Shown here: one piece after another, positions 1 to 64,000 of the stretch
Numbering within the stretch: position 1 is the first letter of the stretch
Layout of the letters: every line of letters starts with the position of its first letter
From: Spirochaetota bacterium
GTDB taxonomy: Bacteria; Spirochaetota; Spirochaetia; SPDA01; JAJSAL01
NCBI GenBank assembly: GCA_024274705.1
Contig: JAJSAL010000151.1
Span: forward strand, 19,857 to 83,856
Length of the DNA stretch: 64,000 nt
Direction: 5' to 3'
Made by a program: the position numbers and the translations under genes
Notes under the pieces: generated by a model
What the model saw: only the letters and a program-made list of their open reading frames with translations
What the model was told of the DNA's origin: nothing
The model's database searches: none

Positions 1-2
1 AC

Positions 3-479
3 GACCTCGAACCGGTTACCGTGCTGGTGGTTGACGGCGGAACGACTATCCTCCAGGACGGTGAAATCCTGGCCAGTCCTGCGCTCTCACCCGGACAGTA
101 CAGGTTCGTCCTGATATGGGGAGAACAGCCGTATGACCTGGATTCCCACATGGTGACCCCTTCCGCCGAGCATATCTATTTTGGAAATCAAACCGGAACG
201 GGATTATACCTGGACGTAGACGATACATCGAGTTACGGTCCGGAAACCATTACCATAACAGACGTGGCAACCGGGACATACGGGTACTACGTACATAACT
301 ATTCAGGATCTCCTGAGATCACCACTTCAGAGGCAATCGTGAAAGTGTATGACGCAACCGGTCTTCTCCGGACGATTAATATTCCCACCAGCGGAACCGG
401 ATTGTACTGGAATGTCGCTACCTTAAGCGGTTTAACCCTGACCGTGTACAACACGATAGAGGCGAGTGAACCATACTAA
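3..479 (+). CDS. YfaP/DUF2135-like exported protein, C-terminal part (5' end outside window)
   Basis: The reading frame is open from the first base, so the GTG at 21 given by the ORF track is probably internal and the gene starts before the window. The visible part is a beta-rich domain with the pattern L-W-G-x-x-P-x-DLDSH, a Tyr-Gly segment, LDVDD and YGPETIT, then a Thr-Tyr-x-x-Tyr-V-x-x-Y strand. These are hallmarks of the YfaP/DUF2135 fold found in secreted or periplasmic proteins of unknown function. The protein ends at a TAA followed by a terminator hairpin. No catalytic residues can be assigned. Fold assignment is fairly secure; role unknown. Confidence 0.7.
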   Translation, partial: DLEPVTVLVVDGGTTILQDGEILASPALSPGQYRFVLIWGEQPYDLDSHMVTPSAEHIYFGNQTGTGLYLDVDDTSSYGPETITITDVATGTYGYYVHNYSGSPEITTSEAIVKVYDATGLLRTINIPTSGTGLYWNVATLSGLTLTVYNTIEASEPY

Positions 480-504
480 CCTGGCCTTAAAATCGCCTAG
501 AACG

Positions 505-537
505 CAGGGGCTGTCCTTTCGGGGTCAGCCCTTTCTT
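505..537 (+). terminator. intrinsic terminator after the YfaP-like gene
   Basis: A GC-rich hairpin (GGGCTG-TCC, TTTC loop, GGGG-TCAGCCC) is followed by CTTTCTTT. It lies 25 bases after the stop of the plus-strand gene and covers the stop codon of the convergent minus-strand URO-D gene, so it may serve both directions. Confidence 0.6.
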
Positions 538-1721
538 TCGTTAAAATTATCTATTATACAGTTCAGTTTTTCCCGGTAATAGGAAAAGTTCTCCCAGGTG
601 CAGTCCGGTGACGCGAAGTGATCCAGGTGGGGGATGTATCTTCCTTTCTGAAGAAGCTGTTTTACTATTTCCAGCTCCCCGTCGATTGCCTGTTTCCCGC
701 CGGAGCTGAACAGCACCCGTTTGTCAAAACCGCCCAGCACCTGGAACTCCGGAAAACCTTTACGTATGCGGAGGAGATCGTTTCCGGCGGCCCGTTCGAA
801 GGGATACATACCGGTAACCCCGGTTTCTGCGATAAGGGGAACCAGGTCCTCCACGTACCCGTCGCTGTCGGTAAGGATGATGTCCACTCCGGACTCCAGG
901 GCGAACCCGACCATCTGTTTGTACCTGGGCGTAAGAAATTCCCTGAAATGGTCCGGGGAGATCAGGGAGCCCTGTTTACCCGCCATATCTTCCCAGATGA
1001 GAATGCAGTCCACCTTCACGTCCCGGAGGATCCTGTCGTAATAGCGGAGGAGAAAGTGCAGGAACGTGTCGCACATGTCGTGGATCATGTCCGGCTGATC
1101 GTACAGGGCGATGAGATAACCGGTAACACCCATGATCTGCCTGGGAAATCCTAGAAACCCTCCCACAGTACCTCCTAAGCGGATGGGGAAATCCCTCTCT
1201 TCAAGCCTTTCGGCGATACCGTCCCAGCCCGGGGGAAGCCTCTTTTCGATGGTGGACGGGTGGTAGTACTCCTTGTACTCGTTCCAGGAGTTCCAGTCTT
1301 TTACCGGACTCTCGAGCTCCATGGGGAGGGAACCCATGGAGACGTCATTTTTACACAGCACCCCGTAGGCGTCCCGGTAGAGCACATGGGTATCCGTTTT
1401 CTCGATGATCTCCTCTTCGAACATGGGGCTGTAGTCCACGGGGAACTTGGTAAGGTACGGGTCCAGGCCGAACACGGGCTGGACGTTCCTGTCACCTGCT
1501 TTCTCCATATCCTTCCCGATATTCCTGTTCGCCATGACGGCGATGCCGTCGGAGTAATCTTCCGGTACCGGTTCCCGTACTTCAAGTCCCTGTTCAAACC
1601 AGGCGCGTACCGTACCTGCCCAGTATCCGAACTCAACTTTCGGGACCTGTACCTCCGGAGTATACTCTCCGGGGTTCATACGCATCACTGAGAGAAATTT
1701 TTCTCTTGCATCGAGTGCCAT
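525..1721 (-). CDS. URO-D family protein (not HemE)
   Basis: About 398 residues with the uroporphyrinogen decarboxylase/methyltransferase TIM-barrel pattern: N-terminal MALDAREKFLSVM, a central WEDMAGKQGSLISP segment and a C-terminal GGFDKR. The RQAGRY substrate motif of HemE is absent. Where corrinoid methyltransferases of the family carry a zinc-binding HxCG, this protein reads TDSDG, so zinc-thiolate chemistry is unlikely. It shares EDMAGK, ERAAG and GG-x-DKR with the protein at 17607, so these two form one subfamily. I chose the ATG at 1721; the ORF track extends to a TTG at 1730. It directly follows the URO-D gene at 1731 and should be translated from the same mRNA. Function unknown; a carbohydrate-linked role is inferred from context. 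Confidence 0.75.
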   Translation of the reverse strand: MALDAREKFLSVMRMNPGEYTPEVQVPKVEFGYWAGTVRAWFEQGLEVREPVPEDYSDGIAVMANRNIGKDMEKAGDRNVQPVFGLDPYLTKFPVDYSPMFEEEIIEKTDTHVLYRDAYGVLCKNDVSMGSLPMELESPVKDWNSWNEYKEYYHPSTIEKRLPPGWDGIAERLEERDFPIRLGGTVGGFLGFPRQIMGVTGYLIALYDQPDMIHDMCDTFLHFLLRYYDRILRDVKVDCILIWEDMAGKQGSLISPDHFREFLTPRYKQMVGFALESGVDIILTDSDGYVEDLVPLIAETGVTGMYPFERAAGNDLLRIRKGFPEFQVLGGFDKRVLFSSGGKQAIDGELEIVKQLLQKGRYIPHLDHFASPDCTWENFSYYREKLNCIIDNFNERKG

Positions 1722-1730
1722 GATGCACAA

Positions 1731-2843
1731 CTAGTACCGGCCGTATTTGTGTACCGCATTGATCATGGTGATGAAATTTTCATGGGGTATGTAGTTTACA
1801 ACACTGTGGCTGGACGCCGCTTCCCACCGGCCTCCTCCTTTCATCATCACTTCACAGTGGGCCTTCACATCATTCTCCACGTCTTCCGTGGTTCCCCGTA
1901 CCAGGGGATACTCGATGTCGATATTTCCGGAAAGGGTAACCCGGTTCCCGTACCGTTTCTTGTATTCACGGTAATCGCACCCGGATGGATCCATGGGGTT
2001 GATGCAGTTGATGCCCATATCGATAAGCATGTCCATCGCCTGGTCCAGTTTGCCGTCTGAATGAAACTTGACGGGGATCCCCGCATCGAGGGCAGGCTGA
2101 ATAATCCTCTCATACGAAGGGCGCCAGATCTTCCAAAAAATGTCCGGAGGTATAAACATACCGGTGTTGAAGGCAAAATCGTCTGCAACAAAGAGAATAT
2201 CCACGCCTTCCGCAATTGCACGGCGGTGAAGCTCTTCGTAGAAATCCGCCGATTTCGATATCAATTCTTCCAGGAACTCCTGGTCTTCTAAAGACATGAT
2301 CATACAGTCGTGCATACCGATGACGAACTCGTACAGAGTCTGAAAAAGACACCCGGAAAGCATAACCACCCCTATTTTCGTCCCCTCTACCGCTTTCCTG
2401 TATTCCCGGACATACCGGAGAACGTGTTCCAGTTCCGGTTCACCCGGCCATATCACCCTCTCCAAATCCTTCCTGGATTTCAGGCTCTTGTCATACATGA
2501 AATCAACGGTTCCGTCCTCTTTTTTCTGCTTGATCGGTGTCCAGAGGGCTTCCAGGGCGATGGCATCCTGACCTATGACGTTGCACAGATTGATATAATC
2601 TTCCGGGTACATGGGCCTTATGTCCGCACTCGTTTCTTCAGCACCTTTTGCGATGTCGCCGCCGACACTGAGAGTATTACCCGCAGGCTTACCCAGGATC
2701 TTTTCCACATGCTGATCTTCGATGAGCACCTCGAAATTCGGTACCCTGTCGGTCTTCTCCCCCCGGTAAGCGGCTTTAAGCCGTTCAATATCCGGACCGG
2801 CTGCCAGAGGTTCGAATTCCTGTGTATTAACAGTATTTGCCAT
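1731..2843 (-). CDS. URO-D family protein, first gene of a two-gene operon
   Basis: A 370-residue member of the uroporphyrinogen decarboxylase/MtaA superfamily. I place the start at the ATG at 2843 because GGAGG sits just upstream; the ORF-track extension to 2882 overlaps the promoter. Visible family features are R-x-D-R-V-P-N-F-E near residue 40, VADDFAFNTGMFIPP mid-protein and VKFHSDGK, where an HxCG zinc motif would stand in methyltransferases. HSDG keeps the His but replaces Cys by Asp. It lacks the HemE RQAGRY motif. The second URO-D gene begins at its stop codon. Control is probably by an AraC-family activator through the box at 2905-2940. Confidence 0.75.
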   Translation of the reverse strand: MANTVNTQEFEPLAAGPDIERLKAAYRGEKTDRVPNFEVLIEDQHVEKILGKPAGNTLSVGGDIAKGAEETSADIRPMYPEDYINLCNVIGQDAIALEALWTPIKQKKEDGTVDFMYDKSLKSRKDLERVIWPGEPELEHVLRYVREYRKAVEGTKIGVVMLSGCLFQTLYEFVIGMHDCMIMSLEDQEFLEELISKSADFYEELHRRAIAEGVDILFVADDFAFNTGMFIPPDIFWKIWRPSYERIIQPALDAGIPVKFHSDGKLDQAMDMLIDMGINCINPMDPSGCDYREYKKRYGNRVTLSGNIDIEYPLVRGTTEDVENDVKAHCEVMMKGGGRWEAASSHSVVNYIPHENFITMINAVHKYGRY

Positions 2844-2880
2844 GAGCATCCTCCTTGCCTTCTGTTTTACGCGTATGTGC

Positions 2881-2909
2881 ATTGTACCATGATAAATCTG
2901 TTATAAAAT
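2881..2909 (-). promoter_or_regulatory. promoter of the URO-D pair (weak -35)
   Basis: On the minus strand TACAAT occupies 2886-2881, 37 bases before the chosen start. The hexamer 17 bases upstream (ATTTTA) is a poor -35, as expected for an activator-dependent promoter. The AraC-type box lies immediately upstream. Confidence 0.45.
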
Positions 2910-2940
2910 GCACAAAAAAGTAAAAATGATACAGATTATG
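2905..2940. promoter_or_regulatory. AraC-type box, copy A (shared with the rhamnose locus)
   Basis: A 36-base element starting AAAATGCACAAAA and ending GATACAGATTATG matches the element at 54766-54801 at 31 of 36 positions by eye. It contains a direct repeat AAAATG at 2905 and 2923, 18 bases apart, as expected for two AraC-family half-sites. It lies directly upstream of the -35 region of the URO-D operon. Binding by the 54909 or 58369 regulator is inferred. Confidence 0.55.
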
Positions 2941-2961
2941 AACTCTGTCTTTTCCCTGCAA

Positions 2962-3978
2962 TTAAAACTCCCCTACCAAATTCCGTATTTCACCGGCGAT
3001 CCGCTCCGGCTGCGGTATGTAGAACTTTTCCATCGGCGGGGAAAACGGAGCCGGCGTGTTAGGCGCTGCGATCCTCCGGATCGGGGCAAGGAGATAATCA
3101 GGGATCCTCTCTGCCACCTGCATGCCGATTTCCGCGCCCAGGCCGCTCTGTTTGGGTGATTCCTCCACCACCGCCAGCCTGCCGGTTTTTTTAACCGAAC
3201 CAATGATAAGATCGATATCCAGGGGCCAGAGGGTCCTGGGATCGATCACTTCCACGTTGATTCCTTCCTGGGAAAGGGTTTCCGCAGCCTGCAGAGAATA
3301 ATGCATCATCAGGAGGTTCGCCACGATGGTAACGTCCGAACCTTCCCTCCGGATAATTCCCTTCCCGATAGGCACGATGTAATCCTCATCGGGTATTTCG
3401 GAAGAGGCATCCAGGGTTCCTGCTTCCTGCCTGATGCCCTTGGAACCGTAGAGACGCTTGTGCTCGAATATCAGCACCGGGTCGTCGTCCCGGACAGCCG
3501 CCCGGAGGAGTCCCATGGCGTCGTAAGCAGTGGCAGGGGCAACGACCTTGATACCGGGACAGCCGATAAAATAAGGTTCCAGGTTCTGGGCGTGCTGCGA
3601 CCCCCTTCCGGTGACGCCCACAGGTGCCCGCATAACCACCGGCATGGTGAGCTTACCGCCGGACATGTAGCGCATCTTTGCTATCTGGTTTACCACCTGG
3701 TCCATGCAGCACAGGAGAAAGTCCCCGTACTGAACGTCTGCGATAGGGCGCATGCCCATGGCACCGGCACCGCAGGCCATACCCATGATAGCGATCTCAG
3801 AGATCGGGGTGTCGATAATCCGGTCCCGGAAATCCTTCTCCAGTCCCAGGGTTACCGTAAAGGCTCCCCCGTATCCCCCGGGAATACCGATATCCTCCCC
3901 TATGCAGAACACGGCCTCGTCCCGCTCCATCTCGCCGTGAATAGCAGTACGCAGTGCTTCGGTTATACTCATCCTCAT
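2962..3978 (-). CDS. 2-oxoacid dehydrogenase E1 beta subunit (AcoB/PdhB-like)
   Basis: 338 residues, the usual length for the beta subunit of a heterotetrameric thiamine-diphosphate E1. The start MSITEALRTAIHGEM, the FCIGEDIGIPGGYGGAFTVT stretch, the DTPISEIAIMGMACGAG motif and the C-terminal transketolase-like domain (VVEESPKQSGLGAEI) are all family signatures. It overlaps E1-alpha by four bases, so subunits are translationally coupled. With E1-alpha and E2 next door it should oxidatively decarboxylate a 2-oxoacid or cleave an acetoin-like compound in the cytoplasm. No E3 (dihydrolipoamide dehydrogenase) is encoded in the window. Substrate unknown. Confidence 0.88.
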   Translation of the reverse strand: MRMSITEALRTAIHGEMERDEAVFCIGEDIGIPGGYGGAFTVTLGLEKDFRDRIIDTPISEIAIMGMACGAGAMGMRPIADVQYGDFLLCCMDQVVNQIAKMRYMSGGKLTMPVVMRAPVGVTGRGSQHAQNLEPYFIGCPGIKVVAPATAYDAMGLLRAAVRDDDPVLIFEHKRLYGSKGIRQEAGTLDASSEIPDEDYIVPIGKGIIRREGSDVTIVANLLMMHYSLQAAETLSQEGINVEVIDPRTLWPLDIDLIIGSVKKTGRLAVVEESPKQSGLGAEIGMQVAERIPDYLLAPIRRIAAPNTPAPFSPPMEKFYIPQPERIAGEIRNLVGEF

Positions 3979-4979
3979 CTCGGCACCTCACAGGTTACGT
4001 ACAGGTCTTCGTAGGTATCTTCAGGTTTCGGCTCTTCGCTGGTCTGGCCGAACAGGATCGCATCATCCACAGCTCTTTCCACCTCGTCTTTTATCGATTG
4101 TATTTCTTTCTCATCAGCCACGCCGTACTCCAGCAGGATCTTTTCACATGCCGGAACAGAATCCTTTCCTTTCCAGTGCTCTTTTTCTTCTTTGGTCATG
4201 TAATTGTTCGGGTCCCGCCGGGAATGGCCGCAGAGACGAAAGGTCTTCAGTTCCAGAAGGGTCGGCCCTTCCCCTTTCCGGGCCAGGTCCACTGCTTCCC
4301 TGGCGTGTTGGTACACTGCAAATACATCCATACCATCGGCAATATCACTCCGCATTCCGTAGGCCGCACCCCGGTCCGCGATGTCCTTGATTTTCATCAC
4401 CCGTTTTACACTGGTGGAAGCACCGTAAAGGTTGTTTTCACACACGAACAGGGCGGGCAGATCGTAGACTGCCGCTGCGTTCAGCCCCTCGTGGAAGGCC
4501 CCTTCGTTGGATGCGCCGTCACCGAAAAAACTCACTGCAATGCGCTTTTCCTTCCGGATTTTGAAGGCCATGGCCATGCCCGCAATGATAGGGATGTTTC
4601 CTCCGACAATGGCTATAGCCGGAAGCATTCCTAAGCTTAAGTCTCCGACATGCATGGATCCGCCTTTCCCCTTACAGCACCCGGTAACTTTACCGTACAG
4701 CTCTGCAGCGACAGCATTAAGAGTGATTCCCCGGGCGATGGCGTGGCCGTGGGGTCTGTGGGTAGACGCAATAACGTCATCATCTTCGAGAGCGGCGGTT
4801 ACGCCCACGGCGCAGGCTTCCTGCCCGATATATTGATGCACCGTACCGGGCATCTTCCCTTCCAGGAAGAGGTACCGGATCTTCTCTTCGAATACCCGGA
4901 TTTCCAGCATCCGGCGGTACATGCCTTGAACCTTATCCTTCCCCAATACATCGATTATCTTTTTATAGTCTGTTTTCAC
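3975..4979 (-). CDS. 2-oxoacid dehydrogenase E1 alpha subunit (AcoA/PdhA-like)
   Basis: 334 residues with the E1-alpha signatures HQYIGQEACAVGV near residue 50, STHRPHGHAIARG, and the thiamine-diphosphate/Mg motif FFGDGASNEGAFHEGLNAAAVYDLP. LCGHSRRDPNNY near residue 240 is the phosphorylation-loop-like region. The start is a GTG overlapping the E2 stop, with AGGAG upstream. It pairs with E1-beta (four-base overlap) in the operon E2-E1alpha-E1beta. Similarity in layout to acetoin dehydrogenase (AcoABC) is clear, but the substrate may instead come from the RuBisCO-like protein encoded upstream. Confidence 0.88.
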   Translation of the reverse strand: MKTDYKKIIDVLGKDKVQGMYRRMLEIRVFEEKIRYLFLEGKMPGTVHQYIGQEACAVGVTAALEDDDVIASTHRPHGHAIARGITLNAVAAELYGKVTGCCKGKGGSMHVGDLSLGMLPAIAIVGGNIPIIAGMAMAFKIRKEKRIAVSFFGDGASNEGAFHEGLNAAAVYDLPALFVCENNLYGASTSVKRVMKIKDIADRGAAYGMRSDIADGMDVFAVYQHAREAVDLARKGEGPTLLELKTFRLCGHSRRDPNNYMTKEEKEHWKGKDSVPACEKILLEYGVADEKEIQSIKDEVERAVDDAILFGQTSEEPKPEDTYEDLYVTCEVPR

Positions 4980-6268
4980 GACATCTCCTCTTCAATAATG
5001 TTCTTCAGCTCCCCTAAGAATTCGGCTCCCTGTACCCCGTTCACTACGCGGTGGTCGAAACTTCCCGTTACAATTACAGCCGGACGGATCCTCATGGTAT
5101 CATCGTCGCCTATCACCATCTTCTTCTCCATCCTTCCGATGGCCAGGATACCCGCCTGTTTCGGGCTGATAATGGCGAAGAACTCATCCACCGGATACAT
5201 CCCCAGGTTGCTCACTGTAAAGGTTCCCCCTTTCATGTCTTCCTTCTGAAGTTTTCCGTTCCGTACCTTTCCCGCCAGCCGGGAGATCCCTTTACCTATC
5301 TCACGAATATCCTTCGTGAGTGGGTCCCGAACAACCGGCACATAGAGTTCATCCCCTGAAGCAACGGCCAGGGCAATCCCGATGTTCCCGTACAGGTGTA
5401 CCGTGTTGTCCTGGAAATATCCATTCAGCCTGGGATGCCTGGACAGGGCAATCGCAATTGCTTTCACCAGGAACGCCGTTACGGATACCCTTTTTCCGTC
5501 GGGATAGGGATGATCTGCCCTGTGCTGCAGCAGATGGTCCATGTAGACCGTTGTTTTAAGATAGTAATGAGGTATCTCGTTCTTACTCTTTGAAAGATTG
5601 AACGCGATGGCCTGCTGGTTCCCGGTAAGCCCTATCCCGGCTTCATGAACGCCGACAGGAGCAGGCGCACCCGATCGATACCCTTCAAGATCGTCCCTGG
5701 TGATCAGCCCCCCGGGTCCTGTACCTTTCACGCTGCTTAAGTCGATACCATGCTTTTGAGCCAGGTTCCGTACGATTGCAGTGACCTTTACTCCGGAAAC
5801 CGGTGACGTTACCCGGCCGAATAAGTCCTTACCGGTAACGGTACCGCCCAGTCCGGTCCCAACCACTTCCTCAAGGTTACATCCCCTTTTAGCCGCAATA
5901 TCCTGGGCTACAGGCGAGAGGGTTACCGGCGCGACTGATGCCGGTTGCCGCTGAAGGTGCAGCGGCTTAAGAGGTACCGGTTGTACTTCCGCCGGAACTG
6001 CCGTTCCCTCTCCTCTAGGCACCTCTTCCCCCTCAGCTCCGATAATTGCAATGGCCGTCCCAGCCTGGATGACCGTGTCCGGTTCCACCAGGATTTTCAG
6101 CACCCTGCCGGAAGCAAAACTTTCCACTTCCATGGAGACCTTGTCTGTTTCCACTTCGCAGACCGGGTCTCCTTTTTGTATTGTGTCCCCTTCTTTTACA
6201 AGCCAGCCGACGAGTTTTACCTCGTCGGTGGTCTGGCTCAACGGGGGCATAACGATTTCAGTTGCCAT
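4976..6268 (-). CDS. dihydrolipoamide acyltransferase E2 with one lipoyl domain
   Basis: 430 residues. Residues 1-80 form a lipoyl domain with CEVETDKVSMEVES, where the Lys carries lipoate. A linker follows, then two peripheral-subunit-binding-like segments (SPVAQDIAAKRGCNLEEV and AIVRNLAQKHGIDLSSV), each ending GTG-GG-x-T or GTGPGG-x-T. The rest is the catalytic acyltransferase domain, with SFDHRVVNGVQGAEF at the active site; the His is present but the usual Asp of HRxxDG is Asn. It starts the E2-E1alpha-E1beta set and follows the RuBisCO-like gene by 15 bases. Two binding-like segments are unusual for a protein with a single lipoyl domain. Confidence 0.86.
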   Translation of the reverse strand: MATEIVMPPLSQTTDEVKLVGWLVKEGDTIQKGDPVCEVETDKVSMEVESFASGRVLKILVEPDTVIQAGTAIAIIGAEGEEVPRGEGTAVPAEVQPVPLKPLHLQRQPASVAPVTLSPVAQDIAAKRGCNLEEVVGTGLGGTVTGKDLFGRVTSPVSGVKVTAIVRNLAQKHGIDLSSVKGTGPGGLITRDDLEGYRSGAPAPVGVHEAGIGLTGNQQAIAFNLSKSKNEIPHYYLKTTVYMDHLLQHRADHPYPDGKRVSVTAFLVKAIAIALSRHPRLNGYFQDNTVHLYGNIGIALAVASGDELYVPVVRDPLTKDIREIGKGISRLAGKVRNGKLQKEDMKGGTFTVSNLGMYPVDEFFAIISPKQAGILAIGRMEKKMVIGDDDTMRIRPAVIVTGSFDHRVVNGVQGAEFLGELKNIIEEEMS

Positions 6269-6283
6269 GGTTAGTTACCGCCC

Positions 6284-7627
6284 TTATAGCTTGAACTCCT
6301 TGGGATGGAACTTCGGGTCCACCCGGAGCCAGGGAGTCGTAGGCCGTTCGAAGTAACCCCACTGTTCAAGGGCGCTTCGAAGTGCCTTGTTCTCCGGTTT
6401 CCGGGCATATTCGTCGATAGGTATATCGTTCATAACCGCGTATATCGCCTGCTGCCAGGCCTGGGCGCCGGCGGTGTAGCCGTCTTTGTGACCCAGCATG
6501 CCGCCGCCTGCGGGAATAATGGTATCCACACCGAATTCCGGGATGATGATGGGAGCCAGCCCCGGGTACATGCCTGCTGCAGGCATGGGCCACATCTTCC
6601 TGAGGTGAAAAAGGTGAGCCTGGCCTAGGTGCTGGCACCTTAAGCCCTCTTCCAGGCTCACCATTGGAATACTGGACCAGAAGGAGGGAGTCAGCGTATT
6701 GTCTGCTCCGCAGAGGCGGATGAGCTTGGTGAATACCGGCCAGGAGATGCTCTTCATTGCGGCTATCATGTGCGAATTGTGCACCATGACCGGAACGTTG
6801 ATTGCAGGATCCTCCGTTATTGCCCGTATTGCCGACAACCCCACGGAATAGGTGATGAGGAGTCCGTTCGCCCCTAGTTCCACCGCCCGCCTGGCTTTTT
6901 CGTGCATCTTTTCCACTTCGTCGGTGATGGAACAGTAATAGACCATCTTCTTCTTACCGGTCTTCGCGGAAGCCCGTTCTATGGCGTCCATCACATATTT
7001 CAGCCTGTCTTCATACTTGTTGTTGTAGCTGTCGGAGAGCATTTCGTCGTCTTTACACAGGTCGGCGCCTCCCATGGCTGTTTCGTACACCTGCGCTCCT
7101 GTCTGCTCCGGGGTCATCCCCATTTTCGGCTTGATGATGTGGAGAGAAAGGGGGCGGTCATAGACATCCAGCAGTTCCCGGATACCGGAAACACCGAATT
7201 TAGGACCCTTGAAGTTCTTCACCATATTTTCCGGAAGTGTGACGTCCAGAAGCCGTAAATCCTTCGAATATGCGAAGCAGTTGCCCGCTATGGATAGAAG
7301 CGCCATGGGAATGTTGTTGTGCCAGGCAGCGATAGGGAACGCCAGTTGCACGACACAGGCCTTTGTATAGGCCTCGTCCACGGGCAGTTCATAGTAACCA
7401 ACCACCTTTCCGGAAAGATTGAGCCTCACCTCTTCGGTGTCTTCCTTTACCTTCTGCCAGGACCCGGTGGATCCTTCGATTGCCATTGCCTCCACCAGCT
7501 TGAAGTGATCGATAAAATCCACCCCGGGAAGGGTGTCCTTCATGTAGTAGGTAGCAACGATGTTGTCTTTCAAGTCGATGCCGTCCAGGGCGTTCTCAAA
7601 GATAATGGGATCGTGAATGCGTGTCAT
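6284..7627 (-). CDS. RuBisCO-like protein (form IV type)
   Basis: 447 residues, the length of a RuBisCO large subunit. By eye the N-domain has EGSTGSW (E60 kept, T65 to Ser) and AGNCF (N123). The barrel has IIKPKMG (K175 and K177), GGADLCKDDEM (carbamylated K201, D203, E204) and a phosphate-binding GGGMLGH. In contrast RLCGADNTLTPSFWSS replaces H327 and the loop-6 Lys334, VHNSH replaces R295, and AAGMY replaces SGGIH around S379. It should therefore bind Mg and enolise a sugar-phosphate-like substrate but not fix CO2. GGAG is present at the start. It lies between an RpiR gene and E2-E1 genes. The substrate cannot be named; the methionine-salvage and apionate-type families are candidates to exclude. 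Confidence 0.85.
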   Translation of the reverse strand: MTRIHDPIIFENALDGIDLKDNIVATYYMKDTLPGVDFIDHFKLVEAMAIEGSTGSWQKVKEDTEEVRLNLSGKVVGYYELPVDEAYTKACVVQLAFPIAAWHNNIPMALLSIAGNCFAYSKDLRLLDVTLPENMVKNFKGPKFGVSGIRELLDVYDRPLSLHIIKPKMGMTPEQTGAQVYETAMGGADLCKDDEMLSDSYNNKYEDRLKYVMDAIERASAKTGKKKMVYYCSITDEVEKMHEKARRAVELGANGLLITYSVGLSAIRAITEDPAINVPVMVHNSHMIAAMKSISWPVFTKLIRLCGADNTLTPSFWSSIPMVSLEEGLRCQHLGQAHLFHLRKMWPMPAAGMYPGLAPIIIPEFGVDTIIPAGGGMLGHKDGYTAGAQAWQQAIYAVMNDIPIDEYARKPENKALRSALEQWGYFERPTTPWLRVDPKFHPKEFKL

Positions 7628-7664
7628 ACTCTTTCTCCTTATTCTGTATTAAAATTTTGTTCGT

Positions 7665-8510
7665 TTATTTTACCCGTAGATTACGGTTAACGATCTTTTC
7701 TATGCCCCTGATCTCTTCGATCCCGGCGTTATCGGTTTTGGACGCCAGTATGATATAGAGAGCACGTACCAAGGTAAGCTGGGCCACCATGGAATTGGAC
7801 TGGGCGAAATGTACCTGCCGCTCATGGCACGCAGTAAGCAGGATACAGTCCGACAGCTTTGCCAGGGCTGAATCTCCGTAGTTGGTCAGTGCAACGATGT
7901 ATGCTCCGTTTTGCCGGGCAAGTCCCGCCGCCTCTACCACCTGTTTCTGTCTCCCGGAATGGGAAATACAGAAAAAGACGTCGTTTTTGTGCCCGTGGCC
8001 CGCGCATACGAGCATCTCGTAGGGGTCGATAAGGGTCTTCGCCTTGTACCTGAGATGGGAAAGCTGGATCGCACCAAGCTGCCCTATCCTCCCGGATCCG
8101 CCTAAACCGAGGAAATAGAGCATATCGCACCGGCAAATCCTTTCCGCCACACCGGATACTGCAGTGAAATCCACAACGCCTTCAGTCGCCTGCAGATTGG
8201 TAACAGCTTCGGAAAATACTTTCCTGATGCTTAAAGAAGGTTCATCATCCCGGTTAAAAATAGGAAGAATCTGTTCCGGCTCGTAATGTAAATCCCGGGA
8301 AAAGGTGATTTTAAACCGCTTGAAGCTGTCATACCCTAAACGCTTGCAGAACCGTGATATCGATGCGACTGACGTGCCGATGGCACCTGCGATTTCTTCT
8401 ATAGAATTATTAAGCCCTTCGAAATCGATATCCAGAAAGTAATCCGCAATCTTTTTCTGAACGGGTTTCAATTCATTGTAGATCACTTTGATCTCTGTCA
8501 TGATAGACAT
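7665..8510 (-). CDS. RpiR-family transcriptional regulator (HTH + SIS)
   Basis: 281 residues. The N-terminal helix-turn-helix (residues 10-80) includes EIAGAIGTSVASISRFCKRLGYDSF, the RpiR recognition region. Residues 125-255 form a sugar-isomerase (SIS) effector domain with FLGLGGSGRIGQLGA and FCISHSGRQKQVVEAA, which normally binds a phosphosugar. It heads the minus-strand operon containing the RuBisCO-like protein and E2/E1 genes, so it probably controls them and itself. A second RpiR gene heads the related operon at 39160 and its promoter shares an operator-like motif. The ATG at 8510 has no visible Shine-Dalgarno and lies six bases after the candidate -10. Confidence 0.88.
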   Translation of the reverse strand: MSIMTEIKVIYNELKPVQKKIADYFLDIDFEGLNNSIEEIAGAIGTSVASISRFCKRLGYDSFKRFKITFSRDLHYEPEQILPIFNRDDEPSLSIRKVFSEAVTNLQATEGVVDFTAVSGVAERICRCDMLYFLGLGGSGRIGQLGAIQLSHLRYKAKTLIDPYEMLVCAGHGHKNDVFFCISHSGRQKQVVEAAGLARQNGAYIVALTNYGDSALAKLSDCILLTACHERQVHFAQSNSMVAQLTLVRALYIILASKTDNAGIEEIRGIEKIVNRNLRVK

Positions 8511-8516
8511 GGGTGC

Positions 8517-8545
8517 ATCTTATGTAAAAAATTATTTTTCGTCAA
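8517..8545 (-). promoter_or_regulatory. promoter of the RpiR/RuBisCO-like operon
   Basis: On the minus strand TTGACG (8545-8540), a 17-base spacer and TAAGAT (8522-8517) form a sigma-70-type promoter. Only six bases separate the -10 from the ATG, so the transcript may be leaderless. A half operator ATGTAA overlaps the spacer. Confidence 0.5.
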
Positions 8546-8561
8546 GCAGTCAGATCGTTTA

Positions 8562-8578
8562 ATGTAAATTATTTTCAC
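8562..8578. promoter_or_regulatory. RpiR-type operator candidate
   Basis: ATGTAAATTATTTTCAC matches the inverted-repeat form ATGTAA-N5-TTWCAY found twice at the other RpiR promoter (40031 and 40064). HexR, an RpiR-family member, is known to recognise a TGTAA-N5-TTACA-type palindrome, so the assignment is plausible. It lies just upstream of the -35. Confidence 0.4.
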
Positions 8579-8745
8579 TTACCTGCCTTTTCACAGGGTC
8601 TACTATTGCAGGTCTTTTCTCCGTGCACATTCACGGACAAGACAGGTCTTCACTGGTGGGAGTCATGCCGCCGAATAAATCAATGGAATTTACCTGAGTA
8701 AAGTGGTATACTACCATATAAAAATTCCCATAGAAGGATTCAAAT

Positions 8746-10839
8746 ATGAAAAGAGTGGTCATTGTCATCCTTCTCGTATTTATGCCTTTCATCGCAACGG
8801 CACAAACGTATTCCTCTCTCCGCCTGCAGCTTACACCTAGACTTGAAATTCCTCTTGGCGGATACGCAGGCCGGTTCAACCCGGGTGCTGCCGGACAATT
8901 CTCTCTGGCGTATAAACCGCCCACCCGGTTCCCTGTTTACGTCGGAATCGATGCAGGATACTCCTACATACCGGTAAATCTCGAATGGAGCGCCCCTATT
9001 CATACTGCCATGGCAGGAGGCGGACTGGGACTGGATTTCAGGTTGCTCGGCAGGCTCGGTGCGGATATCTACGTAAAAGGCGGCTATTACCAGGGATTTA
9101 TCCGGGATCTCCAGGGTTCTGTCGTCCACGGGGGGAATCCCTACCTGGATACCGGAGCAATGTTCCGGTTTTACCTTTCCCCTGGTTTCCGGATCGGTAT
9201 CGGTTCTGCATACAGGGAATATTTCGGAAAACCGGAATCCCTGTACAGAAGTATCAGCTTCTTTTTAAGCGGGTCCTACAGGATCCCCCTGAAAGGGAGT
9301 GCGGAATTCGAACCTCTAGAGGCGGTACCCTCACGGCTCCAGCTCCAGGATATCGAGATAGGGAATATTTTCCCTGTTTTTTACAAGTATTATGATGATC
9401 ACCCCATCGGCAGCGCGGTTATTGAGAACAAGGAAAAAGGGACCGTTGAAAACATCGAAATTTCTGTTTTTATGAAGCAGTATATGGATTACCCCAAGAC
9501 ATACGGGATACAGGAACCGGTCAGAAAGGGAGAGAAACGTGCAATAGACCTTTTCGCCCTGTTCAACGAGAATGTCCTGATGATTACCGAAGGGGCCAAA
9601 GTGTCCGCTGAAATCAGTATAGAATACGATTTCAAGGGCAACAGGAAGCACGTTTCCAGGGTGGAAACCGTATCGCTTCAGAACCGGAACGCTTCTATCT
9701 GGGACGATGACCGGCGTGCTGCGGCGTTTATTACGGCGAGGGACCCGATAGTTCTGAGACTGGGTAAGAATATCGCAGGGATGGTAAGGGGAACTCCCAA
9801 CGATGTCCTGGGGAAAAACTTTATGCTTCTCCTGGCGATTCATAACGCCCTCTCCATGTACGGCATTTCCTACGTAATCGACCCGAACACTCCATATGAA
9901 GAGTTCCATAAAAAGGAGGAAGCTATCGATTTCCTCCAGTTCCCCAGGCAGACCCTGGAGTACAGGGCCGGCGATTGTGATGACCTTTCGATTCTCTACT
10001 CAGCGCTCCTGGAAGCGCTGAGTGTTGAAACTGCGTTTATCACTGCGCCGGGGCATATCTACATCGCTGTGAACCTGGGAATGGACGAGGAAGAAGCACA
10101 GAAGATTTTTTACCACACTGGGGATCTCATCTTCAGAGAGGGCAAGACCTGGCTTCCCTTCGAAGTAACCCTCGTGCAGGAGTCCTTCCTAAGAGCATGG
10201 CAGGAAGGGGCCCGGGAATGGAACAGGTACGAGCCCTCCGGAAAGGCAGCCTTCTATCCCGTGGCGGAGGCCTGGAAGGTGTTCGAACCTGTGGGACTGC
10301 CTGGAGATGCGGAAGGTGTCGTTCTGCCGGATACGAAGGATGTACAAAAAGTTTTTACCGCTGACCTTGCGTCCCTGGTTCAGCGGGAGATCGAAAACAA
10401 GCTGCAGGACCTCCGGGACCGGATAGCGGCAAGCAATAACAACTCGAAGCTGATCAACGCCCTGGGAATTCTGTACGCTCAATACGGCCTGCTGGATGAA
10501 GCCGAAGAACAATTCAAGGCGATTCTTAAAAAAACGGTATACCCTATGGCAATGGTCAATTTGGGGAATATCCGGTTTATCAGGAAGGATTTCGAGAAAT
10601 CGATGGAATACTACTCCGAGGCTTTGAAGATTTACCCGGACAGTCCGAAGGTGATGCTCAACCTCGCCAGGACGTACTATGAGCTCAGACGTTACGAAGA
10701 TGCCAGGAACTGGTATGAACGGGTTAAACCTGTTTCCCCCGCTCTGGCGGACCGTTACGCTTACCTGGGATCCGAAAAAACGTCGGGTTCCAGGGCTTCG
10801 GATGCAATGGGAAAAGGAAAGGTGTTATGGGAAGAATAG
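8746..10839 (+). CDS. exported beta-barrel/transglutaminase-like/TPR protein
   Basis: 697 residues with a Sec signal peptide (MKRVVIVILLVFMPFIATAQ). Residues 25-180 alternate like an outer-membrane beta-barrel. Residues 350-490 hold a transglutaminase-like fold: YRAGDCDDLSILYSALLEAL carries the Cys, GHIYIAVNLG the His and TWLPFEVTL the third position, with Glu instead of Asp. The C-terminus (about 555-680) is TPR-like, for example NALGILYAQYGLLDEAEEQF and YYSEALKIYPDSPKVMLNL. This points to a cell-envelope peptidase or scaffold. The next gene overlaps by 13 bases, so they form a two-gene envelope operon. Exact role unknown. Confidence 0.72.
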   Translation: MKRVVIVILLVFMPFIATAQTYSSLRLQLTPRLEIPLGGYAGRFNPGAAGQFSLAYKPPTRFPVYVGIDAGYSYIPVNLEWSAPIHTAMAGGGLGLDFRLLGRLGADIYVKGGYYQGFIRDLQGSVVHGGNPYLDTGAMFRFYLSPGFRIGIGSAYREYFGKPESLYRSISFFLSGSYRIPLKGSAEFEPLEAVPSRLQLQDIEIGNIFPVFYKYYDDHPIGSAVIENKEKGTVENIEISVFMKQYMDYPKTYGIQEPVRKGEKRAIDLFALFNENVLMITEGAKVSAEISIEYDFKGNRKHVSRVETVSLQNRNASIWDDDRRAAAFITARDPIVLRLGKNIAGMVRGTPNDVLGKNFMLLLAIHNALSMYGISYVIDPNTPYEEFHKKEEAIDFLQFPRQTLEYRAGDCDDLSILYSALLEALSVETAFITAPGHIYIAVNLGMDEEEAQKIFYHTGDLIFREGKTWLPFEVTLVQESFLRAWQEGAREWNRYEPSGKAAFYPVAEAWKVFEPVGLPGDAEGVVLPDTKDVQKVFTADLASLVQREIENKLQDLRDRIAASNNNSKLINALGILYAQYGLLDEAEEQFKAILKKTVYPMAMVNLGNIRFIRKDFEKSMEYYSEALKIYPDSPKVMLNLARTYYELRRYEDARNWYERVKPVSPALADRYAYLGSEKTSGSRASDAMGKGKVLWEE

Positions 10840-12149
10840 GCAAACTGTCCGGCGTGCTGGTATTACTCCTATTGACTGCAGGGTGCCGGAATTCTCTCCA
10901 GGAATACATGGAAACAAACCTTTTCGGCCCCCCCTACTATCTGGAAGTTGCAAAGCTTTCCGCCGAAGGGGCCATCGATTTCGGTTTTTCCGTAGACATG
11001 GACGGGGATTATATCATCGTCGGAGCACCGGCTGAATCTGACAACACCACGAACCCCGAAGCCGTGTACATTTATCACAGAACCGCGATGGATGAATGGG
11101 ATTCCGGGTTTAAAATCGTTCCTTCCGATTGGCAGGAAGGTGACAGGTTCGGGTACTCCGTCGCGATAAACGGTGATTATGCGGTTATCGGGGCTTACCG
11201 CAAAGCTGTATACAACCCTTCCTTAGGAGCAGACCAGGAGGCTGCAGGGGCGGCCTATATCTACAAGCGGACGGAAACGAACACCTGGACGGAGCAGGTG
11301 AAACTGACCCAGCAGGACCCATGGGCGGCAGAGATCCAAATCGAGGCCCGGGATTATGCGCTCTTCGGCTGCACCGTTAAGATGTACGGCAACTGGATCT
11401 TCATCGCAGCCCGGCAGGACGATGGTACCGATGCCCCGGACAGTTCATACGGTTCCGTGTACGCTTTCAAAAACACGGGAACCTGGACGTTCAGCGAAAT
11501 GCTCACCGCCGGACCGGGCAAGGAGAGCGGAGCAGGTTTCGGATGGTCTTTGGATGTAAACGGAGATTACGTCGCCGTGGGAGCACCGGGGGAAGATATC
11601 GGCGGCATCAATAAGGTAGGGGCGGTGTATCTTTTCCAATTCCTCGTTGACGGGTGGGAGCTTGATACGAGGATCATCGCCCCGGACGGAGAGGTTCGTG
11701 ACAGCTTCGGCATGAGCGTCGCCGTCAACAACGAATACCTGACCGTTGCCGCGCCCCAGAAAACCGTCGGCGGCGCTGATTTTTCAGGAAAGGTATACAT
11801 TTTCGAAAGGGAGGATTCCGGTTCCTGGGGTTCCTCTCCGGTAGCTGAGCTGACACCTGATACCCCGGGAGAGAACGATTTCTACGGCTTCCCGGTTGCC
11901 ATGCACGGGGATACCCTCATGGCCGGCTGTTTGTTCAGGGACGACGCTGCAACGGACGGTGGTGCCGTATATATATACAACCCCGTTTCCGGGGGAGGCT
12001 GGGAACTGCAGAAAACACTGACCCCCTCGGACGCAACAGAAAGTACGTATTTCGGCAGGTCTATAGTAATCGGTGATACCTACGCCGTAATCGGGGCAAC
12101 CCACACGTACGAGTACCACGCAACCGGTGCTGTCTACCTGTTCAGGTAG
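10827..12149 (+). CDS. FG-GAP-type beta-propeller lipoprotein
   Basis: 440 residues. The leader MGRIGKLSGVLVLLLLTAGC ends in a lipobox (LTAGC), so the mature protein should be lipid-anchored. It contains seven recognisable FG-GAP-like repeats, such as DFGFSVDMDGDYIIVGAP, RFGYSVAINGDYAVIGA, GFGWSLDVNGDYVAVGAP, SFGMSVAVNNEYLTVAAP and YFGRSIVIGDTYAVIGAT. These are spaced roughly 55-60 residues apart, as in a seven-bladed propeller. Repeats three and six are degenerate. Its start codon lies inside the preceding gene, suggesting coupled expression and a joint surface function. Adhesion or substrate binding is possible but unproven. Confidence 0.78.
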   Translation: MGRIGKLSGVLVLLLLTAGCRNSLQEYMETNLFGPPYYLEVAKLSAEGAIDFGFSVDMDGDYIIVGAPAESDNTTNPEAVYIYHRTAMDEWDSGFKIVPSDWQEGDRFGYSVAINGDYAVIGAYRKAVYNPSLGADQEAAGAAYIYKRTETNTWTEQVKLTQQDPWAAEIQIEARDYALFGCTVKMYGNWIFIAARQDDGTDAPDSSYGSVYAFKNTGTWTFSEMLTAGPGKESGAGFGWSLDVNGDYVAVGAPGEDIGGINKVGAVYLFQFLVDGWELDTRIIAPDGEVRDSFGMSVAVNNEYLTVAAPQKTVGGADFSGKVYIFEREDSGSWGSSPVAELTPDTPGENDFYGFPVAMHGDTLMAGCLFRDDAATDGGAVYIYNPVSGGGWELQKTLTPSDATESTYFGRSIVIGDTYAVIGATHTYEYHATGAVYLFR

Positions 12150-12215
12150 TGCCGGGGATATCGTAATCATCATTACAGAACCACCTGACACCATCCCGTT
12201 CACTCTGTTGAAACA

Positions 12216-12244
12216 TTGACTCCTCATCTAATTTCACCTACTAT
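12216..12244 (+). promoter_or_regulatory. promoter of the HEPN/MNT pair
   Basis: TTGACT (12216-12221), a 17-base spacer and TACTAT (12239-12244) form a good sigma-70-type promoter 20 bases before the HEPN start codon. Confidence 0.5.
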
Positions 12245-12264
12245 GAATCGTAACGGAACTCACT

Positions 12265-12657
12265 ATGGCTGAACGAAGCGGAGACTGGATAAGACAGGCT
12301 GAAAGAGATATGGAAAGCGCAAAGGCGCAAGCCCGGGATGAGTTCCACGAATGGGCTTGTTTCATCTCGCAGCAGGCAGCCGAAAAAGCGTGTAAAGCTG
12401 TCTTTCAGAACTGGGGTGCAGAAGCCTGGGGACATTCGGTTTCCAATCTGATAAAGGGAATGAAAACTAAGTGCGATATCTCAGAAGAAATCAGCGATGC
12501 CGCCCGAAACCTGGACAGGTATTATATACCGAGCAGATATCCAAACGGTTTTGATTCCGGGACACCGGCAGATTACTTCACAGGGGAAGATGCAGAACAT
12601 GCAATCCGTGATTCAGAAAGAATCCTTCTATTCTGTAAAGATCTTCTGGCTCGATAG
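12265..12657 (+). CDS. HEPN-domain protein
   Basis: 130 residues of mostly helical sequence with WIRQAERDMESAKA at the start, FISQQAAEKACKAVFQ in the second helix and NLDRYYIPSRYPNGF near the end. These are the signatures of the HEPN family (PF05168 type) that pairs with minimal nucleotidyltransferases. The R-x4-6-H RNase motif of HepT-type toxins is not evident in its usual place, since the region reads RYYIPSRYPN, so activity is uncertain. The nucleotidyltransferase gene overlaps its 3' end. Typical of type VII toxin-antitoxin-like modules, but nuclease function is not shown. Confidence 0.82.
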   Translation: MAERSGDWIRQAERDMESAKAQARDEFHEWACFISQQAAEKACKAVFQNWGAEAWGHSVSNLIKGMKTKCDISEEISDAARNLDRYYIPSRYPNGFDSGTPADYFTGEDAEHAIRDSERILLFCKDLLAR

Positions 12658-12997
12658 GATCGAATTAAGAAGTCGGCTCGAATACTCGGCATCCCGGATA
12701 CTTCACGGAAATCCTCTGGTACGAAAAATCATCCTTTTCGGTTCAGTTGCCATGAACAGGGCTACGCCTGCAAGTGATGTGGATATTGTGATCGTCACTG
12801 AAGAAAGCGATAAGCGTTTCATGGATCGATCGATGGATTTTCTCGATTGTTTCCCGGGTATTGATCTCAGCGTCGACATATTTGTGTATACAGGAAAAGA
12901 AATAGAAAATAATCCACCACCCATTTATCTGACTGCAGCAAAGACCGGTATCCTGCTTGCCGAAAGAACCGTATTGACGCAAAAGCGGAGCCATTGA
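12599..12997 (+). CDS. minimal nucleotidyltransferase (MNT) partner of HEPN
   Basis: The ORF track starts at 12497, but AGGGGA seven to twelve bases before the ATG at 12599 supports that start (132 residues). The core KIILFGSVAMNRATPASDVDIVIV is the GS-x(10)-DxD nucleotidyltransferase motif, followed by a third acidic strand (IDLSVDIFVYT). In known HEPN/MNT modules the MNT AMPylates and neutralises the HEPN toxin. The gene overlaps the HEPN gene by 59 bases, in the order toxin then antitoxin. Alternative start: ATG at 12590. Confidence 0.8.
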   Translation: MQSVIQKESFYSVKIFWLDRIELRSRLEYSASRILHGNPLVRKIILFGSVAMNRATPASDVDIVIVTEESDKRFMDRSMDFLDCFPGIDLSVDIFVYTGKEIENNPPPIYLTAAKTGILLAERTVLTQKRSH

Positions 12998-13068
12998 TAA
13001 TAGAGCACGGGAAGCCTGCCGGAATCCGGCAAATCAGTTTGTTACTATTAAAATTCCCGTTTTGTTCG

Positions 13069-13725
13069 TTACGAGGCTTGTTTCCGGCAGAATTCTATAA
13101 AAGCCAGGATATTCTCCATCGGCACGTCTTCCTGGACCAGGATTCCCGGTGTCAAAATAAATCCACCATTTTTCCCAAGTTTTCTGACAAGGGTGCGGGC
13201 TTCTTCGACAACTTCTTCGGGTTTACCAAAAGGCATCGTATTTTGTGTGTTCATACCGCCGATAAAGGTTATATCCCCGCCAAACTGTTTCTTCAGTTCG
13301 AAGATATCCATAACCTCCGGCTGCATCGGATCAACAACTGTTATCCCCAATTCAATGATGTCGGGAAAAATTTCGGAAATATTGCCGTCGGAATGCAAAA
13401 ATATATCCACATTCCCGGTCTGCTTAATCCGCCGGCATAATTCACCGATCCTCGGTTTAATGAGTGACCGCCATCGATCCCGGCCAAGCATTATTCCACG
13501 CTGATCTCCCCAATCGTCATTGATCTTCAGTGCATCAATGTCATATTTCAGGAGCTGCCTTGCAATACCCCAGGCGTACTCTACAATCATATCGAGAAGC
13601 TCATTGACAAATTCCGGTGCGTCGTATATATCCATCATGAATTCAGTCATTCCCCGTAGATTACATGCGCGCTCAATGAGTGTATGGTTTCCCAAACTTG
13701 CAAGAGTATACTTGTTGCTGTTTTG
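13069..13725 (-). pseudogene. URO-D family gene, 5'-truncated
   Basis: The ORF track gives 208 residues from a TTG at 13695, but in-frame homology-like sequence continues ten more codons (NKYTLASLG) to a TAG at 13728-13726. The remaining part is the C-terminal barrel half of a URO-D protein: IERACNLRGMTEFMMDIYD, INDDWGDQRGIMLGRD, DIFLHSDGN and FIGGMNTQ. Full-length relatives in the window have 370-400 residues, so about 170 N-terminal residues are missing. The upstream neighbour is an unrelated SDR gene. I read this as a deletion remnant; a short expressed protein from TTG cannot be excluded. Confidence 0.7.
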
Positions 13726-13804
13726 CTATAGGAATTTTATTTTTCATGTTTCCATCCTGCAAGTGGTTATGGCAATATCGCGAAGTAAAAGGAGGTTGGC
13801 TAAA

Positions 13805-14581
13805 CTACTTATTGTACATAGTCCTGCCGCCGTCTGCCAGGATCTCCTGTCCGCAGATGTAGTCTCCGAACCCGCTGGCGAGGAATACAACAAGCCCGGC
13901 GATATCCTCAGGTTTTCCAAAACGGCCTACCGGAATCTGGGCCTCCAGTGTACGCCGTTTTTCCGGGTCGTTGTACCGCTCCTTCAGGAGGTCCGTTTCG
14001 ATAACACAGGGATGGATGATGTTGGTTCGGATCCCTCTTCTGAGGTACGCCCTGCACAGGTAGGTCATCATACCGGTCATACCTGCCTTGGCAGCGGCAT
14101 AGTCCAGGCCCCCCCCTCCCCCGTCGAACACAGCGGAAGAGCCGATGAGGATGATCTTCCCATAGCCTGCGGCTGCCATGAGTCCTAAAACCGCCCGGAC
14201 ACCGTAAAATGCCGAAGTCAGGTTGATATCGATAAAACTCTTCCAGTCCTGGTCGGTAATTTCTTCAGGTAAACGTGCCAGATTACGGCCCACGTTGCAC
14301 ACCAGGATATCCAGGCCCCCCTTTTCACTTACGATCCGCCGTACCAGATCTTCCGTACTTTTCGAGTCCAAAGCATCCAGGGCGACACCCAGGGCTTCAC
14401 CTCCCTCCGAGGATACCCGGTCCACCAGGTCACTGATCCGTTCGGCATTGTCCGGGTTGCCGGTATGGGTAAAATAGACGGCTGCCCCCGCGCAGGCCAG
14501 CATCTCGGTTATGGAAGCGCCTATCCCCCGGCTTCCCCCCAAAACTAAAGCGACTTTATCCTGTAAATCTATTGTGAACAT
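13805..14581 (-). CDS. short-chain dehydrogenase/reductase (SDR)
   Basis: 258 residues, a classical SDR. The NAD(P)-binding motif is LGGSRGIG near residue 15, NVGRN follows at about 95 in place of NNAG, the catalytic Ser is in LIGSSAVFDGG and the Tyr-Lys pair in DYAAAKAG. The C-terminal GGRTMYNK is the usual SDR ending. It oxidises or reduces a hydroxyl/ketone of a small substrate, probably a sugar or sugar acid given its operon. It lies two bases after the amidohydrolase gene stop, at the 3' end of the long catabolic operon. Substrate not predictable. Confidence 0.88.
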   Translation of the reverse strand: MFTIDLQDKVALVLGGSRGIGASITEMLACAGAAVYFTHTGNPDNAERISDLVDRVSSEGGEALGVALDALDSKSTEDLVRRIVSEKGGLDILVCNVGRNLARLPEEITDQDWKSFIDINLTSAFYGVRAVLGLMAAAGYGKIILIGSSAVFDGGGGGLDYAAAKAGMTGMMTYLCRAYLRRGIRTNIIHPCVIETDLLKERYNDPEKRRTLEAQIPVGRFGKPEDIAGLVVFLASGFGDYICGQEILADGGRTMYNK

Positions 14582-14583
14582 TC

Positions 14584-15369
14584 CTACCCCTCCAGCTTAT
14601 AAACTTCCAACGCGTTATCACGCAGGATTTTCCTTTTAAACGATGTGCTTATATCCGCCAGAAATACACGGGTCAAATGGGAGCGGAGATCCATCCATGG
14701 ATAATCTGTTCCAAAGAGTATCTTATTTTCCGGAACCTGCCGTTCCATATTTTCGAAGTACTGATAACAATAGATATCGCCGCCGAAATCCATATATACA
14801 TTTTCATATTCGTTAACCATTCGAATTGCCTCGAACCTTCCGGTCCCCCGGCCGCCGGAGTGACCCAGCACAAACCGTACGCCCGGATATTTCTTTACAT
14901 ACTTCTCAAATTTCTCAGGTGTGGAGAGTACCTGGGAAGGATTGTAGCTGGACACACTCCAGGTATGGGCAACAATGGGAATATCAAAATCCGATGCAAT
15001 TTTCCACACAGGGTCATAACCCTCATCATCAGCCGGGGTGTTGTTAAATGAGGGATGAATCTTGATTCCCTTGAAACCTGCCTGAGACACGGCTTTTTTT
15101 AATATCTCAATATCTTCCTCCCATCGACGCGGATCATAAAACCCGCAATAAAAAATCCTGCCCCCGGATTCTTCGAATTCCTGTTGTGCTTTTTCAAGTT
15201 CTATGGACTGATAACCATGGAGAGTCCGCATTGAGCATAAATTGATTGAATAGTTAACCTGTAACTGGTCCATACGCCTGAGCATAGCCTGCGCGTCAAT
15301 TTCGGGAGAAAAAAAGATATTCGGGAATCCAGTGTGCGCATGAGCGTCGATAATGAAAAGGTCTTTCAT
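14584..15369 (-). CDS. amidohydrolase-2 family metal-dependent hydrolase
   Basis: 261 residues. The N-terminal IDAHAHTG carries the HxH metal motif, a barrel His occurs in IVAHTW, and the C-terminal KILFGTDYPWMD carries the metal-binding Asp and the typical GTDYP signature. This group includes lactonases, hydratases and decarboxylases acting on carboxylic acids or lactones. It overlaps the preceding amidohydrolase-fold gene by four bases. With the kinase and SDR in the same operon, hydrolysis of a sugar lactone is a reasonable but unproven role. Confidence 0.8.
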   Translation of the reverse strand: MKDLFIIDAHAHTGFPNIFFSPEIDAQAMLRRMDQLQVNYSINLCSMRTLHGYQSIELEKAQQEFEESGGRIFYCGFYDPRRWEEDIEILKKAVSQAGFKGIKIHPSFNNTPADDEGYDPVWKIASDFDIPIVAHTWSVSSYNPSQVLSTPEKFEKYVKKYPGVRFVLGHSGGRGTGRFEAIRMVNEYENVYMDFGGDIYCYQYFENMERQVPENKILFGTDYPWMDLRSHLTRVFLADISTSFKRKILRDNALEVYKLEG

Positions 15370-16175
15370 ACCCTTACCCCTTTGATGATCTGTCTTAAGT
15401 TTCCGCCTGATATCATTTTTTTCTCATTATCCGATATATCCGCATCCAGAATCATTCCCATGGACGCAAAGGGATCGTTAACAGGAAGAAATGATCCGAA
15501 TATCAGCCTTTCCGCTCCAAAGGTTTTCACAGCGTGGGTGATAAAATCCTGTCCGATGAAATTGGATGTTTCCAGCAGCACATTGTTACAGGACTCCATC
15601 AGGCTGTACAGGTTCCTGTTGTGGTAAAGGATCTTTTGCCACTGGGTTTCCACTATTATATTCAGCTTCGGGAATTTTTTTGCCAGTACATAGACATGGT
15701 TCCAGTCAACTTCAATATGCCAGAAAAAAAGAGGAACAGCATGCCGTATGCACCATTCACACAAAGTGCCGATAACCCAGGGTGACAAAAGATACTTATG
15801 GGTTTTCGGGAAGAGGCGGACACCCCGGAGCCCTGGAGGGGGAGCATTAAAACCTGGCAGAGGGTCCTGTTCATGTGGTGAGAGTGGCAGTCCTGTCCAG
15901 ATTGTATAGATTGCTTCAGGAAGATATTCCTGTAACTCCAGCAGTGCATGGTTACCGTCCTGCGCGGAAATTTTTGGCGAATCCCAGTGGGAGATAAGAC
16001 CGCCCTCGAGATGATATTTGCTGCAGACCTCTTCCAGATCATTTGGGTGAAGCTCTGATGCGATTGGAAAAAAATCCGGCTCCCCGAGCCATATATTAGC
16101 ATCAAAAAACTGCAGCTCTTTAACTTTATCACGTTTTTTACGGGACATATCTTCCATGACCTTCTCAATTTTCAT
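15366..16175 (-). CDS. amidohydrolase-fold protein lacking metal ligands
   Basis: 269 residues with the same barrel outline as its neighbour at 14584: FFDANIWLG at the start, GLRGVRLFPKTHKYLL, PLFFWHIEVDW and ERLIFGSFLPVNDP near the end. The catalytic motifs are altered. HxH becomes DANIW and GTDYP becomes GSFLP, so the metal site is probably lost. It is four-base overlapped with genes on both sides, indicating tight co-translation. A non-catalytic partner of the active amidohydrolase is one reading; a divergent enzyme is the other. No frameshift is visible. Confidence 0.68.
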   Translation of the reverse strand: MKIEKVMEDMSRKKRDKVKELQFFDANIWLGEPDFFPIASELHPNDLEEVCSKYHLEGGLISHWDSPKISAQDGNHALLELQEYLPEAIYTIWTGLPLSPHEQDPLPGFNAPPPGLRGVRLFPKTHKYLLSPWVIGTLCEWCIRHAVPLFFWHIEVDWNHVYVLAKKFPKLNIIVETQWQKILYHNRNLYSLMESCNNVLLETSNFIGQDFITHAVKTFGAERLIFGSFLPVNDPFASMGMILDADISDNEKKMISGGNLRQIIKGVRV

Positions 16176-17617
16176 AATGTTCTCCTGTTTTGATTCCCTG
16201 GGTTATATATTTCCCCTGCAAAGCTGTTTTTAATAAGCTCATTCAGTTCGCTTACGGAACCAACAGCACCAGTTGCAATGAGCTGTATGCCGATATTCCC
16301 AACCGCTGTTGCTTCCGCGGGACCGGTAACCACAGCGATGTTGGCCGCGTCTGCTATCATCTGACAGAGAAAAGCGTTCTTCACTCCCCCTCCGAGAATG
16401 ATAAGCCGGTTTATTTTCCTGCCGGTAATTTCTTCCAGGTCCGAAACAGCAGCACCGCAGGAGGAAGCGAGATTTTCAAAGATACTCCGTACTATTTTCC
16501 CCCTTTCTACAGGTAATTCCTGTTCTGTTTTCCGAAAATATTCTTTAATCGTTGCGCTCATAGTTACCGAAGAGAAAAAAATCGGATCATTTACCTCTAA
16601 ATCCAGAGAGAACCGAGGCTGATCTATTGCCTGCTGTATGAGAGTATCATAAGAGCAATCACTTGATTCAAGCTTCCAGGTATTGATAAGACCTTCAAGA
16701 ATGTAAAAACCCATCATATTTTTTGCGAAAAGGATCGAGTGTACCGCGATTTCATTCACAAAGCCTCTGCGGAATCCGAGTGGGCCTGTCTCAGGCTCTT
16801 TCAGCAAGGCGCCGAAGACAAACCAGGTTCCCGTGGATAGAAAAGCTGTATCCTCCCGTGTATCAAACACAGAAACCGATGTGCTGATGGTATCATGACC
16901 TGCAACTGCGATAACCGGCGCCGATTCAATATCCGTGTAAGCTTTAACTTCCTGCAGAAGATCTCCTGTATACGTTCCGGGTGAGACAATAGACGGGAAA
17001 ATGCCCGCCGGCAGCCTGAACAGATCTATCAATTTTTTGTTCCATCCCCTGGTGCGTATATCCAGAAGTTGAGATCCCCAGAGGATGGTTTCCTCTCCCT
17101 GCGCAATACCGGTAAGAAAATACCTGATGAGATCCGCCAGGGGGAGGTATTTTGCAGCAATATCCAAAATCGGATCGGTTGATTTATTCTTCAAATGCAC
17201 CAGCCTTGATAATCCGGTAATAGTACTGAATCCGCATCCTGCTTTTTTAAAGAGAGATTCTTCATCAATAGTTTGTTTAATGAGCTTTTCAACCGCAGCG
17301 GGGCAAGGTTCTCTGTAGGATATCGGATTTCGCAGCAGAGTTCCGGATTTATCCAGAAGCCCAAAATCACAGTTAAAGGTATCTATTCCTATACCTGCAA
17401 GTTCTCTTACACCCGTAGCAGCACATTTTTTTAGGGATTCCAGGATATTGTCCCAAATACATAACAAATCCCAGTATAAAGTGCCGCCAAGCATGACCGG
17501 TTTAATATCAAATCTGTGTATTTCCTTAAGCCTTAAGAGACCGTCAGCTGCGTATCCAAGAATTGCCCTTCCGCTTGCAGCCCCGATATCGAATGCGAGA
17601 TAGGGTTTATCTGCCAT
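16172..17617 (-). CDS. FGGY carbohydrate kinase, rhamnulokinase-like
   Basis: 481 residues. The N-terminal FDIGAASGRAILG, WDLLCIWDNILESLK and GIDTFNCDFGLLDK strongly resemble rhamnulokinase (RhaB). AVAGHDTISTSVSV and LSTGTWFVFG fit the substrate and ATP regions, and LIILGGGVKNAFLCQMIAD is the adenosine motif. It should phosphorylate a ketose such as rhamnulose at C1 in the cytoplasm. It overlaps the URO-D gene upstream (11 bases) and the amidohydrolase-like gene downstream (4 bases). A class II aldolase that could cleave the product lies at 26452. Another deoxyketose could be the substrate. Confidence 0.82.
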   Translation of the reverse strand: MADKPYLAFDIGAASGRAILGYAADGLLRLKEIHRFDIKPVMLGGTLYWDLLCIWDNILESLKKCAATGVRELAGIGIDTFNCDFGLLDKSGTLLRNPISYREPCPAAVEKLIKQTIDEESLFKKAGCGFSTITGLSRLVHLKNKSTDPILDIAAKYLPLADLIRYFLTGIAQGEETILWGSQLLDIRTRGWNKKLIDLFRLPAGIFPSIVSPGTYTGDLLQEVKAYTDIESAPVIAVAGHDTISTSVSVFDTREDTAFLSTGTWFVFGALLKEPETGPLGFRRGFVNEIAVHSILFAKNMMGFYILEGLINTWKLESSDCSYDTLIQQAIDQPRFSLDLEVNDPIFFSSVTMSATIKEYFRKTEQELPVERGKIVRSIFENLASSCGAAVSDLEEITGRKINRLIILGGGVKNAFLCQMIADAANIAVVTGPAEATAVGNIGIQLIATGAVGSVSELNELIKNSFAGEIYNPGNQNRRTL

Positions 17618-18731
17618 TAATCATCATCCATTTCTGTTCCAGGTAGTATGTAAAATTATCCAGGGGGACATCCGGTGGTACCGAGTGATCTACAGTGGGA
17701 ATATACCCTCCCCTTTCCAGCATCGACGGGATGATAGTTTCAATTTCGGTATCGATCTCTTTCCTGCCTTTTGCCAGTTCCCTCTTGTCTATTCCCCCGA
17801 TCATGAAAAATGACTTCCCGTATTTTTTCCGCAGTTCAACCGGATTGAGTCCTGCAGCTCTCTCAATCGGACCGAACCCTTCGACACCTGCGTCGAGAAA
17901 ACCGGGAATGAGCACTTCAAAATTTCCGTCGGTATCAACAATGATGTTCTTAACACCGCACTTTTTAAGGAAATCCACATACTTCCGGTAATAGGGGCTA
18001 AAAAACTCTCTGAATAGTTCCGGGGAAACGAGAGGTCCGGACTTGCCCGCCATATCCTCGTGGATGTAATAGAGATCAAAACCGGCCTCCCTCAGCGGTT
18101 TTCCCATCCACCCTGTGATAAATTCGGTAAGAAATTCGAGGCACTCATGAACGAGACCGGGATCATCGTAGAACATGTACGAAAGACCTTCCGTTCCCAT
18201 CCAGTTTCTGAGCATGCTGTAATACCCGAAACTGGCAAAGTATCGATCCAGGAACGTGGAAGGACGTGCTGATTTCCTTAAGTGTTGAAGAACCTGATCC
18301 CAGTTTGGGGGAAGTCTCCCGGTATGGTTGGTTTCATATCCTTTTTTAATGCGAAGGAAATCTTCCCTATTTTTCACCGGAAAGTCTATATAATTATCCA
18401 TGCTTGCCCGCATGGTCTTCACTGTACCTTCTTTCAGTGCCACCCTGGTCCTCCCCAAACCGTCGATGAACCGTATATACCGGTGGTCCTCACTTAGTTT
18501 CTTTTCCTTTGGACACGGTTCCGGGAAGGTCATATTGAAGAGAACCAGGTCGTATCCTTCAAGACCGAAATATTCATTCCCGGTAAACAGGTCCGCGTCG
18601 GCGGCGGATTCGGGAAGTCCCTGGTTCTGCCACTGTTCCGCGGTCTGTTCCCATAAGGCGATCTCGAAAAAGGGAACACGGTCGGCGCTTTTGAATTGGA
18701 GTGTATTATTGAGGCGTTCTTTTTGAGTCAT
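17607..18731 (-). CDS. URO-D family protein (EDMAGK subfamily)
   Basis: 374 residues, closely patterned on the protein at 525: IHEDMAGKSGPLVSP, PIERAAGLNP, GGIDKRELA and YIPTVDHSVPPD. The usual zinc-motif position reads VDTDGN, so neither His nor Cys ligand is kept. The HemE RQAGRY motif is missing. It lies between the DeoR regulator gene and the rhamnulokinase-like gene with an 11-base overlap to the latter, so it belongs to the sugar operon. Biochemical activity is unknown for this subgroup. Confidence 0.76.
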   Translation of the reverse strand: MTQKERLNNTLQFKSADRVPFFEIALWEQTAEQWQNQGLPESAADADLFTGNEYFGLEGYDLVLFNMTFPEPCPKEKKLSEDHRYIRFIDGLGRTRVALKEGTVKTMRASMDNYIDFPVKNREDFLRIKKGYETNHTGRLPPNWDQVLQHLRKSARPSTFLDRYFASFGYYSMLRNWMGTEGLSYMFYDDPGLVHECLEFLTEFITGWMGKPLREAGFDLYYIHEDMAGKSGPLVSPELFREFFSPYYRKYVDFLKKCGVKNIIVDTDGNFEVLIPGFLDAGVEGFGPIERAAGLNPVELRKKYGKSFFMIGGIDKRELAKGRKEIDTEIETIIPSMLERGGYIPTVDHSVPPDVPLDNFTYYLEQKWMMINGR

Positions 18732-18799
18732 ATACTCTCACCCTTTGAAAGAACGAACCACCAGGGGCTCACGCCTATAGTATGGACCGATGACCGGAA

Positions 18800-19615
18800 T
18801 CAGCACAGGGTCATCTGTATCCCGGCTTCGGCGAAATGTTCAACCGTTACCCTATCCAGTTCTCTGCCGGTAATTATTTCGTTGAAGGCGGTTATATCCG
18901 AAACTTTCAGAAACGACGTTTTGTTGAATTTGGAAGACATAATCAATCCCACGGTTTTATCAGCACACCTTTCCAGAATAATTTTGGTAACCGCGCTTTC
19001 ATTCACATCATCGGCAGTGATGCCCGCCTCCATGTCTATGGCTGTTACAGAGAGAAACGCTATGTCCACTTTTATACTCTGAAAGGTACTCATGGCTGTC
19101 GGCCCGAGGAGGAAGGACTTATACACATTGAGCAGACCGCCGGAGAGAAGGATTTCAAAATCCTTGTTGTACTGTTCGGTAAGTTCCGCCATACGCATGG
19201 CAATCATGGGAGAAGCTGTCACAATTTTCAAATGATCTTTATCAATAAGATTCTCTACAAGGGCCAGGCATGTACTTCCGGACTCGATAATAATAAAATC
19301 GCCGTCGGAGATCAGTTCTGAAGCTTTGGATCCAATCCGGTTCTGCTCATCCGTTAACATTTTTGAAGCTTGAGAAGCACGGGGAGAAACTACAATGTGA
19401 GAAAGGGAGACTGCCCCGCCCCTTACCCTTTTGAGCAGACCCTCATCTTCCAGCTTTTCAAGGTCTCTGCTTATAGTCATTCTGGAAACCGGGAATGCTT
19501 CTGCCAAGGCATCCACAGTGATGGATTTACGGGTGTTTACAATGTCCAGTATTTTCTTCCTTCTATCAAAGGACAACATCTGACCATCTTTTTCATAATT
19601 TGTATCTTGTGCCAT
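18800..19615 (-). CDS. DeoR-family transcriptional regulator
   Basis: 271 residues. The N-terminal winged helix has RRKKILDIVNTRKSITVDALAEAFPVSRMTISRDLEKLEDEGLLKRVRGGA, with a degenerate start of the DeoR signature. The C-terminal sugar-phosphate sensor has IIIESGSTCLALVENL in place of DSGTT, LLSGGLLN and SVTAIDMEAGIT. It is embedded between the ABC importer genes and the kinase block, so it probably represses the operon until a sugar phosphate accumulates. The tandem repeat at 22587-22620 is a candidate binding region. Start at 19615 is tentative; ATG at 19579 is an alternative. Confidence 0.85.
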   Translation of the reverse strand: MAQDTNYEKDGQMLSFDRRKKILDIVNTRKSITVDALAEAFPVSRMTISRDLEKLEDEGLLKRVRGGAVSLSHIVVSPRASQASKMLTDEQNRIGSKASELISDGDFIIIESGSTCLALVENLIDKDHLKIVTASPMIAMRMAELTEQYNKDFEILLSGGLLNVYKSFLLGPTAMSTFQSIKVDIAFLSVTAIDMEAGITADDVNESAVTKIILERCADKTVGLIMSSKFNKTSFLKVSDITAFNEIITGRELDRVTVEHFAEAGIQMTLC

Positions 19616-19651
19616 AGATTTACTATATCTATACCTTTCCGATATTCTGAG

Positions 19652-20422
19652 TTACCCGGCTTCATCATCGTGTTCGTTATTGCCGGCTCCGACAAACATA
19701 AATTTCACAATTTCATCCTGATTCGTTTGGGAGGTTTCCTTCACAGCGACGATCTCTCCATGTTTCAGAACGAAAATACGGTCAGCCACGGTAAATATAT
19801 CGCTTAATCTGTGACTGATCAATATAACGGAAATTCCCTGATTCTTCAGCCTGATAACCAGGTCCAACACTTTCTGAATTTCTTTTAAGGCAAGACTCGC
19901 GGTCGGTTCATCCAAAATGAGAATTCTTGGATTAAAACTAACCGCTTTTCCAATTGCAACAGCCTGCTGCTGCCCTCCGGACAGTTTATCCACCTTCCTC
20001 CGTGGATTATCTATTTCTATCCTGAGATCGTGCAGTATTTCTACCGTTCTCGCATCCATTCTCTTTCTGTATAAAAATTTCAAAACCCTGTCTCGCATGA
20101 GTTCTTTACCCAGAAACAAGTTTTCTGTCACAGAGAGGTTTTTACACAATTCAAGATCCTGATAGACCATTTCGATGCCAAATCGTTTTGATACACGGGG
20201 GCTGTCAATTACAACCTCTTTCCCTTCGATTAAAATTGTGCCACGATCTGCCTGATGAAAACCGGTCAGGATTTTCATCAACGTTGATTTCCCCGCCGCA
20301 TTATCCCCCACAAGACCTAAGATTTCTCCATGCTTAAGGTCGATGCTGAGATCTTTCAGGGCCTGCACTCCTCCGAATGATTTATCGACATGTTTCATTT
20401 CCAGTAAAAAACCAGTTCCCAT
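19652..20422 (-). CDS. sugar ABC importer ATPase, single-domain
   Basis: 256 residues with one nucleotide-binding domain: Walker A GDNAAGKST, signature LSGGQQQAVAIG, Walker B ILILDEPTASL and the switch His in VILISHR. Ribose/galactose-type importers usually have a fused double ATPase of about 500 residues, like the one at 51530. This protein therefore resembles FrcA-type half-ATPases and should act as a homodimer. It is preceded by its permease with a 13-base gap. It powers uptake of the sugar bound by the 21463 protein. Confidence 0.88.
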   Translation of the reverse strand: MGTGFLLEMKHVDKSFGGVQALKDLSIDLKHGEILGLVGDNAAGKSTLMKILTGFHQADRGTILIEGKEVVIDSPRVSKRFGIEMVYQDLELCKNLSVTENLFLGKELMRDRVLKFLYRKRMDARTVEILHDLRIEIDNPRRKVDKLSGGQQQAVAIGKAVSFNPRILILDEPTASLALKEIQKVLDLVIRLKNQGISVILISHRLSDIFTVADRIFVLKHGEIVAVKETSQTNQDEIVKFMFVGAGNNEHDDEAG

Positions 20423-20435
20423 GGACCGCTCCCTG

Positions 20436-21407
20436 TTACCCTTTTATTTTAAATCCGCCGCCTTGGAGAGTATCGACGTATACCGCGAGCATTAACACTG
20501 CACCTCGTACTATCATCTGGTAGAAGGTCTGGACACTCAGGAGCACCATTCCGTTATTCAGCACTGCAAGGATCAGCACCCCTAACAAAGTACCGAGAAT
20601 ACTTCCCTTACCGCCTGCCAGGCTTATTCCTCCTAATACAACCGCGGTAATTACATTCATAAGAGCCGACGTTCCAGCCGACGGAACAGCTACCCCGACC
20701 TGGGATACATAGGTGATGGCAGCCACTCCTGCAGCCGCGGCACTCACAATCATCCCCCAGAACCTCACCATTCTTACATTTATTCCCGAAATGTAGCTTG
20801 CTTCTGCATTGCCTCCGACTGCATAGATCCTCTTTCCATACACGGTAAATTTTAGTATTACATACACTAAAGCGAACACAAAAACCATAATATAAATACT
20901 TATTGGTATTCCCAGCAATCTTCCAGACCCAATTACCGAAAAGAAATGACCCGATACCCCTAATACTTTAGTTTCGGTGATCATGTAGGCCAGACCCCTG
21001 AATATCAGCATTGTTCCCAGGGTAGTAATAATCGGATTAATTTTCAGAAAAGCAACGGAAAACCCGTTTACTGCACCACACGCCAATACGATGCTTAATG
21101 CAATTATGATTGACAGGAATACTGCCACTCCGCTTCTTACAAGTATAGCCAGCACCCCTGTTGAAAAAGCGAGGACAGCATACTGGGAAATATCTATCTG
21201 CCCCATCAACATGGTGACAAACAGCCCCGCTGCCATGATTCCTAATATGGCTGTAGCCGAAAGAAAGTTCAGTATATTCTTGATTGTTAAAAAATAGGGA
21301 GAAGTAATGGAAAAAAACAGACACAAACCAAATAAAGCTATCAGCAGGCTCAGTATTACTCCGGATTCCTCAATTATCAGTCTGATTCGCAATCTTGTGT
21401 TGGTCAT
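20436..21407 (-). CDS. sugar ABC importer permease (RbsC/FrcC family)
   Basis: 323 residues with about nine to ten hydrophobic segments. The family signature is AVVLGGISLAGGKGSILGTLLGVLILAVLNNGM near the C-terminus, and an earlier segment ITTLGTMLIFRGLAYMITE is also typical of ribose-type permeases. One permease gene is present, so the membrane part is probably a homodimer. It sits between the binding-protein and ATPase genes in the minus-strand operon. Confidence 0.88.
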   Translation of the reverse strand: MTNTRLRIRLIIEESGVILSLLIALFGLCLFFSITSPYFLTIKNILNFLSATAILGIMAAGLFVTMLMGQIDISQYAVLAFSTGVLAILVRSGVAVFLSIIIALSIVLACGAVNGFSVAFLKINPIITTLGTMLIFRGLAYMITETKVLGVSGHFFSVIGSGRLLGIPISIYIMVFVFALVYVILKFTVYGKRIYAVGGNAEASYISGINVRMVRFWGMIVSAAAAGVAAITYVSQVGVAVPSAGTSALMNVITAVVLGGISLAGGKGSILGTLLGVLILAVLNNGMVLLSVQTFYQMIVRGAVLMLAVYVDTLQGGGFKIKG

Positions 21408-21462
21408 TTAATTCCTCAATTTGTATATAGATAGTCTCGTGTGTGCGGGAGCGGTTATTCTC

Positions 21463-22482
21463 TCATTCGCCGGGATAATACTCGTCAATATTATCCTTGG
21501 TTACAACGACATGTTCCATCAGAATCTCTTTAGGAGCATCTCTACCTTCAAGAATATCAACGAGAACCGGGATGAGGTAATCCCCATATTTTTCAGGTTG
21601 GTAGGCAACGGATCCAATCCAGAGGTCCCCTTTTCCAGCCCGTATTTTTTCCCGAAACGGGCTATCCGCTCCATGTGAGACAATGAGAACATCATTTTCT
21701 CTGCCTTGGGTCTCAACGGCTGAAAGCGCACCCACCCCCCCCTCATCATTATTGGAAGCAACAACGATATGGGTCATATCCGGATGTGCAGTAAGAAAAT
21801 CGGTAACGAATTGCCTGGTTACTGTTGTCGGGTCAGGCATAGTATCATAGGAAAAAACATTGTCTTCCGAAAATTCCGGATGGGTTTCACGGTAACCGTC
21901 TACCACTCCCTGCATTCGCAAAAAGATGGTTTCTCCGACAACCGGTGGGAAACCGAGAACGATTGCATCCACAACGCCTCCCCACCGCTTATCAACTTCC
22001 CCTGCTAAAAACCTGCCAAGTATCAGTCCGGCACCATAATTATCTGCACCGAAATAATATGCTCCGTCGACTTTATAATCTCCTGTGATCATCACAATGT
22101 CCGGATTTTCATCCATGAATTTCTTCGTTACATCGGGGGTCCAGTTAAACTCGAATATAGCATCAACTCCCTGAATCACGAATGTATCAAGATTGCTCTT
22201 AATCCTTTCCGGTTCCATCTGTGCTTCCGCATACAAAACTTTAATCCCATATTTTGCTGCGGCATCTTCGATCGACTGATGTACTTTGTAACAGAATTCA
22301 AATGAATCCATGTAGTTATTAATACCCAACACAAATGGTTCTTTTTCTGCCTCTGCTGGCGCGGCAACTGCCTCTGCTGGTTCTGCCTCCTGCTTTCCTC
22401 CAGCGAAGGCGAAACCAGTCACTATTAAAAAAACAATGAAGCTAAGCAGTAGGTGAAATACAATCTTCCCGTTTCGTTTCAT
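21463..22482 (-). CDS. periplasmic sugar-binding protein of the ABC importer
   Basis: 339 residues from the ATG at 22482, which has AAAGGAGAAGAAGTT upstream; the longer ORF-track start is rejected. The leader ends FAFAGGKQEAEPAEA, a spirochaete-style signal with an acidic linker. The mature protein has the type I periplasmic binding fold seen in ribose/galactose binders (PFVLGINNYMD, ADNYGAGLILGRFLAGE, HIVVASNNDEGGVGALSAVE). It captures a sugar for the permease and ATPase that follow. A strong promoter and tandem repeats precede it. Specificity is not readable, but the operon points to a deoxysugar or sugar acid. Confidence 0.87.
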   Translation of the reverse strand: MKRNGKIVFHLLLSFIVFLIVTGFAFAGGKQEAEPAEAVAAPAEAEKEPFVLGINNYMDSFEFCYKVHQSIEDAAAKYGIKVLYAEAQMEPERIKSNLDTFVIQGVDAIFEFNWTPDVTKKFMDENPDIVMITGDYKVDGAYYFGADNYGAGLILGRFLAGEVDKRWGGVVDAIVLGFPPVVGETIFLRMQGVVDGYRETHPEFSEDNVFSYDTMPDPTTVTRQFVTDFLTAHPDMTHIVVASNNDEGGVGALSAVETQGRENDVLIVSHGADSPFREKIRAGKGDLWIGSVAYQPEKYGDYLIPVLVDILEGRDAPKEILMEHVVVTKDNIDEYYPGE

Positions 22483-22554
22483 AACTTCTTCTCCTTTTTT
22501 ATTCCCATATCCCCCACACACGAGATACACTCCGAATATATTGAAAGTAATTTC

Positions 22555-22582
22555 ATTATAAACCACATCCTGTCGATGTCAA
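22555..22582 (-). promoter_or_regulatory. strong sigma-70-type promoter of the importer operon
   Basis: On the minus strand TTGACA (22582-22577), a 16-base spacer and TATAAT (22560-22555) are perfect consensus hexamers, 73 bases before the binding-protein start. Confidence 0.7.
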
Positions 22583-22586
22583 GCAT

Positions 22587-22620
22587 TTTCTAACATATTT
22601 TAACATTATTTAACATTCTC
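22587..22620. repeat. three helically phased TAACAT repeats upstream of the importer promoter
   Basis: On the plus strand TAACATATTT (22591), TAACATTATT (22601) and TAACATTCTC (22611) repeat with an exact 10-base period. The array ends seven bases upstream of the -35. Exact helical phasing fits an operator array, for example for the DeoR protein at 18800, or an AT-rich bent activating element. Confidence 0.5.
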
Positions 22621-22647
22621 CTACAATTACACACATTATTGATATAT

Positions 22648-23841
22648 TTATCCTATCGGGCCGAATTCTTCCGATTTTTTCGCAATGAACTTCAACCTCT
22701 CCAGGTCCGCATCCGGAGGCGTGGTATCGCTTATACTCAATACTATTTTGCACCCGCTTCCTATGCTTTCGAATGTATCGCCAATCAGTTTTTCAAATGC
22801 GTTGTCATTCATGGAATTTTTCAGTACACAGATAGACGGAAGTCCACCGAAAATCGCAACATCTTCACCCAAAGATTCCCTGATTTTTTTCAGAGAGAGA
22901 TTAGTCATAGGATGGGGGCATATGGAGTCTGCTATATGCATACCGCTTTTTCTGTACATTTTCAGCAGGCCGGTGTTTTCCCCGTCAGGATGAGCCGCTA
23001 ACATTTTTCCCCTTTTCTCCAGATATTCTGCTCTACCTTTCATATCATCCAGGATAAACTCTTGAAAAAAATAGGGAGGGGTTATGATAGTATTAAAATT
23101 GGTACCGGACATGATTATTTCCGCGGGGCTGTCAACGGTAACCTCAAAAGCAGCGTCATAAAACACTGCTACTTTCCGGGCAAACTCCAGCATATCCTGC
23201 TTATAGTCGGTGAGAGTATAGTAAAAATTCTCCAGCCCCATTAACACCCTGAGGATGAAATGCATCGACGAGGCGCCAAAGGAATGAAATGCTGCAACCA
23301 CTCCCCTGTCACCCACGTATTCGACCATTTCGTTATACCCGTCGTAAAAAGGCACAACCTCCGCATGCTCGAATATATATCCAGCCGCCTTCAAATCATC
23401 GATGCCCTGAACAGGATACTTCCGTACAAAGGGAGCAGTAGCACCGCTTGTTTTAACTCCGTCATCGAGTACCGACTCAGTTGTGATGTCTCCAAACGGT
23501 GTTGAGTAACGGGTGCCCAGTGATCCCCTGCCGCGCTGCGTTTCAACGGCTATATTGTGCAGCTGCACCCTGTATGGACAGGTTTTAAAAGTGTAAAAAC
23601 CCAAAGGGTAATGCACGTCATGTCCTCCAGGCTCATCCAGGTCATTGAAATCAGGTATCATGTAGTGGTATCCCAGTTCCAGATCGTCCAGAATATCACG
23701 GAGACTTGCGTCTTTGTACATAGAAGGGAGTTTGTTTAAAAACTTGTTTGAATTATACCAGATATCCATCCGCGGCACGAAAGGAAGGTGCGGTAAAGGT
23801 TCACCTTTCGCGGCTTTAATCATAGATTTTTTTATACTCAT
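22648..23841 (-). CDS. URO-D family protein (HPDG subgroup)
   Basis: 397 residues with the URO-D barrel outline but divergent motifs: LPHLPFVPRMDIWYN near the start, IMSGTNFNTIITPPYFFQEFIL mid-protein and KMLAAHPDGENTGLLKMY at the zinc-motif position. His is kept but Cys is Asp. IFGGLPSICVL replaces the GG-x-DKR strand of the 525/17607 subfamily. It follows the isomerase gene by 13 bases and ends just before the importer promoter. Possibly methyltransferase-derived; no corrinoid protein gene is near. Function unknown. Confidence 0.74.
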   Translation of the reverse strand: MSIKKSMIKAAKGEPLPHLPFVPRMDIWYNSNKFLNKLPSMYKDASLRDILDDLELGYHYMIPDFNDLDEPGGHDVHYPLGFYTFKTCPYRVQLHNIAVETQRGRGSLGTRYSTPFGDITTESVLDDGVKTSGATAPFVRKYPVQGIDDLKAAGYIFEHAEVVPFYDGYNEMVEYVGDRGVVAAFHSFGASSMHFILRVLMGLENFYYTLTDYKQDMLEFARKVAVFYDAAFEVTVDSPAEIIMSGTNFNTIITPPYFFQEFILDDMKGRAEYLEKRGKMLAAHPDGENTGLLKMYRKSGMHIADSICPHPMTNLSLKKIRESLGEDVAIFGGLPSICVLKNSMNDNAFEKLIGDTFESIGSGCKIVLSISDTTPPDADLERLKFIAKKSEEFGPIG

Positions 23842-23854
23842 TCCGGCCTCCGTT

Positions 23855-24820
23855 TCAGGAAGTGATCAATTCCCTTAAATACTGGTGCACATGCATGGTC
23901 TTCCCATCTTTCCTTAAGCTCTCAAATTCACCGTTTCCTACAAGCCTGTCCGCCAGGTCGATAAACCACCTGATCCTCTTCACGCTCTCTTCCAGGGCCT
24001 TCCTTCCATCCACCCGGGAGGGCCAGATATCGATGTCGTACCATTCGTTGTATCCGATTTTCCGGAGGGCATAGAAGAATTCCAGGGTTTCAAAGAAATG
24101 GATGCTGCCTAAAAGCAGATCGTCATCCCAGGACCTGTAATTATCATTTACATGGATGTCGAACATCCTGCCGAACATGGCAGCGAATTCCACCGCTTCC
24201 GCGGGATTTTCACCCGCTGCCAGGGAGTGCCCCAAATCTACGGTGACACCCACATTCGGTTTATTGATTTTTTCACAGATCGCAACGGTTGTGCCTACCG
24301 TATTGAAATGCTGATGTGTCCTCGGTTCTTTCGCCTTGTACTCGATGGCGAGCTTTACATCACTTCTGTACTCCGCTGCTTCCGTTAGGGAATCCAGCAG
24401 CCAGTTCCACTTGATCGTGTAATCATCCTCAAAGGGATAATCGAACCCGTCGTGGGCCAGCCATATCAGGACATCATACGCGTTCAGTTCCGCAGCCAGG
24501 TCCATCGATTTTTTGATTTCTCCTAAGTATTTTCGTCTTATCTTCGGATCCCGGCTGGAGATGGTACCTGTCTTTTGTTCCGCCTTGAGGTATGTATCAG
24601 GACAGACACAACCCACCATCATATGATGTTCCTCTATTTTCTTTTTGATCAGGTCCAGTTCTTCACCGCCGGCGGCAATCATCCCGATACCGTTGATGCC
24701 GTCAATGTTCGCGAACTCATCGATCATCCCGGGGAAGGTCAGCCCCTTTCGATAGCCCTTTGTTACGAACCTGTCTTCACAGGGGGAAAACGCCGCTCCC
24801 GCAGCTTGGATTTTCAACAT
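23855..24820 (-). CDS. TIM-barrel sugar isomerase/epimerase
   Basis: 321 residues of the xylose-isomerase-like family. Metal and catalytic residues appear in LAIEYKAKEPRTH, VTVDLGH, FDIHVND and WYDIDIWPSR. GGAGGTATGATAC precedes the ATG. A frameshifted paralogue lies at 40272-41260 with matching IEYKPKEPRTH and MHFNDNWRHWDDD motifs, so a family expansion is evident. It sits between the aminotransferase and URO-D genes. It probably interconverts a ketose and aldose or epimerises a keto-sugar; a rhamnose-isomerase-like role is possible but not proven. Confidence 0.82.
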   Translation of the reverse strand: MLKIQAAGAAFSPCEDRFVTKGYRKGLTFPGMIDEFANIDGINGIGMIAAGGEELDLIKKKIEEHHMMVGCVCPDTYLKAEQKTGTISSRDPKIRRKYLGEIKKSMDLAAELNAYDVLIWLAHDGFDYPFEDDYTIKWNWLLDSLTEAAEYRSDVKLAIEYKAKEPRTHQHFNTVGTTVAICEKINKPNVGVTVDLGHSLAAGENPAEAVEFAAMFGRMFDIHVNDNYRSWDDDLLLGSIHFFETLEFFYALRKIGYNEWYDIDIWPSRVDGRKALEESVKRIRWFIDLADRLVGNGEFESLRKDGKTMHVHQYLRELITS

Positions 24821-24840
24821 GTATCATACCTCCATACCCA

Positions 24841-26169
24841 TCACTTCACCGACACCAGGGCTTCCCGGAGTACTTCCAGAACTCTGTCTGCTTCTTCTTC
24901 GGTAATGACAAAAGGCGGTTTTATTTTGAGTACATTTCTTTTCATGCCCCCCACCCCGAAGATCACGCCATGGTCCATTGCGAAAGAACGTACCCCACTC
25001 AGCCGTTCCCCGTCGGCTTCTTTCGTAACAGGATCTTTGACGAACTCCACCCCGATGTGGAGCCCTGCCTGGCGAACATCACCAATCCCGGGGAACTCCT
25101 TCTGCAGCATCTTAAGCTGCTGCCTTAAGTAATTCCCCATGCGGTTACAGTTTTCCAGGATCCCGTTTTCCAGCATTTCAATCAACTTAAGAGCCGCAAC
25201 CTGGGAGACCGTGTTATTGGCAAAGGTGTGAAGTTCCTCGGAATCGGGAGAGAACCCTTCAAGGTCATCGCTTATCAACGTGGCGGCTATGGGATAGCCC
25301 GCGCCTAAGCCCTTACCCAGGCATATGATATCCGGCTCTACACCATAATAGCCACTGGCAAACCAGGTTCCGATCCGGCAGTATGTCTGGATTTCGTCCC
25401 AGATCAATGGTATGCCGTATTCATCACAGGTATCCCGCACTCCTTGCAGGTATTCCTTCGGGAAAATGATCTGTCCACCGCTAGCCTGCAGGGGTTCCAT
25501 CAGGATTCCGGCAACCGGTCCGTTTATTCCTTTTTCTATGGTTAACTTTAATATCCTGAGACACATCATGCCGCAGGAGCCCTTTTCCAGTTCAAGGGGA
25601 CACCGGTAACAATATGGGTTGGGTACCCGGATAAACTGCCTGGACAGCCTGGTAAAGCGGGAACCGCCGATAAATTTTCCCATCGAGCGGGTGGATATCC
25701 AGCTGGAACCCATGGTCCCCAAACTCGTGCCGTGGTATGCATCATAGAGGGAGATAAACTCCCGGGCTTCAGGACGGTTTTTAAGGGCGATCTTCAGCCC
25801 CCCCTCCACCGCTGCGGAGCCTCCTACGGTGAAGGATACGCGGTTGATTTTTTTCGGAGCCAGCCCGGTCAGCTTTTTTGCCAGGGCGAAACGGGAGGGG
25901 GTGTCGAACCCCTGGTGGACGTGTGTGATGTTCCTGGTGTGCTCGCATACGGTCCGGGTCAGTTCTTCATTGGCAAAGCCGAGATACATTGCCCAGCTCT
26001 GGGATGTACAGTCGATGTATTTTTTTCCATCTATATCTTCCAGCCACACACCTTTACCCCGGATAATCATCGGGGCCGGCCTTGTACCGCCGCCGATCAT
26101 CAAATGCCTGGAATACGCCCTGATATCCTCTTTTTTCATTCCATAGAGACTTTCAAGCATGGGGTCCAT
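24841..26169 (-). CDS. class III (PLP) aminotransferase
   Basis: 442 residues from the ATG at 26169, chosen because AAGGAG lies six bases upstream; the track start at 26187 has no such site. The fold-type I class III signatures are present: YIDCTSQSWAMYLGFANEEL, FTVGGSAAVEGGLKIA, LIWDEIQTYCRIG and IICLGKGLGAGYPIAA, where the Lys binds PLP. This group transfers amino groups between an omega-amino compound or amino sugar and a 2-oxoacid. It begins the transcription unit with isomerase and URO-D genes. A role in amino-sugar or beta-amino-acid turnover is inferred. Confidence 0.88.
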   Translation of the reverse strand: MDPMLESLYGMKKEDIRAYSRHLMIGGGTRPAPMIIRGKGVWLEDIDGKKYIDCTSQSWAMYLGFANEELTRTVCEHTRNITHVHQGFDTPSRFALAKKLTGLAPKKINRVSFTVGGSAAVEGGLKIALKNRPEAREFISLYDAYHGTSLGTMGSSWISTRSMGKFIGGSRFTRLSRQFIRVPNPYCYRCPLELEKGSCGMMCLRILKLTIEKGINGPVAGILMEPLQASGGQIIFPKEYLQGVRDTCDEYGIPLIWDEIQTYCRIGTWFASGYYGVEPDIICLGKGLGAGYPIAATLISDDLEGFSPDSEELHTFANNTVSQVAALKLIEMLENGILENCNRMGNYLRQQLKMLQKEFPGIGDVRQAGLHIGVEFVKDPVTKEADGERLSGVRSFAMDHGVIFGVGGMKRNVLKIKPPFVITEEEADRVLEVLREALVSVK

Positions 26170-26207
26170 TATCCACTCCTTAAACATATTATAACAAATT
26201 TAAACTT

Positions 26208-26236
26208 TTAATAACATTTATTCACATCGCTGTCAA
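26208..26236 (-). promoter_or_regulatory. promoter of the aminotransferase operon
   Basis: On the minus strand TTGACA (26236-26231), a 17-base spacer and TATTAA (26213-26208). A second -10-like TATAAT lies closer to the gene. Confidence 0.5.
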
Positions 26237-26249
26237 GCTGTTTTTGCAT

Positions 26250-26410
26250 AATTATCACAAAACGCGAACCCCCCGGGAATCCCCTCTGCAAGATGGATCA
26301 TGTTGAGAAAATTCTGTGCCGTGGCATCTCCAGCTGTTTTGGTTTCATGATCGTAGAAAAGGGGGCATCCGCAGCCGAAGGTACAGACAGGAATACACCC
26401 GTTGCTTTAA
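26250..26410 (-). other. coding-like remnant, 53-56 codons without a start
   Basis: Between the class II aldolase and aminotransferase genes the minus strand holds an open frame that begins after a TAA and reads CIPVCTFGCGCPLFYDHE, then NFLNMIHLAEGIPGGF, before a TGA. There is no start codon or ribosome site. The Gly-Cys-Gly and DHE pattern faintly recalls SMI1/KNR4 (SUKH) proteins, but this is a weak impression. It may be the tail of a lost gene. Otherwise the stretch appears empty apart from the aminotransferase promoter. Confidence 0.25.
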
Positions 26411-26451
26411 AGATGAGAGATGATGCGGCGCGGAAAGGCTCGCTTTAATAG

Positions 26452-27279
26452 TCAGGAGCTTACATACTTGAGGATGGTATCCACGATAACATTGATCTCC
26501 TGTTTACCCATGTGCAGCGACGGGGCTGCTTTCTCCACTGCATTGTGGACAGGAACGGATTCCAGGGCGGCAGAAACCGCCGGCTGTGACGTTTTCGGAG
26601 GATAATCACATGTAGTACATGCTGTCCGGCTCACCTTCGGCTTTCCCATCTTCTCCCGGATCGCGTAGAGTACCTGTTTCTGCTCCTCGGAGAGCACATT
26701 TTCGTTTCCCAGTGACCGGGCCACCAGGGTGATCTTGGCGACCGCTTCCAGGGTTTCCATCTTGTAATAGGCGTCCATCACGCTGTTTCCCACGGTAATA
26801 GCTCCATGATTTGCCAGGAGCATGGCGTCACAACAGGTAATCTCTTTTGCTACCACTCGCGGCACCTCTTCCGTAGTAGGTGTGGCATAGTCGGAAAGCT
26901 TTATCTGTCCAAGATTGTACACCACCTCAGGCAGAGAAATTTTATCCAGACCTTCTCCGGCAACGGCGAACCCTGTTGCCGTGGGTGGATGAGCATGAAC
27001 CACTGCCTGCACATCACTCCTGCAATAATACACCGCCAGGTGCATTTTCATCTCCGAGGTAGGCTTCATAAATCCGGCAAGCAGGTTTCCCTCGAAATCG
27101 ACCTTAAGGATCTGGTCCGGGGTCATGAATCCCTTGCTCACCCCGGTAGGGGTAATGAGCAGTTCACTCTCACTCAGCCGGACGCTTATATTGCCGTCAT
27201 TTGATGCGACAAAATCTTTTTCGAAGAGCCTTCTGCCAGCCTCGATAATGTCCTTGCGTAATTCTGCTTCTCTGGTCAT
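26452..27279 (-). CDS. class II aldolase with C-terminal encapsulation-like tail
   Basis: 275 residues from ATG 27279; the TTG at 27348 in the track is unlikely. Residues 1-215 are a class II (fuculose/rhamnulose-phosphate) aldolase: SNDGNISVRL, SEMKMHLAVY with the catalytic Glu, VVHAHPPTATGFA with the zinc HAH and LLANHGAITVG with the third His. A Pro/Ala-rich linker then leads to a 20-residue amphipathic helix, EINVIVDTILKYVSS. Such a linker and helix are typical of aldolases delivered into bacterial microcompartments. It should split a deoxyketose 1-phosphate into DHAP and lactaldehyde. No shell genes are in the window. Confidence 0.83.
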   Translation of the reverse strand: MTREAELRKDIIEAGRRLFEKDFVASNDGNISVRLSESELLITPTGVSKGFMTPDQILKVDFEGNLLAGFMKPTSEMKMHLAVYYCRSDVQAVVHAHPPTATGFAVAGEGLDKISLPEVVYNLGQIKLSDYATPTTEEVPRVVAKEITCCDAMLLANHGAITVGNSVMDAYYKMETLEAVAKITLVARSLGNENVLSEEQKQVLYAIREKMGKPKVSRTACTTCDYPPKTSQPAVSAALESVPVHNAVEKAAPSLHMGKQEINVIVDTILKYVSS

Positions 27280-27359
27280 AGCGTTATAATATCCCCAGCC
27301 GGCACGTTTTGTAAATATGCCGTCCGCCTCGGTTTTAAGTATATTCAACGGGAGGAGAT

Positions 27360-27485
27360 ATGGATGAAAACACGGAAGTTATTGTCCGGGCAGGGTGTAA
27401 TGTTCACGGGTTCGGAGGAAGAGAACTGGCCGTGGATTTATCCCCGGAAGGAGATAACGGCGAAGATGTAACGGTCATTTTCTAG
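27360..27485 (+). CDS. possible 41-residue small protein
   Basis: Too short for the ORF track. GGGAGGAG precedes the ATG at a good distance. The product starts MDENTEVIVRAGCNVHGFGG and ends VTVIF, is acidic and has no signal peptide. No family is recognised. It lies divergently from the aldolase gene in the 27280-27596 gap. The ribosome site is the main support; it could also be chance or a remnant. Confidence 0.35.
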   Translation: MDENTEVIVRAGCNVHGFGGRELAVDLSPEGDNGEDVTVIF

Positions 27486-27508
27486 CAGAAATTCCTTAAA
27501 AAGTTTGT

Positions 27509-27538
27509 TTGACGATTCAGGTCTTCTCCTGCTACAAT
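27509..27538 (+). promoter_or_regulatory. promoter of the small lipoprotein (and perhaps the Dpp operon)
   Basis: TTGACG (27509-27514), an 18-base spacer and TACAAT (27533-27538), about 80 bases before the start codon of the lipoprotein gene. Confidence 0.55.
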
Positions 27539-27620
27539 AGAAGCAGTTATACATTGTAATGCATAAACAAAAGTCTTACAGCTGAACTATCCGGCTATGA
27601 GCGGATTAAAGGGGGGTTAC

Positions 27621-27944
27621 ATGAAGTATCTTTCCCGCATCGTTTCTCTTGCAGGATTATGTATCGGTGTTTCCCTGGTGATCCTCGCATGTATTACGGC
27701 TCCGGAAACAAGAGAAATCGATCTTGAAAAAGTGGCAGCTCCGGATTGGGATTACCCTATTGCTCCCGGAGTCTACTATCCGAATGACGATGATATCCCG
27801 GAGAATCCTGTGCGGTATTACCGGGCCAGGTGCTGGCCGGGATGCCACAGCGGCAGCTCCCATGGGAAATATCCCGACAGGCCGCTGAATTACTCGCCGG
27901 TATTCATGACTTCTACTATTGATAATGTTGTACTCGATGACTGA
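27621..27944 (+). CDS. small lipoprotein of unknown function
   Basis: 107 residues from the ATG at 27621, preceded by AAGGGGGG; the track start is eight codons earlier. The leader MKYLSRIVSLAGLCIGVSLVILAC ends in a lipobox-like Cys. The mature part is short and polar, with a tyrosine/proline-rich middle (DWDYPIAPGVYYPNDDD) and a Cys-Trp-Pro-Gly-Cys-His segment. No family is recognised. It precedes the ABC importer operon by 86 bases and may be co-transcribed. Confidence 0.55.
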   Translation: MKYLSRIVSLAGLCIGVSLVILACITAPETREIDLEKVAAPDWDYPIAPGVYYPNDDDIPENPVRYYRARCWPGCHSGSSHGKYPDRPLNYSPVFMTSTIDNVVLDD

Positions 27945-28030
27945 CCGGGAGCGGCAATTATTCCTGACCTGGCTGCACGTTCGTAAGACCGGCAGCCCGG
28001 CGGGATAAAAATAAAAAAAAGGAGATGCGT

Positions 28031-29641
28031 ATGAAAAAGATTCTAATCGTAATGCTTGTACTCGTACTATGTGCAGGCTTCGCTTTTGCCGGCGGGAAGA
28101 AGGAAGAACCGGCCCCGGCTGAGGAAAAGGCGCCGGTACAGGCAGAGAAGGTTGTAGAAAAGCCGTCGGTGCTGGTGTATGCCACCACCGATACGGTCAT
28201 CGACATGGATCCGGCCAATGCTTATGACTTCTTTACCTGGGAACTCTTCCAGAACGTGTACAAGGGATTACTTGCCTACGAACCTGGAACTACCGACATT
28301 GTTCCCGCCCTGGCGGAAAGCTACGAAATCAATGCTGCCGGGGATGAGTACACTTTCCATCTCAGGAGGGATGTGAAGTTCACCGACGGTACTCCTTTCA
28401 CAGCAGACGTGGTGAAATGGTCTATCGACCGGGTCATTTCCCTGGCAGGGGACCCATCATGGCTTGTCATCGACTACGTTAAATCTGTTGATGTCGTCGA
28501 TGATTACACGGTACGTTTCAATCTTAATTTCCCATGCGGGTTTTTTCCCAGTCTCGTAGCAACGGTGCCTTATTTCCCGGTTAACCCGAATATCTATCCT
28601 GTAGATACTATCGTAAGGGATCCGGGAGAGCTTAAAGGCGGCGCTATTGTGGGTCTTGGGGCTTACAAAATCGTTTCGTTTAAGAGGGATGAAGAAATCA
28701 TCCTCGACAAAAACGAGTTGTATTTCGGAAAAAAGGCGAACATCGACAGGATCGTGATCCGCCAGTTTGCCGACGCTACGACAATGAGGTTAGCCCTGGA
28801 GAGGGGAGAAGTCGACCTGGTGTATAAAACCCTTAACCCCTCGGACATAGCGGACCTTGAAAAAAATCCGGAATTCACAACCAACAAGATGAGCGGTCCC
28901 TATATCAGGTACATGTGTTTCGAGACCTCCGAGAGCGTATTCAAGGATAAACGCCTCCGCCAGGCATTCGGCGCCCTGATCAACAGGCAGGAGATTATCG
29001 ACAAGGTCTACCTCGGACAGGCTGAACCTCTCTACTCGATGATTCCCAACGGGATGATCTTCCACACCAATGATTTCAAAACGGCACTAGGTGACGGAAA
29101 CGTAGCCAAGGCAAACAGCCTCCTGGCTGAACTCGGGTACACTGCCGCAAATCCCTTCGAATTTGAGCTCTGGTACACTCCTTCCCACTACGGCGATGCG
29201 GAAGTCAACCTGGCAGAAGTTATGAAGGCTAACCTGGAAAAATCTCCTGCCATGAAGGTGACCATCAAATCCGCAGAGTGGGCAACCTACAGGGACCAGT
29301 GGAGCAACAAGCAGATGCCTGCGTATTTCCTCGGTTGGTATCCTGACTATATAGACCCGGACAACTATACCGCGGCTTTTGCCGGGACAGTCGGAAGTGC
29401 AGGACTGGGTATTTTCTTCTCTGATCCAAGATTTGACGAACTGTTTATCAAAGAGCAGAGCAGCCCCGATAATGCTGTACGGAAGGCGGTGTTCGAAGAA
29501 CTGCAGGCGCTGTGGACCGAAGAATGTCCGACAGTACCGATCCTCCAGGCTTACCTGTACGTTTTCACCAAGAAGAATATTAAAAATGTGAAAATCGGTC
29601 CCACATTGATTTTCAACTACAACGTTCTTACCATTGAATAA
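28031..29641 (+). CDS. Dpp/Opp-type ABC substrate-binding protein
   Basis: 536 residues from ATG 28031, with AAAAAAGGAG six bases upstream. The leader MKKILIVMLVLVLCAGFAFAGGKKEEP is the spirochaete style seen elsewhere in this window. The body is the SBP family 5 fold: GTTDIVPALAESYEINAAGDEYTFHLRRDVKFTDGTPF and VKWSIDRV near the N-terminus, and RLRQAFGALINRQEII mid-protein. It binds a peptide, oligosaccharide or opine outside the membrane for the permeases that follow. An intrinsic hairpin after its stop probably keeps its level above that of the membrane parts. Confidence 0.9.
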   Translation: MKKILIVMLVLVLCAGFAFAGGKKEEPAPAEEKAPVQAEKVVEKPSVLVYATTDTVIDMDPANAYDFFTWELFQNVYKGLLAYEPGTTDIVPALAESYEINAAGDEYTFHLRRDVKFTDGTPFTADVVKWSIDRVISLAGDPSWLVIDYVKSVDVVDDYTVRFNLNFPCGFFPSLVATVPYFPVNPNIYPVDTIVRDPGELKGGAIVGLGAYKIVSFKRDEEIILDKNELYFGKKANIDRIVIRQFADATTMRLALERGEVDLVYKTLNPSDIADLEKNPEFTTNKMSGPYIRYMCFETSESVFKDKRLRQAFGALINRQEIIDKVYLGQAEPLYSMIPNGMIFHTNDFKTALGDGNVAKANSLLAELGYTAANPFEFELWYTPSHYGDAEVNLAEVMKANLEKSPAMKVTIKSAEWATYRDQWSNKQMPAYFLGWYPDYIDPDNYTAAFAGTVGSAGLGIFFSDPRFDELFIKEQSSPDNAVRKAVFEELQALWTEECPTVPILQAYLYVFTKKNIKNVKIGPTLIFNYNVLTIE

Positions 29642-29659
29642 TACAGGACCTGCATGTAT

Positions 29660-29690
29660 GCCCGGGCTTGATGCCCGGGCTTTTCTTTTC
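29660..29690 (+). terminator. attenuating hairpin between binding-protein and permease genes
   Basis: GCCCGGGC, a five-base loop, GCCCGGGC and TTTTCTTTTC form a classic intrinsic terminator within the operon. Partial read-through would give the usual excess of binding protein. Confidence 0.75.
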
Positions 29691-29719
29691 TACACTATCC
29701 GGGACCCGGTGCAGCACCT

Positions 29720-30736
29720 ATGAAAAATATACTGAAATACATCATCACACGAATACTTCTGACCATCCCGATGCTCTTTATCCTCCTCTCCATCGTTTTC
29801 GTGGTATTACGGGTCATGCCGGGAGACCCGGTCTCCGCAATGCTGGGAGGGCATGCGCCGGAACGGGTGATCGAGAAGAAGAGAGAAGAACTCGGCCTGA
29901 ACCGTCCCCTGGTTGTCCAATACTTCGATTACTTGGGAGATATCATCCGCCTGGACCTGGGGGAGAGTATGATCTTCAAACAGAAAGTTACCCAGCCTAT
30001 AAAGGAAAAATTTCCCGCAACCCTTGAACTTACCGTTTTCGGCATGCTTTTCGCCCTGTTCATCGGTATCCCCTTAGGATCCCTTGCCGCAAGGAACCGT
30101 CGAACACCCGGGGACTATGCTTTACGTCTTTACGGGAACATCGTGTATTGCATCCCGGTTTTCTGGATGGGACTGATGCTGCAGTTGATCTTCGGTGTGT
30201 GGCTTCGGTGGCTGCCCATCGCCGGCAGGACCAGCCCGCGGCTCTTTGTTTCCCTGTTCGAGAAGACCGGATTCTACATCGTGGATACACTGCTGGTGAA
30301 GAATTTCGTCGCCTTTGGAGACGTGATGCTCCATCTCCTCCTTCCGGCGGCAACCCTGGGAATAGTCCTCTCGGGAGTGTTTCTCCGCCTTACCCGTGCC
30401 AACATGCTGGATACATTGAAAAGCGATTATGTTCTGGCAGCCAGGGCCCGGGGGCTCCCTGAACGGAAGGTGATACGAAAGCACGCTCTGAAGAATGCCT
30501 TTATCCCCATTCTTACCATGCTTGGGTTGCAGTTTGCCGTTCTTCTGGCAAACGCTATTTTAACGGAGACTACCTTTTCCTGGCCGGGCATCGGCAGACT
30601 ATTAATAGAACGGATCTATTTACGGGATTATCCGACCATCCAGGGAGTGATTGTCGTGTACGCCCTCATTGTAAGCCTGATTTCCCTGGTGGTGGATATT
30701 ATTTACGCAATTATCGACCCCCGGGTGAAGTACTAG
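29720..30736 (+). CDS. ABC importer permease, DppB family
   Basis: 338 residues. It starts MKNILKYIITRILLTIPML, the typical DppB first membrane helix, followed by VFVVLRVMPGDPVSAMLGG. The EAA-like loop DYVLAARARGLPERKVIRKHALKNAFIPILTMLG contacts the ATPase. About six membrane helices are visible. It forms a heterodimer with the next gene product, 10 bases downstream. Confidence 0.92.
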   Translation: MKNILKYIITRILLTIPMLFILLSIVFVVLRVMPGDPVSAMLGGHAPERVIEKKREELGLNRPLVVQYFDYLGDIIRLDLGESMIFKQKVTQPIKEKFPATLELTVFGMLFALFIGIPLGSLAARNRRTPGDYALRLYGNIVYCIPVFWMGLMLQLIFGVWLRWLPIAGRTSPRLFVSLFEKTGFYIVDTLLVKNFVAFGDVMLHLLLPAATLGIVLSGVFLRLTRANMLDTLKSDYVLAARARGLPERKVIRKHALKNAFIPILTMLGLQFAVLLANAILTETTFSWPGIGRLLIERIYLRDYPTIQGVIVVYALIVSLISLVVDIIYAIIDPRVKY

Positions 30737-30746
30737 GAGATGTTAT

Positions 30747-31643
30747 ATGATTGAAAGGGCGAAATTTTCACCGGCGACGGTCTTAAGCAGACCATTTTAC
30801 CTGTTTATCAGTGCAAAAAAGAAATACGGTGCCGAGTTGTGGATCATGGTTGCCGGGGCAGTCATCGTTCTGTTCATTATCTACATGGCCCTTTTTCCCG
30901 CTACCCTGGCCCCTTACGATCCGCTGGACCAGGAAGCCGGCCCCCAGTTGATGGCTCCCGGCCCGGGTCACCCGATGGGCACGGATAACTTAAACCGTGA
31001 CGTATATTCCAGGATCATCCACGGGGCGAAAACAATTTTAGGTGTTGCTTTCGCTGCCGCACTGCTCTCTTCCACAATCGGAATAAGCCTGGGGCTTATT
31101 TCCGGATTTGTAGGCGGTATCCTGGACCGGATTCTTTCACTGATCATGGACGCTGTGTATTCATTTCCCGGATTGATACTGGCCATCGCCTTTGCCGCCA
31201 TGCTGGGACCGGGGGTAATCAATATCACTCTCGCCATCGCCGTAATCTACATTCCTACCTATTTCAGGCTGGTTCGCAGCCAGACCCTTACCATAAAAGA
31301 GGAGGTGTATGTGGAAGCCGCCAGGGCTATCGGTGCCGGCCGGTTCGTCATCCTCTGGCAATATATTTTTCCCAATGTTATCTCGACGGTAGTGGTCATC
31401 TTTTCCCTTAACGTTGCAGATGCGATCATGACCGAAGCCGCACTTTCGTATATCGGACTGGGGCTTCCTGCAGGTATTCCCGACTGGGGTATGGACCTGG
31501 CGATGGGGAAAAAGTTCCTACCCTCCGGAAGCTGGTGGATGATCACCTACCCCGGGCTGATGATCATGATTCTGGCTCTGGGATTCACCATGCTGGGCGA
31601 AGGTCTGGCGGAAATACTTAATCCGAGACTCCTGGAGCGGTAA
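30747..31643 (+). CDS. ABC importer permease, DppC family
   Basis: 298 residues. After an N-terminal helix the segment PLDQEAGPQLMAPGPGHPMGTDNLNRDVYSRIIHGAKT is diagnostic for DppC/OppC. The EAA loop is EVYVEAARAIGAGRFVILWQYIFPN. The C-terminus GLAEILNPRL is typical. It partners with DppB, and its stop abuts the GTG start of the DppD gene. Confidence 0.92.
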   Translation: MIERAKFSPATVLSRPFYLFISAKKKYGAELWIMVAGAVIVLFIIYMALFPATLAPYDPLDQEAGPQLMAPGPGHPMGTDNLNRDVYSRIIHGAKTILGVAFAAALLSSTIGISLGLISGFVGGILDRILSLIMDAVYSFPGLILAIAFAAMLGPGVINITLAIAVIYIPTYFRLVRSQTLTIKEEVYVEAARAIGAGRFVILWQYIFPNVISTVVVIFSLNVADAIMTEAALSYIGLGLPAGIPDWGMDLAMGKKFLPSGSWWMITYPGLMIMILALGFTMLGEGLAEILNPRLLER

Positions 31644-32621
31644 GTGAACAATCCAATCCTTTCGATCAGGAATCTTTCCATTGATTATCCCATCACAATC
31701 GGTACGGTAAAAGCTGTAGAAGGGGTTAGTTTTAATCTCTACAAAGGCGAAGCTCTCGGCCTCGTAGGTGAGTCGGGATGCGGCAAATCCACCCTGGGGC
31801 TCTCTATCCTTCGGATTGTACGTCCGCCGGGAAAGATCGTCGCCGGTGAGTTGCTCTACAAATCGAAGGATATCCTGAAACTGAAAAAAAGGGAAATGCT
31901 TAAGCTCAGGGGTCAGAATATCGCCATGGTGTTCCAGAACCCCCTCACATCTCTTAACCCTCTTCTCAGACTGGACAAGCATTTTCTGGAAACCATAAAA
32001 CAGCATGATCCAAAGATAAAAAAAGATAAAGCCCTGGCAAGAGCGGAGAACATGCTGGACAGTCTGGGTATAGAAAAAAAACGCCTCTATGAGTACCCCC
32101 ACCAGTTTTCCGGAGGAATGCGCCAGAGGATCATGATCGGTCTCGGGCTTATTATGGACCCGGACATCATCATTGCCGATGAACCGACAACTTCCCTGGA
32201 TGTGATCGTAGAAGCAGGGTTCATAGATCTATTAAATAACCTGCGTAAAGAATACAATCTCTCTATCATCCTCATCACCCATAATCTCGGCCTGGTCGCG
32301 GAAATTGCAGACCGGGTAGCGGTGATGTACGGAGGAAAAATCGTAGAAGTGGGTACAGCGGACCAGGTCTATCATTTCCCGAAGCATCCCTACACCCGGG
32401 GTCTTATCTGCTGCGTACCGAACATCAAACTGGACCAGGAAACCCTTACTACTATGGAGGGAAATCCGCCGGACCTGGTAACACCTCCTACAGGCTGCAG
32501 GTTTGCCCCCAGGTGCCCGAAAGTGATGGCAGTGTGTACGTCGGAAACGCCGGTTCTCACATCCTACGGGAAGGGGCAGCAAGCCGCATGCTGGCTCTAT
32601 GAAAAGGGTAAAGCTGTATGA
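31644..32621 (+). CDS. ABC importer ATPase, DppD family
   Basis: 325 residues from a GTG directly after the preceding TAA. Walker A is GESGCGKST, the signature FSGGMRQRIMI, Walker B IIIADEPTTSLD and the switch His is in LITHNL. The C-terminal oligopeptide-transporter domain has HPYTRGLICCVPN and GCRFAPRCP, with Cys residues that often bind an iron-sulphur cluster in this family. It forms the ATPase heterodimer with the following protein, whose start overlaps by four bases. Confidence 0.92.
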   Translation: MNNPILSIRNLSIDYPITIGTVKAVEGVSFNLYKGEALGLVGESGCGKSTLGLSILRIVRPPGKIVAGELLYKSKDILKLKKREMLKLRGQNIAMVFQNPLTSLNPLLRLDKHFLETIKQHDPKIKKDKALARAENMLDSLGIEKKRLYEYPHQFSGGMRQRIMIGLGLIMDPDIIIADEPTTSLDVIVEAGFIDLLNNLRKEYNLSIILITHNLGLVAEIADRVAVMYGGKIVEVGTADQVYHFPKHPYTRGLICCVPNIKLDQETLTTMEGNPPDLVTPPTGCRFAPRCPKVMAVCTSETPVLTSYGKGQQAACWLYEKGKAV

Positions 32622-33601
32622 AGGACCTGATAACAGTCGAGTCTCTGGTAAAAGAGTTTCCCGTGTATACATCGTTTCTCGACAAGCTCTTCAGCGGGAA
32701 AGGGCATACCGTCGTACATGCCGTGGATGATATTTCTTTTTCCATCGGGCAGGGGGAAGTGCTGGGACTCGCGGGAGAAAGCGGTTCCGGGAAATCGACG
32801 ACAGGCAGACTGCTCCTGCGCCTCATCGAAGCCTCCAGGGGAACCATCAAGTATAAAGGGAGGAATATTGTATCCTTTGCAAATAAGGAGATGGAAAAGA
32901 TGCGGGAGAAAATGCAGATCGTTTTCCAGGACCCCAACTCCTCCCTCTCCCCCAGGATGAGTGTGGGGCAGGCAATAGGCCATCCCCTGAAAATCCACGG
33001 CCTCCGTTCTGCATCGGAACGGAAAGAGAAAGTGATCGATCTCATGGAAAAAATCGGCCTTACCCCTGCGGAGTTTCTCTATAAAAAATATCCCCACCAG
33101 CTTTCCGGCGGGCAGTGCCAAAGGGTGGTCCTTGCCAGGGCCCTGGTAACGAACCCGGAGTTCATCGTTGCAGACGAACCTATTGCCATGGCCGACGTTT
33201 CAGTCCGGGCCCTTATCCTGGAACTGATGAAAAAACTGAAAGAGGAGTTCAATCTTACCTACCTCTTCATCACCCACGACCTGGCCACGGCAAAATATCT
33301 GTGCGACCGGATAGCCATCATGTATCTCGGGAGAATCGTGGAAATCGGTACCCGGGACGACCTGTTCGCCCGGCCTCATCATCCCTACACCAGGGCACTT
33401 CTGGAGGCAGTTCCCGTACCGGACCCGAACCAGAGAAGAACCGAGGCTGTTGTGCGGGGGGAGATACCCAGCGCAATCGATCCCCCGCCGGGCTGCCATT
33501 TTCATCCCAGGTGTCCTTATATGGTGGACCCATGCAGAGAAGGACGGATACCTCTCAAGGAGATCGGCCCGGATCATTTTTCAGCGTGTCTTCTGGATTG
33601 A
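32618..33601 (+). CDS. ABC importer ATPase, DppF family
   Basis: 327 residues. Walker A is GESGSGKST, the signature LSGGQCQRVVLARAL, Walker B FIVADEPIAMADVS and the switch His is in FITHDL. The C-terminus carries HPYTRALLEAVPVPDP and GCHFHPRCPYMVDPC. DEPIAMADVS differs from the usual DEPVSALDVS in the D-loop, but the Walker Glu is kept. It is the last gene of the importer operon and faces the convergent mutarotase-like gene across a hairpin. Confidence 0.91.
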   Translation: MKDLITVESLVKEFPVYTSFLDKLFSGKGHTVVHAVDDISFSIGQGEVLGLAGESGSGKSTTGRLLLRLIEASRGTIKYKGRNIVSFANKEMEKMREKMQIVFQDPNSSLSPRMSVGQAIGHPLKIHGLRSASERKEKVIDLMEKIGLTPAEFLYKKYPHQLSGGQCQRVVLARALVTNPEFIVADEPIAMADVSVRALILELMKKLKEEFNLTYLFITHDLATAKYLCDRIAIMYLGRIVEIGTRDDLFARPHHPYTRALLEAVPVPDPNQRRTEAVVRGEIPSAIDPPPGCHFHPRCPYMVDPCREGRIPLKEIGPDHFSACLLD

Positions 33602-33609
33602 AAGAAACG

Positions 33610-33641
33610 GGCACACCTCCCCGGACCTCCCAGGGTGTGCC
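33610..33641. terminator. hairpin between convergent genes
   Basis: GGCACACC and GGTGTGCC form an eight-base stem around a 16-base loop. T-tracts are weak on both sides. Probably a bidirectional terminator. Confidence 0.5.
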
Positions 33642-33649
33642 GTGGTTAT

Positions 33650-34804
33650 TTATTCCTTCGGCAGGATCCCGTTTTCGATAAAATTCCAGAAAACCGGCGT
33701 TTTCACCTCTTTTCCGGAATATGAAAGAAACGTGATGTCTTCTTTTCCGAACTTTACCGATGTAACCCGGTCAAAGGTTGAGGGAATCTTTATAACACCT
33801 TCGATATAATTGATGATCAGTGGTTTCTTAGGGTTAAGCGTCACCGTCGTAGCGATCCCCTGTTCGGTAAGAGCATTCTTTTTAGCGGACATCTTAAGTC
33901 CGTCCGCAAGAAAGGCGCAGGTGTCTTCAAGACCGAGGCACCGGTTTCTTCCATTCCAGGGAGGGGCGTGACGCCCTTTATTCGACATCCACAGCACGGT
34001 TTGTGGGAGGACTTCCGCGTTTTTCAGGGAGTACCAGAGATACCCCATGGAAGGTACAGCCGCTGTTGTCCAGGACGGTTTTGTCCCTGGTTTCTGGTAG
34101 ACCCCGGCGACATCCTCAAATCCTTCCTTCGAGGGAAACAGGGTGAGATCAACGAAAGGTTCGTCTTTCCAGATCGTGGGAACCTTTGACAGGTTCTTAA
34201 ATACCGCACCAGGGGCAAGAAAAGAATACTCCCTGTCGGAATGACAGAGATAGTCCCTTCCGGCAGTCATACCAAAGCGGATAGGACATGTGGTAACCCG
34301 GAGTGAACCATCTTTTTCAGGAACAGCGAGGGTTGCGTGGTGGCCGAGGCACATCTTCCCGGAGTACCCTTCCAGAGAATGCTGTGTATACACGGCATTA
34401 TGTCCATCAACGATGGACAGGGTCTTTGTTACCGTCCCTGGTCTCACTTTTGTTTTCAGGCTGAGTACCAGCCGGGTAACCGGGCCCTGTCTGCTGGCTG
34501 ACTTGGTTTTCCATTCCGAAGATGCCGGTTCACCATGAACCGGGTGCTCTTCTTTCCGGTACGTGTTCACAGCGCCGAAGGGCATGCAGAAAAAATTTCC
34601 CCGTAAGGGTTCCAGGACCGGAAGGCCTGCTTTTTCCGGTTCGTTCTGCCAGGGACTTATGTAATACGGCTGTACCGGTTTCGTGTTTTTATAAAACGTA
34701 ACAGGAGCCATGTGTGCGCCCTGCTCTGTAACTGCGAGTTCTATCGAATCATTTTCCATGATCCAGCAGGGTTTGTTCTCTATGCTTTTCATTACAGGTT
34801 TCAT
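33650..34804 (-). CDS. aldose-epimerase-like (galactose mutarotase fold) protein
   Basis: 384 residues, all beta, with ELAVTEQGAHMAPVTFY near the start, FCMPFGAVNTY, QHSLEGYSGKMCLGHHATL and VLWMSNKGRHAPPWNGRNRCLGLEDTCAF. The paired His near residue 165 and the GLE near residue 305 fit the His/Glu arrangement of aldose 1-epimerase-like enzymes. Overall similarity is distant, so the sugar is unknown. It is the last gene of the RpiR-headed operon and follows the HAD gene by 46 bases. Confidence 0.6.
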   Translation of the reverse strand: MKPVMKSIENKPCWIMENDSIELAVTEQGAHMAPVTFYKNTKPVQPYYISPWQNEPEKAGLPVLEPLRGNFFCMPFGAVNTYRKEEHPVHGEPASSEWKTKSASRQGPVTRLVLSLKTKVRPGTVTKTLSIVDGHNAVYTQHSLEGYSGKMCLGHHATLAVPEKDGSLRVTTCPIRFGMTAGRDYLCHSDREYSFLAPGAVFKNLSKVPTIWKDEPFVDLTLFPSKEGFEDVAGVYQKPGTKPSWTTAAVPSMGYLWYSLKNAEVLPQTVLWMSNKGRHAPPWNGRNRCLGLEDTCAFLADGLKMSAKKNALTEQGIATTVTLNPKKPLIINYIEGVIKIPSTFDRVTSVKFGKEDITFLSYSGKEVKTPVFWNFIENGILPKE

Positions 34805-34850
34805 GTAGTTACTTCCTCCGGGAAAAAGCTTACCCCTTTAGAGGAATTTG

Positions 34851-35423
34851 TCAACGTGTTTCATGTTCTTGGGCGGAAAAAAACCGAAAACAGTGCATGC
34901 CTCCGGCCCGGGCCGCTTCGACACCGGCATCGGAATCTTCGATAACCACGCACCGGGAGGGAGACCGGTCCATCCTTTTTGCCGCTTCCAGAAAGAGGTC
35001 CGGGTGGGGTTTTCCTTTTTCAACATCCTCCGATGATACGATGATGTCCACAGGAATATCGAACCGCTCTACCACGGGCAGTATGGATGGTTTAGAACTT
35101 CCCGACGCGACAGCCACAGGATGCCCTGCATTTTTTAGCGACCTGAAAAGTTCGATATTACACGGTATGGACTCAACGAGATCGAAATGGTCCTTTGCGA
35201 TCTCGTTTTTTCTCCGGTATATGGCTTCCACATCCCTATCCACCCCGGTGTTACGGCAGAAGTACGCTATCTGTTCTCTCCCGGTCATGCCCGCCTGACG
35301 GTAGAACTGCCCCCTGTCTATGGGAACGCCCGCTTCTTCCAGGGCCCGGCTGTAAGCGGAAAAATGGAGGGGCATGGTATTCACCAGGACTCCGTCAAAG
35401 TCGAAGATATACCCTATTTCCAC
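34851..35423 (-). CDS. HAD-superfamily phosphatase/phosphomutase (beta-PGM type)
   Basis: 190 residues from a GTG at 35423 with GGAGGTGAT upstream; the ORF-track start at 35522 lies inside the E1-beta gene and is rejected. Motif I is FDFDGVLVNT with both Asp residues, motif II VASGSS, motif III KGKPHPD and motif IV VIEDSDAGVEAA. A small helical cap between motifs I and II marks the beta-phosphoglucomutase group. It dephosphorylates or isomerises a sugar phosphate. It overlaps the E1-beta stop by ten bases. Confidence 0.84.
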   Translation of the reverse strand: MEIGYIFDFDGVLVNTMPLHFSAYSRALEEAGVPIDRGQFYRQAGMTGREQIAYFCRNTGVDRDVEAIYRRKNEIAKDHFDLVESIPCNIELFRSLKNAGHPVAVASGSSKPSILPVVERFDIPVDIIVSSEDVEKGKPHPDLFLEAAKRMDRSPSRCVVIEDSDAGVEAARAGGMHCFRFFSAQEHETR

Positions 35424-36445
35424 TCCATCACCTCCAGGACGGCCTTTTCGATATCCCCAAGTCCGGGTACTGCATCCGTTTCCATGGCAGGAGCGAAGGG
35501 AATCGGCGTGTCCACGGCACATACCCGTTTCACCGGGCTTTTAAGATAGAAAAGCCCCTGTTCCGCCATAAGCGCTCCGATCTCCGCGGCCGCCCCTGCG
35601 GTGACAACTTCTTCCATGGCAATGACCACACGTCCTGTTTTGGAGACAGAGACGAGAATAGTTTCTCTATCCAGGGGAACCAGGGTACGAAGGTCTAACA
35701 CTTCCACATCGATTCCTTCCCTCCCGAGATGTTGTGCCGCTTCAAGGGCCAGGTGTACCATAAGGCTCGTGGCAATAATGGTTACATCCTTCCCGGCACG
35801 TTTGACATCAGCTTTGCCGAAAGGGATAGTGTACTCTTCGTCCGGTGCCGGAGCATACACGTTGCTTAAAGAGTCCACAGCGCTTTTCGCCTTACCTCCC
35901 GGGGAAGCGCCGCCGTAGAGCATCTTGTGTTCCAGGAACACGACCGGGTTTTCGTCCCTAACGGCAGTCTTGAGCAGCCCTTTCGCATCGTAGGGAGTGG
36001 AAGGAAGGACAACTTTAAGACCGGGACAGTGCATAAACCACCCCTCCAGGCATTGGGAATGCTGGGCGGCCCTTCCGGTAGCACCCATGGGGGCCCGAAG
36101 CACCAAGGGAACAGAGACCTGCCCCCCCATCATGGAGCGTATTTTCGCGGCCTGGTTGCAGAGCTGGTCCATGCCGCAGGCGATAAAATCGTTGAACTGC
36201 ATTTCCGCAACAGGAATAAGACCGGTCATGGCAGCCCCCACGGCAGCGCCTATGATAGCTGCTTCGGAGATGGGGGTATCCCTGACCCGTTTCTCGCCGA
36301 ACCGCTGATAAAGCCCTTCGGTAACCCTGTATGCTCCGCCGAATACGCCGATATCTTCTCCTAAAAGAACGACCCGGCTGTCCCTTTCCATCTCTTCTAA
36401 AAGCCCCTGACGCAGGGCCTGTACGATGTTTTTTTTCATTGTCAC
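35414..36445 (-). CDS. 2-oxoacid dehydrogenase E1 beta, second complex
   Basis: 343 residues. IVQALRQGLLEEMERDSRVVLLGEDIGVFGGAYRVT, DTPISEAAIIGAAVGAA, FNDFIACGMDQLCNQAAKIRSMMGG and VVIAMEEVVTAGAAAEI are all E1-beta signatures, parallel to the protein at 2962. Its E1-alpha partner upstream carries an amber stop, so the complex may be inactive in this strain, or E1-beta may work with the intact E1-alpha at 3975. Encoded in the order RpiR-E2-cyclase-E1alpha-E1beta-HAD. Confidence 0.87.
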   Translation of the reverse strand: MTMKKNIVQALRQGLLEEMERDSRVVLLGEDIGVFGGAYRVTEGLYQRFGEKRVRDTPISEAAIIGAAVGAAMTGLIPVAEMQFNDFIACGMDQLCNQAAKIRSMMGGQVSVPLVLRAPMGATGRAAQHSQCLEGWFMHCPGLKVVLPSTPYDAKGLLKTAVRDENPVVFLEHKMLYGGASPGGKAKSAVDSLSNVYAPAPDEEYTIPFGKADVKRAGKDVTIIATSLMVHLALEAAQHLGREGIDVEVLDLRTLVPLDRETILVSVSKTGRVVIAMEEVVTAGAAAEIGALMAEQGLFYLKSPVKRVCAVDTPIPFAPAMETDAVPGLGDIEKAVLEVMEWK

Positions 36446-36456
36446 AGCTCCATCTG

Positions 36457-37410
36457 TTATTTGAATACGTAGTCCCTGTACGCTGAAGGATCAGGGTCCG
36501 GGCCGGCTTCCGCAAAAGCGACGGATTCTTCTATCACCTTCTCCGCTTCCCCTTCGATACTGTCCAGCAGGTATTCCTGTATGTTCAGTTCCTCTATAAG
36601 AATGTTTCGATAGTACGATATGGGATCCCGCTCTTTCCACTCCTCCAGTTCCTCTTTGTCCCGGTACGTGGCGGGCTCGAAACGGGAGTGCCCCCTGAAC
36701 CGGTAGGTCTTGCATTCCAGGAGCGTCGGCCCCTTTCCAGCCCTGGCCCTTTCGATACTTTCACCGGCTTTGGCATAGACATCCCGGACATCCATCCCAT
36801 CGGCAATGATCCCGGGGATACCGTAAGACCCGGCTCTCTCCGCAATATGTTCGATATTGGTCACCCTCCGGTAGTGGGTGGAAAACCCGTAGAGATTATT
36901 TTCACACACGAATACGACCGGCAGCTGCCACACCGAAGCGAGATTGAGGGCTTCGTGAAAAGCCCCCTCGTTGGCCGCGCCGTCACCGAAAAAAGCAACA
37001 GCCACGTTGCCGTTTTCCATGTAACTACAGGTCCACCCGGCGCCGACAGCTATGGGGATGCCCCCGGCAACGATGGCGTTTGCCCCGAGCATGCCCACGC
37101 TGAAATCCGCTATATGCATGGAACCGCCCATTCCCCTGCAGCAGCCGGTGCTCTTCGCGAACATTTCCGCCATAACCGCGTTTATATCCGCCCCCTTGGC
37201 GATGCAGTGACCGTGCCCCCGGTGTGTACTGGTGATGTAATCTTCCTTCGAGAGATGGGCACACACACCGGCTGCCACTGCCTACTGCCCATTGTACTGG
37301 TGCATACTCCCGGGCATTGCCCTGGTGGAAAAGAGATAAAAGAGTTTTTCCTCGAATTTTCTCATCAATACCATGGTTTTATAGAGCCCTAAGGCAGTAT
37401 CTTCGTTCAT
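36457..37410 (-). pseudogene. 2-oxoacid dehydrogenase E1 alpha, second complex, interrupted by an amber codon
   Basis: The frame from ATG 37410 (GGAGG just upstream) reads MNEDTALGLYKTMVLMRKFEE to GSMHQYNGQ. It then meets TAG at 37284-37282 and continues AVAAGVCAHLS to the end. The intact paralogue at 3975 has GQEACAVGV, so the stop replaces the conserved Glu codon (GAG to TAG is one base). Downstream motifs are whole: STHRGHGHCIAKG, FFGDGAANEGAFHEALNLASVWQLP and FRGHSRFEPATY. The ORF track lists only the part from GTG 37278. Read through, it would have 317 residues. A nonsense mutation or a sequence error is likeliest. Confidence 0.82.
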
Positions 37411-38079
37411 CTATTCCTCCTCTAAAGCGACAAGCCGCACCGGACACGCGTCGAGACCTTGTATGCTTAAGGCCAGGATAAACAGGGTGAACCGCTCTTT
37501 TTTGAGTGTATCCAGGTGCGCAGCGAATTCGATAATCGGAATATCCCTGTCCATCAGGAACTGGTGGTTCGGCTGGTTCGGTACCCCTTTCAGCTCTATG
37601 CCGGATGCATCAGACCCGACAAGATTGATGTTCTTCTCGTTTACCAGCCACTTTACCGCGTCATGGTCAAGGATAGGCCGGTCGTGGGAACGCCCTGTCC
37701 GGTAGTACCGTGCACAGTTGAAATTGAACAGGACGGAATCCCCGGGAAGGATCATTTTCTCTATGTCCAGGAGTTCATCCGGTGTTACGAACTCTCCCGG
37801 CTGTTTATGAGAAAAATCGAGAAGCACACAATCGGAAATCAGCCTTTTCAGCGGGAAGCGGGAAGCGTCCATCCCTCTTCGGTTGTGATGGTAGGGAAAT
37901 TCGATATGGGTTCCACAATGGGAAAACATGCGTATCTCCTGTAATATGTACCAGGTGTCCTTGTCCTTTTTATACTGAGGGTACAGCTCGGTGGTGTCGT
38001 AAGTTTCCAGTTCCAGGTTATACTCTTCTTTTCCCGGAATAAGCTGGTGGCTTAAGTCTAGGAATCTTCCAGAAATCAT
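37411..38079 (-). CDS. cyclase-family metal-dependent hydrolase
   Basis: 222 residues from the ATG at 38079, which overlaps the E2 stop as ATGA. The family motif HxGTHxExPxHH appears as HCGTHIEFPYHH near residue 55, and GSDASGIELKG plus DIPIIEFAAHLD complete the cyclase/kynurenine-formamidase fold. Members hydrolyse or dehydrate amides, lactones and cyclic acids using Zn or Mn. It lies between E2 and E1-alpha genes, which is an unusual insertion in such an operon, so it may prepare the 2-oxoacid or handle a product. Substrate unknown. Confidence 0.82.
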   Translation of the reverse strand: MISGRFLDLSHQLIPGKEEYNLELETYDTTELYPQYKKDKDTWYILQEIRMFSHCGTHIEFPYHHNRRGMDASRFPLKRLISDCVLLDFSHKQPGEFVTPDELLDIEKMILPGDSVLFNFNCARYYRTGRSHDRPILDHDAVKWLVNEKNINLVGSDASGIELKGVPNQPNHQFLMDRDIPIIEFAAHLDTLKKERFTLFILALSIQGLDACPVRLVALEEE

Positions 38080-39155
38080 CGTTCCGCCCATTCCATGGTT
38101 CCCATTTCAAAGGTTTCCATCCTGGTTTTAAAATCCTTTAAAAACCTGGCGGCATACGCGCCGTTGATGATACGGTGGTCCACCGTCAGCGTAACGGTCA
38201 TAACCGGCCGGACAACCGGTTCATTTTCCAGAACCACCGTCGCTTCTCTTATCGATCCGAAGGTCAGGGCAGCTGCCGCACCCGGGGGAATGATGGCATC
38301 GAAGGCGGTAATGCCGTACATGCCGAGGTTGCTCAAAAGAAGGGTAAACCCTTTCAGTTCGTCAGCAGAAACACTCCCCCGGGACACCCCGGCAATACAA
38401 TCTCCCAGGTCGGCATCGATCTCTTTAAGGCTTTTACCCCGGGGATCGGGCAGGACAGGGGTATAGAGATCATCATGTACGGAAACAGCATAGCCGACCC
38501 CCGGGGATGCGGATTCCCTGATTCCTGATTCATCCATCACCCAGTGGAACTTAGGATAACCGGGAAGCACTTCCACGGATATCTTGATAAACAGGGCATC
38601 GAAGCGGATACCCCGCTCCTTTACCTTTTTCGCCCGGGTCATATCGATTTCAGCCGTAAGGTGGATCACCGGGGTCTCCCTGTGGCTCACCGACACCGCC
38701 CTGGCAACGGCGGACTGGTTTTTAGAAAGGAGGACGTCCGCAGGTTTTCTCTGGGGAGATATCCCGCCTCCATGAGCTTCAATGTCGGATACGGTAATGG
38801 TATGGTTAGGTCCCGACCCGTGTACCCGGGACAGGTCGATTCCCATCTCTGTCGCGCGTTTCCGGGCCCGGGGCATGATCCCGGGTGCAGCAGGTTTCCC
38901 TTTTTCGATCTCTTCCCCGGAAGCTCCGATGTACCCAAGGATATCTCCGGGTGTTATCACATCTCCTTCCTGTACAATTCGGGCGATCAGGTACCCCCCG
39001 GTGTGGGCTTCGATCTCCAATACTCCTTTTTGGGCCTCTATTTCCGCTACAAGCTCCCCGGCACGGACAGGTTCCCCTTCCTTCTTGTGCCAGTGTACAA
39101 GGGTAATCTCGTCCCCCAGTTCACCTGATCCGGGAACTATGATCTGTTCCGCCAT
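38076..39155 (-). CDS. dihydrolipoamide acyltransferase E2, second complex
   Basis: 359 residues. The lipoyl domain has EIEAQKGVLEIEAHTGG with the lipoyl Lys, a short binding domain follows (MPRARKRATEMGIDLSRVHGSGP), and the catalytic domain ends VDHRIINGAYAARFL. The Asp of HRxxDG is Asn, as in the other E2 of the window. It is about 70 residues shorter than the first E2, with one binding segment instead of two. It starts four bases after the RpiR stop and overlaps the cyclase gene by four bases. Confidence 0.84.
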   Translation of the reverse strand: MAEQIIVPGSGELGDEITLVHWHKKEGEPVRAGELVAEIEAQKGVLEIEAHTGGYLIARIVQEGDVITPGDILGYIGASGEEIEKGKPAAPGIMPRARKRATEMGIDLSRVHGSGPNHTITVSDIEAHGGGISPQRKPADVLLSKNQSAVARAVSVSHRETPVIHLTAEIDMTRAKKVKERGIRFDALFIKISVEVLPGYPKFHWVMDESGIRESASPGVGYAVSVHDDLYTPVLPDPRGKSLKEIDADLGDCIAGVSRGSVSADELKGFTLLLSNLGMYGITAFDAIIPPGAAAALTFGSIREATVVLENEPVVRPVMTVTLTVDHRIINGAYAARFLKDFKTRMETFEMGTMEWAER

Positions 39156-39159
39156 TGTT

Positions 39160-40032
39160 TCAATTTCTCCTTTTTGTCTGTTTCCGGCGCAGCAGATTGT
39201 CCGTAAGGATGCTGATGCCCTTAAGGTCGTATAACGGCGTCCGGTACCTGGCTGTTAAAAGGTACAGGGCATCGATAATACACAGCAGGGCCACCCTGCC
39301 GGACAGGGCAGCTACTCTCACCGCTGTTTCCGGAAAAGATGTATAGAAATTATACCTGCATACCCGGGACAGGGGTGCTCCGGGATAGTTGGAAATACCC
39401 ACCGTGAGGGCACCCTGCTCCCGGGCCATGCGCGCGGATTCAACGGTGAGGATGGTCTCACCGGAATGCGAAAGGGCTATGACCCCGGTATTTACATCAG
39501 CAGCGGCAGCGTTAAAGATCATCTCTGCAGGATCTGTGTATGCAGCCGCCTGGAACCCCAGGAACCTGAACCGCATCGCCGCATCTCCCGCGAGGAAGCC
39601 TGAACTGCCGACCCCGAAAAAAACGATCCTGCTCTTTTCCGTGAGCTTCCTGACGCATTCCACCACCTCATCGGGATCGAGAAGGGCCAGGGAGTCCTTA
39701 AGGCTCTGCCGGTTTCCCTGGAACGTTTTTCTAAGAACGTCCCGGTCCGTGTCGTCCGGGCCTATTCCCTGGAAAAGCGCATCCTCTTCCGCCGAACCGG
39801 TCCGGGCAAGATCCACCTTAAATGCCCTTAAACCAGGGTACCCCAGCTTTTTCACGAACCTGCTGACCGTTGCAACACTACTGCCGCTGTTTTCCGCAAT
39901 CTGTTCCACCGTCAGCAGGGGTACCTGGCCGGCATGAGCCGAGATATAACCGGCAACCCGTTTTTCCGCTTTCGGCATACGGTGATGCATACCTTCAATT
40001 CTCGCCAGTATGGTGTTCACAGAAATCTCCAT
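39160..40032 (-). CDS. RpiR-family transcriptional regulator, second copy
   Basis: 290 residues. The helix-turn-helix contains VEQIAENSGSSVATVSRFVKKLGYPGLRAFK; the SIS domain has FFGVGSSGFLAGDAAMRF and GVIALSHSGETILTVESA. It heads the operon E2-cyclase-E1alpha-E1beta-HAD-mutarotase. Two near-palindromic operators, one inside its promoter spacer and one over its start codon, indicate strong autorepression relieved by a sugar phosphate. The N-terminal helix region parallels the RpiR at 7665. Confidence 0.89.
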   Translation of the reverse strand: MEISVNTILARIEGMHHRMPKAEKRVAGYISAHAGQVPLLTVEQIAENSGSSVATVSRFVKKLGYPGLRAFKVDLARTGSAEEDALFQGIGPDDTDRDVLRKTFQGNRQSLKDSLALLDPDEVVECVRKLTEKSRIVFFGVGSSGFLAGDAAMRFRFLGFQAAAYTDPAEMIFNAAAADVNTGVIALSHSGETILTVESARMAREQGALTVGISNYPGAPLSRVCRYNFYTSFPETAVRVAALSGRVALLCIIDALYLLTARYRTPLYDLKGISILTDNLLRRKQTKRRN

Positions 40033-40047
40033 GTAAATATATTACAT
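40031..40047. promoter_or_regulatory. RpiR operator 1, over the start codon
   Basis: ATGTAAATATATTACAT is a perfect ATGTAA-N5-TTACAT inverted repeat. It contains the start codon of the RpiR gene on the minus strand. The core TGTAA-N5-TTACA matches the known operator type of the RpiR-family protein HexR. Confidence 0.7.
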
Positions 40048-40058
40048 TCTAAAACAGT

Positions 40059-40087
40059 ATAATATGTAACTATATTTCATTTGTCAA
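40059..40087 (-). promoter_or_regulatory. promoter of the second RpiR/E2/E1 operon
   Basis: On the minus strand TTGACA (40087-40082), a 17-base spacer and TATTAT (40064-40059). Confidence 0.72.
40064..40080. promoter_or_regulatory. RpiR operator 2, inside the promoter spacer
   Basis: ATGTAACTATATTTCAT is a near-palindrome of the same form as operator 1, filling the space between -10 and -35. The two centres are 33 bases apart, about three helical turns, so two dimers could bind on one face. Confidence 0.65.
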
Positions 40088-40246
40088 CAGGGAGGGGGGA
40101 AAACCAGGATCATTTGAAATTCCACCCCAAGTGCTACATTATGGGAACATCAAACATATTAAGGAGATAAGAAAGTATTATGGGAAAGTTGAAAACCCGG
40201 GGCGGGATCGCATAAAGGAACCGCTCCCGCAGTTATCGCGCCGGGA

Positions 40247-40270
40247 GGTGCAGGGCTTCGGCTCTGCACC
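40247..40270. terminator. TTCG-loop hairpin after the frameshifted isomerase gene
   Basis: GGTGCAG and CTGCACC pair around GGCTTCGGCT, giving a very stable hairpin directly after the minus-strand stop at 40272. The T-run is poor in both directions, so it may protect the mRNA end as much as terminate. The rest of 40088-40246 shows only a possible 11-codon ORF at 40181. Confidence 0.45.
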
Positions 40271-40271
40271 T

Positions 40272-41260
40272 TTATGTACCCCCCAAAAGGGCTTCGCGGA
40301 TCATCCTCGATGCAGCCATGGTGTTCCCTTCGGTAATGATCCCTTTGATCCGTTCCCTGCCCATGGTTTCCAGCAGGTTGTGGAGGCCCTGGATCCAGCC
40401 GATGCTTTCGGAGGCTGCTTCCAGGCCGTCCTCGCGGTAAGGGAAAATATCCAGGGCGTACCATCCGTCATAACCGATCCGGTCCAGCCAGTACAGGGTT
40501 TCCAGTAGTTCGATGGTATGCACGGACCCGGCGGTCATATCATCGTCCCAGTGCCGCCAGTTGTCGTTGAAGTGCATGTATTTAAGCTTATCCCCGAAAT
40601 AATGGAGGAGAGCCAGTGATTCCGCAGGATGTTCGTAGGCTTCCAGGACGTGACCAATATCGACCATGGCACCTACATTCGGTTTATTCACTTTTTCGAT
40701 CAGGAGGAGGGTCTTTCCCACGGTACTGACGGTACAGTGGGTGCGGGGTTCTTTGGGTTTGTATTCGATAACAAGGTCTACCCCGGGAAGATGTTCCGCA
40801 CATTCGATGGTCCCGTCGATGATGCGGTCCCACTGAAGGGGATAATCAGCGGCAAAAGGGTAGTCGTATCCGTCCTGTCCGAACCATAAGTCCACAACGG
40901 TACAGTCCAGCTCTTTTGCCCAGTCCATCGAGTTTTTCACGGTCTCCACCGCATCTTTCCTGACCGCCGGATCATTCGAAGAAAAGGAACCTTCCCCCAC
41001 TTAGCGGATGCCCAGATATCCGGAGTAACACACGTCACCTTTAAGCCGGCATCCCGGACCTGTGAGCGGATCGCCGTTAGATTATCATCATTCACATGCC
41101 ATTTGCCCACCAGTTCCACGCCGGACAAACCGGGAATACCGGCTGCAGCCTGTATAAGCTCTTCCGTCGAACGACGGGGTCCGTATCCGTCCAGCACATA
41201 CCTGTCCGCACAGCCGTTAAAGGTGTTGATATTCGCAGAAAATTTCAGTTTATACTCCAT
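40272..41260 (-). pseudogene. TIM-barrel sugar isomerase/epimerase with a one-base frameshift
   Basis: Two overlapping track ORFs make one protein. The 5' part reads MEYKLKFSANINTFNGCADR to DIWASAKWGK and the 3' part GSFSSNDPAVRKDAVETVKN to the end. Adding one G to the GGGGG run at about 40996-41000 restores KWGEGSFSSND and a 329-residue product. The restored protein parallels the one at 23855 (IEYKPKEPRTH, MVDIGH, MHFNDNWRHWDDD, WYALDIFPYR). All barrel metal-site motifs are intact, so the shift is recent or a homopolymer sequencing error. Confidence 0.82.
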
Positions 41261-41354
41261 ACATTCCTCCTAAACGTTTCCAGTCTTCCAGACATACACA
41301 ATAGAGGGGAACATACTTTTCAGGAAGATCGATAATCCTGAAGCTGTTCACCGG

Positions 41355-41792
41355 TCAGTCCCGGGTCCTGATATCAGGGGAAAGGAATACCTTTGTCTTC
41401 ATGGAGTTCGTAATCAGGCACGCCTGTTCTGCTTTTTCGATGATCCTCCCCGCCCTTTCCGCGGCGTGGTCGTCAGGAACCACTATCTCCGGTTTCAGCT
41501 GGATCTCGGAAACCATAAATCTTTTCTCAACCCTTTCCAGTTTCCCTGTCCCCTCACAGGCGTAAGAGAGGAACTCCAGCTTCGAGTTCTCAGCGATTGC
41601 AAGAAATGTGGTCATGAGACATGCGTTGGCGGCCGCAACATACAGGTGCTCCGGGGACCAGATATTAGGTACGCCCCCGGGGAACTCCGGCGGTGTCGCG
41701 ACTTCGATCTTCGGAAGCGTGGGTTCCGAAAGGTCCCCGGTCTTCCCTTCGTTCCAGGTGACATTGGTCGAATAATAATGAACTTCTTCCAT
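41355..41792 (-). CDS. OsmC-like protein
   Basis: 145 residues from ATG 41792, which has AAAGGAG upstream; the track start is 59 codons too early. PNIWSPEHLYVAAANACLMTTFLAIAE holds the first redox Cys and AEQACLITNSMKTKVFL the second, about 70 residues apart as in Ohr/OsmC peroxide reductases. A third Cys follows the first by about 19 residues. It probably reduces organic peroxides. It is transcribed on the minus strand ahead of the frameshifted isomerase. Confidence 0.82.
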   Translation of the reverse strand: MEEVHYYSTNVTWNEGKTGDLSEPTLPKIEVATPPEFPGGVPNIWSPEHLYVAAANACLMTTFLAIAENSKLEFLSYACEGTGKLERVEKRFMVSEIQLKPEIVVPDDHAAERAGRIIEKAEQACLITNSMKTKVFLSPDIRTRD

Positions 41793-41893
41793 ACATTCTC
41801 CTTTAAAAAAATGATGGCACATTATAAGGCCTGTGTCAAAAGCAATACGTCCGTCTTGCTTTATCTGGTAAACCTTTGTATCTTCCTTCACAT

Positions 41894-42619
41894 ATGAAAT
41901 ATAAAATCGATCTCCATTGCCACTCAATCGCTTCCGGTCACGCATACAGTACCATTGCGGAGATTGCAAGGGCAGCTTCGAAAAAAGGCCTTCAGATGAT
42001 AGGCATTACCGATCACGGGCCGGCCCTGCCCGGCGGAACCCATGATTTCTTTTTTTCAAATCTGAAAGTACTGCCTGAGACCATGTACGCTATCCGGATA
42101 CTCAGGGGTGTGGAGGCAAACATCATGGATTTCAGCGGGTCCCTGGACTTAGGCGAGAACCGTCTTGAAGTTCTCGACATCGTTCTTGCGGGATTTCACA
42201 ATCCCTGTATCCAGGCAGGGTCGGAAAAGGAAAATACCAGGGGAATGGTCGGTGCTATTAAAAACCGGTTCGTAGACATCATCGTGCATCCCGGGAACCC
42301 TGCATTCCCTATCGACTTCCACCAGGTTTTAGATGCGGCAAAGGATTACGATAAACTGATAGAAATCAATAACAGCTCTTTCGGCGTAAGCAGGAAGGGG
42401 AGCGAAGAAAACTGTATGAGAATCGCCGAACTCTGCCTGGAGCACGGTGTTAACGTGGCCGTGGGAAGCGACAGCCATATAGCAAAGGATGTAGGAGAGT
42501 TCGGCAAGGTGCACGAAATCTTTAAAAAGATCGGTATGCCGGAAGAGATCATTATGAACCTTTCCGTTTCGCGGTTTACTGCATTTCTTAAAAGCCGGGG
42601 AAAATCCCGGTTCGTCTGA
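41894..42619 (+). CDS. PHP-domain phosphoesterase (YcdX-like)
   Basis: 241 residues from ATG 41894. The PHP metal motifs appear in order: KIDLHCHS (HxH), GITDHGPALPG, RGVEANIMDF, DIIVHPGNPAF and VAVGSDSHIA. This is the pattern of YcdX-type phosphatases. No clear Shine-Dalgarno precedes the start. It stands alone on the plus strand between minus-strand genes. Substrate unknown; a phosphate monoester is expected. Confidence 0.86.
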   Translation: MKYKIDLHCHSIASGHAYSTIAEIARAASKKGLQMIGITDHGPALPGGTHDFFFSNLKVLPETMYAIRILRGVEANIMDFSGSLDLGENRLEVLDIVLAGFHNPCIQAGSEKENTRGMVGAIKNRFVDIIVHPGNPAFPIDFHQVLDAAKDYDKLIEINNSSFGVSRKGSEENCMRIAELCLEHGVNVAVGSDSHIAKDVGEFGKVHEIFKKIGMPEEIIMNLSVSRFTAFLKSRGKSRFV

Positions 42620-42626
42620 GACCTCA

Positions 42627-42880
42627 TCAGGATAAAAACGCATCCTTCAGCCTTTGAATACGGGCATCATCCATCAAACTCAAAGGGCCGAGCCCTTTCG
42701 CCGAAATAATGGAATCAGCAATAAAATCGGTAATCTCCAGGCGGTCGAAACAGCTCAGGATGTCATTTCCGGATACGATAACACTATCATTTTCTATCAT
42801 TGCAACAGGTGAATTCCCGGAAATCACATCCGCTCCATGATGATGATATCTGTAGGATGGAGTAACACTTCGTTGATCAT
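42627..42880 (-). pseudogene. class II aldolase C-terminal remnant
   Basis: The 66-residue track ORF reads SPVAMIENDSVIVSGNDILSCFDRLEITDFIADSIISAKGLGPLSLM, which fits the C-terminal third of fuculose-phosphate-type aldolases (PAVLLENHGVLVVG, then LLEAFDRLE). The frame stays open upstream to about 42880 but reaches the 3' end of the next gene, so about 130 N-terminal residues with the active-site Glu and HAH are gone. The zinc-binding ENHG is changed to ENDS. It lies at the end of the isomerase-dehydrogenase operon, where an aldolase would be expected. Confidence 0.62.
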
Positions 42881-43806
42881 GAAAGGGTATACCCGCCGGA
42901 AAACACAGCCCTTAAGGCCTGTATCGACGTAGTCAGTTCTTTTTCAAGCAGGTAATCCGAATACTCCCTTCCCATCTTCGGTCCCCCGGTTTCGTAATAT
43001 CCCACCAGGTGGTCTACCGGAAACATCCGGCTGTTCTGCTCGATGAGTGACCTCACTGTTCCAAGGTCCACTATGCCAAGCTGCCGTTCCCCCTCTGAAA
43101 ATCCAAACGTGGAGCTGAACATCCTGTCGGTATTCTTGAAGTGAAACTCAGCCGTCCAGGGAATCTGATGCTCGAAGAGATCCATGTTGGTATGGATGAT
43201 GCGGCCCTTTTGATCTGCATATCCGTGGGAAATATCACCGCACACATATACAGGAACCGTGGTATCCGGGTGATCCTGGTGATACCCGGAGAGTGTACCC
43301 AGCATATAATCCAATTCTTCCGGCAGGGTGGGAGGCTCCGCCAGGGAAGACATGGGTTCCATGGTAAGCCCTTTTAATCCCTTCTCTTTGGCCAGTTCCA
43401 TGAGCTCTTTCATGTGTTTCAGGTAACAGGCGATACCCGTCCCTTTTGTTTCCATCCGGTCCCTGGGAACCGTACCGGGGTTGGAACCGATATAGTCGGC
43501 ACCGAGAAGTGATGCAGCATGGATGTACTGTTCGTAGTTTTTCCGGGCGGCCCGTTCCATGTAGGAATTCCCGGAAAAAAATCCTCCCAATTCCCTGTGT
43601 GTAGTAAAGCAACTTTTAATCCGGACCCCGCACTTCTCTGCATCGTCCTTAAGATCAAAAAAAAACCCGTCTTCCATAGAGTAAACCTCGAAAAAACTCC
43701 CGATTTGCACGTACCGCACATCGATACGATCCATCAACCGGAACAGCCACCTGTGGGAATACCTGTATTCGATGGGATCACTCTTGATGCCAAGACTGAA
43801 TTCCAC
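42877..43806 (-). CDS. TIM-barrel sugar isomerase/epimerase-like protein
   Basis: 309 residues. It begins MEFSLGIKSDPIEYRYSHRWLF. Likely metal ligands are in CFTTHREL, GLTMEPMSS (Glu), VCGDISH (Asp-His) and AEFHFKNTD (Glu-His). The order E-D-H fits xylose-isomerase-like barrels of tetrulose/pentulose isomerases and epimerases. It follows the dehydrogenase gene by four bases and probably acts on its keto product or a phosphate of it. Distinct from the proteins at 23855 and 40272. Confidence 0.74.
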   Translation of the reverse strand: MEFSLGIKSDPIEYRYSHRWLFRLMDRIDVRYVQIGSFFEVYSMEDGFFFDLKDDAEKCGVRIKSCFTTHRELGGFFSGNSYMERAARKNYEQYIHAASLLGADYIGSNPGTVPRDRMETKGTGIACYLKHMKELMELAKEKGLKGLTMEPMSSLAEPPTLPEELDYMLGTLSGYHQDHPDTTVPVYVCGDISHGYADQKGRIIHTNMDLFEHQIPWTAEFHFKNTDRMFSSTFGFSEGERQLGIVDLGTVRSLIEQNSRMFPVDHLVGYYETGGPKMGREYSDYLLEKELTTSIQALRAVFSGGYTLS

Positions 43807-43810
43807 CTGC

Positions 43811-44848
43811 TTAACCCACCCGGAACACTACACGGCTGATGGTTTCCGTTTTCTCCACCATTCTGCGAAACATGTCCACTCCTTCCGAAAGATAGGGCGT
43901 GTGGCTGATGAGGGAACCGACATCCATCCCCCGGTCCATATAATCCAGCACCGCTGTCCACTCATTATGTCCCGACGGCGCGAACCTGGAGTTCCAGGTA
44001 CCGAAAATCCGGATCTCCTTACGGAGAATATGGGAAAAATCCTTCTCGCCGATCCGGAACTCCCCTTCGATGTTTCCTAAAAAGACGACTTCCCCGAACC
44101 GGGCTGCCGACTGCACAGCCTGCAGAAAGGTCTTCGGCAGGCCTACTGCCTCGACTACGCAATCCGCACCGTTCCCCGACGTGAAACCGGAGATTGTCCC
44201 CACCGGATCCGCATCTCCTGCATCGATCGGTATAAATCCCATCTGCTCTGCCAGGTCCAGCTTTTCCCTGTCGATATCAACAATCATGATTTTCCCGGCT
44301 CCCCTGATGCGGAGCCACTGGGCAACCATATTGCCGATTGCACCGGCGCCGAACACCGCAGCAGACGCACCCGGCTTGAAGGAAAACTTGTTCGCTCCGT
44401 GGAGAGCAACAGCGCAGGGTTCTGTCAGAGCCGCGTGGAGAATATCCACATGATCCGGCAGGAGTACCAGGTTTTCCTCCGGGGCGTAGACATACTCCGC
44501 GAATGCACCGTCCCGGCGGGAACCGAGATAATCGTAGTCCAGGCACTGGGCATAGTCTCCGGTCTGGCAGGGTACACAGGTATGGCACGGGATGAGAGGG
44601 AAGACGGTAACCCGGTCACCTTTTTTAAAGGCACTCCCGGAACAGGGATCCTCCACTAATCCTGAAAATTCATGCCCCATAATAAGGGGATGATGATACG
44701 CTCCTCCACCGAACCCCCGGTGGATATCAGACCCGCATATGCCTGAAGCTGCGACTTTTACCAATATCCACCTGTCGCCCGGACATTCCGGCAGGGGTGT
44801 ATCCTTGTATGTCAACCTTCCATTTTCTTCGAGTACAAGAACGTTCAT
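43811..44848 (-). CDS. zinc-dependent polyol/alcohol dehydrogenase (MDR)
   Basis: 345 residues from ATG 44848, preceded by GGAAGGTG. The catalytic zinc region is GICGSDIHRGFGG and MGHEFSG, structural zinc CHTCVPCQTGDYAQC, and the NAD motif GAGAIGNM. This is a sorbitol/threonine-dehydrogenase-type medium-chain enzyme that oxidises a secondary hydroxyl of a polyol or sugar acid. It is divergent from another MDR dehydrogenase at 44996, and the two share a promoter region with a long inverted repeat. Confidence 0.88.
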   Translation of the reverse strand: MNVLVLEENGRLTYKDTPLPECPGDRWILVKVAASGICGSDIHRGFGGGAYHHPLIMGHEFSGLVEDPCSGSAFKKGDRVTVFPLIPCHTCVPCQTGDYAQCLDYDYLGSRRDGAFAEYVYAPEENLVLLPDHVDILHAALTEPCAVALHGANKFSFKPGASAAVFGAGAIGNMVAQWLRIRGAGKIMIVDIDREKLDLAEQMGFIPIDAGDADPVGTISGFTSGNGADCVVEAVGLPKTFLQAVQSAARFGEVVFLGNIEGEFRIGEKDFSHILRKEIRIFGTWNSRFAPSGHNEWTAVLDYMDRGMDVGSLISHTPYLSEGVDMFRRMVEKTETISRVVFRVG

Positions 44849-44867
44849 CATCACCTTCCCGGGAACC

Positions 44868-44896
44868 ATAATAAGATTAATATATATCTTTTTCAA
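44868..44896 (-). promoter_or_regulatory. promoter of the 43811 dehydrogenase operon
   Basis: On the minus strand TTGAAA (44896-44891), 17 bases, TATTAT (44873-44868). Confidence 0.65.
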
Positions 44897-44941
44897 GCAT
44901 TATTTAGATTAGTTGACATGTTTTGACTATTTTTGCTTGAA
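44892..44941. promoter_or_regulatory. inverted repeat spanning both divergent -35 elements
   Basis: TTCAAGCA (44892-44899) and TGCTTGAA (44934-44941) are a perfect eight-base inverted pair 34 bases apart. Each arm overlaps one of the two outward -35 hexamers, so a single repressor could block both promoters. The DeoR gene at the end of the plus operon is the obvious candidate. Confidence 0.55.
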
Positions 44942-44965
44942 TGTTACGTTGATTAAGGATACTAT
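44937..44965 (+). promoter_or_regulatory. promoter of the 44996 dehydrogenase operon
   Basis: TTGAAT (44937-44942), 17 bases, TACTAT (44960-44965), 30 bases before the start codon. Confidence 0.6.
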
Positions 44966-44995
44966 GAGTACACTGAAGGTCGGAGGTCTTACCCC

Positions 44996-46039
44996 ATGAA
45001 AGCAGCTGTCTTAGAGCAATACGATAAACTTATCGTAAAAGACGTTCCCCTGCCGGGGTGCGGGGACAATGATGCTATAGTTAAAGTAAAAGCCTGCGCC
45101 GTGTGCGGATCGGACATACGGATCTATCACTACGGCAACGACCGGGTAAAACTCCCGGCGGTAATGGGGCATGAAATTGCCGGCGAGGTAGTGGAAGCCG
45201 GGAAAAACGTAACCAGGGTCAAAACAGGGGACCGTGTTGCCGTCGGGGCGGATGTACCCTGCGGCGTGTGCTACTGGTGTACTAACGGTATGGGTACCAA
45301 CTGCGCTATCAACTACGCCATCGGGTACCAGTTTCCGGGAGGATTCCAGGAATACATGGTGTTAAACGAAACCACTTTGAACTACGGCCCTGTCACCTAC
45401 ATACCTGATTCCATGAGTTATGACGAGGCTGCCATAGCAGAACCGTTAGCCTGCGCCGTCAATGGACTGGAACTGGCCCGGTTTTCCATCGGTAAGAGCA
45501 TGTGCATCATCGGCCTGGGTCCCATCGGGTGTATGATGCTGGAACTTTCCAGGGTATACGGCGCCTCCCTGGTGTTTGCGGCCCAGCGGTCGAAAAAAAG
45601 GCTGGAGATGGCCAAATCCTTTCTTCCGGATGCACGGTTCATCTCCACCGAAGAGGAAGACCTGGTACAGATCGTCATGGATGAGACCGGAGGAGAGGGG
45701 GTGGACCTGGCGATCACCACCGCCGGTTCGGTCAAAGCCCACGCAGACGCTATAGCCATGGTGCGCCACCGGGGATTTGTAAACCTTTTCGGCGGGCTTA
45801 AGAACCAGCCCGCACTTGAACTGGATTCGAATCTGATTCATTATAAAGAGTGCTTCGTCATGGGAAGTCACGGGTCGCTGCCGAGGCATCACAAAATCGC
45901 GGTAGACTCGATACACAAGGGATATATCCACGCAAAGAAATACATATCCAAAATCTTTCCCCTTTCAGACATACAGGCGGCCTTCGACTATCACGAATCC
46001 CGCCAGGGATTTAAAGTGATCGTCCGGCCGTCTACGTAA
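44996..46039 (+). CDS. zinc-dependent polyol/alcohol dehydrogenase (MDR), second
   Basis: 347 residues with GGAGG before the ATG. Catalytic zinc residues are in CAVCGSDIRIY and MGHEIAGEV, structural zinc Cys in CGVCYWCTNGMGTNC, and the NAD motif in GLGPIGCM. C-terminal GGLKNQPALELDSNLIHYKE is typical of sorbitol-type dehydrogenases. It begins the operon dehydrogenase-epimerase-DeoR. With the divergent dehydrogenase this suggests two oxidation steps on a polyol or on two epimers of one. Confidence 0.88.
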   Translation: MKAAVLEQYDKLIVKDVPLPGCGDNDAIVKVKACAVCGSDIRIYHYGNDRVKLPAVMGHEIAGEVVEAGKNVTRVKTGDRVAVGADVPCGVCYWCTNGMGTNCAINYAIGYQFPGGFQEYMVLNETTLNYGPVTYIPDSMSYDEAAIAEPLACAVNGLELARFSIGKSMCIIGLGPIGCMMLELSRVYGASLVFAAQRSKKRLEMAKSFLPDARFISTEEEDLVQIVMDETGGEGVDLAITTAGSVKAHADAIAMVRHRGFVNLFGGLKNQPALELDSNLIHYKECFVMGSHGSLPRHHKIAVDSIHKGYIHAKKYISKIFPLSDIQAAFDYHESRQGFKVIVRPST

Positions 46040-46054
46040 AAGAGGAGGGGGGAA

Positions 46055-46744
46055 ATGACGAGAACCGGTAAGGGACAATCCATCCGCATATCCCCTTCCA
46101 TGATGTGTACAGATTTTCTCCACCTGGAGGATGAGCTTACACTCTTCGATGAAACCGGGATCGACTATCTCCACATCGATATCATGGACGGCCATTATGT
46201 GCCCAACTTCACCCTGGGTCCCGGGTTCTGCAAAGTGCTGGCGGAACACTCTTCCATACCTATGGACATCCACCTGATGATCGAGAACGTGGATGCCTAC
46301 GTGCCGGTGTTTGCCGGTTTTCCGGACTGCGTCGTTACTTTTCACCCGGAAGTGTGCTATCACCCGTTGAGGACCGTCTCTTTCATCAGGGACCAGGGAG
46401 CCCGCGCCGGCATTGCGGTGGATCCTGCAACACCCCTGGAGTCGGTTAAGCACCTTTTTCCCGATATCGAGTTCATCTGCATGATGACCGTTAATCCAGG
46501 TTATTCCGGCGGCAGGCTGGTTCCCCAAGCCATTGAAAAGATCCGGGAATTTGCAGAGTGCTTTAAAAAGAGCGGGTACGATATCGAAATCGAAGTGGAC
46601 GGCAACGTGAGCTGGGAGAACATCCCGAACATGATAGCAGCAGGCGCTGAGACCCTGGTGGTAGGAACCTCTTCGATGTTCGAGAAAGGGATAAATCGTA
46701 AGCAGAATATTCAGCGCCTTAAGGCCCTCATAGAGGAGTGCTGA
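46055..46744 (+). CDS. ribulose-phosphate 3-epimerase family protein
   Basis: 229 residues with GAGGAGGGGGG before the ATG. HIDIMDGHYVPNFTLGP holds the metal His and first catalytic Asp, MDIHLMIEN the second metal His, MTVNPGYSGG the phosphate loop and IEVDGNVSWENIP the second catalytic Asp. This barrel epimerises ketose phosphates at C3. Its place in a peripheral catabolic operon suggests a specialised pentulose- or hexulose-phosphate epimerase rather than the housekeeping Rpe. The DeoR start codon lies 27 bases after its stop. Confidence 0.86.
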   Translation: MTRTGKGQSIRISPSMMCTDFLHLEDELTLFDETGIDYLHIDIMDGHYVPNFTLGPGFCKVLAEHSSIPMDIHLMIENVDAYVPVFAGFPDCVVTFHPEVCYHPLRTVSFIRDQGARAGIAVDPATPLESVKHLFPDIEFICMMTVNPGYSGGRLVPQAIEKIREFAECFKKSGYDIEIEVDGNVSWENIPNMIAAGAETLVVGTSSMFEKGINRKQNIQRLKALIEEC

Positions 46745-46770
46745 CGGTTACCTTACAAACGGAGTTTACC

Positions 46771-47543
46771 GTGCTTGACAGGGAACGACAGGAAACTATC
46801 CTGCGCCTGGTAAAACAAAACACCTTCGTATCTATCCACGACATCGTGGAGCTGGCAAACGTTTCCGAAGCTACCGTGAGAAGGGACCTGGCCCGGCTTG
46901 AAGCATCGGGATACATCCGGCGGGTACGGGGGGGGGCCGAAGCGACAGATGAGCTGAAAAGCCGGGACCCGGTATACCATGAACTTCCTTTTGAATACAG
47001 AAAAGGAATCATGCATGAAAAAAACGCCTTATCGCAAAGCAAGCCGCTTCGATGTGCTTAAGAGGGGAGACCATCATTATCGACGGCGGCTCCACCACCT
47101 ACCGGATGGTGGAATTTCTGACCCCCTTGAAACTCAAGATTATTACCAATTCCTTTGCCATTGCAGAGTACCTCGTAAAGCACAGCGAAAACTCGGTATA
47201 CCTCCCGGGGGGCATCATTTTTCCGGAATCCCAGCTCATCCTGGACCCCTTCGACGAAGACATGTACCGGAACTTCCGCGCTTCAAAAGTGTTCATGGGC
47301 GTGGGAGGTATCGGAACCCAGGGGGTGACCAACAAGGCGATCAACCTGATCCGGGTAGAACGCCTTATGATCGATCAGGCGGATAAGCTCATCATCCTGG
47401 CGGACAGCAGCAAGTTCGAGACTGCAGGAGACCTCCTCCTCTGCGGTTTCGATCGAATCGCCGTCATCATCACCGACAGCGGAATTCCCGAGGAAGCGAA
47501 GGGTTTGCTGAAAGCCCATGATGTGGAAGTCGTAATCGTATAA
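46771..47543 (+). pseudogene. DeoR-family regulator with a one-base frameshift
   Basis: The first frame (GTG at 46771) gives LDRERQETILRLVKQNTFVSIHDIVELANVSEATVRRDLARLEASGYIRRVRGGA, a complete DeoR winged helix, but ends early. The second frame (47052) gives CLRGETIIIDGGSTTYRMVE, VYLPGGIIF and GVGGIGTQGVT, the sugar-phosphate domain. One extra A in the AAAAAAA run at 47018-47024 restores EKKRLIAKQAASMCLRGE and a normal 257-residue protein. Either the regulator is broken, making both divergent operons constitutive, or the read has a homopolymer error, or slippage occurs at the A-run. Confidence 0.85.
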
Positions 47544-47550
47544 AGTAAAA

Positions 47551-49344
47551 TCACACCTCGAAAAAACTGATTTTAGATGTAAGTGTGTTCATCGTTTCTT
47601 CGAGGTTATGATTGATTTCCATAACCTCGTTCATTGCCGATGAAATCTCCTGGGCTCCTTTGGAAATCTCATTCATCGCTCCTGACACCTGTTCGGATAT
47701 CTGATTGAATTCGTTCATGGATGAAGCAATTCCCTCCACCCCGGTATTGATTTCTGAAAAACCTTCCCTACCCTGTACGGTCACTTCCTGAAGCTGGGTT
47801 ACTGCGTCGAGGATCTGTTTACCCCCGGATTGGAGTTCCATCATTGCCGCAGCAATTTCCGAAAACGCCTCTGAAACCTCTACCACTTCCCCGTTGATGG
47901 CAGCAAATGCTTCCCCTGTATCCTGAGCCGAAAGAGAGGCTGTCTCGATCCTGCTGATCATTTCCTTTAAGATTTCGGAAATCTGTTTCGAGTTAGTGCT
48001 GGAGGTTTCCGCCAGTTTTCTCATCTCATCTGCAACAACGGCAAACCCTTTACCCACATCTCCTGCATGGGCAGCCTCTATTGCCGCATTCATGGAAAGA
48101 AGGTCCATCTGATTGGCTATCTGTGAAATGATTTCAGTAATTTCCCGGATATCGGAAACAAAACTGGCAATCTCTTCGACATTCCGGATAGTTACGGCGA
48201 GTTTATCCCCGCCCTGTTCAGCCGTTCTTACCAGTGTTTCGGTTGCGTCCTTTTTCTTTGCAGTGATGTCCGATACACTTTCAATAGACGCGATCATCTC
48301 TGTAATCGAAGCAGTCGATTCTTCCACCATTGCAGCCTGATTCTCGATCCGGGTATTCATATTCGATACTGTCCTGGCTATTTCTTCAGAGGAAACAGAT
48401 GAGTTCCCTATCCCTGTATTCAGCATTTCGATCTGGTCCTGGATAGACTTAAGATTGGCGGATATCTGCTCCAGGGACGCTGCAGTCTGCTCAGTTCCTG
48501 CACTTAGCTCCTGCTTCATCCGTATATTCTCAGCCGCCGTTTCTTTGATTCCTGTAACAATCCCCTTTAATTTATGTACAAACTCACTGAACACCCCGGC
48601 CAGATGGGAAAATTCATCCTTAGACCTGACATCCACGGATCCTGTGAGATCGCCCCGGGCTGTTGCCGAGGTATACGAAATGAGGGCATTTATCGATTTC
48701 ATGATGGACCTGGAAAGAAGAATTGAAAGGAAAAGCACCACGGCGAGGGCCACACCGGAAATGATAATCGATAACCGAATCGAAAACGCTAACTGTTCCT
48801 GAACATCACCGAAACGGCGGGACAGTTCTGTTTTATGGCGGGTAACAAGCTGTTCGAGTTCCCAGGTAATCTTTTCCGCAAAGGGATCGAACTGAACCAT
48901 CATCCTGTTCCCCGGGGCAGTGCCGGAGTCGATATACGCCTTGGCCATCTTTTTGCCCATAACAAAGAAATCATCCATATCCAATAAAATTTCCTTGAGA
49001 ATCTGAGCACTTTCCGCCTGACCCTGTTCAATTTTATGCTCTCCGATAAGATTTTTCAGCTTGTCTCTTGCATCGTTGTAGTAGGTCCCGGCAATTACTA
49101 ATCCATCGTCCAGTCCGTCGTTTCCCCTGGTTGCAGAAATATCGGTAAGCCACTGCTGGACCTGGACAACATCCTTCTGAATTTCCATGAGAGTGATGGT
49201 ATCTGCGAGTATTTCGACTTCGATTTCATTGATCCTGGTGGAGTTCCGAATATTCGCCAGGATTCCCATCATCGATATGGATAGGAGCAGGACCAGAACT
49301 AATACGAAACTGAGAGTTAACTTAAATTTCATCGAGAAAAACAT
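47551..49344 (-). CDS. methyl-accepting chemotaxis protein
   Basis: 597 residues. Membrane helix 1 spans about residues 5-30, a periplasmic helical sensor follows to about 190, and helix 2 ([20 protein letters not shown]) leads to a HAMP domain. The long coiled-coil signalling domain has the hairpin [30 protein letters not shown] that contacts CheA/CheW. The sensor resembles simple four-helix bundles; the ligand is unknown. It sits next to the rhamnose importer but has its own direction end to end with DeoR. No chemotaxis kinase genes are nearby. Confidence 0.92.
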
Positions 49345-49461
49345 ATACCACCCCTATTAATATCTGCGTTTTCTTACAGTAGAGTATTATGTTTCCCCAG
49401 GTGAGAATCAACTAAATTTATTTTCAGCAGCGATATCAATAATAAGGGGGCAGACAGAATA

Positions 49462-50517
49462 CTACTGCCGGACCACCTGCCTCTTCTTGACAGCAAGGGT
49501 CCTGGCCGCGTCTATGGAGATAGCTAGAATGAGGATCCCTCCCTTAACGACTTCCCTCCAGTAGTAGGAAATGCCTGTTACCTGCTCCAGGTGGACCATC
49601 CCGTTCCGGATGATACCGATGATAAACACGGCGATAATCACGCCCAGAAGATTCCCCTTTCCGCCGGCAAGACTCACCCCGCCCAGGACAACGGCGGTAA
49701 TTACTTCCAGTTCGGCCCCGGTGCCTGCATCGTCCCTCCCCAGGGAAAGCTGGGCAAGGAGGATGACCCCCGCGAGGGACGCCATGATCCCGGAAAGCAT
49801 GTAGGCGGAAAACTTAATCCTGTTAACGTTGATACCTGCCAGGCGGGCGGCGTATTCGTTACTACCTGTAGCGAATACATTTCGTCCGTACCTGGTGTAA
49901 CGAAGTACCAGGGAAAACAGTACATACAGCACGATGATATAAATAAGGGTTATTGGTATGGCCTGGGTCCCGGGCGGTAAAAACTGCCGTGCTATAAGGA
50001 GAAACTGCTGATCGAAAATTCTTCCGACTTTAAGGGCGGGTATCTCCAGTGAGAACCAGGAAGCCAGTCCCCGGGCAAAAGCCATCATTCCCAGGGTCGT
50101 AATAACAGGATTGACACCTACCTTTGTAATGATAACTCCGTTTACAGACCCCAAAGCCGCGCCCACACATAAACTTAGAAGAACAACACCGATGGCCGGG
50201 ATGTGAGCATAGTGAAAAAGGACCGCTGTTACCGCCGTTACCCCGATAATCGATCCTACGGAGAGATCGAGCCCGGCGATAAGAATGACGAAGGTCATGC
50301 CTATCGCGGTTATGGCCTTAACCGGTATATTGCTTAAAATGGCTTTGAAATTCTGGTAGGAAAAAAACTTGGGAGTAGCCAGTCCGAAAAACATGATGAG
50401 TAAGACCATCAGGATGATCAGGGCAGGTACCATGGATTTTCCGTATACAAAAATATCGGAAAGCTTTTCCACCAGCACGTTCTTTTTTCCGTTTTTTGAT
50501 CCCGTTGAGTATGCCAT
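49462..50517 (-). CDS. L-rhamnose ABC importer permease (RhaP/RhaQ-like) 1
   Basis: 351 residues with about ten membrane segments and the ribose-type permease signatures MTFVILIAGLDLSVGSIIGVTAV and AVVLGGVSLAGGKGNLLGVIIAVFIIGIIRNGMV. It is the last gene of the importer operon, 17 bases after the other permease. Two different permeases point to a heterodimer, as in known rhamnose importers. Assignment to rhamnose rests on the mutarotase gene in the same operon. Confidence 0.85.
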   Translation of the reverse strand: MAYSTGSKNGKKNVLVEKLSDIFVYGKSMVPALIILMVLLIMFFGLATPKFFSYQNFKAILSNIPVKAITAIGMTFVILIAGLDLSVGSIIGVTAVTAVLFHYAHIPAIGVVLLSLCVGAALGSVNGVIITKVGVNPVITTLGMMAFARGLASWFSLEIPALKVGRIFDQQFLLIARQFLPPGTQAIPITLIYIIVLYVLFSLVLRYTRYGRNVFATGSNEYAARLAGINVNRIKFSAYMLSGIMASLAGVILLAQLSLGRDDAGTGAELEVITAVVLGGVSLAGGKGNLLGVIIAVFIIGIIRNGMVHLEQVTGISYYWREVVKGGILILAISIDAARTLAVKKRQVVRQ

Positions 50518-50534
50518 GTTACTTCACCTGCCTT

Positions 50535-51512
50535 CTAATACTTCTTCCGGTCCCGCATCTCGTAGAGCGCCACTACGGCAACGAGAAGGATCCCCTGGAA
50601 CACCCGTATGTGTACCCATTTAAAACCGACCATGGTAAACCCATTGTATAGAACGCTTAAGATAAGCGCTCCTGCAAGGGTTCCTATGATGTTCCCCTTG
50701 CCGCCGGAGAGGACTGTGCCGCCTAAAAGCACGGCGGCAATCATGTCCAGTTCCGATCCAACCCCGTGCTGGGGCATGCCTACGGCGGTCTGCCCGACAA
50801 GAATGATACCGCTGAAGGATGCTGCCACACCGCTCATCAGGTAGAGAATATATTTTACTTTTTTCACCCTGATCCCGGAGATCCTTGCCGCCTCTTCATT
50901 CGCCCCGATACAGTACACTTTCCGTCCGAATTTCGACCGCGCCAGGACTAGTGCAAGGACGACATACACCGCTGTGAGCCAGATGATGGGTGTCGGGATC
51001 CCTGCCAGCTGGCCCCTTCCGATAAACCCGGTTACGTCCTCCATCATCAGGATAGACCGGCTTTTCGAAATAACATACGCCATTCCGGTGGCCATCGACA
51101 TGGTGCCTAAGGTTGTTATAATCGGATTCAGGTCGAGGGTGGTCACCAGTACCCCGTTGATCGAACCGATAACAGCACCGATGAGAAGACCGATTATAAG
51201 GATGATTCCCACGGGCAGATGATTCGGCAGGTTGTACAGCGCCGCCACTGCACAGGAGGTTACTGCAATGTTGCCCCCGATAGAGATGTCCAGCCCCCCG
51301 GTAATGAGAATAAATGTAAGGGCTGCAGAAACGATACCCGTGTATGCCAGGTTCGTGATCATGGAAGTGATATTGTAAGAAGAATAGAAATCCTTCGAAA
51401 ATATCGCGAATACCAGCACCATTACCCCGAGGAAAATGAAGAGTATAACAGTTGATGAAAGACGCTTCCGCTCTTTGACATCTGTAGAATTGACGCTGTC
51501 TATTGTGGACAT
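50535..51512 (-). CDS. L-rhamnose ABC importer permease (RhaP/RhaQ-like) 2
   Basis: 325 residues, a second ribose-type permease: LTFILITGGLDISIGGNIAVTSC, IITTLGTMSMATGMAYVISKS and AVLLGGTVLSGGKGNIIGTLAGALILSVLYNGF. It follows the ATPase gene by 17 bases. Together with the permease at 49462 it should form the transmembrane channel. Confidence 0.85.
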   Translation of the reverse strand: MSTIDSVNSTDVKERKRLSSTVILFIFLGVMVLVFAIFSKDFYSSYNITSMITNLAYTGIVSAALTFILITGGLDISIGGNIAVTSCAVAALYNLPNHLPVGIILIIGLLIGAVIGSINGVLVTTLDLNPIITTLGTMSMATGMAYVISKSRSILMMEDVTGFIGRGQLAGIPTPIIWLTAVYVVLALVLARSKFGRKVYCIGANEEAARISGIRVKKVKYILYLMSGVAASFSGIILVGQTAVGMPQHGVGSELDMIAAVLLGGTVLSGGKGNIIGTLAGALILSVLYNGFTMVGFKWVHIRVFQGILLVAVVALYEMRDRKKY

Positions 51513-51529
51513 ACCTTCCCCCGCTATCC

Positions 51530-53017
51530 TTATATCGTTGCTGCGTGAAGCAATTTTTCCTGGCTCGCTTCAGCTTTGCCGTATTCTCCGGTTACCCTGC
51601 CCTCGGAAATCACGATGATGTGGTCAGACATTGACAGCATCTCCGGCATCTCCGAAGATATCATAACAATCCCCGCCCCGGTTTCGCACAGTTTTTCCAT
51701 AAGCATATAGATCTCTGCCTTAGCCCCTACATCGATACCCCGGGTGGGTTCGTTCATGATGAATATTTTCGACCCTGTTTCCAGCAGTTTCGAAAGGACG
51801 ATCTTCTGCTGATTTCCACCGGAAAGGGTGTTCACCTCTACATCTATGGAAGGGGCTTTAATATTGATGTCCTTTATCCACTTTTCAACTTTTTCCTTCT
51901 CAACGGTCCTGTCCATAAGAAATCCACTGCCGATATTGTCGATATTCGCCATGGTTATATTGGATTTAACATCCAGGGCCAGGGCAAGACCCTCCATTTT
52001 CCTGTCGATAGGGAGAAACCCGATCCGGGATTTAACCGCCTCCTTAGGAGAGGTAATGTTCCTTTTCTTTCCTTCTATGATAATCTCCCCGCTGTCAATC
52101 CCGTCCAACCCGTAGATGGCCCGGGCGACATTGAGCCTGCCCGATCCTAACAGGCCGAAAAGACCAACGATTTGTCCGCTTTTCAGTGAAAAACTGATGT
52201 CTTCCACGATTCCGTTGATAGTGAGGTTTTTCACCTCCATCAGCACGCTGCCTAAGGGATTTTCCTTCCTCGCATAAAAAGAATCGAGCTCCCGGCCTAC
52301 CATCATGGAGATGAGGTCACCCTTGCTTGTCTCTTTTGTAATAACCGTGTTTACTTTTTTACCGTCCCTGAGAACTGTTACACGGTCTGTAATTTCAAAT
52401 ACTTCATCGAGGCGGTGGGAAATATAGATAATGCCGACTCCCTGTTTTTTCAGTCCCCGGATGATTTCAAACAGTGATTTCGTGTCATCCTGGCCCAGGG
52501 CCGCTGTCGGTTCGTCCATGACAAGAATTTTCGCCTTCTTATTGATCGCTTTGGCAATCTCGACAATCTGTTTTTCATGGATAGAGAGGTCACCGATATT
52601 TTTTTTCGGATTGATATCGGTATTCATCTTTTTCAAGACTTCCCCGGAACGGTTATTCATGGTTTTCCAGTCCACCAGGGGTAATCCTTTTTTAACCGGT
52701 ACCATTCCCACGAAGATGTTTTCCGCAACGGTAAGCGTATCCAGAGTAACGAGTTCCTGGTAGATGACCCGGATACCCAACCCCTGGGAATCCGCAGGAG
52801 ACTTGAAAGACACTACATTTTCCTCTATCAATATCTCACCGGAATCCATGACATGGTCCCCGGACAGGATCTTGATAAGGGTGGATTTACCCGCTCCGTT
52901 TTCACCCACAAGCCCGAGGACTTCCCCTTCGTGAAGATCGATACTCACGTCTTTTAGCGCCTGTACGCCGGGAAAATGTTTCGAGATACCTGTCATCTCC
53001 AGCAGCTTTTTTGTCAT
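51530..53017 (-). CDS. L-rhamnose ABC importer ATPase, two-domain (RhaT-like)
   Basis: 495 residues with two fused nucleotide-binding domains. The first has GENGAGKST, LSIHEKQIVEIAKAI as signature and ILVMDEPTAAL. The second has GLLGSGRLN as a degenerate Walker A and LSGGNQQKIVLSKLL with IFIMNEPTRGIDVG. Asn in place of the first Asp of Walker B and a broken Walker A in domain two are usual for RbsA/MglA-type proteins. It is encoded three bases after the mutarotase gene. Confidence 0.9.
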   Translation of the reverse strand: MTKKLLEMTGISKHFPGVQALKDVSIDLHEGEVLGLVGENGAGKSTLIKILSGDHVMDSGEILIEENVVSFKSPADSQGLGIRVIYQELVTLDTLTVAENIFVGMVPVKKGLPLVDWKTMNNRSGEVLKKMNTDINPKKNIGDLSIHEKQIVEIAKAINKKAKILVMDEPTAALGQDDTKSLFEIIRGLKKQGVGIIYISHRLDEVFEITDRVTVLRDGKKVNTVITKETSKGDLISMMVGRELDSFYARKENPLGSVLMEVKNLTINGIVEDISFSLKSGQIVGLFGLLGSGRLNVARAIYGLDGIDSGEIIIEGKKRNITSPKEAVKSRIGFLPIDRKMEGLALALDVKSNITMANIDNIGSGFLMDRTVEKEKVEKWIKDINIKAPSIDVEVNTLSGGNQQKIVLSKLLETGSKIFIMNEPTRGIDVGAKAEIYMLMEKLCETGAGIVMISSEMPEMLSMSDHIIVISEGRVTGEYGKAEASQEKLLHAATI

Positions 53018-53020
53018 AGA

Positions 53021-53335
53021 TTACTCCATGTAAAAGACTTCTTTCAGCGGTTTCACAACCGGGGAATTATCCGGATTCACATCCATGATATCCGCCATGT
53101 AATCCCACCATTTTCGTACGATCGGCAGATTGGGAAGTTCATCAGCGCTGTTGGTTTCACTCACTTTCTGTACTGCAAAAAGGGCGAGTGTTTCTTCATC
53201 CAGAAAGATCGAATAATCCGAAATACCTGCCTTGGAGATAGCTTTCTGAAGCTCCTCCCAAATCTCATCATGGCGCTTTTTATATTCCGCTTCAAAACCT
53301 TTTTTAAGCTTCATCTTGAAAGCATTCCGGATCAT
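53021..53335 (-). CDS. rhaM: L-rhamnose mutarotase
   Basis: 104 residues from ATG 53335 with GGAGAGA upstream, exactly the length of Escherichia coli RhaM. Signatures are MIRNAFKMKLKKGFEAEYKKRH, the catalytic His in KKRHDEIW, SDYSIFLDEETLALFA, KWWDYMADIMDVNPDNSP and the C-terminal LKEVFYME. It interconverts alpha and beta L-rhamnose in the cytoplasm after uptake. Its position inside the importer operon is the best evidence that the transporter carries L-rhamnose. The track ORF with 15 extra residues is rejected. Confidence 0.93.
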   Translation of the reverse strand: MIRNAFKMKLKKGFEAEYKKRHDEIWEELQKAISKAGISDYSIFLDEETLALFAVQKVSETNSADELPNLPIVRKWWDYMADIMDVNPDNSPVVKPLKEVFYME

Positions 53336-53432
53336 AACACTCTCTCCTTCATACAGATCAGTGCATTCGAATGATACCACATGCCTGCTGATATAAATAC
53401 GTTCTTTTTATATTATTATGATGTGAATGAAA

Positions 53433-53473
53433 AACCGGGTACCCCTTTTTACAAGGAGGACCCGGTATTTTTT
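53433..53473 (-). terminator. attenuating hairpin between rhamnose-binding protein and mutarotase genes
   Basis: On the minus strand ACCGGGT and ACCCGGT pair and are followed by TTTTT. It lies directly after the binding-protein stop and should reduce transcription of the downstream importer genes. Confidence 0.65.
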
Positions 53474-53475
53474 GT

Positions 53476-54597
53476 TTATTGGGGATAGTACTGGTCTATA
53501 TTGTCAATGGTGATAATTTCGTTTTCCACATATATCCAGGGCGGAACGGCTTTACCGTCCAGGATCGCACAGACTGCGGGAACGATGAATTCGCCGTACT
53601 TTTCAGGAAAGAACGCGATACCCGCATCGCTTAAGCCCTCCCGGATCTGGGACTGGCCGAGTTCATCGACACCAAGAGTGATAACAATGATATCATCTGC
53701 ATTCCATCGGCCTGCGCCCTGGAGGGATGCGATGATTCCGGCCATGGTCTGTTCGTTGATCGAGGTAACCGCGATCTTCTTCGCATCCGGATATGCCGCA
53801 AGGACATCATCCATTGCAGCTTTAGCCTGTTCCGACTGACCCATACCGCCGTCGGTCCGTACAATTTTATCTTCTGCTTCCGGGCCGAACTCTTCCACCA
53901 GAGCCGCTGCAAACCCTTCAGACCTGAGCATTACTACATCACCGCCTGCAGGCATCTGAAGAAGCACGACCAGGTCAACCTGGTCCCATCCGCCGAAATC
54001 TTCACGGATCAGTTTCGCCATGTATTTACCGCCCATCAGGGCTACACCCCAGTTGTTTACTCCCATGAAAGGTGCACCTGGTACCGGAACATCGATAGCC
54101 AGAAGAGGAATACCCGCAGCACTGAATTTTGCGGAGACGATACTGTTCACCTTGGCATCCGCCTGGAATTCGATAAAGAAGTCAGGCCGTTTGGCCAGCA
54201 TAATATCTGCATTTTTTAAACCGATAACAGCGTCATACTGGTTGTCCATGATTATCATGTCGTTCTCTGCAAACCCTGCGAGCTTTGCCTGTTTAATAAT
54301 GTCCTGCTCTACAGAGATACAGAAAGGAAGTGTTCCGAAAATGTTGGCGAACCCGAGCTTTTTTCCCTGACCGGGAGAACCTGGATACGCTTTCCCCGCT
54401 ATGGCTGCTTCCCTGTACATCTCATACGTATCGTACAGACCGGGTTCCGCTACCGTACCGGCTTTTGACTCTTCCACCATTTCCTTTTCTTCTGCTGCCG
54501 GAGCAGCTTCCTGGTCGCCTCCAGCAAACAGTACACCTGCGCTTAAGGCGAACAGGGATGCAATAAGCAGGATTCCGAACCATTTAAACCTTTTCAT
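53476..54597 (-). CDS. rhamnose-type ABC substrate-binding protein (RhaS-like)
   Basis: 373 residues. The signal MKRFKWFGILLIASLFALSAGVLFAGG is followed by an acidic linker (EAAPAAEEKEMVEESK). The mature type I binding fold includes KKLGFANIFGTLPFCISVEQD, GVNNWGVALMGGKYMAKLI and AVTSINEQTMAGIIASLQG. It captures L-rhamnose for the importer encoded downstream. GGAGGTTTGGT precedes the ATG. A strong promoter and an AraC-type box lie in the upstream gap. Confidence 0.86.
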   Translation of the reverse strand: MKRFKWFGILLIASLFALSAGVLFAGGDQEAAPAAEEKEMVEESKAGTVAEPGLYDTYEMYREAAIAGKAYPGSPGQGKKLGFANIFGTLPFCISVEQDIIKQAKLAGFAENDMIIMDNQYDAVIGLKNADIMLAKRPDFFIEFQADAKVNSIVSAKFSAAGIPLLAIDVPVPGAPFMGVNNWGVALMGGKYMAKLIREDFGGWDQVDLVVLLQMPAGGDVVMLRSEGFAAALVEEFGPEAEDKIVRTDGGMGQSEQAKAAMDDVLAAYPDAKKIAVTSINEQTMAGIIASLQGAGRWNADDIIVITLGVDELGQSQIREGLSDAGIAFFPEKYGEFIVPAVCAILDGKAVPPWIYVENEIITIDNIDQYYPQ

Positions 54598-54680
54598 ACC
54601 AAACCTCCGATTGAATATGTTTGTGATTATTGGTTTCTACAGCATACTCTGCAGGAAACCATGGGTCACCCAACTGTACC

Positions 54681-54709
54681 TATTATGATCGATATACCGG
54701 TATTGTCAA
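54681..54709 (-). promoter_or_regulatory. promoter of the rhamnose importer operon
   Basis: On the minus strand TTGACA (54709-54704), 17 bases, ATAATA (54686-54681). Confidence 0.62.
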
Positions 54710-54765
54710 ATATTAATAGTAAGCTTCTGCCGGATTATCTTTCTTACCACAGCCTCAACCTGTTG

Positions 54766-54801
54766 AAAATGCACAAAATGGTAAAATAGATACAGATTTT
54801 G
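54766..54801. promoter_or_regulatory. AraC-type box, copy B
   Basis: AAAATGCACAAAATGG then TAAAATAGATACAGATTTTG. It matches copy A at 2905 at 31 of 36 positions and lies between the importer operon and the AraC gene at 54909, so it could serve either. Confidence 0.6.
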
Positions 54802-54908
54802 TAAATCTTTATCCCGAACCTGCCGGGAACACAGAGACCTGTAACCCATAAAATCCCGGTTTTTGCATCTTTGCCATGCTGAGAGAGTGTGGTACACTCT
54901 GACCAGGT

Positions 54909-55814
54909 ATGGTTTCAAGTCTGGAATCGTTCTATTGTAAATATCTTACCGCCGGCAGATCAGATAAAAACTGGCAGATATACTGTACCAGCTCCGGTAT
55001 TGCCCGGACACCTCCCGGAGGCGAATATCCTCCCCACCCGGAAGCACATCCTGAAAGATACGGCGCCTTTACCTGGAAACAGGGCCGAACCCTGGATGAA
55101 TTCGCCCTCCTCTACATAACCCGGGGACGAGGGAAATTCAAATCCGGTGAAAAAGAGACCAGGATCGATTCAGGTACCATGTTTATGCTCTTTCCCGGGG
55201 TGAAACACTGGTACAGCCCCGATGATGACTCAGGCTGGGATGAGTACTGGGTGTGTTTTGACGGTGATTATCCTAGAATTCTCGTTGAAAAGGGGTTTTT
55301 CTCTCCCTCCCAGGCGGTGTTTCCCGTGGGTCACAACGATACGATCCTTCAGGACTATATCGATATCCTGGAACTGACGGAAAGGGGCACCGATGTATTC
55401 CAGCCGAAGCTGGGGGCCATTATCATCGATATCCTCGCCCTGCTCCTGGAAAAATCTCACGACCAGGAAACAGCTTCCGGAAGAGCGCAGATCGTTGATA
55501 AGGCTAAATTCCTGTTTGAAGAGCACCTCTTTCGTTCTATCGATATGAAGGATTTCGCCGCCGGTCTGGCTATAGAGTACGCCACCTTTCGCCGCATTTT
55601 CAAGGATCACACAGGACTGTCCCCCTATCAGTACTACCTGGGCCTTAAAATACAGAAAGCAAAAGAACTGCTGGAAGAAGGGGTATATTCAATCAAGGAG
55701 ATCGCCTACAAGCTCTCTTTTGAAAACCAGTACTATTTCTCCCGTATTTTCAAGAGTAAAACCGGTTACTCCCCTACGGGGTGGCAGGCGAAACGGCACA
55801 TATCCTTAAGTTAA
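54909..55814 (+). CDS. AraC-family regulator 1 of the rhamnose locus
   Basis: 301 residues. The N-terminal cupin-like sensor holds FALLYITRGRGKFKSG and TMFMLFPGVKHWYSPDDDSGWDEYWVCFDG. The C-terminal double helix-turn-helix has SIDMKDFAAGLAIEYATFRRIFKDHTGLSPYQYYLGLKIQKAKELL and IKEIAYKLSFENQYYFSRIFKSKTGYSP. It is a paralogue of the 58369 protein with the same length. It should activate the divergent rhamnose importer when sugar is bound. It overlaps the convergent URO-D gene by four bases. Confidence 0.9.
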   Translation: MVSSLESFYCKYLTAGRSDKNWQIYCTSSGIARTPPGGEYPPHPEAHPERYGAFTWKQGRTLDEFALLYITRGRGKFKSGEKETRIDSGTMFMLFPGVKHWYSPDDDSGWDEYWVCFDGDYPRILVEKGFFSPSQAVFPVGHNDTILQDYIDILELTERGTDVFQPKLGAIIIDILALLLEKSHDQETASGRAQIVDKAKFLFEEHLFRSIDMKDFAAGLAIEYATFRRIFKDHTGLSPYQYYLGLKIQKAKELLEEGVYSIKEIAYKLSFENQYYFSRIFKSKTGYSPTGWQAKRHISLS

Positions 55815-56941
55815 AACAACTTCGACATATTTATTTCAGTTCTTGTCACCCCTTCGATGTCATACACCCACCCGGGGATGTCCTCCATCAGGCTCCCGGC
55901 GGATCTGTAGAGAGCCACGGTGTTCCCGATGGGTGATTTCGCCTGGATCGCATGGGAAGGACCGAGGATGAGTCCCCCCTTGGGAAATAGATCCAACCGC
56001 CTCCGCACTTCCCGCTCCACGTCCTCAACTGTGCCGAAGGCGATCTCCTTCTGTACATCCATGCTTCCCTGGAATACGATCCGGTCTCCGAAGTTTTCTG
56101 CCAGGCCGGCAATGTCGTTTTCCCGGGTGGTAGGCTGGACCACATCGTACACATCGAGTCCCAATTGTATCATTCTGGGCAGAAACATCCACACGGTACC
56201 GCACATGTGCATCATGGTCCGGGCGCCCCGGGAATGAACCATATCGAAATACTTACCGTACTTAGGAGCAAAGTGTTTATCGAATATATCGAAACTGATC
56301 ATCTGGGAAATCTGATTTCCAAGATCATCCCCGACGTGCATGAAATCGATAAGACCCTCCGCCTCCTTAAGCATCCTTTCATGCTGGTGATAGTAGAAAT
56401 CAAACCTGGCCTGCATGATCGCGAGAAACACCTCGTTGTCGTCAATAAGGTCCATGAGTACCTGTTCCATACCCCGGGCACGGGAGATGCCGTTGATGAA
56501 ATCCAGATCTCCTGCCGTACCGGCACACACGGCGCACCCGGCCTCCCGTATATGCTTCGCCTGGGCTCTGATGGTGGAATAGTCGAACCATTCAGCCTTC
56601 GGAAAATGGGACCGGTCCAGGTCTTTCAGCTCCAGTACCCCTTTATAAGGCTGGTATACCGATTCCAGGTATTTACCCCCTTCGAATTCCTTGTAAATGT
56701 ACCGTTCCCCGAAGTATCCCTCCACACTCCCGTCGGGATACGTTTTCAGCTCAGGACCGATATATTCAGGTTCCACATACCGAAAATCATCTCCAAGGAC
56801 CACCAGCATCTGTTCATCGTTTTTCAGTCCGAAGTATTCTTTAATCTGCCGGTTCACTTCCGGAGTCCCCTCGTGTTTTACGGGTATCCTGTCGAACCCT
56901 TTCCGTTCACAGCAGCGTATTACCCGTTCCCTGGATGTCAT
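55811..56941 (-). CDS. URO-D family protein with the zinc-type HMCG motif
   Basis: 376 residues. It starts MTSRERVIRCCERKGFDRIPVKHEGT and has FMHVGDDLGNQISQMISFDIFDKHFAP and RTMMHMCGTVWMFLPRMIQLGLDVYD. HMCG keeps the His and Cys that bind zinc in MtaA/MtbA-type methyltransferases. It is the only copy in the window that does so. GPSHAIQAKSPIGN near the C-terminus is typical of this group. It follows the 56991 gene by 49 bases, so these two URO-D genes form an operon next to the rhamnose regulators. A methyl transfer role is possible; no corrinoid partner is seen. Confidence 0.78.
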   Translation of the reverse strand: MTSRERVIRCCERKGFDRIPVKHEGTPEVNRQIKEYFGLKNDEQMLVVLGDDFRYVEPEYIGPELKTYPDGSVEGYFGERYIYKEFEGGKYLESVYQPYKGVLELKDLDRSHFPKAEWFDYSTIRAQAKHIREAGCAVCAGTAGDLDFINGISRARGMEQVLMDLIDDNEVFLAIMQARFDFYYHQHERMLKEAEGLIDFMHVGDDLGNQISQMISFDIFDKHFAPKYGKYFDMVHSRGARTMMHMCGTVWMFLPRMIQLGLDVYDVVQPTTRENDIAGLAENFGDRIVFQGSMDVQKEIAFGTVEDVEREVRRRLDLFPKGGLILGPSHAIQAKSPIGNTVALYRSAGSLMEDIPGWVYDIEGVTRTEINMSKLF

Positions 56942-56990
56942 TATCGCCTCCCATATAGTACTGCCCCGGGCTGCGGCTTACTCCCAGCCG

Positions 56991-58265
56991 TTACATCCCG
57001 AAGATCGATTTCGTCATGTCCACCCACCTTTTCAAGCGGTTTATATCACCGTTTACCGTATACAGGTCCCGGAACAGCAGCTCCACGTTACAGTTTTTCG
57101 CGGCATCGTAGGTCTCCTGCATATCCTCCTTTACCAGGTCCCAGTCCGGATGATCTGCGCTTAAGAATGCCGGAGTGGGCTTCCGGGAGTACACATAATT
57201 CTTTCCCAGTTTTTCCGCCATACCTTTGAAGTCCGCCCAACCGGATATGGAAACAGACCGCAGATTGGGCATGCCTTCAGCTATCATCTCGAACCTGTCA
57301 TCCACGGCTTCACAGCAGCCGTAGTAGACCAGGCCGAACATACCGCTCAGCTCCGCCAGGTATGGAAGGATGAACTCCCTGTACATCTCCGGAGAGATAA
57401 TGGTTGATTCCTGGGACTCCGGCCAGCCCCACAGGTCTTTCAATGTGACCCCTTCTTCCTTGTCCGGACCGGGCAGCTCCGATACATACCCGTAGTCCCT
57501 GGGACCCGCCATCTGGTTGTCCGTGTTGGGAACCAGGAGCTGCTCCCGTTCCATGTAGGTAAAAAGCCGTTTCCTGTCTTCCACCATGTAACGCATCAGC
57601 TTGTGCATGGTCTCCGTCTCATCATAAAGCCAGTACAGGAGGTGATCGTTCCCGATAAACCGGAATATCTGCCAGGTAAGGCCGAAAAAGAACATCCCTG
57701 CCCATTCATCGTCCCCATGGTTCACCAGGAAAGGATCGAAGTTACCCACTTTCACAGGAAGAATATCTCCCATCATATCTTCCAGAAAATTTTTCCGCTT
57801 TCCCGTGGCCTCCCGGTTCACACGGATGTCCCGCTCTTTCAGTTTATTGACATCTTCAGGAGTCCTGACGGGAAAACTGAAAGAATAACCTAACGAGGTT
57901 TCCCCTGTGCTGGTGGTGGCGGGTTTGGTATCCACGTCCACGCCAAAACCGCCGATTTCGATATCCCAGGCAATCCGGTAATACGGCTCAACTACGATAT
58001 CGTCTCCCAGTTCTTCCGCCTGGCGTATGGTTCTCCGCATGTTCCGCTCCACCGCCCTAAGATAAGGATCTTCGCAGAGCATCATATCTTCGGTGATAAA
58101 TCCTTCAATCGGAGATGTTTCGATCATGATGACCGGCCTCTCGGCTTTAAGGTCGTGTACCGCGGTCCAGAGCCGTTTCCGCTCTTCCATTACGGGCAGG
58201 GACGCAAGCTCCATCCATTTTTTCGCACACTCCCGGATGATCTTCCTATCCTTATCGGATGCCAT
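56991..58265 (-). CDS. large URO-D family protein
   Basis: 424 residues from ATG 58265, with GGAGG seven bases upstream; the track start at 58376 runs through the divergent promoter. It begins MASDKDRKIIRECAKKWMELA. Distinctive segments are ERPVIMIETSP, FDPFLVNHGDDEWAGMFFFG, LWGWPESQESTIISPEMYREFILPYL and GLVYYGCCEAVDDR. The zinc-motif position reads YGCCE, with Cys but not His. It is divergent from the AraC gene at 58369. A weak AraC-type motif sits between them. Function unknown; consistent neighbourhood with rhamnose genes. Confidence 0.74.
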   Translation of the reverse strand: MASDKDRKIIRECAKKWMELASLPVMEERKRLWTAVHDLKAERPVIMIETSPIEGFITEDMMLCEDPYLRAVERNMRRTIRQAEELGDDIVVEPYYRIAWDIEIGGFGVDVDTKPATTSTGETSLGYSFSFPVRTPEDVNKLKERDIRVNREATGKRKNFLEDMMGDILPVKVGNFDPFLVNHGDDEWAGMFFFGLTWQIFRFIGNDHLLYWLYDETETMHKLMRYMVEDRKRLFTYMEREQLLVPNTDNQMAGPRDYGYVSELPGPDKEEGVTLKDLWGWPESQESTIISPEMYREFILPYLAELSGMFGLVYYGCCEAVDDRFEMIAEGMPNLRSVSISGWADFKGMAEKLGKNYVYSRKPTPAFLSADHPDWDLVKEDMQETYDAAKNCNVELLFRDLYTVNGDINRLKRWVDMTKSIFGM

Positions 58266-58333
58266 ATTATCCTCCAGATACCCTATTATAGAGAGAACTG
58301 TTCCCGGGCAACATCCCTTTTTTGGGGAATATG

Positions 58334-58360
58334 ATGCACTTTTTGTAATTATCGTATACT
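58334..58360. promoter_or_regulatory. degenerate AraC-type motif, copy C
   Basis: ATGCAC, five bases, GTAATTATCGTATAC resembles copies A and B (ATGCAC, six bases, GTAA, then ATACAG) with one gap. It lies between divergent URO-D and AraC genes; a TATAAT at 58290-58285 on the minus strand is the likely -10 for the URO-D gene. Confidence 0.35.
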
Positions 58361-58368
58361 CTTTCCCC

Positions 58369-59274
58369 ATGAACACCGGCAGGTCCTACTCACACAGCAG
58401 GTACCTCACGTACAGTGAGCGGGACAGGCGGTGGGAGATCTACGCCACCTGTGCCGGGGAATCTCACATCATGCCCGGATCTCCTCACCCTCTTGTACCG
58501 GGAGATCACCCCAAACAATACCTTAAGAACTGGGCTCAAAAAGGAAGGTCCCTCCACGAATTCCAGGTGCTCTATATAAGTTCCGGTAAGGGGGTGTTCA
58601 CTTCCCGGATAACCGGTGAAATTCCAATAAAAAAAGGAACCGTGTTTTTTCTCTACCCCGGGATATCTCACTGGTATGCTCCGGATAAGGAAACAGGGTG
58701 GCACGAATACTGGATAGGATTTACCGGCAGTTATCCGGAACGTCTCCTTACCGCAGGATTCCTCGATCCTGAAGACCCGGTATTTCATGTCGGCCTTCAT
58801 GCCACCCTTATAGAAGATTTCCAGGAAGCGCTGGAAACTGCAGACCGTCAGCTCCCGGGGTTCCAGGTCAGGCTTGGCGCCCTTGTTATGAACATTATAG
58901 CCCGGACGTTGAGTTACTCCTGGCAGAAGCACCAGGAGTCGGAAACTGAAATAATCATCGAAAAAGCACGGGCCATCCTGGAAGACAACATAAAACGTAA
59001 TATCGATATTCACGACGTATCTGCAGAATTAGGCATCGACTACTACAAGTTTCGCCACGTGTTCAAGGAATACACCGGTCTTTCACCGTACCAGTATTTC
59101 CTGCAGCTGAAGATCAACAAGGCGAAACTTCTCCTGGAGGACGACGGCAGGTCGATCAAGGAGATCGCTTTTGAACTCAACTTCGAAAACCCCTACTATT
59201 TTTCCAGGATGTTCAAGAAGAAGACCGACCTGTCCCCCCAGGCCTGGCGGGAAGGACGGAATTGTTCGAACTGA
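58369..59274 (+). CDS. AraC-family regulator 2 of the rhamnose locus
   Basis: 301 residues from ATG 58369; the track start at 58093 lies within the opposite gene. The sensor reads QVLYISSGKGVFTSRITGEIPIKKGTVFFLYPGISHWYAPDKETGWHEYWIGFTG and the DNA-binding part IDIHDVSAELGIDYYKFRHVFKEYTGLSPYQYFLQLKINKAKLLL then FENPYYFSRMFKKKTDLSP. It parallels the 54909 protein along its whole length. It probably controls the divergent URO-D operon. A -10-like TATACT lies eight bases before the start. Confidence 0.9.
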   Translation: MNTGRSYSHSRYLTYSERDRRWEIYATCAGESHIMPGSPHPLVPGDHPKQYLKNWAQKGRSLHEFQVLYISSGKGVFTSRITGEIPIKKGTVFFLYPGISHWYAPDKETGWHEYWIGFTGSYPERLLTAGFLDPEDPVFHVGLHATLIEDFQEALETADRQLPGFQVRLGALVMNIIARTLSYSWQKHQESETEIIIEKARAILEDNIKRNIDIHDVSAELGIDYYKFRHVFKEYTGLSPYQYFLQLKINKAKLLLEDDGRSIKEIAFELNFENPYYFSRMFKKKTDLSPQAWREGRNCSN

Positions 59275-59818
59275 ATTGAGCCCTGATAACGGTGTGAATG
59301 TGAAGCGATACAAATGGCGGATTTTTGCATTGCCAAAATCTTCTACATCCTCCCACTTGTCCTCATTACAGATAACCACACAAATTGTGCCGCCTGTTTT
59401 CATCGCGAGGATCGGTAATGTCCGAAAAATGATCTTTGATTGGTGATTGTAACATAATACCCGCCCTCCCGGGTATTTCTGAGAAGATTTTTTCATAAAA
59501 CCTTAATAAAACCTGGTGGTTCATTATGGCACGCTTTTACCTGAATGCGTTTGCCTCGGCAGCGGGCTGTACTTCGAAAAGCAGCAGTGTGGCATCAATG
59601 TGTCATGGTCCTGCATAAGTATTGCAAGGATGCTTGAAGAGGAATAATACTGAAGTATTAATGAAAAAGGTTAGAGAATTCAGAAAGTGTGATAAGAATA
59701 ATACTTATAAGAGTTGAAAAAAGGGGTAGTACTGGAAATCCCGTTTTACGCGGTAGCTTTTTATCAAAGTTAGTACGGGACAATGTAAACAAACCATTAA
59801 AAAAAGGATGTGTAAAAA
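59275..59818. other. gene-poor gap before the RHS gene
   Basis: About 540 bases. A hairpin at 59456 ends the AraC transcript. Minus-strand track ORF 59083-59496 has protein-like wording over 59290-59445 but overlaps the AraC gene and has no family match. The part from 59490 on is visibly more AT-rich than the operons before it. A 30-codon ORF at 59526 lacks a ribosome site. I see no RNA gene. Confidence 0.4.
59456..59480 (+). terminator. hairpin after AraC regulator 2
   Basis: AATACCCG and CGGGTATT form a perfect eight-base stem with a six-base loop, followed by TTCT only. A weak intrinsic terminator, usable from either side. Confidence 0.5.
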
Positions 59819-62800
59819 ATGAATACAAAACGGTTTCTCTTCATTTCCTGCATGTTTATTCTTGTTGTGTCATCACTTCTCCATGCTGCCGACTTCACAT
59901 TGGATGTACTTATTAAACGAGGATCGACGACGGTCCGGGACGCCTACAGTGAAGGTCCGTATGGAAGTGATCAATGGAAAATAGGGGGATATTGGAGGAG
60001 GACATACCCTGGAAAAAACACCTCCGGAACTCCCATATCCGAACATTATACAGAACCGGTAATCAGAGATAGAACAGACTCCGACAGATCAGAGTCGCAT
60101 CCGGAGAAGGTAACGTATCGTCCTCCGGAATATTATATGGCACGTGTGGAAACCTCGGACGAAGCGGGACCTGAAGTAGTCGATGGAGCGCTGGCGGAAG
60201 CCGCATCATACACACACAGTGCTCTTAGCGGGACTGCGGAAACCGAAGGAACACTTGTAGACCTGGGTCTGGAAGGTCAAAGCGCGGTTGATGACAGCGA
60301 AACACGTGTAACTGATAATGAATCTGATCGGGAAGGTAATCGTGACCGTAGTAATGAAGAAACCGATACGAGTTACGCATTAACACCGGGAGACCCGGTC
60401 AATGTATCGAATGGCGCATTCGTAACTGCCGAAACCGATGTTTCCTATCCTTTCATAAATACAAAAGCAGCAGTTAACCGAAACTATAATGATGCATCCC
60501 TTGTTACCGGGTCTGTTGGCAAGAAGTGGTTCTTTAACCATGATATGAGTATCATACGCTCGAAAAAGCCGTTTGCCTGGGAAGAGGTGGAGTACCTTAA
60601 GGCCCGCAAAACTGAGATTGAAGGCTACCGGAGCACGGCGGAACGTGAATACGCATCCGCTATTGATAGCATTGATACAGCTATTTCGTCGTCGGGTGAG
60701 GTCTTAACAGTTATCAACAGTACTATATACGCTTTAGAACGGTTTGATGTAGAGAGTGTTCCGGACAGTGTACGGGACAAAGTGGCCGCACGAATTGCGA
60801 GTGAAATCCGAAGCGCCCAATCGAAAAGACAGACCGTCTACGGATACCTGTCGGAGTTGAATGCCCGAAAAGATGCGATAGACGATACGTACCTGGAAGA
60901 GGTAAAGCCTGCGATTGAAACCTCTCTCGAAGAGATAACCGCTATGATCGAACAGTCGAAGAAGGAAGCTGAGTTGTCCGATCACATGGGTGAGCTGAAC
61001 AGGTACAGCGCTTTCGACGAGGTATCCGGGTCCCTCCTCCATATGGGGAACGAATATGTAGTGTTTGTAGATGAAAGGGGAACAGCCTATGTGTACCGGT
61101 TTGATGAAGAACCTGACTATGCGTCCGGGGTGTATTACAGCAATGGATTACAAAACTATTTTCCAGGCGGTTCCACGTTAACAAGCGAACGGCCGAACGA
61201 TGATACGTTGGTTCTTACAGCAGAAGGGACGTTTGTGTTGGTGAAGAAAGACAAAACGGAAGCGTACTTTTCAGTGTATGGCAGGCCTCAGAGCATCACT
61301 GATCCTAACGGGAACACGATATCGTATCTCTATGACGATGATTACTCGCTTCAGGCGATACGAGATGATTTTTTAAGGGAAGTGCGTTTCACCTGGGATG
61401 GAGGAAGAATCAGTACTATTGAAGATCCGAAGAACCATGTTGTGTCGTACGGATATTCCCCTGGGGGGTTACTTTCTTCCGTTACCGACGCGGAAGGTGA
61501 TACGATCGAGTATACCTATTCCGGGAATCTGCTCACCGAAATTATCAAACCGGACGGCAGTAAACGGGAATATACCTATGAGTATAATGATGATTACGGA
61601 TGGGTCACGAGTGAGACGACAGACGAGGAGGGGAATACCGAACGGTTTGAGTTCTTCCCTGAAGAGCGGAAGACGAAGTATATCAATGCATCGGGGGTGG
61701 AAGAGGTATATCAATTCAATGAAAAAGCGTTAACGACCCGTATAGACTACCCGGACGGCTCGTTTATCGAAATGGAGTACGACGAAAACAACAACCTGAT
61801 CATGAAGAAGGACGAGCTCGGGAACGTGTGGGAGTATGCGTATGATGACCTGAGAAACATGACCGAACGGGTAGACCCGGAAGGAAACACGGAAGCATGG
61901 ACCTACAATGAAGGTAGTAAGGTGACATCCTACACAGACACGCTGGGGAATACCACCTGGTATGACTATGATGTGAAAGGAAACCTTCTTGCCATTGATT
62001 ACCCTGACGGGACCAGGGACAGGTATGAGTACAACCGGCGCGGACTTATCACATCCCTTACCGACAGGAATGGGAACACCACGAACTATTCGTATGATGA
62101 GTATGGAAACGTAGCCTCAATTCTTGACGCGGAAGGGAACCGAAGCACGATAACATCTGATGTTTTAGGGAACATGCTAACCTTCACCGGCCCTGAAGGA
62201 AACACTACCGCTTATGAATACAACAACGACAACACGGTAACATCTGTAACCGATGCCCTGGGGAATGCCGAAGAATACGAGTACAGCAACAGGAAAGACG
62301 TAGTCGCAGTCACGGACGGAAACGGCAACCGGACCCTATTCGAATACGATAAACGCCATCTGCTTGTTACCGTAACGAATCCCCTTGGAGAAACGGTGGA
62401 ATACACCTACCGTGGAGACGGGAAGATGACGGGGAAAAGCATAGGAGGGGATAATCACGCAGAATATGAATACGACCTGCGGGGACGGCTCAGAAAGAAG
62501 ACCCAGGTGGAAACCGGGACGTCAACGGGCTACGAGTACGATGCGGCCGGGCAGTTGACTGCCGTCATCGATCCGAACGGCAACCGCACCGTGTACGGCT
62601 ATACCGCACTGGGGCAGGTTGCGTGGGTCAAAGACCCTGAGGGGAATACCCGGTTTATCGGGTATAACGGAAACGGTAAGATCACTTCTGTCACCGACCG
62701 GCTGGGAAACACCACCGGCTATGAGTATGATGAACTCAATCGGCTGGTACGTGTTACCGATCCCCTGTACAATGAAACAGGGTACACCTATGATGCAGCG

Positions 62801-64000
62801 GGCAACCTGGTAGCTGTGACCGACAGAAACGGAAATGTGACCGGGTATGAGTATGATGCTCTTAACCGGCTGGAAAAGGTCATCGATCCGGCAGGTTTCG
62901 CTGAGAGGTGGGAGTATGATCCCCGGGGGCTGCTGCGTAAGAGAACCGACAAGAAAGGGAACGCCACGGGCTATGAGTACGACAGCCTGGGAAAGCTGGT
63001 TCGCTCGGTCGATCCGCTTCATGGAGTGAAGGAATACTCATACGATCCCGTGGGAAATCTTTTGACACGACGCGATGAGAACGGGAACACCACCGTTTAC
63101 CGGTACGACGCTCTTAACAGGGTCGTCAGGAGGCTTGACGCCTACGGAGCCGAAACCAGCTATGAGTACAACTACTTAGGCCGGGTAGCCGGGATCACCG
63201 ATGCCATGGGAAATGAGAGGTCATTTGAATACGATGCGCTTGGCAGGATCATCAAAGAGACCGACCCCCTGGATGCGGTCAAAACGTATGAGTATGACTT
63301 AAACGGTAACCTCCTGGTCCTTCGGGATGAGCTTTCCCGGCCTCAAGCCTACTCCTACGATTCTCTGAACAGGCTGGTGAAAGAGACCAACGCCTTAGGT
63401 GAAGAGATTCACTATTCCTATGATGCGGTAGGGAACCTGGTAGAAGAGATCGATGCAGCCGGTAATCCTTACACCTACGAGTATGACAAACTCAACCGGA
63501 TGGTGAGAGAAATAAACCGGCTGGGAAGTGATCAGACGTACTCATACGGTCCTTCCGGCAACCTGTTGGGCAAAACCGACTTCAACGGCGAGTCGTCCGT
63601 GTATGAGTACGATGCTCTTGACCGGCTGACCCGGGTGCTGTATTCAGACGGTACGGAGAAGAGCTTTGCCTATGATCCTGCCGGCAACATCGTGGGAGCT
63701 GAGAATGACACAATAGCCCTGGAATACGAATATGATGCGCTTAACCGGTTGATCGAGGCCCACGATCTGGGCATGGAAAAGAGCATCGGCTACGGCTACG
63801 ATCCGGCCGGCAATCGCACCCGGATGGCCTGGCTGGAGGATGAAAGGGTCACCACCTATACCTATGGCAAGATAAATGAGCTGCTTTCATTAGCAGATCC
63901 TGAAGGTATGACCACTAACTTTGAATACGATCCCCTGGGGCGGGAGGTAAAAAAGAGCCTGCCCAACGGAGTGGTGACAGAGACCGCCTACGATCCGGCA
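59819..64000 (+). CDS. exported RHS/YD-repeat protein, 3' end outside window
   Basis: Not in the ORF track because no stop occurs before the window ends. I translated 59819-64000 and found it open (1394 codons). AAGGATG precedes the ATG. A Sec signal peptide (MNTKRFLFISCMFILVVSSLLHA) is followed by an acidic, low-complexity stretch. Near residue 190 comes the DUF6531-type TPGDPVNVSNGAFVTAETD, and at about 255-400 a helical insertion rich in Glu and Lys. From about 490 onward there are dozens of YD repeats (YEYDxxGxL, TDxxGN). Such proteins wrap a C-terminal toxin or adhesin. The variable tip and any immunity gene lie beyond the edge. Confidence 0.88.
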   Translation, partial: MNTKRFLFISCMFILVVSSLLHAADFTLDVLIKRGSTTVRDAYSEGPYGSDQWKIGGYWRRTYPGKNTSGTPISEHYTEPVIRDRTDSDRSESHPEKVTYRPPEYYMARVETSDEAGPEVVDGALAEAASYTHSALSGTAETEGTLVDLGLEGQSAVDDSETRVTDNESDREGNRDRSNEETDTSYALTPGDPVNVSNGAFVTAETDVSYPFINTKAAVNRNYNDASLVTGSVGKKWFFNHDMSIIRSKKPFAWEEVEYLKARKTEIEGYRSTAEREYASAIDSIDTAISSSGEVLTVINSTIYALERFDVESVPDSVRDKVAARIASEIRSAQSKRQTVYGYLSELNARKDAIDDTYLEEVKPAIETSLEEITAMIEQSKKEAELSDHMGELNRYSAFDEVSGSLLHMGNEYVVFVDERGTAYVYRFDEEPDYASGVYYSNGLQNYFPGGSTLTSERPNDDTLVLTAEGTFVLVKKDKTEAYFSVYGRPQSITDPNGNTISYLYDDDYSLQAIRDDFLREVRFTWDGGRISTIEDPKNHVVSYGYSPGGLLSSVTDAEGDTIEYTYSGNLLTEIIKPDGSKREYTYEYNDDYGWVTSETTDEEGNTERFEFFPEERKTKYINASGVEEVYQFNEKALTTRIDYPDGSFIEMEYDENNNLIMKKDELGNVWEYAYDDLRNMTERVDPEGNTEAWTYNEGSKVTSYTDTLGNTTWYDYDVKGNLLAIDYPDGTRDRYEYNRRGLITSLTDRNGNTTNYSYDEYGNVASILDAEGNRSTITSDVLGNMLTFTGPEGNTTAYEYNNDNTVTSVTDALGNAEEYEYSNRKDVVAVTDGNGNRTLFEYDKRHLLVTVTNPLGETVEYTYRGDGKMTGKSIGGDNHAEYEYDLRGRLRKKTQVETGTSTGYEYDAAGQLTAVIDPNGNRTVYGYTALGQVAWVKDPEGNTRFIGYNGNGKITSVTDRLGNTTGYEYDELNRLVRVTDPLYNETGYTYDAAGNLVAVTDRNGNVTGYEYDALNRLEKVIDPAGFAERWEYDPRGLLRKRTDKKGNATGYEYDSLGKLVRSVDPLHGVKEYSYDPVGNLLTRRDENGNTTVYRYDALNRVVRRLDAYGAETSYEYNYLGRVAGITDAMGNERSFEYDALGRIIKETDPLDAVKTYEYDLNGNLLVLRDELSRPQAYSYDSLNRLVKETNALGEEIHYSYDAVGNLVEEIDAAGNPYTYEYDKLNRMVREINRLGSDQTYSYGPSGNLLGKTDFNGESSVYEYDALDRLTRVLYSDGTEKSFAYDPAGNIVGAENDTIALEYEYDALNRLIEAHDLGMEKSIGYGYDPAGNRTRMAWLEDERVTTYTYGKINELLSLADPEGMTTNFEYDPLGREVKKSLPNGVVTETAYDPA

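Follow-up and report, generated by a model that had tools for sequence, protein, structure and literature searches.

A class II aldolase with a putative encapsulation peptide, encoded in a sugar operon away from the shell genes of a spirochaete

That class II aldolases can be targeted to bacterial microcompartments by their C-termini is already known. In the ACI-type microcompartments of Acidobacteria, a PF00596 aldolase carries an encapsulation peptide (EP) at its C-terminus and is encoded inside the shell locus (Sutter et al. 2021, PMC8217296). The aldolase described here has the same domain and a putative EP in the same place, but it is encoded remotely, instead; its acidobacterial relatives are about 50–58% identical to it and have tail helices of the EIRLTYREL type. 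In fucose/rhamnose microcompartments of the GRM5 and PVM types, a class II aldolase generates DHAP and lactaldehyde for encapsulated enzymes (PMC3557285, PMC6325248, PMC8217296), the very products likely for our enzyme. The GRM5/PVM aldolase is encoded in the shell locus, however—in Clostridium phytofermentans it is the kinase and isomerase that are encoded elsewhere—whereas ours shares an operon with kinase and isomerase-like genes and is separated from the shell. The SPU enzyme set and SPU-like loci have also been described, and the SPU-like loci of Latescibacteria use a class II aldolase (PMC4207490, PMC8217296); a shell locus in our genome is of this type, but the class II aldolase lies outside it. 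In the HO type, a DeoC with an EP-like extension is encoded remotely in a shell-bearing genome (PMC8217296). There too an aldolase with an EP-like extension lies away from the shell, but it is a PF01791 enzyme, extended at its N-terminus and found in Haliangium-type genomes, whereas ours is a class II enzyme with a C-terminal tail. What is new is a class II aldolase with a putative tag in a sugar operon remote from all shell genes, a remoteness that is repeated in a complete chromosome.

The window, that is the whole stretch of 64,000 nucleotides that was analysed, spans positions 19857–83856 of contig C123 in a 4.59 Mb genome bin of 198 contigs (96.6% complete, 7.7% contamination). On its minus strand an ORF at 26452–27279, with its ATG at 27279, encodes a 275-aa class II aldolase resembling fuculose- and rhamnulose-1-phosphate aldolases (PF00596, Aldolase_II, E 3e-48). 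The catalytic domain occupies residues 10–185 (26725–27252; Pfam, AlphaFold2) and has the metal and catalytic residues of the superfamily; E76, H95, H97 and H158 are invariant across 42 aligned homologues. Alignment with solved FucA homologues reaches about residue 204, and the ~70 further residues are extra; the tail that follows the alignable part is PPKTSQPAVSAALESVPVHNAVEKAAPSLHM-GKQEINVIVDTILKYVSS. It divides into a linker (residues about 213–257; 26509–26643), with a CxxC (CTTC) near its start, and a C-terminal helix, GKQEINVIVDTILKYVSS (26455–26508), the putative EP, which is homologous in position to the tails of relatives. AlphaFold2, supplied with 42 homologues from fetched loci, models the core confidently, drops to pLDDT below 50 over residues 238–241 and 243–256, and ends in a helix at 259–274 with a block pLDDT of about 80–85. 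The predicted structure matches that of EP cargo, an amphipathic helix of 15–20 residues on a flexible linker at the terminus, and bears out the linker and terminal tail that the initial annotation had read from the sequence. Four further class II aldolases of this genome are encoded by open frames of just 143–224 aa, too short for a comparable tail. Among 75 tailed aldolases, 25 have a CxxC, often CxxCxxC, between catalytic domain and tail (for example at 26569–26643 in the window, and in L069, L070 and L073).

Downstream of the aldolase, and on the same strand, lie a class III aminotransferase (24841–26187; PF00202, E 6e-76) after a gap of 264 bases; a TIM-barrel sugar isomerase/epimerase-like protein of the xylose/rhamnose isomerase type (23855–24820; PF01261; TIGR02635 E 8e-22, below its cut-off); a URO-D-like protein (22648–23841; PF01208, E 1e-6); the substrate-binding protein (21463–22566), permease of the ribose/arabinose type (20436–21407; NCBIfam) and ATPase (19652–20422; read from its translation) of a sugar ABC transporter; a DeoR-family regulator (18800–19615; NCBIfam); and a rhamnulokinase-like FGGY kinase (16172–17617; TIGR02627 E 1e-94, below the equivalog cut-off). 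Judged by its genes, the operon is rhamnose-like. In Paradesulfitobacterium (L080), a tailed aldolase comes immediately after a kinase and an isomerase and is itself followed by shell genes, with a binding protein 37% identical to the window's further along; this order, together with the genes of the window operon, makes DHAP and lactaldehyde the likely products. Since the aldolase reaches no curated equivalog cut-off (fucA 87.6 against 400 bits, rhaD 59 against 170), we infer its substrate, which is probably rhamnulose-1-phosphate or a similar deoxyketose phosphate. A role in methylthioribose or 5-deoxyribose metabolism, prompted by L072, the shell-linked locus closest to the window aldolase in the tree, which has those genes, was rejected: the genome of the window has no methylthioribose kinase, and this favours a rhamnose-type substrate. 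Elsewhere on the same contig, just upstream of the window, a second pair of rhamnulokinase-like kinase and TIM-barrel isomerase has its own ABC transporter (L013 16051–18515). Within the window, a RuBisCO-like protein (6284–7627), with MtnW/OiaX-like scores below the cut-offs, adjoins pyruvate-dehydrogenase-like E1/E2 genes (2962–6268).

Having seen no shell gene in the window, the initial annotation predicted a shell locus elsewhere, and named a genome without shell genes as the result that would count against it. A profile search of the genome disposes of that: there are five PF00936 and five PF03319 hits, all of them on contig C71, and none anywhere on C123. The genome that encodes the aldolase thus encodes shell proteins too, in two loci, both on C71 and, by contig coordinates, at least 46 kb from the aldolase however the contigs join. 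Locus B (about 126–133 kb) encodes BMC-H, BMC-T, four BMC-P, an RnfC/PduS-like protein, an aldehyde dehydrogenase (AldDH), RpiB (PF02502) and DeoC (PF01791), which with the shell genes make up the SPU set. Locus A (about 37–43 kb) encodes BMC-H, BMC-P, AldDH, a xylulokinase-like kinase, an FBA-type aldolase and a PGDH-like enzyme. The AldDHs of the shell loci belong to the PRK15398 family, above its cut-off; PduL phosphotransacylase was not found. The initial annotation, which had likened the tail to those of aldolases in fucose/rhamnose microcompartments, is supported in part: the operon is rhamnose-like and the family mostly shell-linked and tailed, but the large shell locus has the SPU set, and no dedicated fucose/rhamnose shell locus was seen in the genome. 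The Axen/Sutter satellite locus is a remote one that contains shell genes; C123 has none, and the window locus is a cargo-only remote locus.

Several details of these shell loci deserve mention in their own right. The FBA-type (ketose-bisphosphate) aldolase and PGDH-like dehydrogenase of locus A (L012 9394–13170) both have EP-like C-terminal helices, and an FBA-type aldolase in the shell locus of G040 (L054 8920–9882) has a similar C-terminus. A truncated DeoC remnant sits beside locus A (L012 5061–5393). A 212-aa protein of spirochaete SPU loci (L011 14259–14897, L012 7987–8625) matches PF00936 marginally (E 3e-4 and 1e-3), and is predicted to be a divergent BMC-domain shell protein.

We scanned 84,980 genomes with six aldolase queries, kept the best-scoring 80 loci (best segments 43–60% identical), and called shell genes, using profiles from the source genome and relatives, in fetched stretches of up to 10 kb on each side. 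Among these 80, 69 have shell genes beside the aldolase, and in every one of the 69 the enzyme is extended at its C-terminus by a stretch that ends helix-like. The other 11 comprise one truncated, five tailed and five tail-less members, so that a tail is present in 5 of the 10 full-length relatives that are unlinked; the tail-less members of the wider clade (L079, L134, L135, L138, L139) are none of them beside shell genes. In the tree, the window aldolase falls inside a 64-row clade that contains all 48 shell-linked rows (SH-aLRT 96), and within it in a 10-row, mostly spirochaete subclade (SH-aLRT 100), several members of which are unlinked but tailed. In the sister Spirochaetales loci L086 and L198, the homologous tailed aldolase directly follows DeoC in an SPU shell operon. 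Outside the microcompartment clade, class II aldolases of two shell-bearing genomes (L061 8194–8895 in G043, L065 6360–7067 in G004) have EP-like tails as well, which suggests an independent gain.

Across the class, a survey with the window aldolase as query (E 1e-45) gave matches in 31 of 394 genomes. Where the C-termini could be read, shell genes are present in 19 of 22 genomes with a tailed aldolase and in none of seven with a tail-less one, an association for which the hypergeometric probability, computed by hand, is about 1e-4, the seven tail-less genomes representing only three families and so not being independent. Among the first 60 relatives, every genome with a tailed best hit has shell genes. 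In three genomes of the class (G076, G113 and G135, the last 99% complete), the aldolase is tailed and no shell was detected. Remoteness recurs, too. In the complete spirochaete chromosome CP070696 (G246), a tailed aldolase with a DeoC for neighbour maps to 4,265 kb, whereas the shell genes map to 2,178–2,180 kb; with about 2 Mb between them, the remoteness is not merely an artefact of assembly. In G044, aldolase and shell are on separate contigs, each well away from the contig ends.

On balance we think it probable that the window aldolase, the product of a rhamnose-like operon, is EP-tagged cargo for the SPU-type shell on C71. The enzyme would be a ketose-1-phosphate aldolase from a family that is as a rule encapsulated in microcompartments, encoded with an ABC importer, an isomerase-like protein and a rhamnulokinase-like kinase, apart from the shell genes. 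It would split the product of the kinase, probably rhamnulose-1-phosphate or similar, into DHAP and an aldehyde; linker and helix would dock the aldolase inside the C71 shell, and docking would free the aldehyde next to an EP-tagged acylating AldDH. This reading is supported by the shell loci and their AldDHs, by the tails of all the shell-linked relatives and half of the unlinked ones, by the class-wide association, by the position in the tree, by the SPU operons of L086 and L198, the layout of CP070696 and the gene order of L080, by the tetranucleotide likeness of C71 and C123, and by the predicted linker and helix. It is weakened by poor EP scores, by the contamination of the bin, by the three tailed genomes without a shell, and by the lack of PduL.

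The scores require some explanation. The initial annotation had credited the tail with one hydrophobic face, which holds up to a point: its hydrophobic moment is 0.54 (shuffle p 0.04), but that ranks 7th among the 70 C-termini of the window contig and is near the lower quartile of the relatives' tails, so that amphipathicity alone is weak evidence; the case for the tail is made by homology and predicted architecture, instead. A first EP profile, built from aldolase tails, scores it at −3.7, which is chance (shuffle p 0.23), and a reduced-alphabet profile places it at the 90th percentile of C-termini (p 0.15). Of four profiles built post hoc, three give p 0.02–0.03 and the fourth 0.14; with these, AldDH N-terminal EPs included, it reaches p about 0.02 and the top 1–3% of C-termini, and all profile members outscore it. 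The EPs of the genome's own DeoC, AldDH, FBA-type aldolase and PGDH-like enzyme score clearly better, and searching the genome for EPs at E values up to 10 does not recover the window tail. It is, in short, the poorest targeting peptide of the scored set (shuffle p 0.02–0.23 by profile), and may be divergent or decaying. Were it decaying, the ancestor would have been microcompartment cargo, and the enzyme, having moved to a sugar operon, would now be cytosolic, its targeting signal eroding. The bottom rank of the tail fits this, as do the tail-less members of the wider clade, all of them away from shell genes, and the three tailed spirochaete genomes with no detectable shell. Linker and predicted helix persist, however, the hydrophobic positions fit the EP pattern, and the moment is inside the range of the relatives' tails; we regard erosion as unlikely.

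Those same three genomes, and the CxxC after the domain in a third of tailed relatives, could also mean that the tail does a different job: it might hold oligomers together, bind some other protein or, at the CxxC, form a metal site. Tails follow shell linkage among the best 80 relatives and shell presence across the genomes of the class, however, and we consider such a role quite improbable. That C71 comes from a different organism, as the contamination estimate and the 198 contigs might allow, is very improbable indeed, for the tetranucleotide distance from C71 to C123 is within C123's own spread (a signal that binners use too) and an equivalent layout occurs in a complete chromosome.

A side result concerns a subset of the shell loci. 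Eight loci, each in a different genome, one in Bacillota (L072, 1388–10801) and seven in spirochaetes (L186, L188, L189, L190, L191, L192, L194), combine a tailed class II aldolase with an MtnA-family isomerase and/or an MtnK-family kinase and shell genes, and seven of the eight have an AldDH as well. In L187 (562–2313; G145:C168), the class II aldolase is fused to an MtnA-family isomerase, which supports 5-deoxyribulose- or methylthioribulose-1-phosphate as the putative substrate of its subclade. Aldolase, isomerase and kinase are the gene trio of 5-deoxyribose disposal, the DHAP shunt, which yields DHAP and acetaldehyde in a description whose text never mentions microcompartments (PMC6079011). 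In Acetobacterium woodii, a methylthioribose kinase beside pduU/pduV has been judged to have nothing to do with microcompartments (PMC7593272). In the open literature searched, '5-deoxyribose' was not found together with 'microcompartment'; the supplementary locus catalogue of PMC8217296, outside that search, may list such loci without function. A 5-deoxyribose/methylthioribose microcompartment that would salvage radical-SAM by-products, in two phyla, is thus a candidate and a testable proposal.

The spirochaete SPU-type shell might be a shared aldehyde-handling hub, its core encoded once while sugar operons under regulation of their own, wherever they lie in the genome, each add their own EP-tagged aldolase. 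We offer this tentatively, and would not count on it: the EP search for more remote cargo returned only the known C71 enzymes, and otherwise non-terminal or ordinary-regulator matches, so the idea gained no additional member. If true, the core—shell, AldDH, DeoC and RpiB—would be re-purposed according to which sugar operon is induced. Microcompartment catalogues reach no further than a dozen ORFs from a shell gene (PMC8217296), so remote cargo escapes them, and organelles are given functions on the strength of partial inventories. Should remote tagged enzymes prove common, the locus of a shell would not suffice to define the shell's substrate range, and several sugars may share one shell.

Follow-up and report, generated by a model that had tools for sequence, protein, structure and literature searches.

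Structurally studied RpiR-family regulators are tetramers of two DNA-binding dimers (PMC12713135), and solved structures exist for RpiR relatives. For E. coli MurR, the tetramer has been proposed to bridge two adjacent sites with 17 bp between them and a total span of 47 bp (PMC12713135). Pseudomonas RccR recognises a 15-bp palindrome, TGTAGT-N3-ACTACA, which occurs as a pair at aceE, a pyruvate dehydrogenase gene, and is also found at the RccR gene itself (PMC5489143). Streptococcus pneumoniae NanR (SpNanR) shows a dimer-tetramer equilibrium, and mutation of its serine loop S-x-S-x-x-T abolishes ligand binding (PMC12713135). For a spirochaete RpiR regulator, no operator was found in the literature searched.

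The window, i.e. the whole stretch of 64,000 nucleotides of a Spirochaetota draft genome analysed here, carries two RpiR-family genes, RpiR1 and RpiR2, each associated with an operon for 2-oxoacid dehydrogenase subunits, and a predicted operator pair, O1 and O2, ahead of RpiR1. The features concerned are the following:

40082-40087, minus strand, predicted promoter -35 element TTGACA of RpiR1 (consensus match only)
40064-40080, minus strand, O1, forward ATGTAACTATATTTCAT, gene strand ATGAAATATAGTTACAT
40059-40064, minus strand, predicted promoter -10 element TATTAT of RpiR1 (consensus match only)
40031-40047, minus strand, O2, forward ATGTAAATATATTACAT, gene strand ATGTAATATATTTACAT, a near-perfect palindrome
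39160-40020, minus strand, RpiR1 regulator (HTH_6 and SIS domains by Pfam), with the probable start GTG 40020 placed by alignment with the G002 orthologue
38076-39155, minus strand, 2-oxoacid dehydrogenase E2 (lipoyl, E3-binding and acyltransferase domains), first structural gene of the RpiR1 operon
37411-38091, minus strand, putative cyclase (PF04199), RpiR1 operon
36457-37410, minus strand, E1 alpha, RpiR1 operon, opening at ATG 37410
35414-36445, minus strand, E1 beta, RpiR1 operon
8562-8578, minus strand, predicted RpiR2 operator, gene strand GTGAAAATAATTTACAT
7665-8510, minus strand, RpiR2 regulator (HTH_6 and SIS domains by Pfam)
2962-7627, minus strand, RpiR2 operon with RuBisCO-like protein, E2, E1 alpha and E1 beta

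Comparison with described RpiR-family systems

RpiR1 and RpiR2 both score above the cut-offs for HTH_6 (PF01418; 56.0 and 46.1 bits respectively, cut-off 28.3) and for the C-terminal SIS domain (PF01380; 68.8 and 69.8 bits, cut-off 25). RpiR1 resembles MurR in being an RpiR/SIS regulator with paired sites overlapping the -35/-10 region, the 15-bp cores of O1 and O2 being 18 bp apart with a total span of 48 bp, as compared with 17 and 47 bp for MurR (PMC12713135). The MurR-like architecture of two sites about 32 bp apart over the promoter is thus present at RpiR1, with a distance of 33 bp and O1 in the spacer. The content of the RpiR1 operon, on the other hand, differs, and neither protein reaches the cut-off of the MurR model (NCBIfam NF012026, cut-off 408; 63.4 bits for RpiR1 and 76.2 for RpiR2). 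The E. coli murR-murQ gap, scanned as a positive control, held no close match to TGWAAN5TTWCA and failed in this role because MurR sites differ in sequence.

RccR shares with this locus the RpiR/SIS type of regulator, the 15-bp palindrome, the pair at a pyruvate dehydrogenase gene and the site at its own gene (PMC5489143), but its half-site is TGTAGT rather than TGWAAY, its pair is 68 bp apart and its second, 28-bp site type was not seen here. The first-pass annotation had assigned the operator core to the type known for HexR, an RpiR/SIS repressor. The half-site bears this out, the left half of O2 being TGTAAT and the E. coli zwf-hexR gap holding TGTAATTTTCTTACG, one mismatch from the motif. 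The proteins do not, since both stay below the cut-off of the HexR model (NCBIfam NF008451, cut-off 296; 104.6 bits for RpiR1 and 97.4 for RpiR2). The neighbouring genes also differ, being E2, cyclase and E1 for RpiR1 and RuBisCO-like protein, E2 and E1 for RpiR2 instead of zwf/edd/eda, and the Pseudomonas HexR consensus is TTGT-N7-8-ACAA (PMC5489143). With S. pneumoniae NanR, the likeness lies in the RpiR/SIS type, a palindromic site with a TGAAA half and the S-x-S-x-x-T spacing of the serine phosphate loop (PMC12713135), which is present in the RpiR1 SIS domain as S184-H-S186-G-E-T189 and reads S-H-S-G-R-Q in RpiR2, with Gln as the last residue where RpiR1 has T189. NanR differs in being an activator with one full site and one degenerate half-site (PMC12713135). 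The RpiR1 leader is a well-supported case of an already known type of switch, nothing new in kind.

The O1/O2 pair and the start of the RpiR1 operon

O1 and O2 are near-identical predicted binding sites whose centres are 33 bp apart, which corresponds to three helical turns; the sequences and positions of these two palindromes of one form had been given exactly by the first-pass annotation. Seven matches to the motif with at most one mismatch are present on both strands of the window compared with 0.85 expected, a number reached by none of 100 shuffled windows, and O1 and O2 together are far above chance expectation. The best sigma-70-like match of the region, TTGACA-N17-TATTAT, agrees with the consensus at 11 of 12 positions and is the predicted promoter. 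As had been claimed, one palindrome fills the gap between its two elements, the 15-bp core of O1 (40065-40079) lying entirely within the 17-nt spacer. The gene-strand sequence of the leader is TTGACA-A-ATGAAATATAGTTACAT-ATTATACTGTTTTAGA-ATGTAATATATTTACAT-GGAGATTTCT-GTG, and O2 occupies roughly +5 to +21 of the predicted transcript, taking transcription to start approximately 7 nt past the -10 element, immediately 5' of the Shine-Dalgarno sequence.

The other palindrome had been described as containing the ATG start codon. ATG 40032 does open the long RpiR1 reading frame, but it shares just 2 bases with O2 and is not preceded by a Shine-Dalgarno sequence. A GGAG (40030-40027) is found six bases 5' of GTG 40020, and in the alignment with the G002 RpiR1 orthologue this GTG coincides with the ATG start. 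GTG 40020 rather than ATG 40032 is therefore probably the start codon, and O2 would accordingly be located at the predicted start of transcription and in the leader, and not at the initiation codon.

E2 begins 4 bp past RpiR1, and in G002 both E2 and the cyclase are also located downstream of the RpiR1 orthologue. Further along the operon, the E1 alpha gene contains an in-frame TAG (37284-37282, minus strand) within the motif NGQ*AVAAG, at a position where E1 alpha subunits normally carry Glu. Pyrrolysine was considered for this codon and set aside, no pyrrolysyl-tRNA synthetase (PylS) having been found; the TAG may consequently be a nonsense mutation, an assembly error or a site of readthrough.

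Sites at the other RpiR genes and in orthologues

The draft genome (4.59 Mb in 198 contigs) was scanned with the strict 17-mer, which occurs at 7 places as compared with 1 for the reversed control pattern. Besides RpiR1 and RpiR2 the genome has one further PF01418 gene, RpiR3 on contig C195, and the strict motif stands directly upstream of all three, providing sequence evidence for an operator at the regulator's own gene. The chance of such a placement is about 2e-4 per gene, and since the pattern had been written from the RpiR1 and RpiR2 sites it is RpiR3 that constitutes the independent match. Of the seven strict sites, two are inside coding sequence and five between genes, where they adjoin RpiR genes or a sugar operon, so that the scan for matches away from RpiR and sugar genes did not refute the proposed operators. 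The broad 15-mer with one mismatch was too loose in the same genome (109 matches, 98 for the reversed control), and the extra matches of subtype motif scans were mostly inside genes.

The fifth intergenic site, ATGTAAATTATTTTCAT (G000:C123:15994; L013:5995-6011), is just beyond the window, 12 kb from RpiR2, between a ribose-type sugar ABC transporter and a divergent rhamnulokinase-like kinase with a sugar isomerase, and is flanked on both sides by promoter-like TTGACA boxes. The RpiR3 promoter (L014:5086-5260, G000:C195), TTGACATGTAAATATTATAGTATATAATG, has a half-degenerate site in its spacer, followed after 31 bp by a perfect one, and RpiR3 itself is divergent from a gene weakly similar to sulfoquinovose isomerase. 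In G002, the RpiR3 orthologue (62%) and that of the rhamnulokinase-like gene are divergently arranged, and among the sites of the former is an exact copy of the C123:15994 site on the opposite strand. Judged by this location and this identical site, RpiR3 is therefore the likeliest regulator of the rha-like divergon.

A site of the same form had also been reported at 8562, ahead of the other RpiR gene of the window. This site is real, but its layout differs from that of RpiR1 because it lies upstream of the -35 element of the likely RpiR2 promoter, TTGACG-17-TAAGAT. Its 15-bp core is identical to that of the C123:15994 site before the rhamnulokinase-like gene. No RpiR2 orthologue was found among 60 relatives (best 30%) and the RpiR2 site is consequently without orthologue support.

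Two Spirochaetes MAGs (G002 and G040) and one Verrucomicrobia MAG (L111) have an RpiR1 orthologue, with 42-45% identity, and paired sites 30-32 bp apart are kept in all three. The pairs are TGAAATAAATTTGTA / TGAAACAAAATTTCA in G002 (32 bp, the first directly after TTGACA), TGTAACAATATTTCA / TGCAATAATATAACA in L111 (32 bp) and TGTAACGGAATTACC / GGTAATTCTGTTACA in G040 (30 bp), the last being located between the single RpiR1 orthologue of that genome and a divergent, merged RuBisCO-like protein-E2-E1-isomerase operon. Operator placement in the G002 orthologue is nearly the same as that of O1, and at unrelated RpiR genes of G031 and G030 an operator fills the 17-bp spacer at the same offset. Three observations thus favour the proposal that these are RpiR operators in an autoregulatory layout: no RpiR gene of the genome lacks such a site, orthologues retain the pair, and its spacing appears helically phased. 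With this comparative support the first-pass annotation is a sound regulatory prediction, with one positional error, at the start codon, and one unsupported extension, the cross-talk between operons that is weighed below.

Spacing of the pairs, proposed repression and its rivals

In the upstream regions of 60 RpiR genes from this genome and its relatives, ATGWAAN5TTWCAT gave 4 perfect matches and 6 with one mismatch (0 and 0.3 in shuffles), and pairs 30-34 bp apart were present at 7 of 59 genes against a shuffle mean of 0.015. A second sample of 86 further RpiR genes gave 3 with such a pair (0.01 in shuffles), of which L121 was not blind, having first been met in a pattern scan, and the other two were weak, with two mismatches; it also revealed another spacing class at 20-22 bp. 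A recognisable pair of this motif is absent from most of the RpiR genes sampled. When the 145 genes were pooled, taking the best pair per gene at 18-48 bp with at most 2 mismatches in sum, the spacings were 20, 21, 21, 22, 29, 30, 30, 31, 31, 32, 32, 32, 33, 33 and 33 bp. They cluster at 20-22 and 29-34 bp, near whole helical turns, with none at 23-28 bp among the better pairs. At a period of 10.5 the vector length R is 0.78 with a mean phase of 0.0 (p ~1e-4), in a test that is post hoc, since it was prompted by the data of the second sample, on genes that are partly related; the fit is about as good for nearby periods between 10 and 12, so that 10.5 is not a measured period. These spacings could come in part from promoter geometry (a spacer site plus a start site) and from A-tract periodicity, which order-1 shuffles leave in. 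Strict paired-palindrome scans of 394 genomes of the class were too stringent (4 and 1 matches); among the 4 matches for TGAAAN5TTTCA pairs, the sole one at 31 bp is directly upstream of an RpiR gene.

Taken together, RpiR1 is likely to be a sugar-phosphate-responsive autorepressor of rpiR1-E2-cyclase-E1alpha-E1beta that acts as a tetramer on O1 and O2. One dimer would bind O1, between the -35 and -10 elements, and the other O2, over the transcription start. As both sites would be on the same DNA face, three helical turns apart, binding is expected to be cooperative and RNA polymerase to be excluded, and a phosphorylated ligand held by the serine loop of the SIS domain would be expected to release the repressor. 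The sites, their placement, conservation and phasing and their presence at all three RpiR genes are read from sequence, and from there we infer binding, repression rather than activation, tetramer bridging and ligand release; helical phasing is consistent with one tetramer bridging both sites and does not prove it.

Two independent RpiR dimers could instead occupy O1 and O2 without bridging, the spacing then reflecting only the positions of the promoter spacer and the start site. Promoter geometry would fix each of the two positions, and the two 15-bp sites used by RccR at aceE are 68 bp from each other (PMC5489143), but in the verrucomicrobial L111 the pair has a different position with respect to the promoter and still keeps the spacing of 30-33 bp, and the second class at 20-22 bp with an empty interval at 23-28 bp among the better pairs also argues against this reading, which we consider unlikely. 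Activation by RpiR1 would have precedents within the family in SpNanR (PMC12713135) and GlaR (PMC6528599). It is nevertheless highly improbable here, as a protein bound both within the -35/-10 spacer and over the +5 to +21 segment should obstruct the polymerase and a promoter so near to consensus (11/12) makes an activator unnecessary. Leaders are AT-rich and words such as TGAAA/TTTCA are cheap in them, yet an origin of the sites as chance palindromes, already disfavoured by dinucleotide and Markov controls, is scarcely credible given that all three RpiR genes have them and that they persist in orthologues of 42-45% identity.

Binding of RpiR1 and RpiR2 to each other's sites would amount to the cross-talk between the two 2-oxoacid dehydrogenase operons that had been suggested. 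The sites share the same 15-bp frame, the recognition helices are similar (SVATVSRFVKKLGY in RpiR1 and SVASISRFCKRLGY in RpiR2) and, as a weaker hint, the single RpiR1 orthologue of G040 is divergent from the merged RuBisCO-like protein-E2-E1-isomerase cluster. However, half-sites are mostly TGWAAY in the RpiR1 clade and TGWAAA at RpiR2, RpiR3 and the rha divergon, position 6 being C/T in 14 of 16 half-sites of the former and A in 10 of 10 of the latter (p = 1e-5, for half-sites that are non-independent, a position picked by eye and one degenerate RpiR3-orthologue site left out), and the RpiR2 core identically matches the rha-divergon site instead. Cross-regulation of these two operons is therefore quite unlikely, and the difference at position 6 argues for a possible overlap of RpiR2 with RpiR3 rather than with RpiR1.

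Beyond the autorepression proposed for RpiR1, we tentatively suggest, at somewhat less than even confidence, that a helically phased pair (20-22 or 29-34 bp) is common to RpiR promoters of different phyla, with the -35/-10 spacer often filled by one of the sites, the reason being that the SIS tetramer would clamp two dimers on one face of the DNA. The spacing would then be kept while the operator sequence drifts between paralogues, giving a nearly sequence-independent signature for RpiR regulons. The window supplies a concrete predicted operator pair, a phased spacing and a predicted regulon of three RpiR genes and the rha-like divergon. Should the spacing rule hold, it would be of help in assigning regulons to the many RpiR proteins that are still uncharacterised and would speak for tetramer bridging as a usual mode of repression in the family. 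The phased spacing is the part worth following.

Several observations lie beside these results. Besides a RuBisCO-like protein, the RpiR2 operon (525-7627, minus strand) encodes two URO-D-family proteins and the complete series E2-E1alpha-E1beta; a cluster of like composition in G040 (L108), RuBisCO-like protein-E2-E1, also includes an isomerase homologous to 40272-41000 of the window, and both possibly belong to one unknown sugar-acid pathway. Within the window, ATGAAAAGGTCTTTCAT (15353-15369), a perfect match to the relaxed motif with no RpiR gene adjoining, is found at the start of an open reading frame (14584-15369, minus strand). Another RpiR subgroup in the class (L147, L032 and L036) has ATGAATATTTNTTTCAT-like sites at the promoter, which suggests a TGAATA half-site variant. 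Finally, an intergenic TGAAATTATATTTCA at L129:1501-1515 (G000:C105:17482), ahead of a class-III aminotransferase-like gene, is a possible further site of the RpiR1 type.

Follow-up and report, generated by a model that had tools for sequence, protein, structure and literature searches.

The heptamer A_AAA_AAC is used for -1 frameshifting by IS1-type elements, though it is described as inefficient in E. coli (PMC4066793). One tested 7-A cassette of a different motif, A_AAA_AAA, gave 10% frameshifting (PMC3711429). Slippage by E. coli RNA polymerase requires a run of at least seven for T and a still longer one for A; an A7 tract led to 0.39% insertion (PMC6260861). Across bacterial genomes, nine A is the commonest slippage threshold (PMC1088944). 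In a laboratory system, indels placed in 3-8 nt runs of M.HaeIII were bypassed to some extent (PMC3812077). The authors of GeneTack expect single frameshifted genes that are validated by BLAST to be mostly sequencing errors (PMC3711429).

A DeoR-family regulator gene whose frame breaks at a run of seven A's lies in the window, the whole 64,000-nucleotide stretch of DNA from a Spirochaetota bacterium that was analysed. The regulator is the third gene of one of two divergent operons, and the neighbouring genes in the window are all open and full length. The features are as follows.

42877..43806, minus strand: sugar isomerase/epimerase-like TIM barrel gene, intact, a conserved neighbour
43811..44896, minus strand: divergent zinc-type dehydrogenase gene, intact
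44897..44995, no strand: divergent promoter region between the two dehydrogenases, the expected place of the regulator's operator
44996..46039, plus strand: zinc-type sugar/polyol dehydrogenase gene, intact, first gene of its operon
46055..46744, plus strand: ribulose-phosphate/allulose-6-phosphate 3-epimerase-like gene, intact, upstream of the regulator in the same operon
46771..47061, plus strand: DeoR-family regulator gene, 5' part encoding 96 aa, putative GTG start, HTH_DeoR domain
47003..47007, plus strand: AAGGA, resembling a Shine-Dalgarno sequence and ending 11 nt ahead of the heptamer, probably no more than the Arg-Lys-Gly codons
47018..47024, plus strand: A7 run, site of the frame break, which relatives read across in one frame
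47019..47025, plus strand: A_AAA_AAC heptamer, a formal -1 ribosomal slip motif, in the 0 frame
47026..47543, plus strand: regulator's 3' part, encoding the DeoRC sensor domain in the shifted frame, further stops absent
47052..47543, plus strand: mechanical ORF from ATG 47052, 163 aa, with a 10-nt overlap with the stop of the 5' part

Read directly from the window, the A7 run is flanked by G47017 and C47025. The gene most plausibly starts at GTG 46771, which has ACGGAG upstream, and the 0 frame runs from there to the stop at 47059-47061, encoding 96 aa with only the HTH. Near the break this frame reads FEYRKGIMHEKNALSQSKPLRCA*, ending at that stop. If a base of the A7 run is read twice, the reading becomes EKKRLIAKQAASMCLRGETIIIDGGSTT... 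and stays open as far as 47543; the -1 frame has zero stops between the run and that position. Joined, the two frames give a protein of 257 aa with the junction sequence EKKRLIAKQAASM. Earlier in the gene, a G9 run (window 46928-46936, Arg-Gly-Gly codons) forms a second slippage-prone tract, and it stays in frame.

On the joined protein, Pfam places HTH_DeoR at residues 6-60 and DeoRC at residues 82-237, and the break falls at about residue 84, the start of the sensor domain. The 5' part scores 66.9 bits with HTH_DeoR (PF08220), the N-terminal domain of the DeoR family; DeoRC scores 139.7 bits on the joined protein against 121.4 bits on the 163-aa piece alone. The original prediction, that a one-base shift in the A-run splits a DeoR regulator between its two domains, thus agrees with the coordinates, the frames and the Pfam domains. 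The best NCBIfam matches are UlaR (154.8 bits), AgaR (149.7 bits) and SrlR (148.5 bits), with every equivalog cut-off above the regulator's scores. A PDB search gave a single weak match, the DeoR sensor domain 7l6l. Compared with repressors of the UlaR, AgaR and SrlR type, the regulator has both domains in the same order and with normal spacing once the frames are joined; it differs in that the domains as read lie in separate frames, forming a single polypeptide only on joining, and in scoring below all of these cut-offs.

A search of 395 genomes of the class gave 15 orthologs, and all 15 read through the junction in a single frame with internal stops absent. The order is represented by three genomes, none sharing genus or family with the source genome; G002, one of the two others in the order, has an intact ortholog of 51% identity. 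Ortholog codons at the junction include GAG AAG AAA, GAA AAG AAA and GAA AAA AAA. The longest A-run there can be as short as 2 or as long as 8 bases, so that neither the run nor the break is conserved. The in-frame eight-A state does occur in the family: the L017 ortholog reads GAA AAA AAA CGG at the junction, with eight A's in frame. A genome contig scan found only distant relatives of 38-48% identity in Janthinobacterium, Devosia and Acidisoma, and the Devosia and Janthinobacterium proteins are likewise intact. The split frame is evidently not a chance arrangement, as the joined 257 aa match the intact single-frame orthologs right across the junction, which also bears out the proposed DeoR-type junction restored by one base.

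The joined protein has all 35 columns that are invariant in 23 orthologs (35/35), including 21/21 in the sensor part. When intact relatives were each left out in turn they retained 25/27, 25/30, 25/25 and 25/26 columns from the junction onward, so the window's regulator keeps invariant columns at least as well as they do. No second lesion was seen along the joined reading. The frame is broken relative to intact orthologs, as in a pseudogene, but the relaxed selection or further lesions of a pseudogene are not found, with 35/35 invariant residues and a second stop absent. Since the invariant residues are retained and there is no second lesion, the break is either very recent or absent from the organism; selection acted on the gene until very recently, or still does.

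Three relatives (G002, G056 and G050) retain the whole divergent cluster beside an intact DeoR gene: one strand carries the genes for the TIM-barrel sugar isomerase and one dehydrogenase, the opposite strand those for the second dehydrogenase, the epimerase and the DeoR regulator. The second dehydrogenase is 74-77% identical in G050 and G002, its match in G056 being weak. In G017 the cluster genes are all present in rearranged order. The gene order common to three relatives sustains the proposed tie between the regulator and the divergent dehydrogenase operons, both of which it likely controls. No conserved operator emerged from a search of the divergent region, where matches did not stand out from those of shuffled sequences; the window does have one pair of 8-bp inverted repeats lying 34 nt apart.

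The source genome is a 4.59 Mb draft assembly of 198 contigs, estimated at 96.6% completeness and 7.7% contamination. Homopolymers were surveyed in 334 kb of this genome, consisting of the window and about 270 kb of stretches. In this sample 142 coding homopolymers of at least seven bases have no break, so that homopolymers are not a general weakness of the assembly and a single event of this kind is nothing unusual; the sampled genes contain 78 other A runs of at least seven, all intact. A codon-model Viterbi scan of the 334 kb found many same-strand frame switches, mostly ordinary gene overlaps; by itself the scan cannot separate a gene boundary from a break. Eight runs of at least seven bases lie near a frame switch and, with boundaries judged from context, the regulator's A7 alone was judged not to be a gene boundary. 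Genome-wide, ABC_tran has 0 stops in 150 matches and BPD_transp_1 one in 93. There are 13 DeoRC matches in the genome and one other is broken, in L013. Isolated breaks thus occur in this genome, but homopolymer error is not general.

Several other loci drew attention during this survey. At L013 1558-1878 (G000:C29) the second broken DeoR-family sensor domain adjoins a long transposase-like ORF. A C-terminal remnant of a FucU/RbsD-like gene (L070 5960-6124; profile 99-138 of 138) directly follows an L-fucose isomerase gene. Two URO-D-family genes (L074 17068-18251 and L073 16729-17422) have apparent frame breaks away from long homopolymers, and a sugar ABC permease gene (L085 384-1390, G000:C192) is apparently split over two frames near CGGCCCGGG. 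In the window, at 12247-12994, a HEPN-domain gene is followed by an overlapping nucleotidyltransferase-domain gene, likely a HEPN/MNT toxin-antitoxin pair.

At the run the 0-frame phase is GAA AAA AAC, which places A_AAA_AAC, a motif that the original prediction leaves unmentioned, in phase for a protein-restoring -1 slip. This phase is uninformative because any GAA AAA AAA CGC-type junction that loses one A inevitably comes to contain the heptamer. The site shares its heptamer and phase with IS1-type frameshifting (PMC4066793) but differs in being unconserved, outside a mobile element and a by-product of base loss. It also resembles the transcriptional-slippage rescue at A9 runs (PMC1088944) and the M.HaeIII bypass (PMC3812077), each involving a one-base error in an A-run that slippage could partly correct; unlike the A9 cases it has seven A's rather than nine. 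From GeneTack's singleton frameshifted genes (PMC3711429) it does not differ substantially, with one homology-validated break and no conserved site. That polymerase slippage at the seven-A run can give a fraction of full-length regulator, as originally proposed, looks weak given the 0.39% measured at A7 (PMC6260861) and the usual threshold of nine A (PMC1088944), and none of the relatives preserves the run in a controlling role. Full-length product is likely capped at what accidental bypass yields, around or below 1%; a trace of full-length protein could arise without any programming.

The best explanation has two halves. The base loss may be real, fixed and recent, leaving a fresh pseudogene and a derepressed operon, a reading judged to stand at about an even chance. 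A runs are natural slippage hot spots, and the genome has other broken genes or remnants (the DeoRC fragment in L013, the FucU-like remnant in L070 and the permease in L085), but the regulator gene is without any second lesion. The sensor part, free of decay, fits as well with an assembly or sequencing error, in which case the organism itself would carry an additional A and a normal, unbroken repressor. The 198 contigs and 7.7% estimated contamination of the draft point the same way, as does the GeneTack authors' expectation (PMC3711429); the 142 intact coding runs and the in-frame G9 of the same gene argue against an assembly systematically wrong at runs. Such an error is a serious possibility, though held tentatively.

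It is improbable that a low level of full-length repressor is set by -1 frameshifting or transcriptional slippage, whether programmed or selected. The in-frame heptamer, as in IS1-type sites, together with the AAGGA 11 nt upstream could resemble a bacterial -1 site, one 7-A cassette of another motif (A_AAA_AAA) did reach 10% (PMC3711429), and the perfectly conserved sensor domain would be equally in keeping with a gene still expressed through recoding. However, a programmed site should show break and motif conserved in homologs, and 15 of 15 orthologs are in one frame; the heptamer is the inefficient one in E. coli (PMC4066793). Right after the site the RNA folds no better than shuffled sequence (z -0.19 and 0.39); the stronger structure, in a 96-nt stretch after it (z -1.87), has its main stems beginning about 18 nt downstream. 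Programmed transcriptional slippage calls for an A/T run of about 9 (8 in some bacteria), and the seven A's fall below the usual threshold. A newly arisen recoding site or run-length switch, by which a small fraction of ribosomes or transcripts yields full repressor and slippage sets repression, is similarly hard to credit. Replication slippage at a run could toggle a regulator gene, but a phase-variable switch is very improbable here: seven A's is short, the run is unconserved in relatives (2-8 A) and the 78 other A runs are intact. Scarcely credible is a true split into an HTH protein and a sensor protein separately started at ATG 47052 by translational coupling. That ATG does overlap the stop at 47059-47061, but a Shine-Dalgarno-like sequence is not seen before it, the 163-aa product is without the first part of DeoRC (its profile match starts at 19 of 160), and all orthologs are fused.

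Very probably, then, the gene encodes the DeoR-family regulator of this conserved sugar/polyol operon, and its Lys-Lys-coding A-run falls one base short of what the frame requires, the contraction being either recent or confined to the assembly and having no programmed role. If the loss is real, it would have originated by replication slippage, and the cell would make a 96-aa stub with the HTH but no sensor domain. The operon would most likely be derepressed, and polymerase or ribosome slippage would supply full-length protein at most in trace amounts, around or below 1%. The frame is broken, the relatives are intact, the neighbourhood is conserved and decay is absent; loss of the repressor is plausible solely if the base loss is real. 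The case is an ordinary one: a singleton frameshift in an operon regulator of the DeoR family, due to a recent one-base slip or to an assembly error, and not a new control mechanism. A seemingly perfect slip heptamer can arise automatically by base loss from a Glu-Lys-Lys-coding A-run, and such a by-product should not count as evidence for programmed frameshifting. If the break is real, a one-base slip has cost one strain its control over a conserved sugar/polyol operon, and regulatory loss of this type is common.
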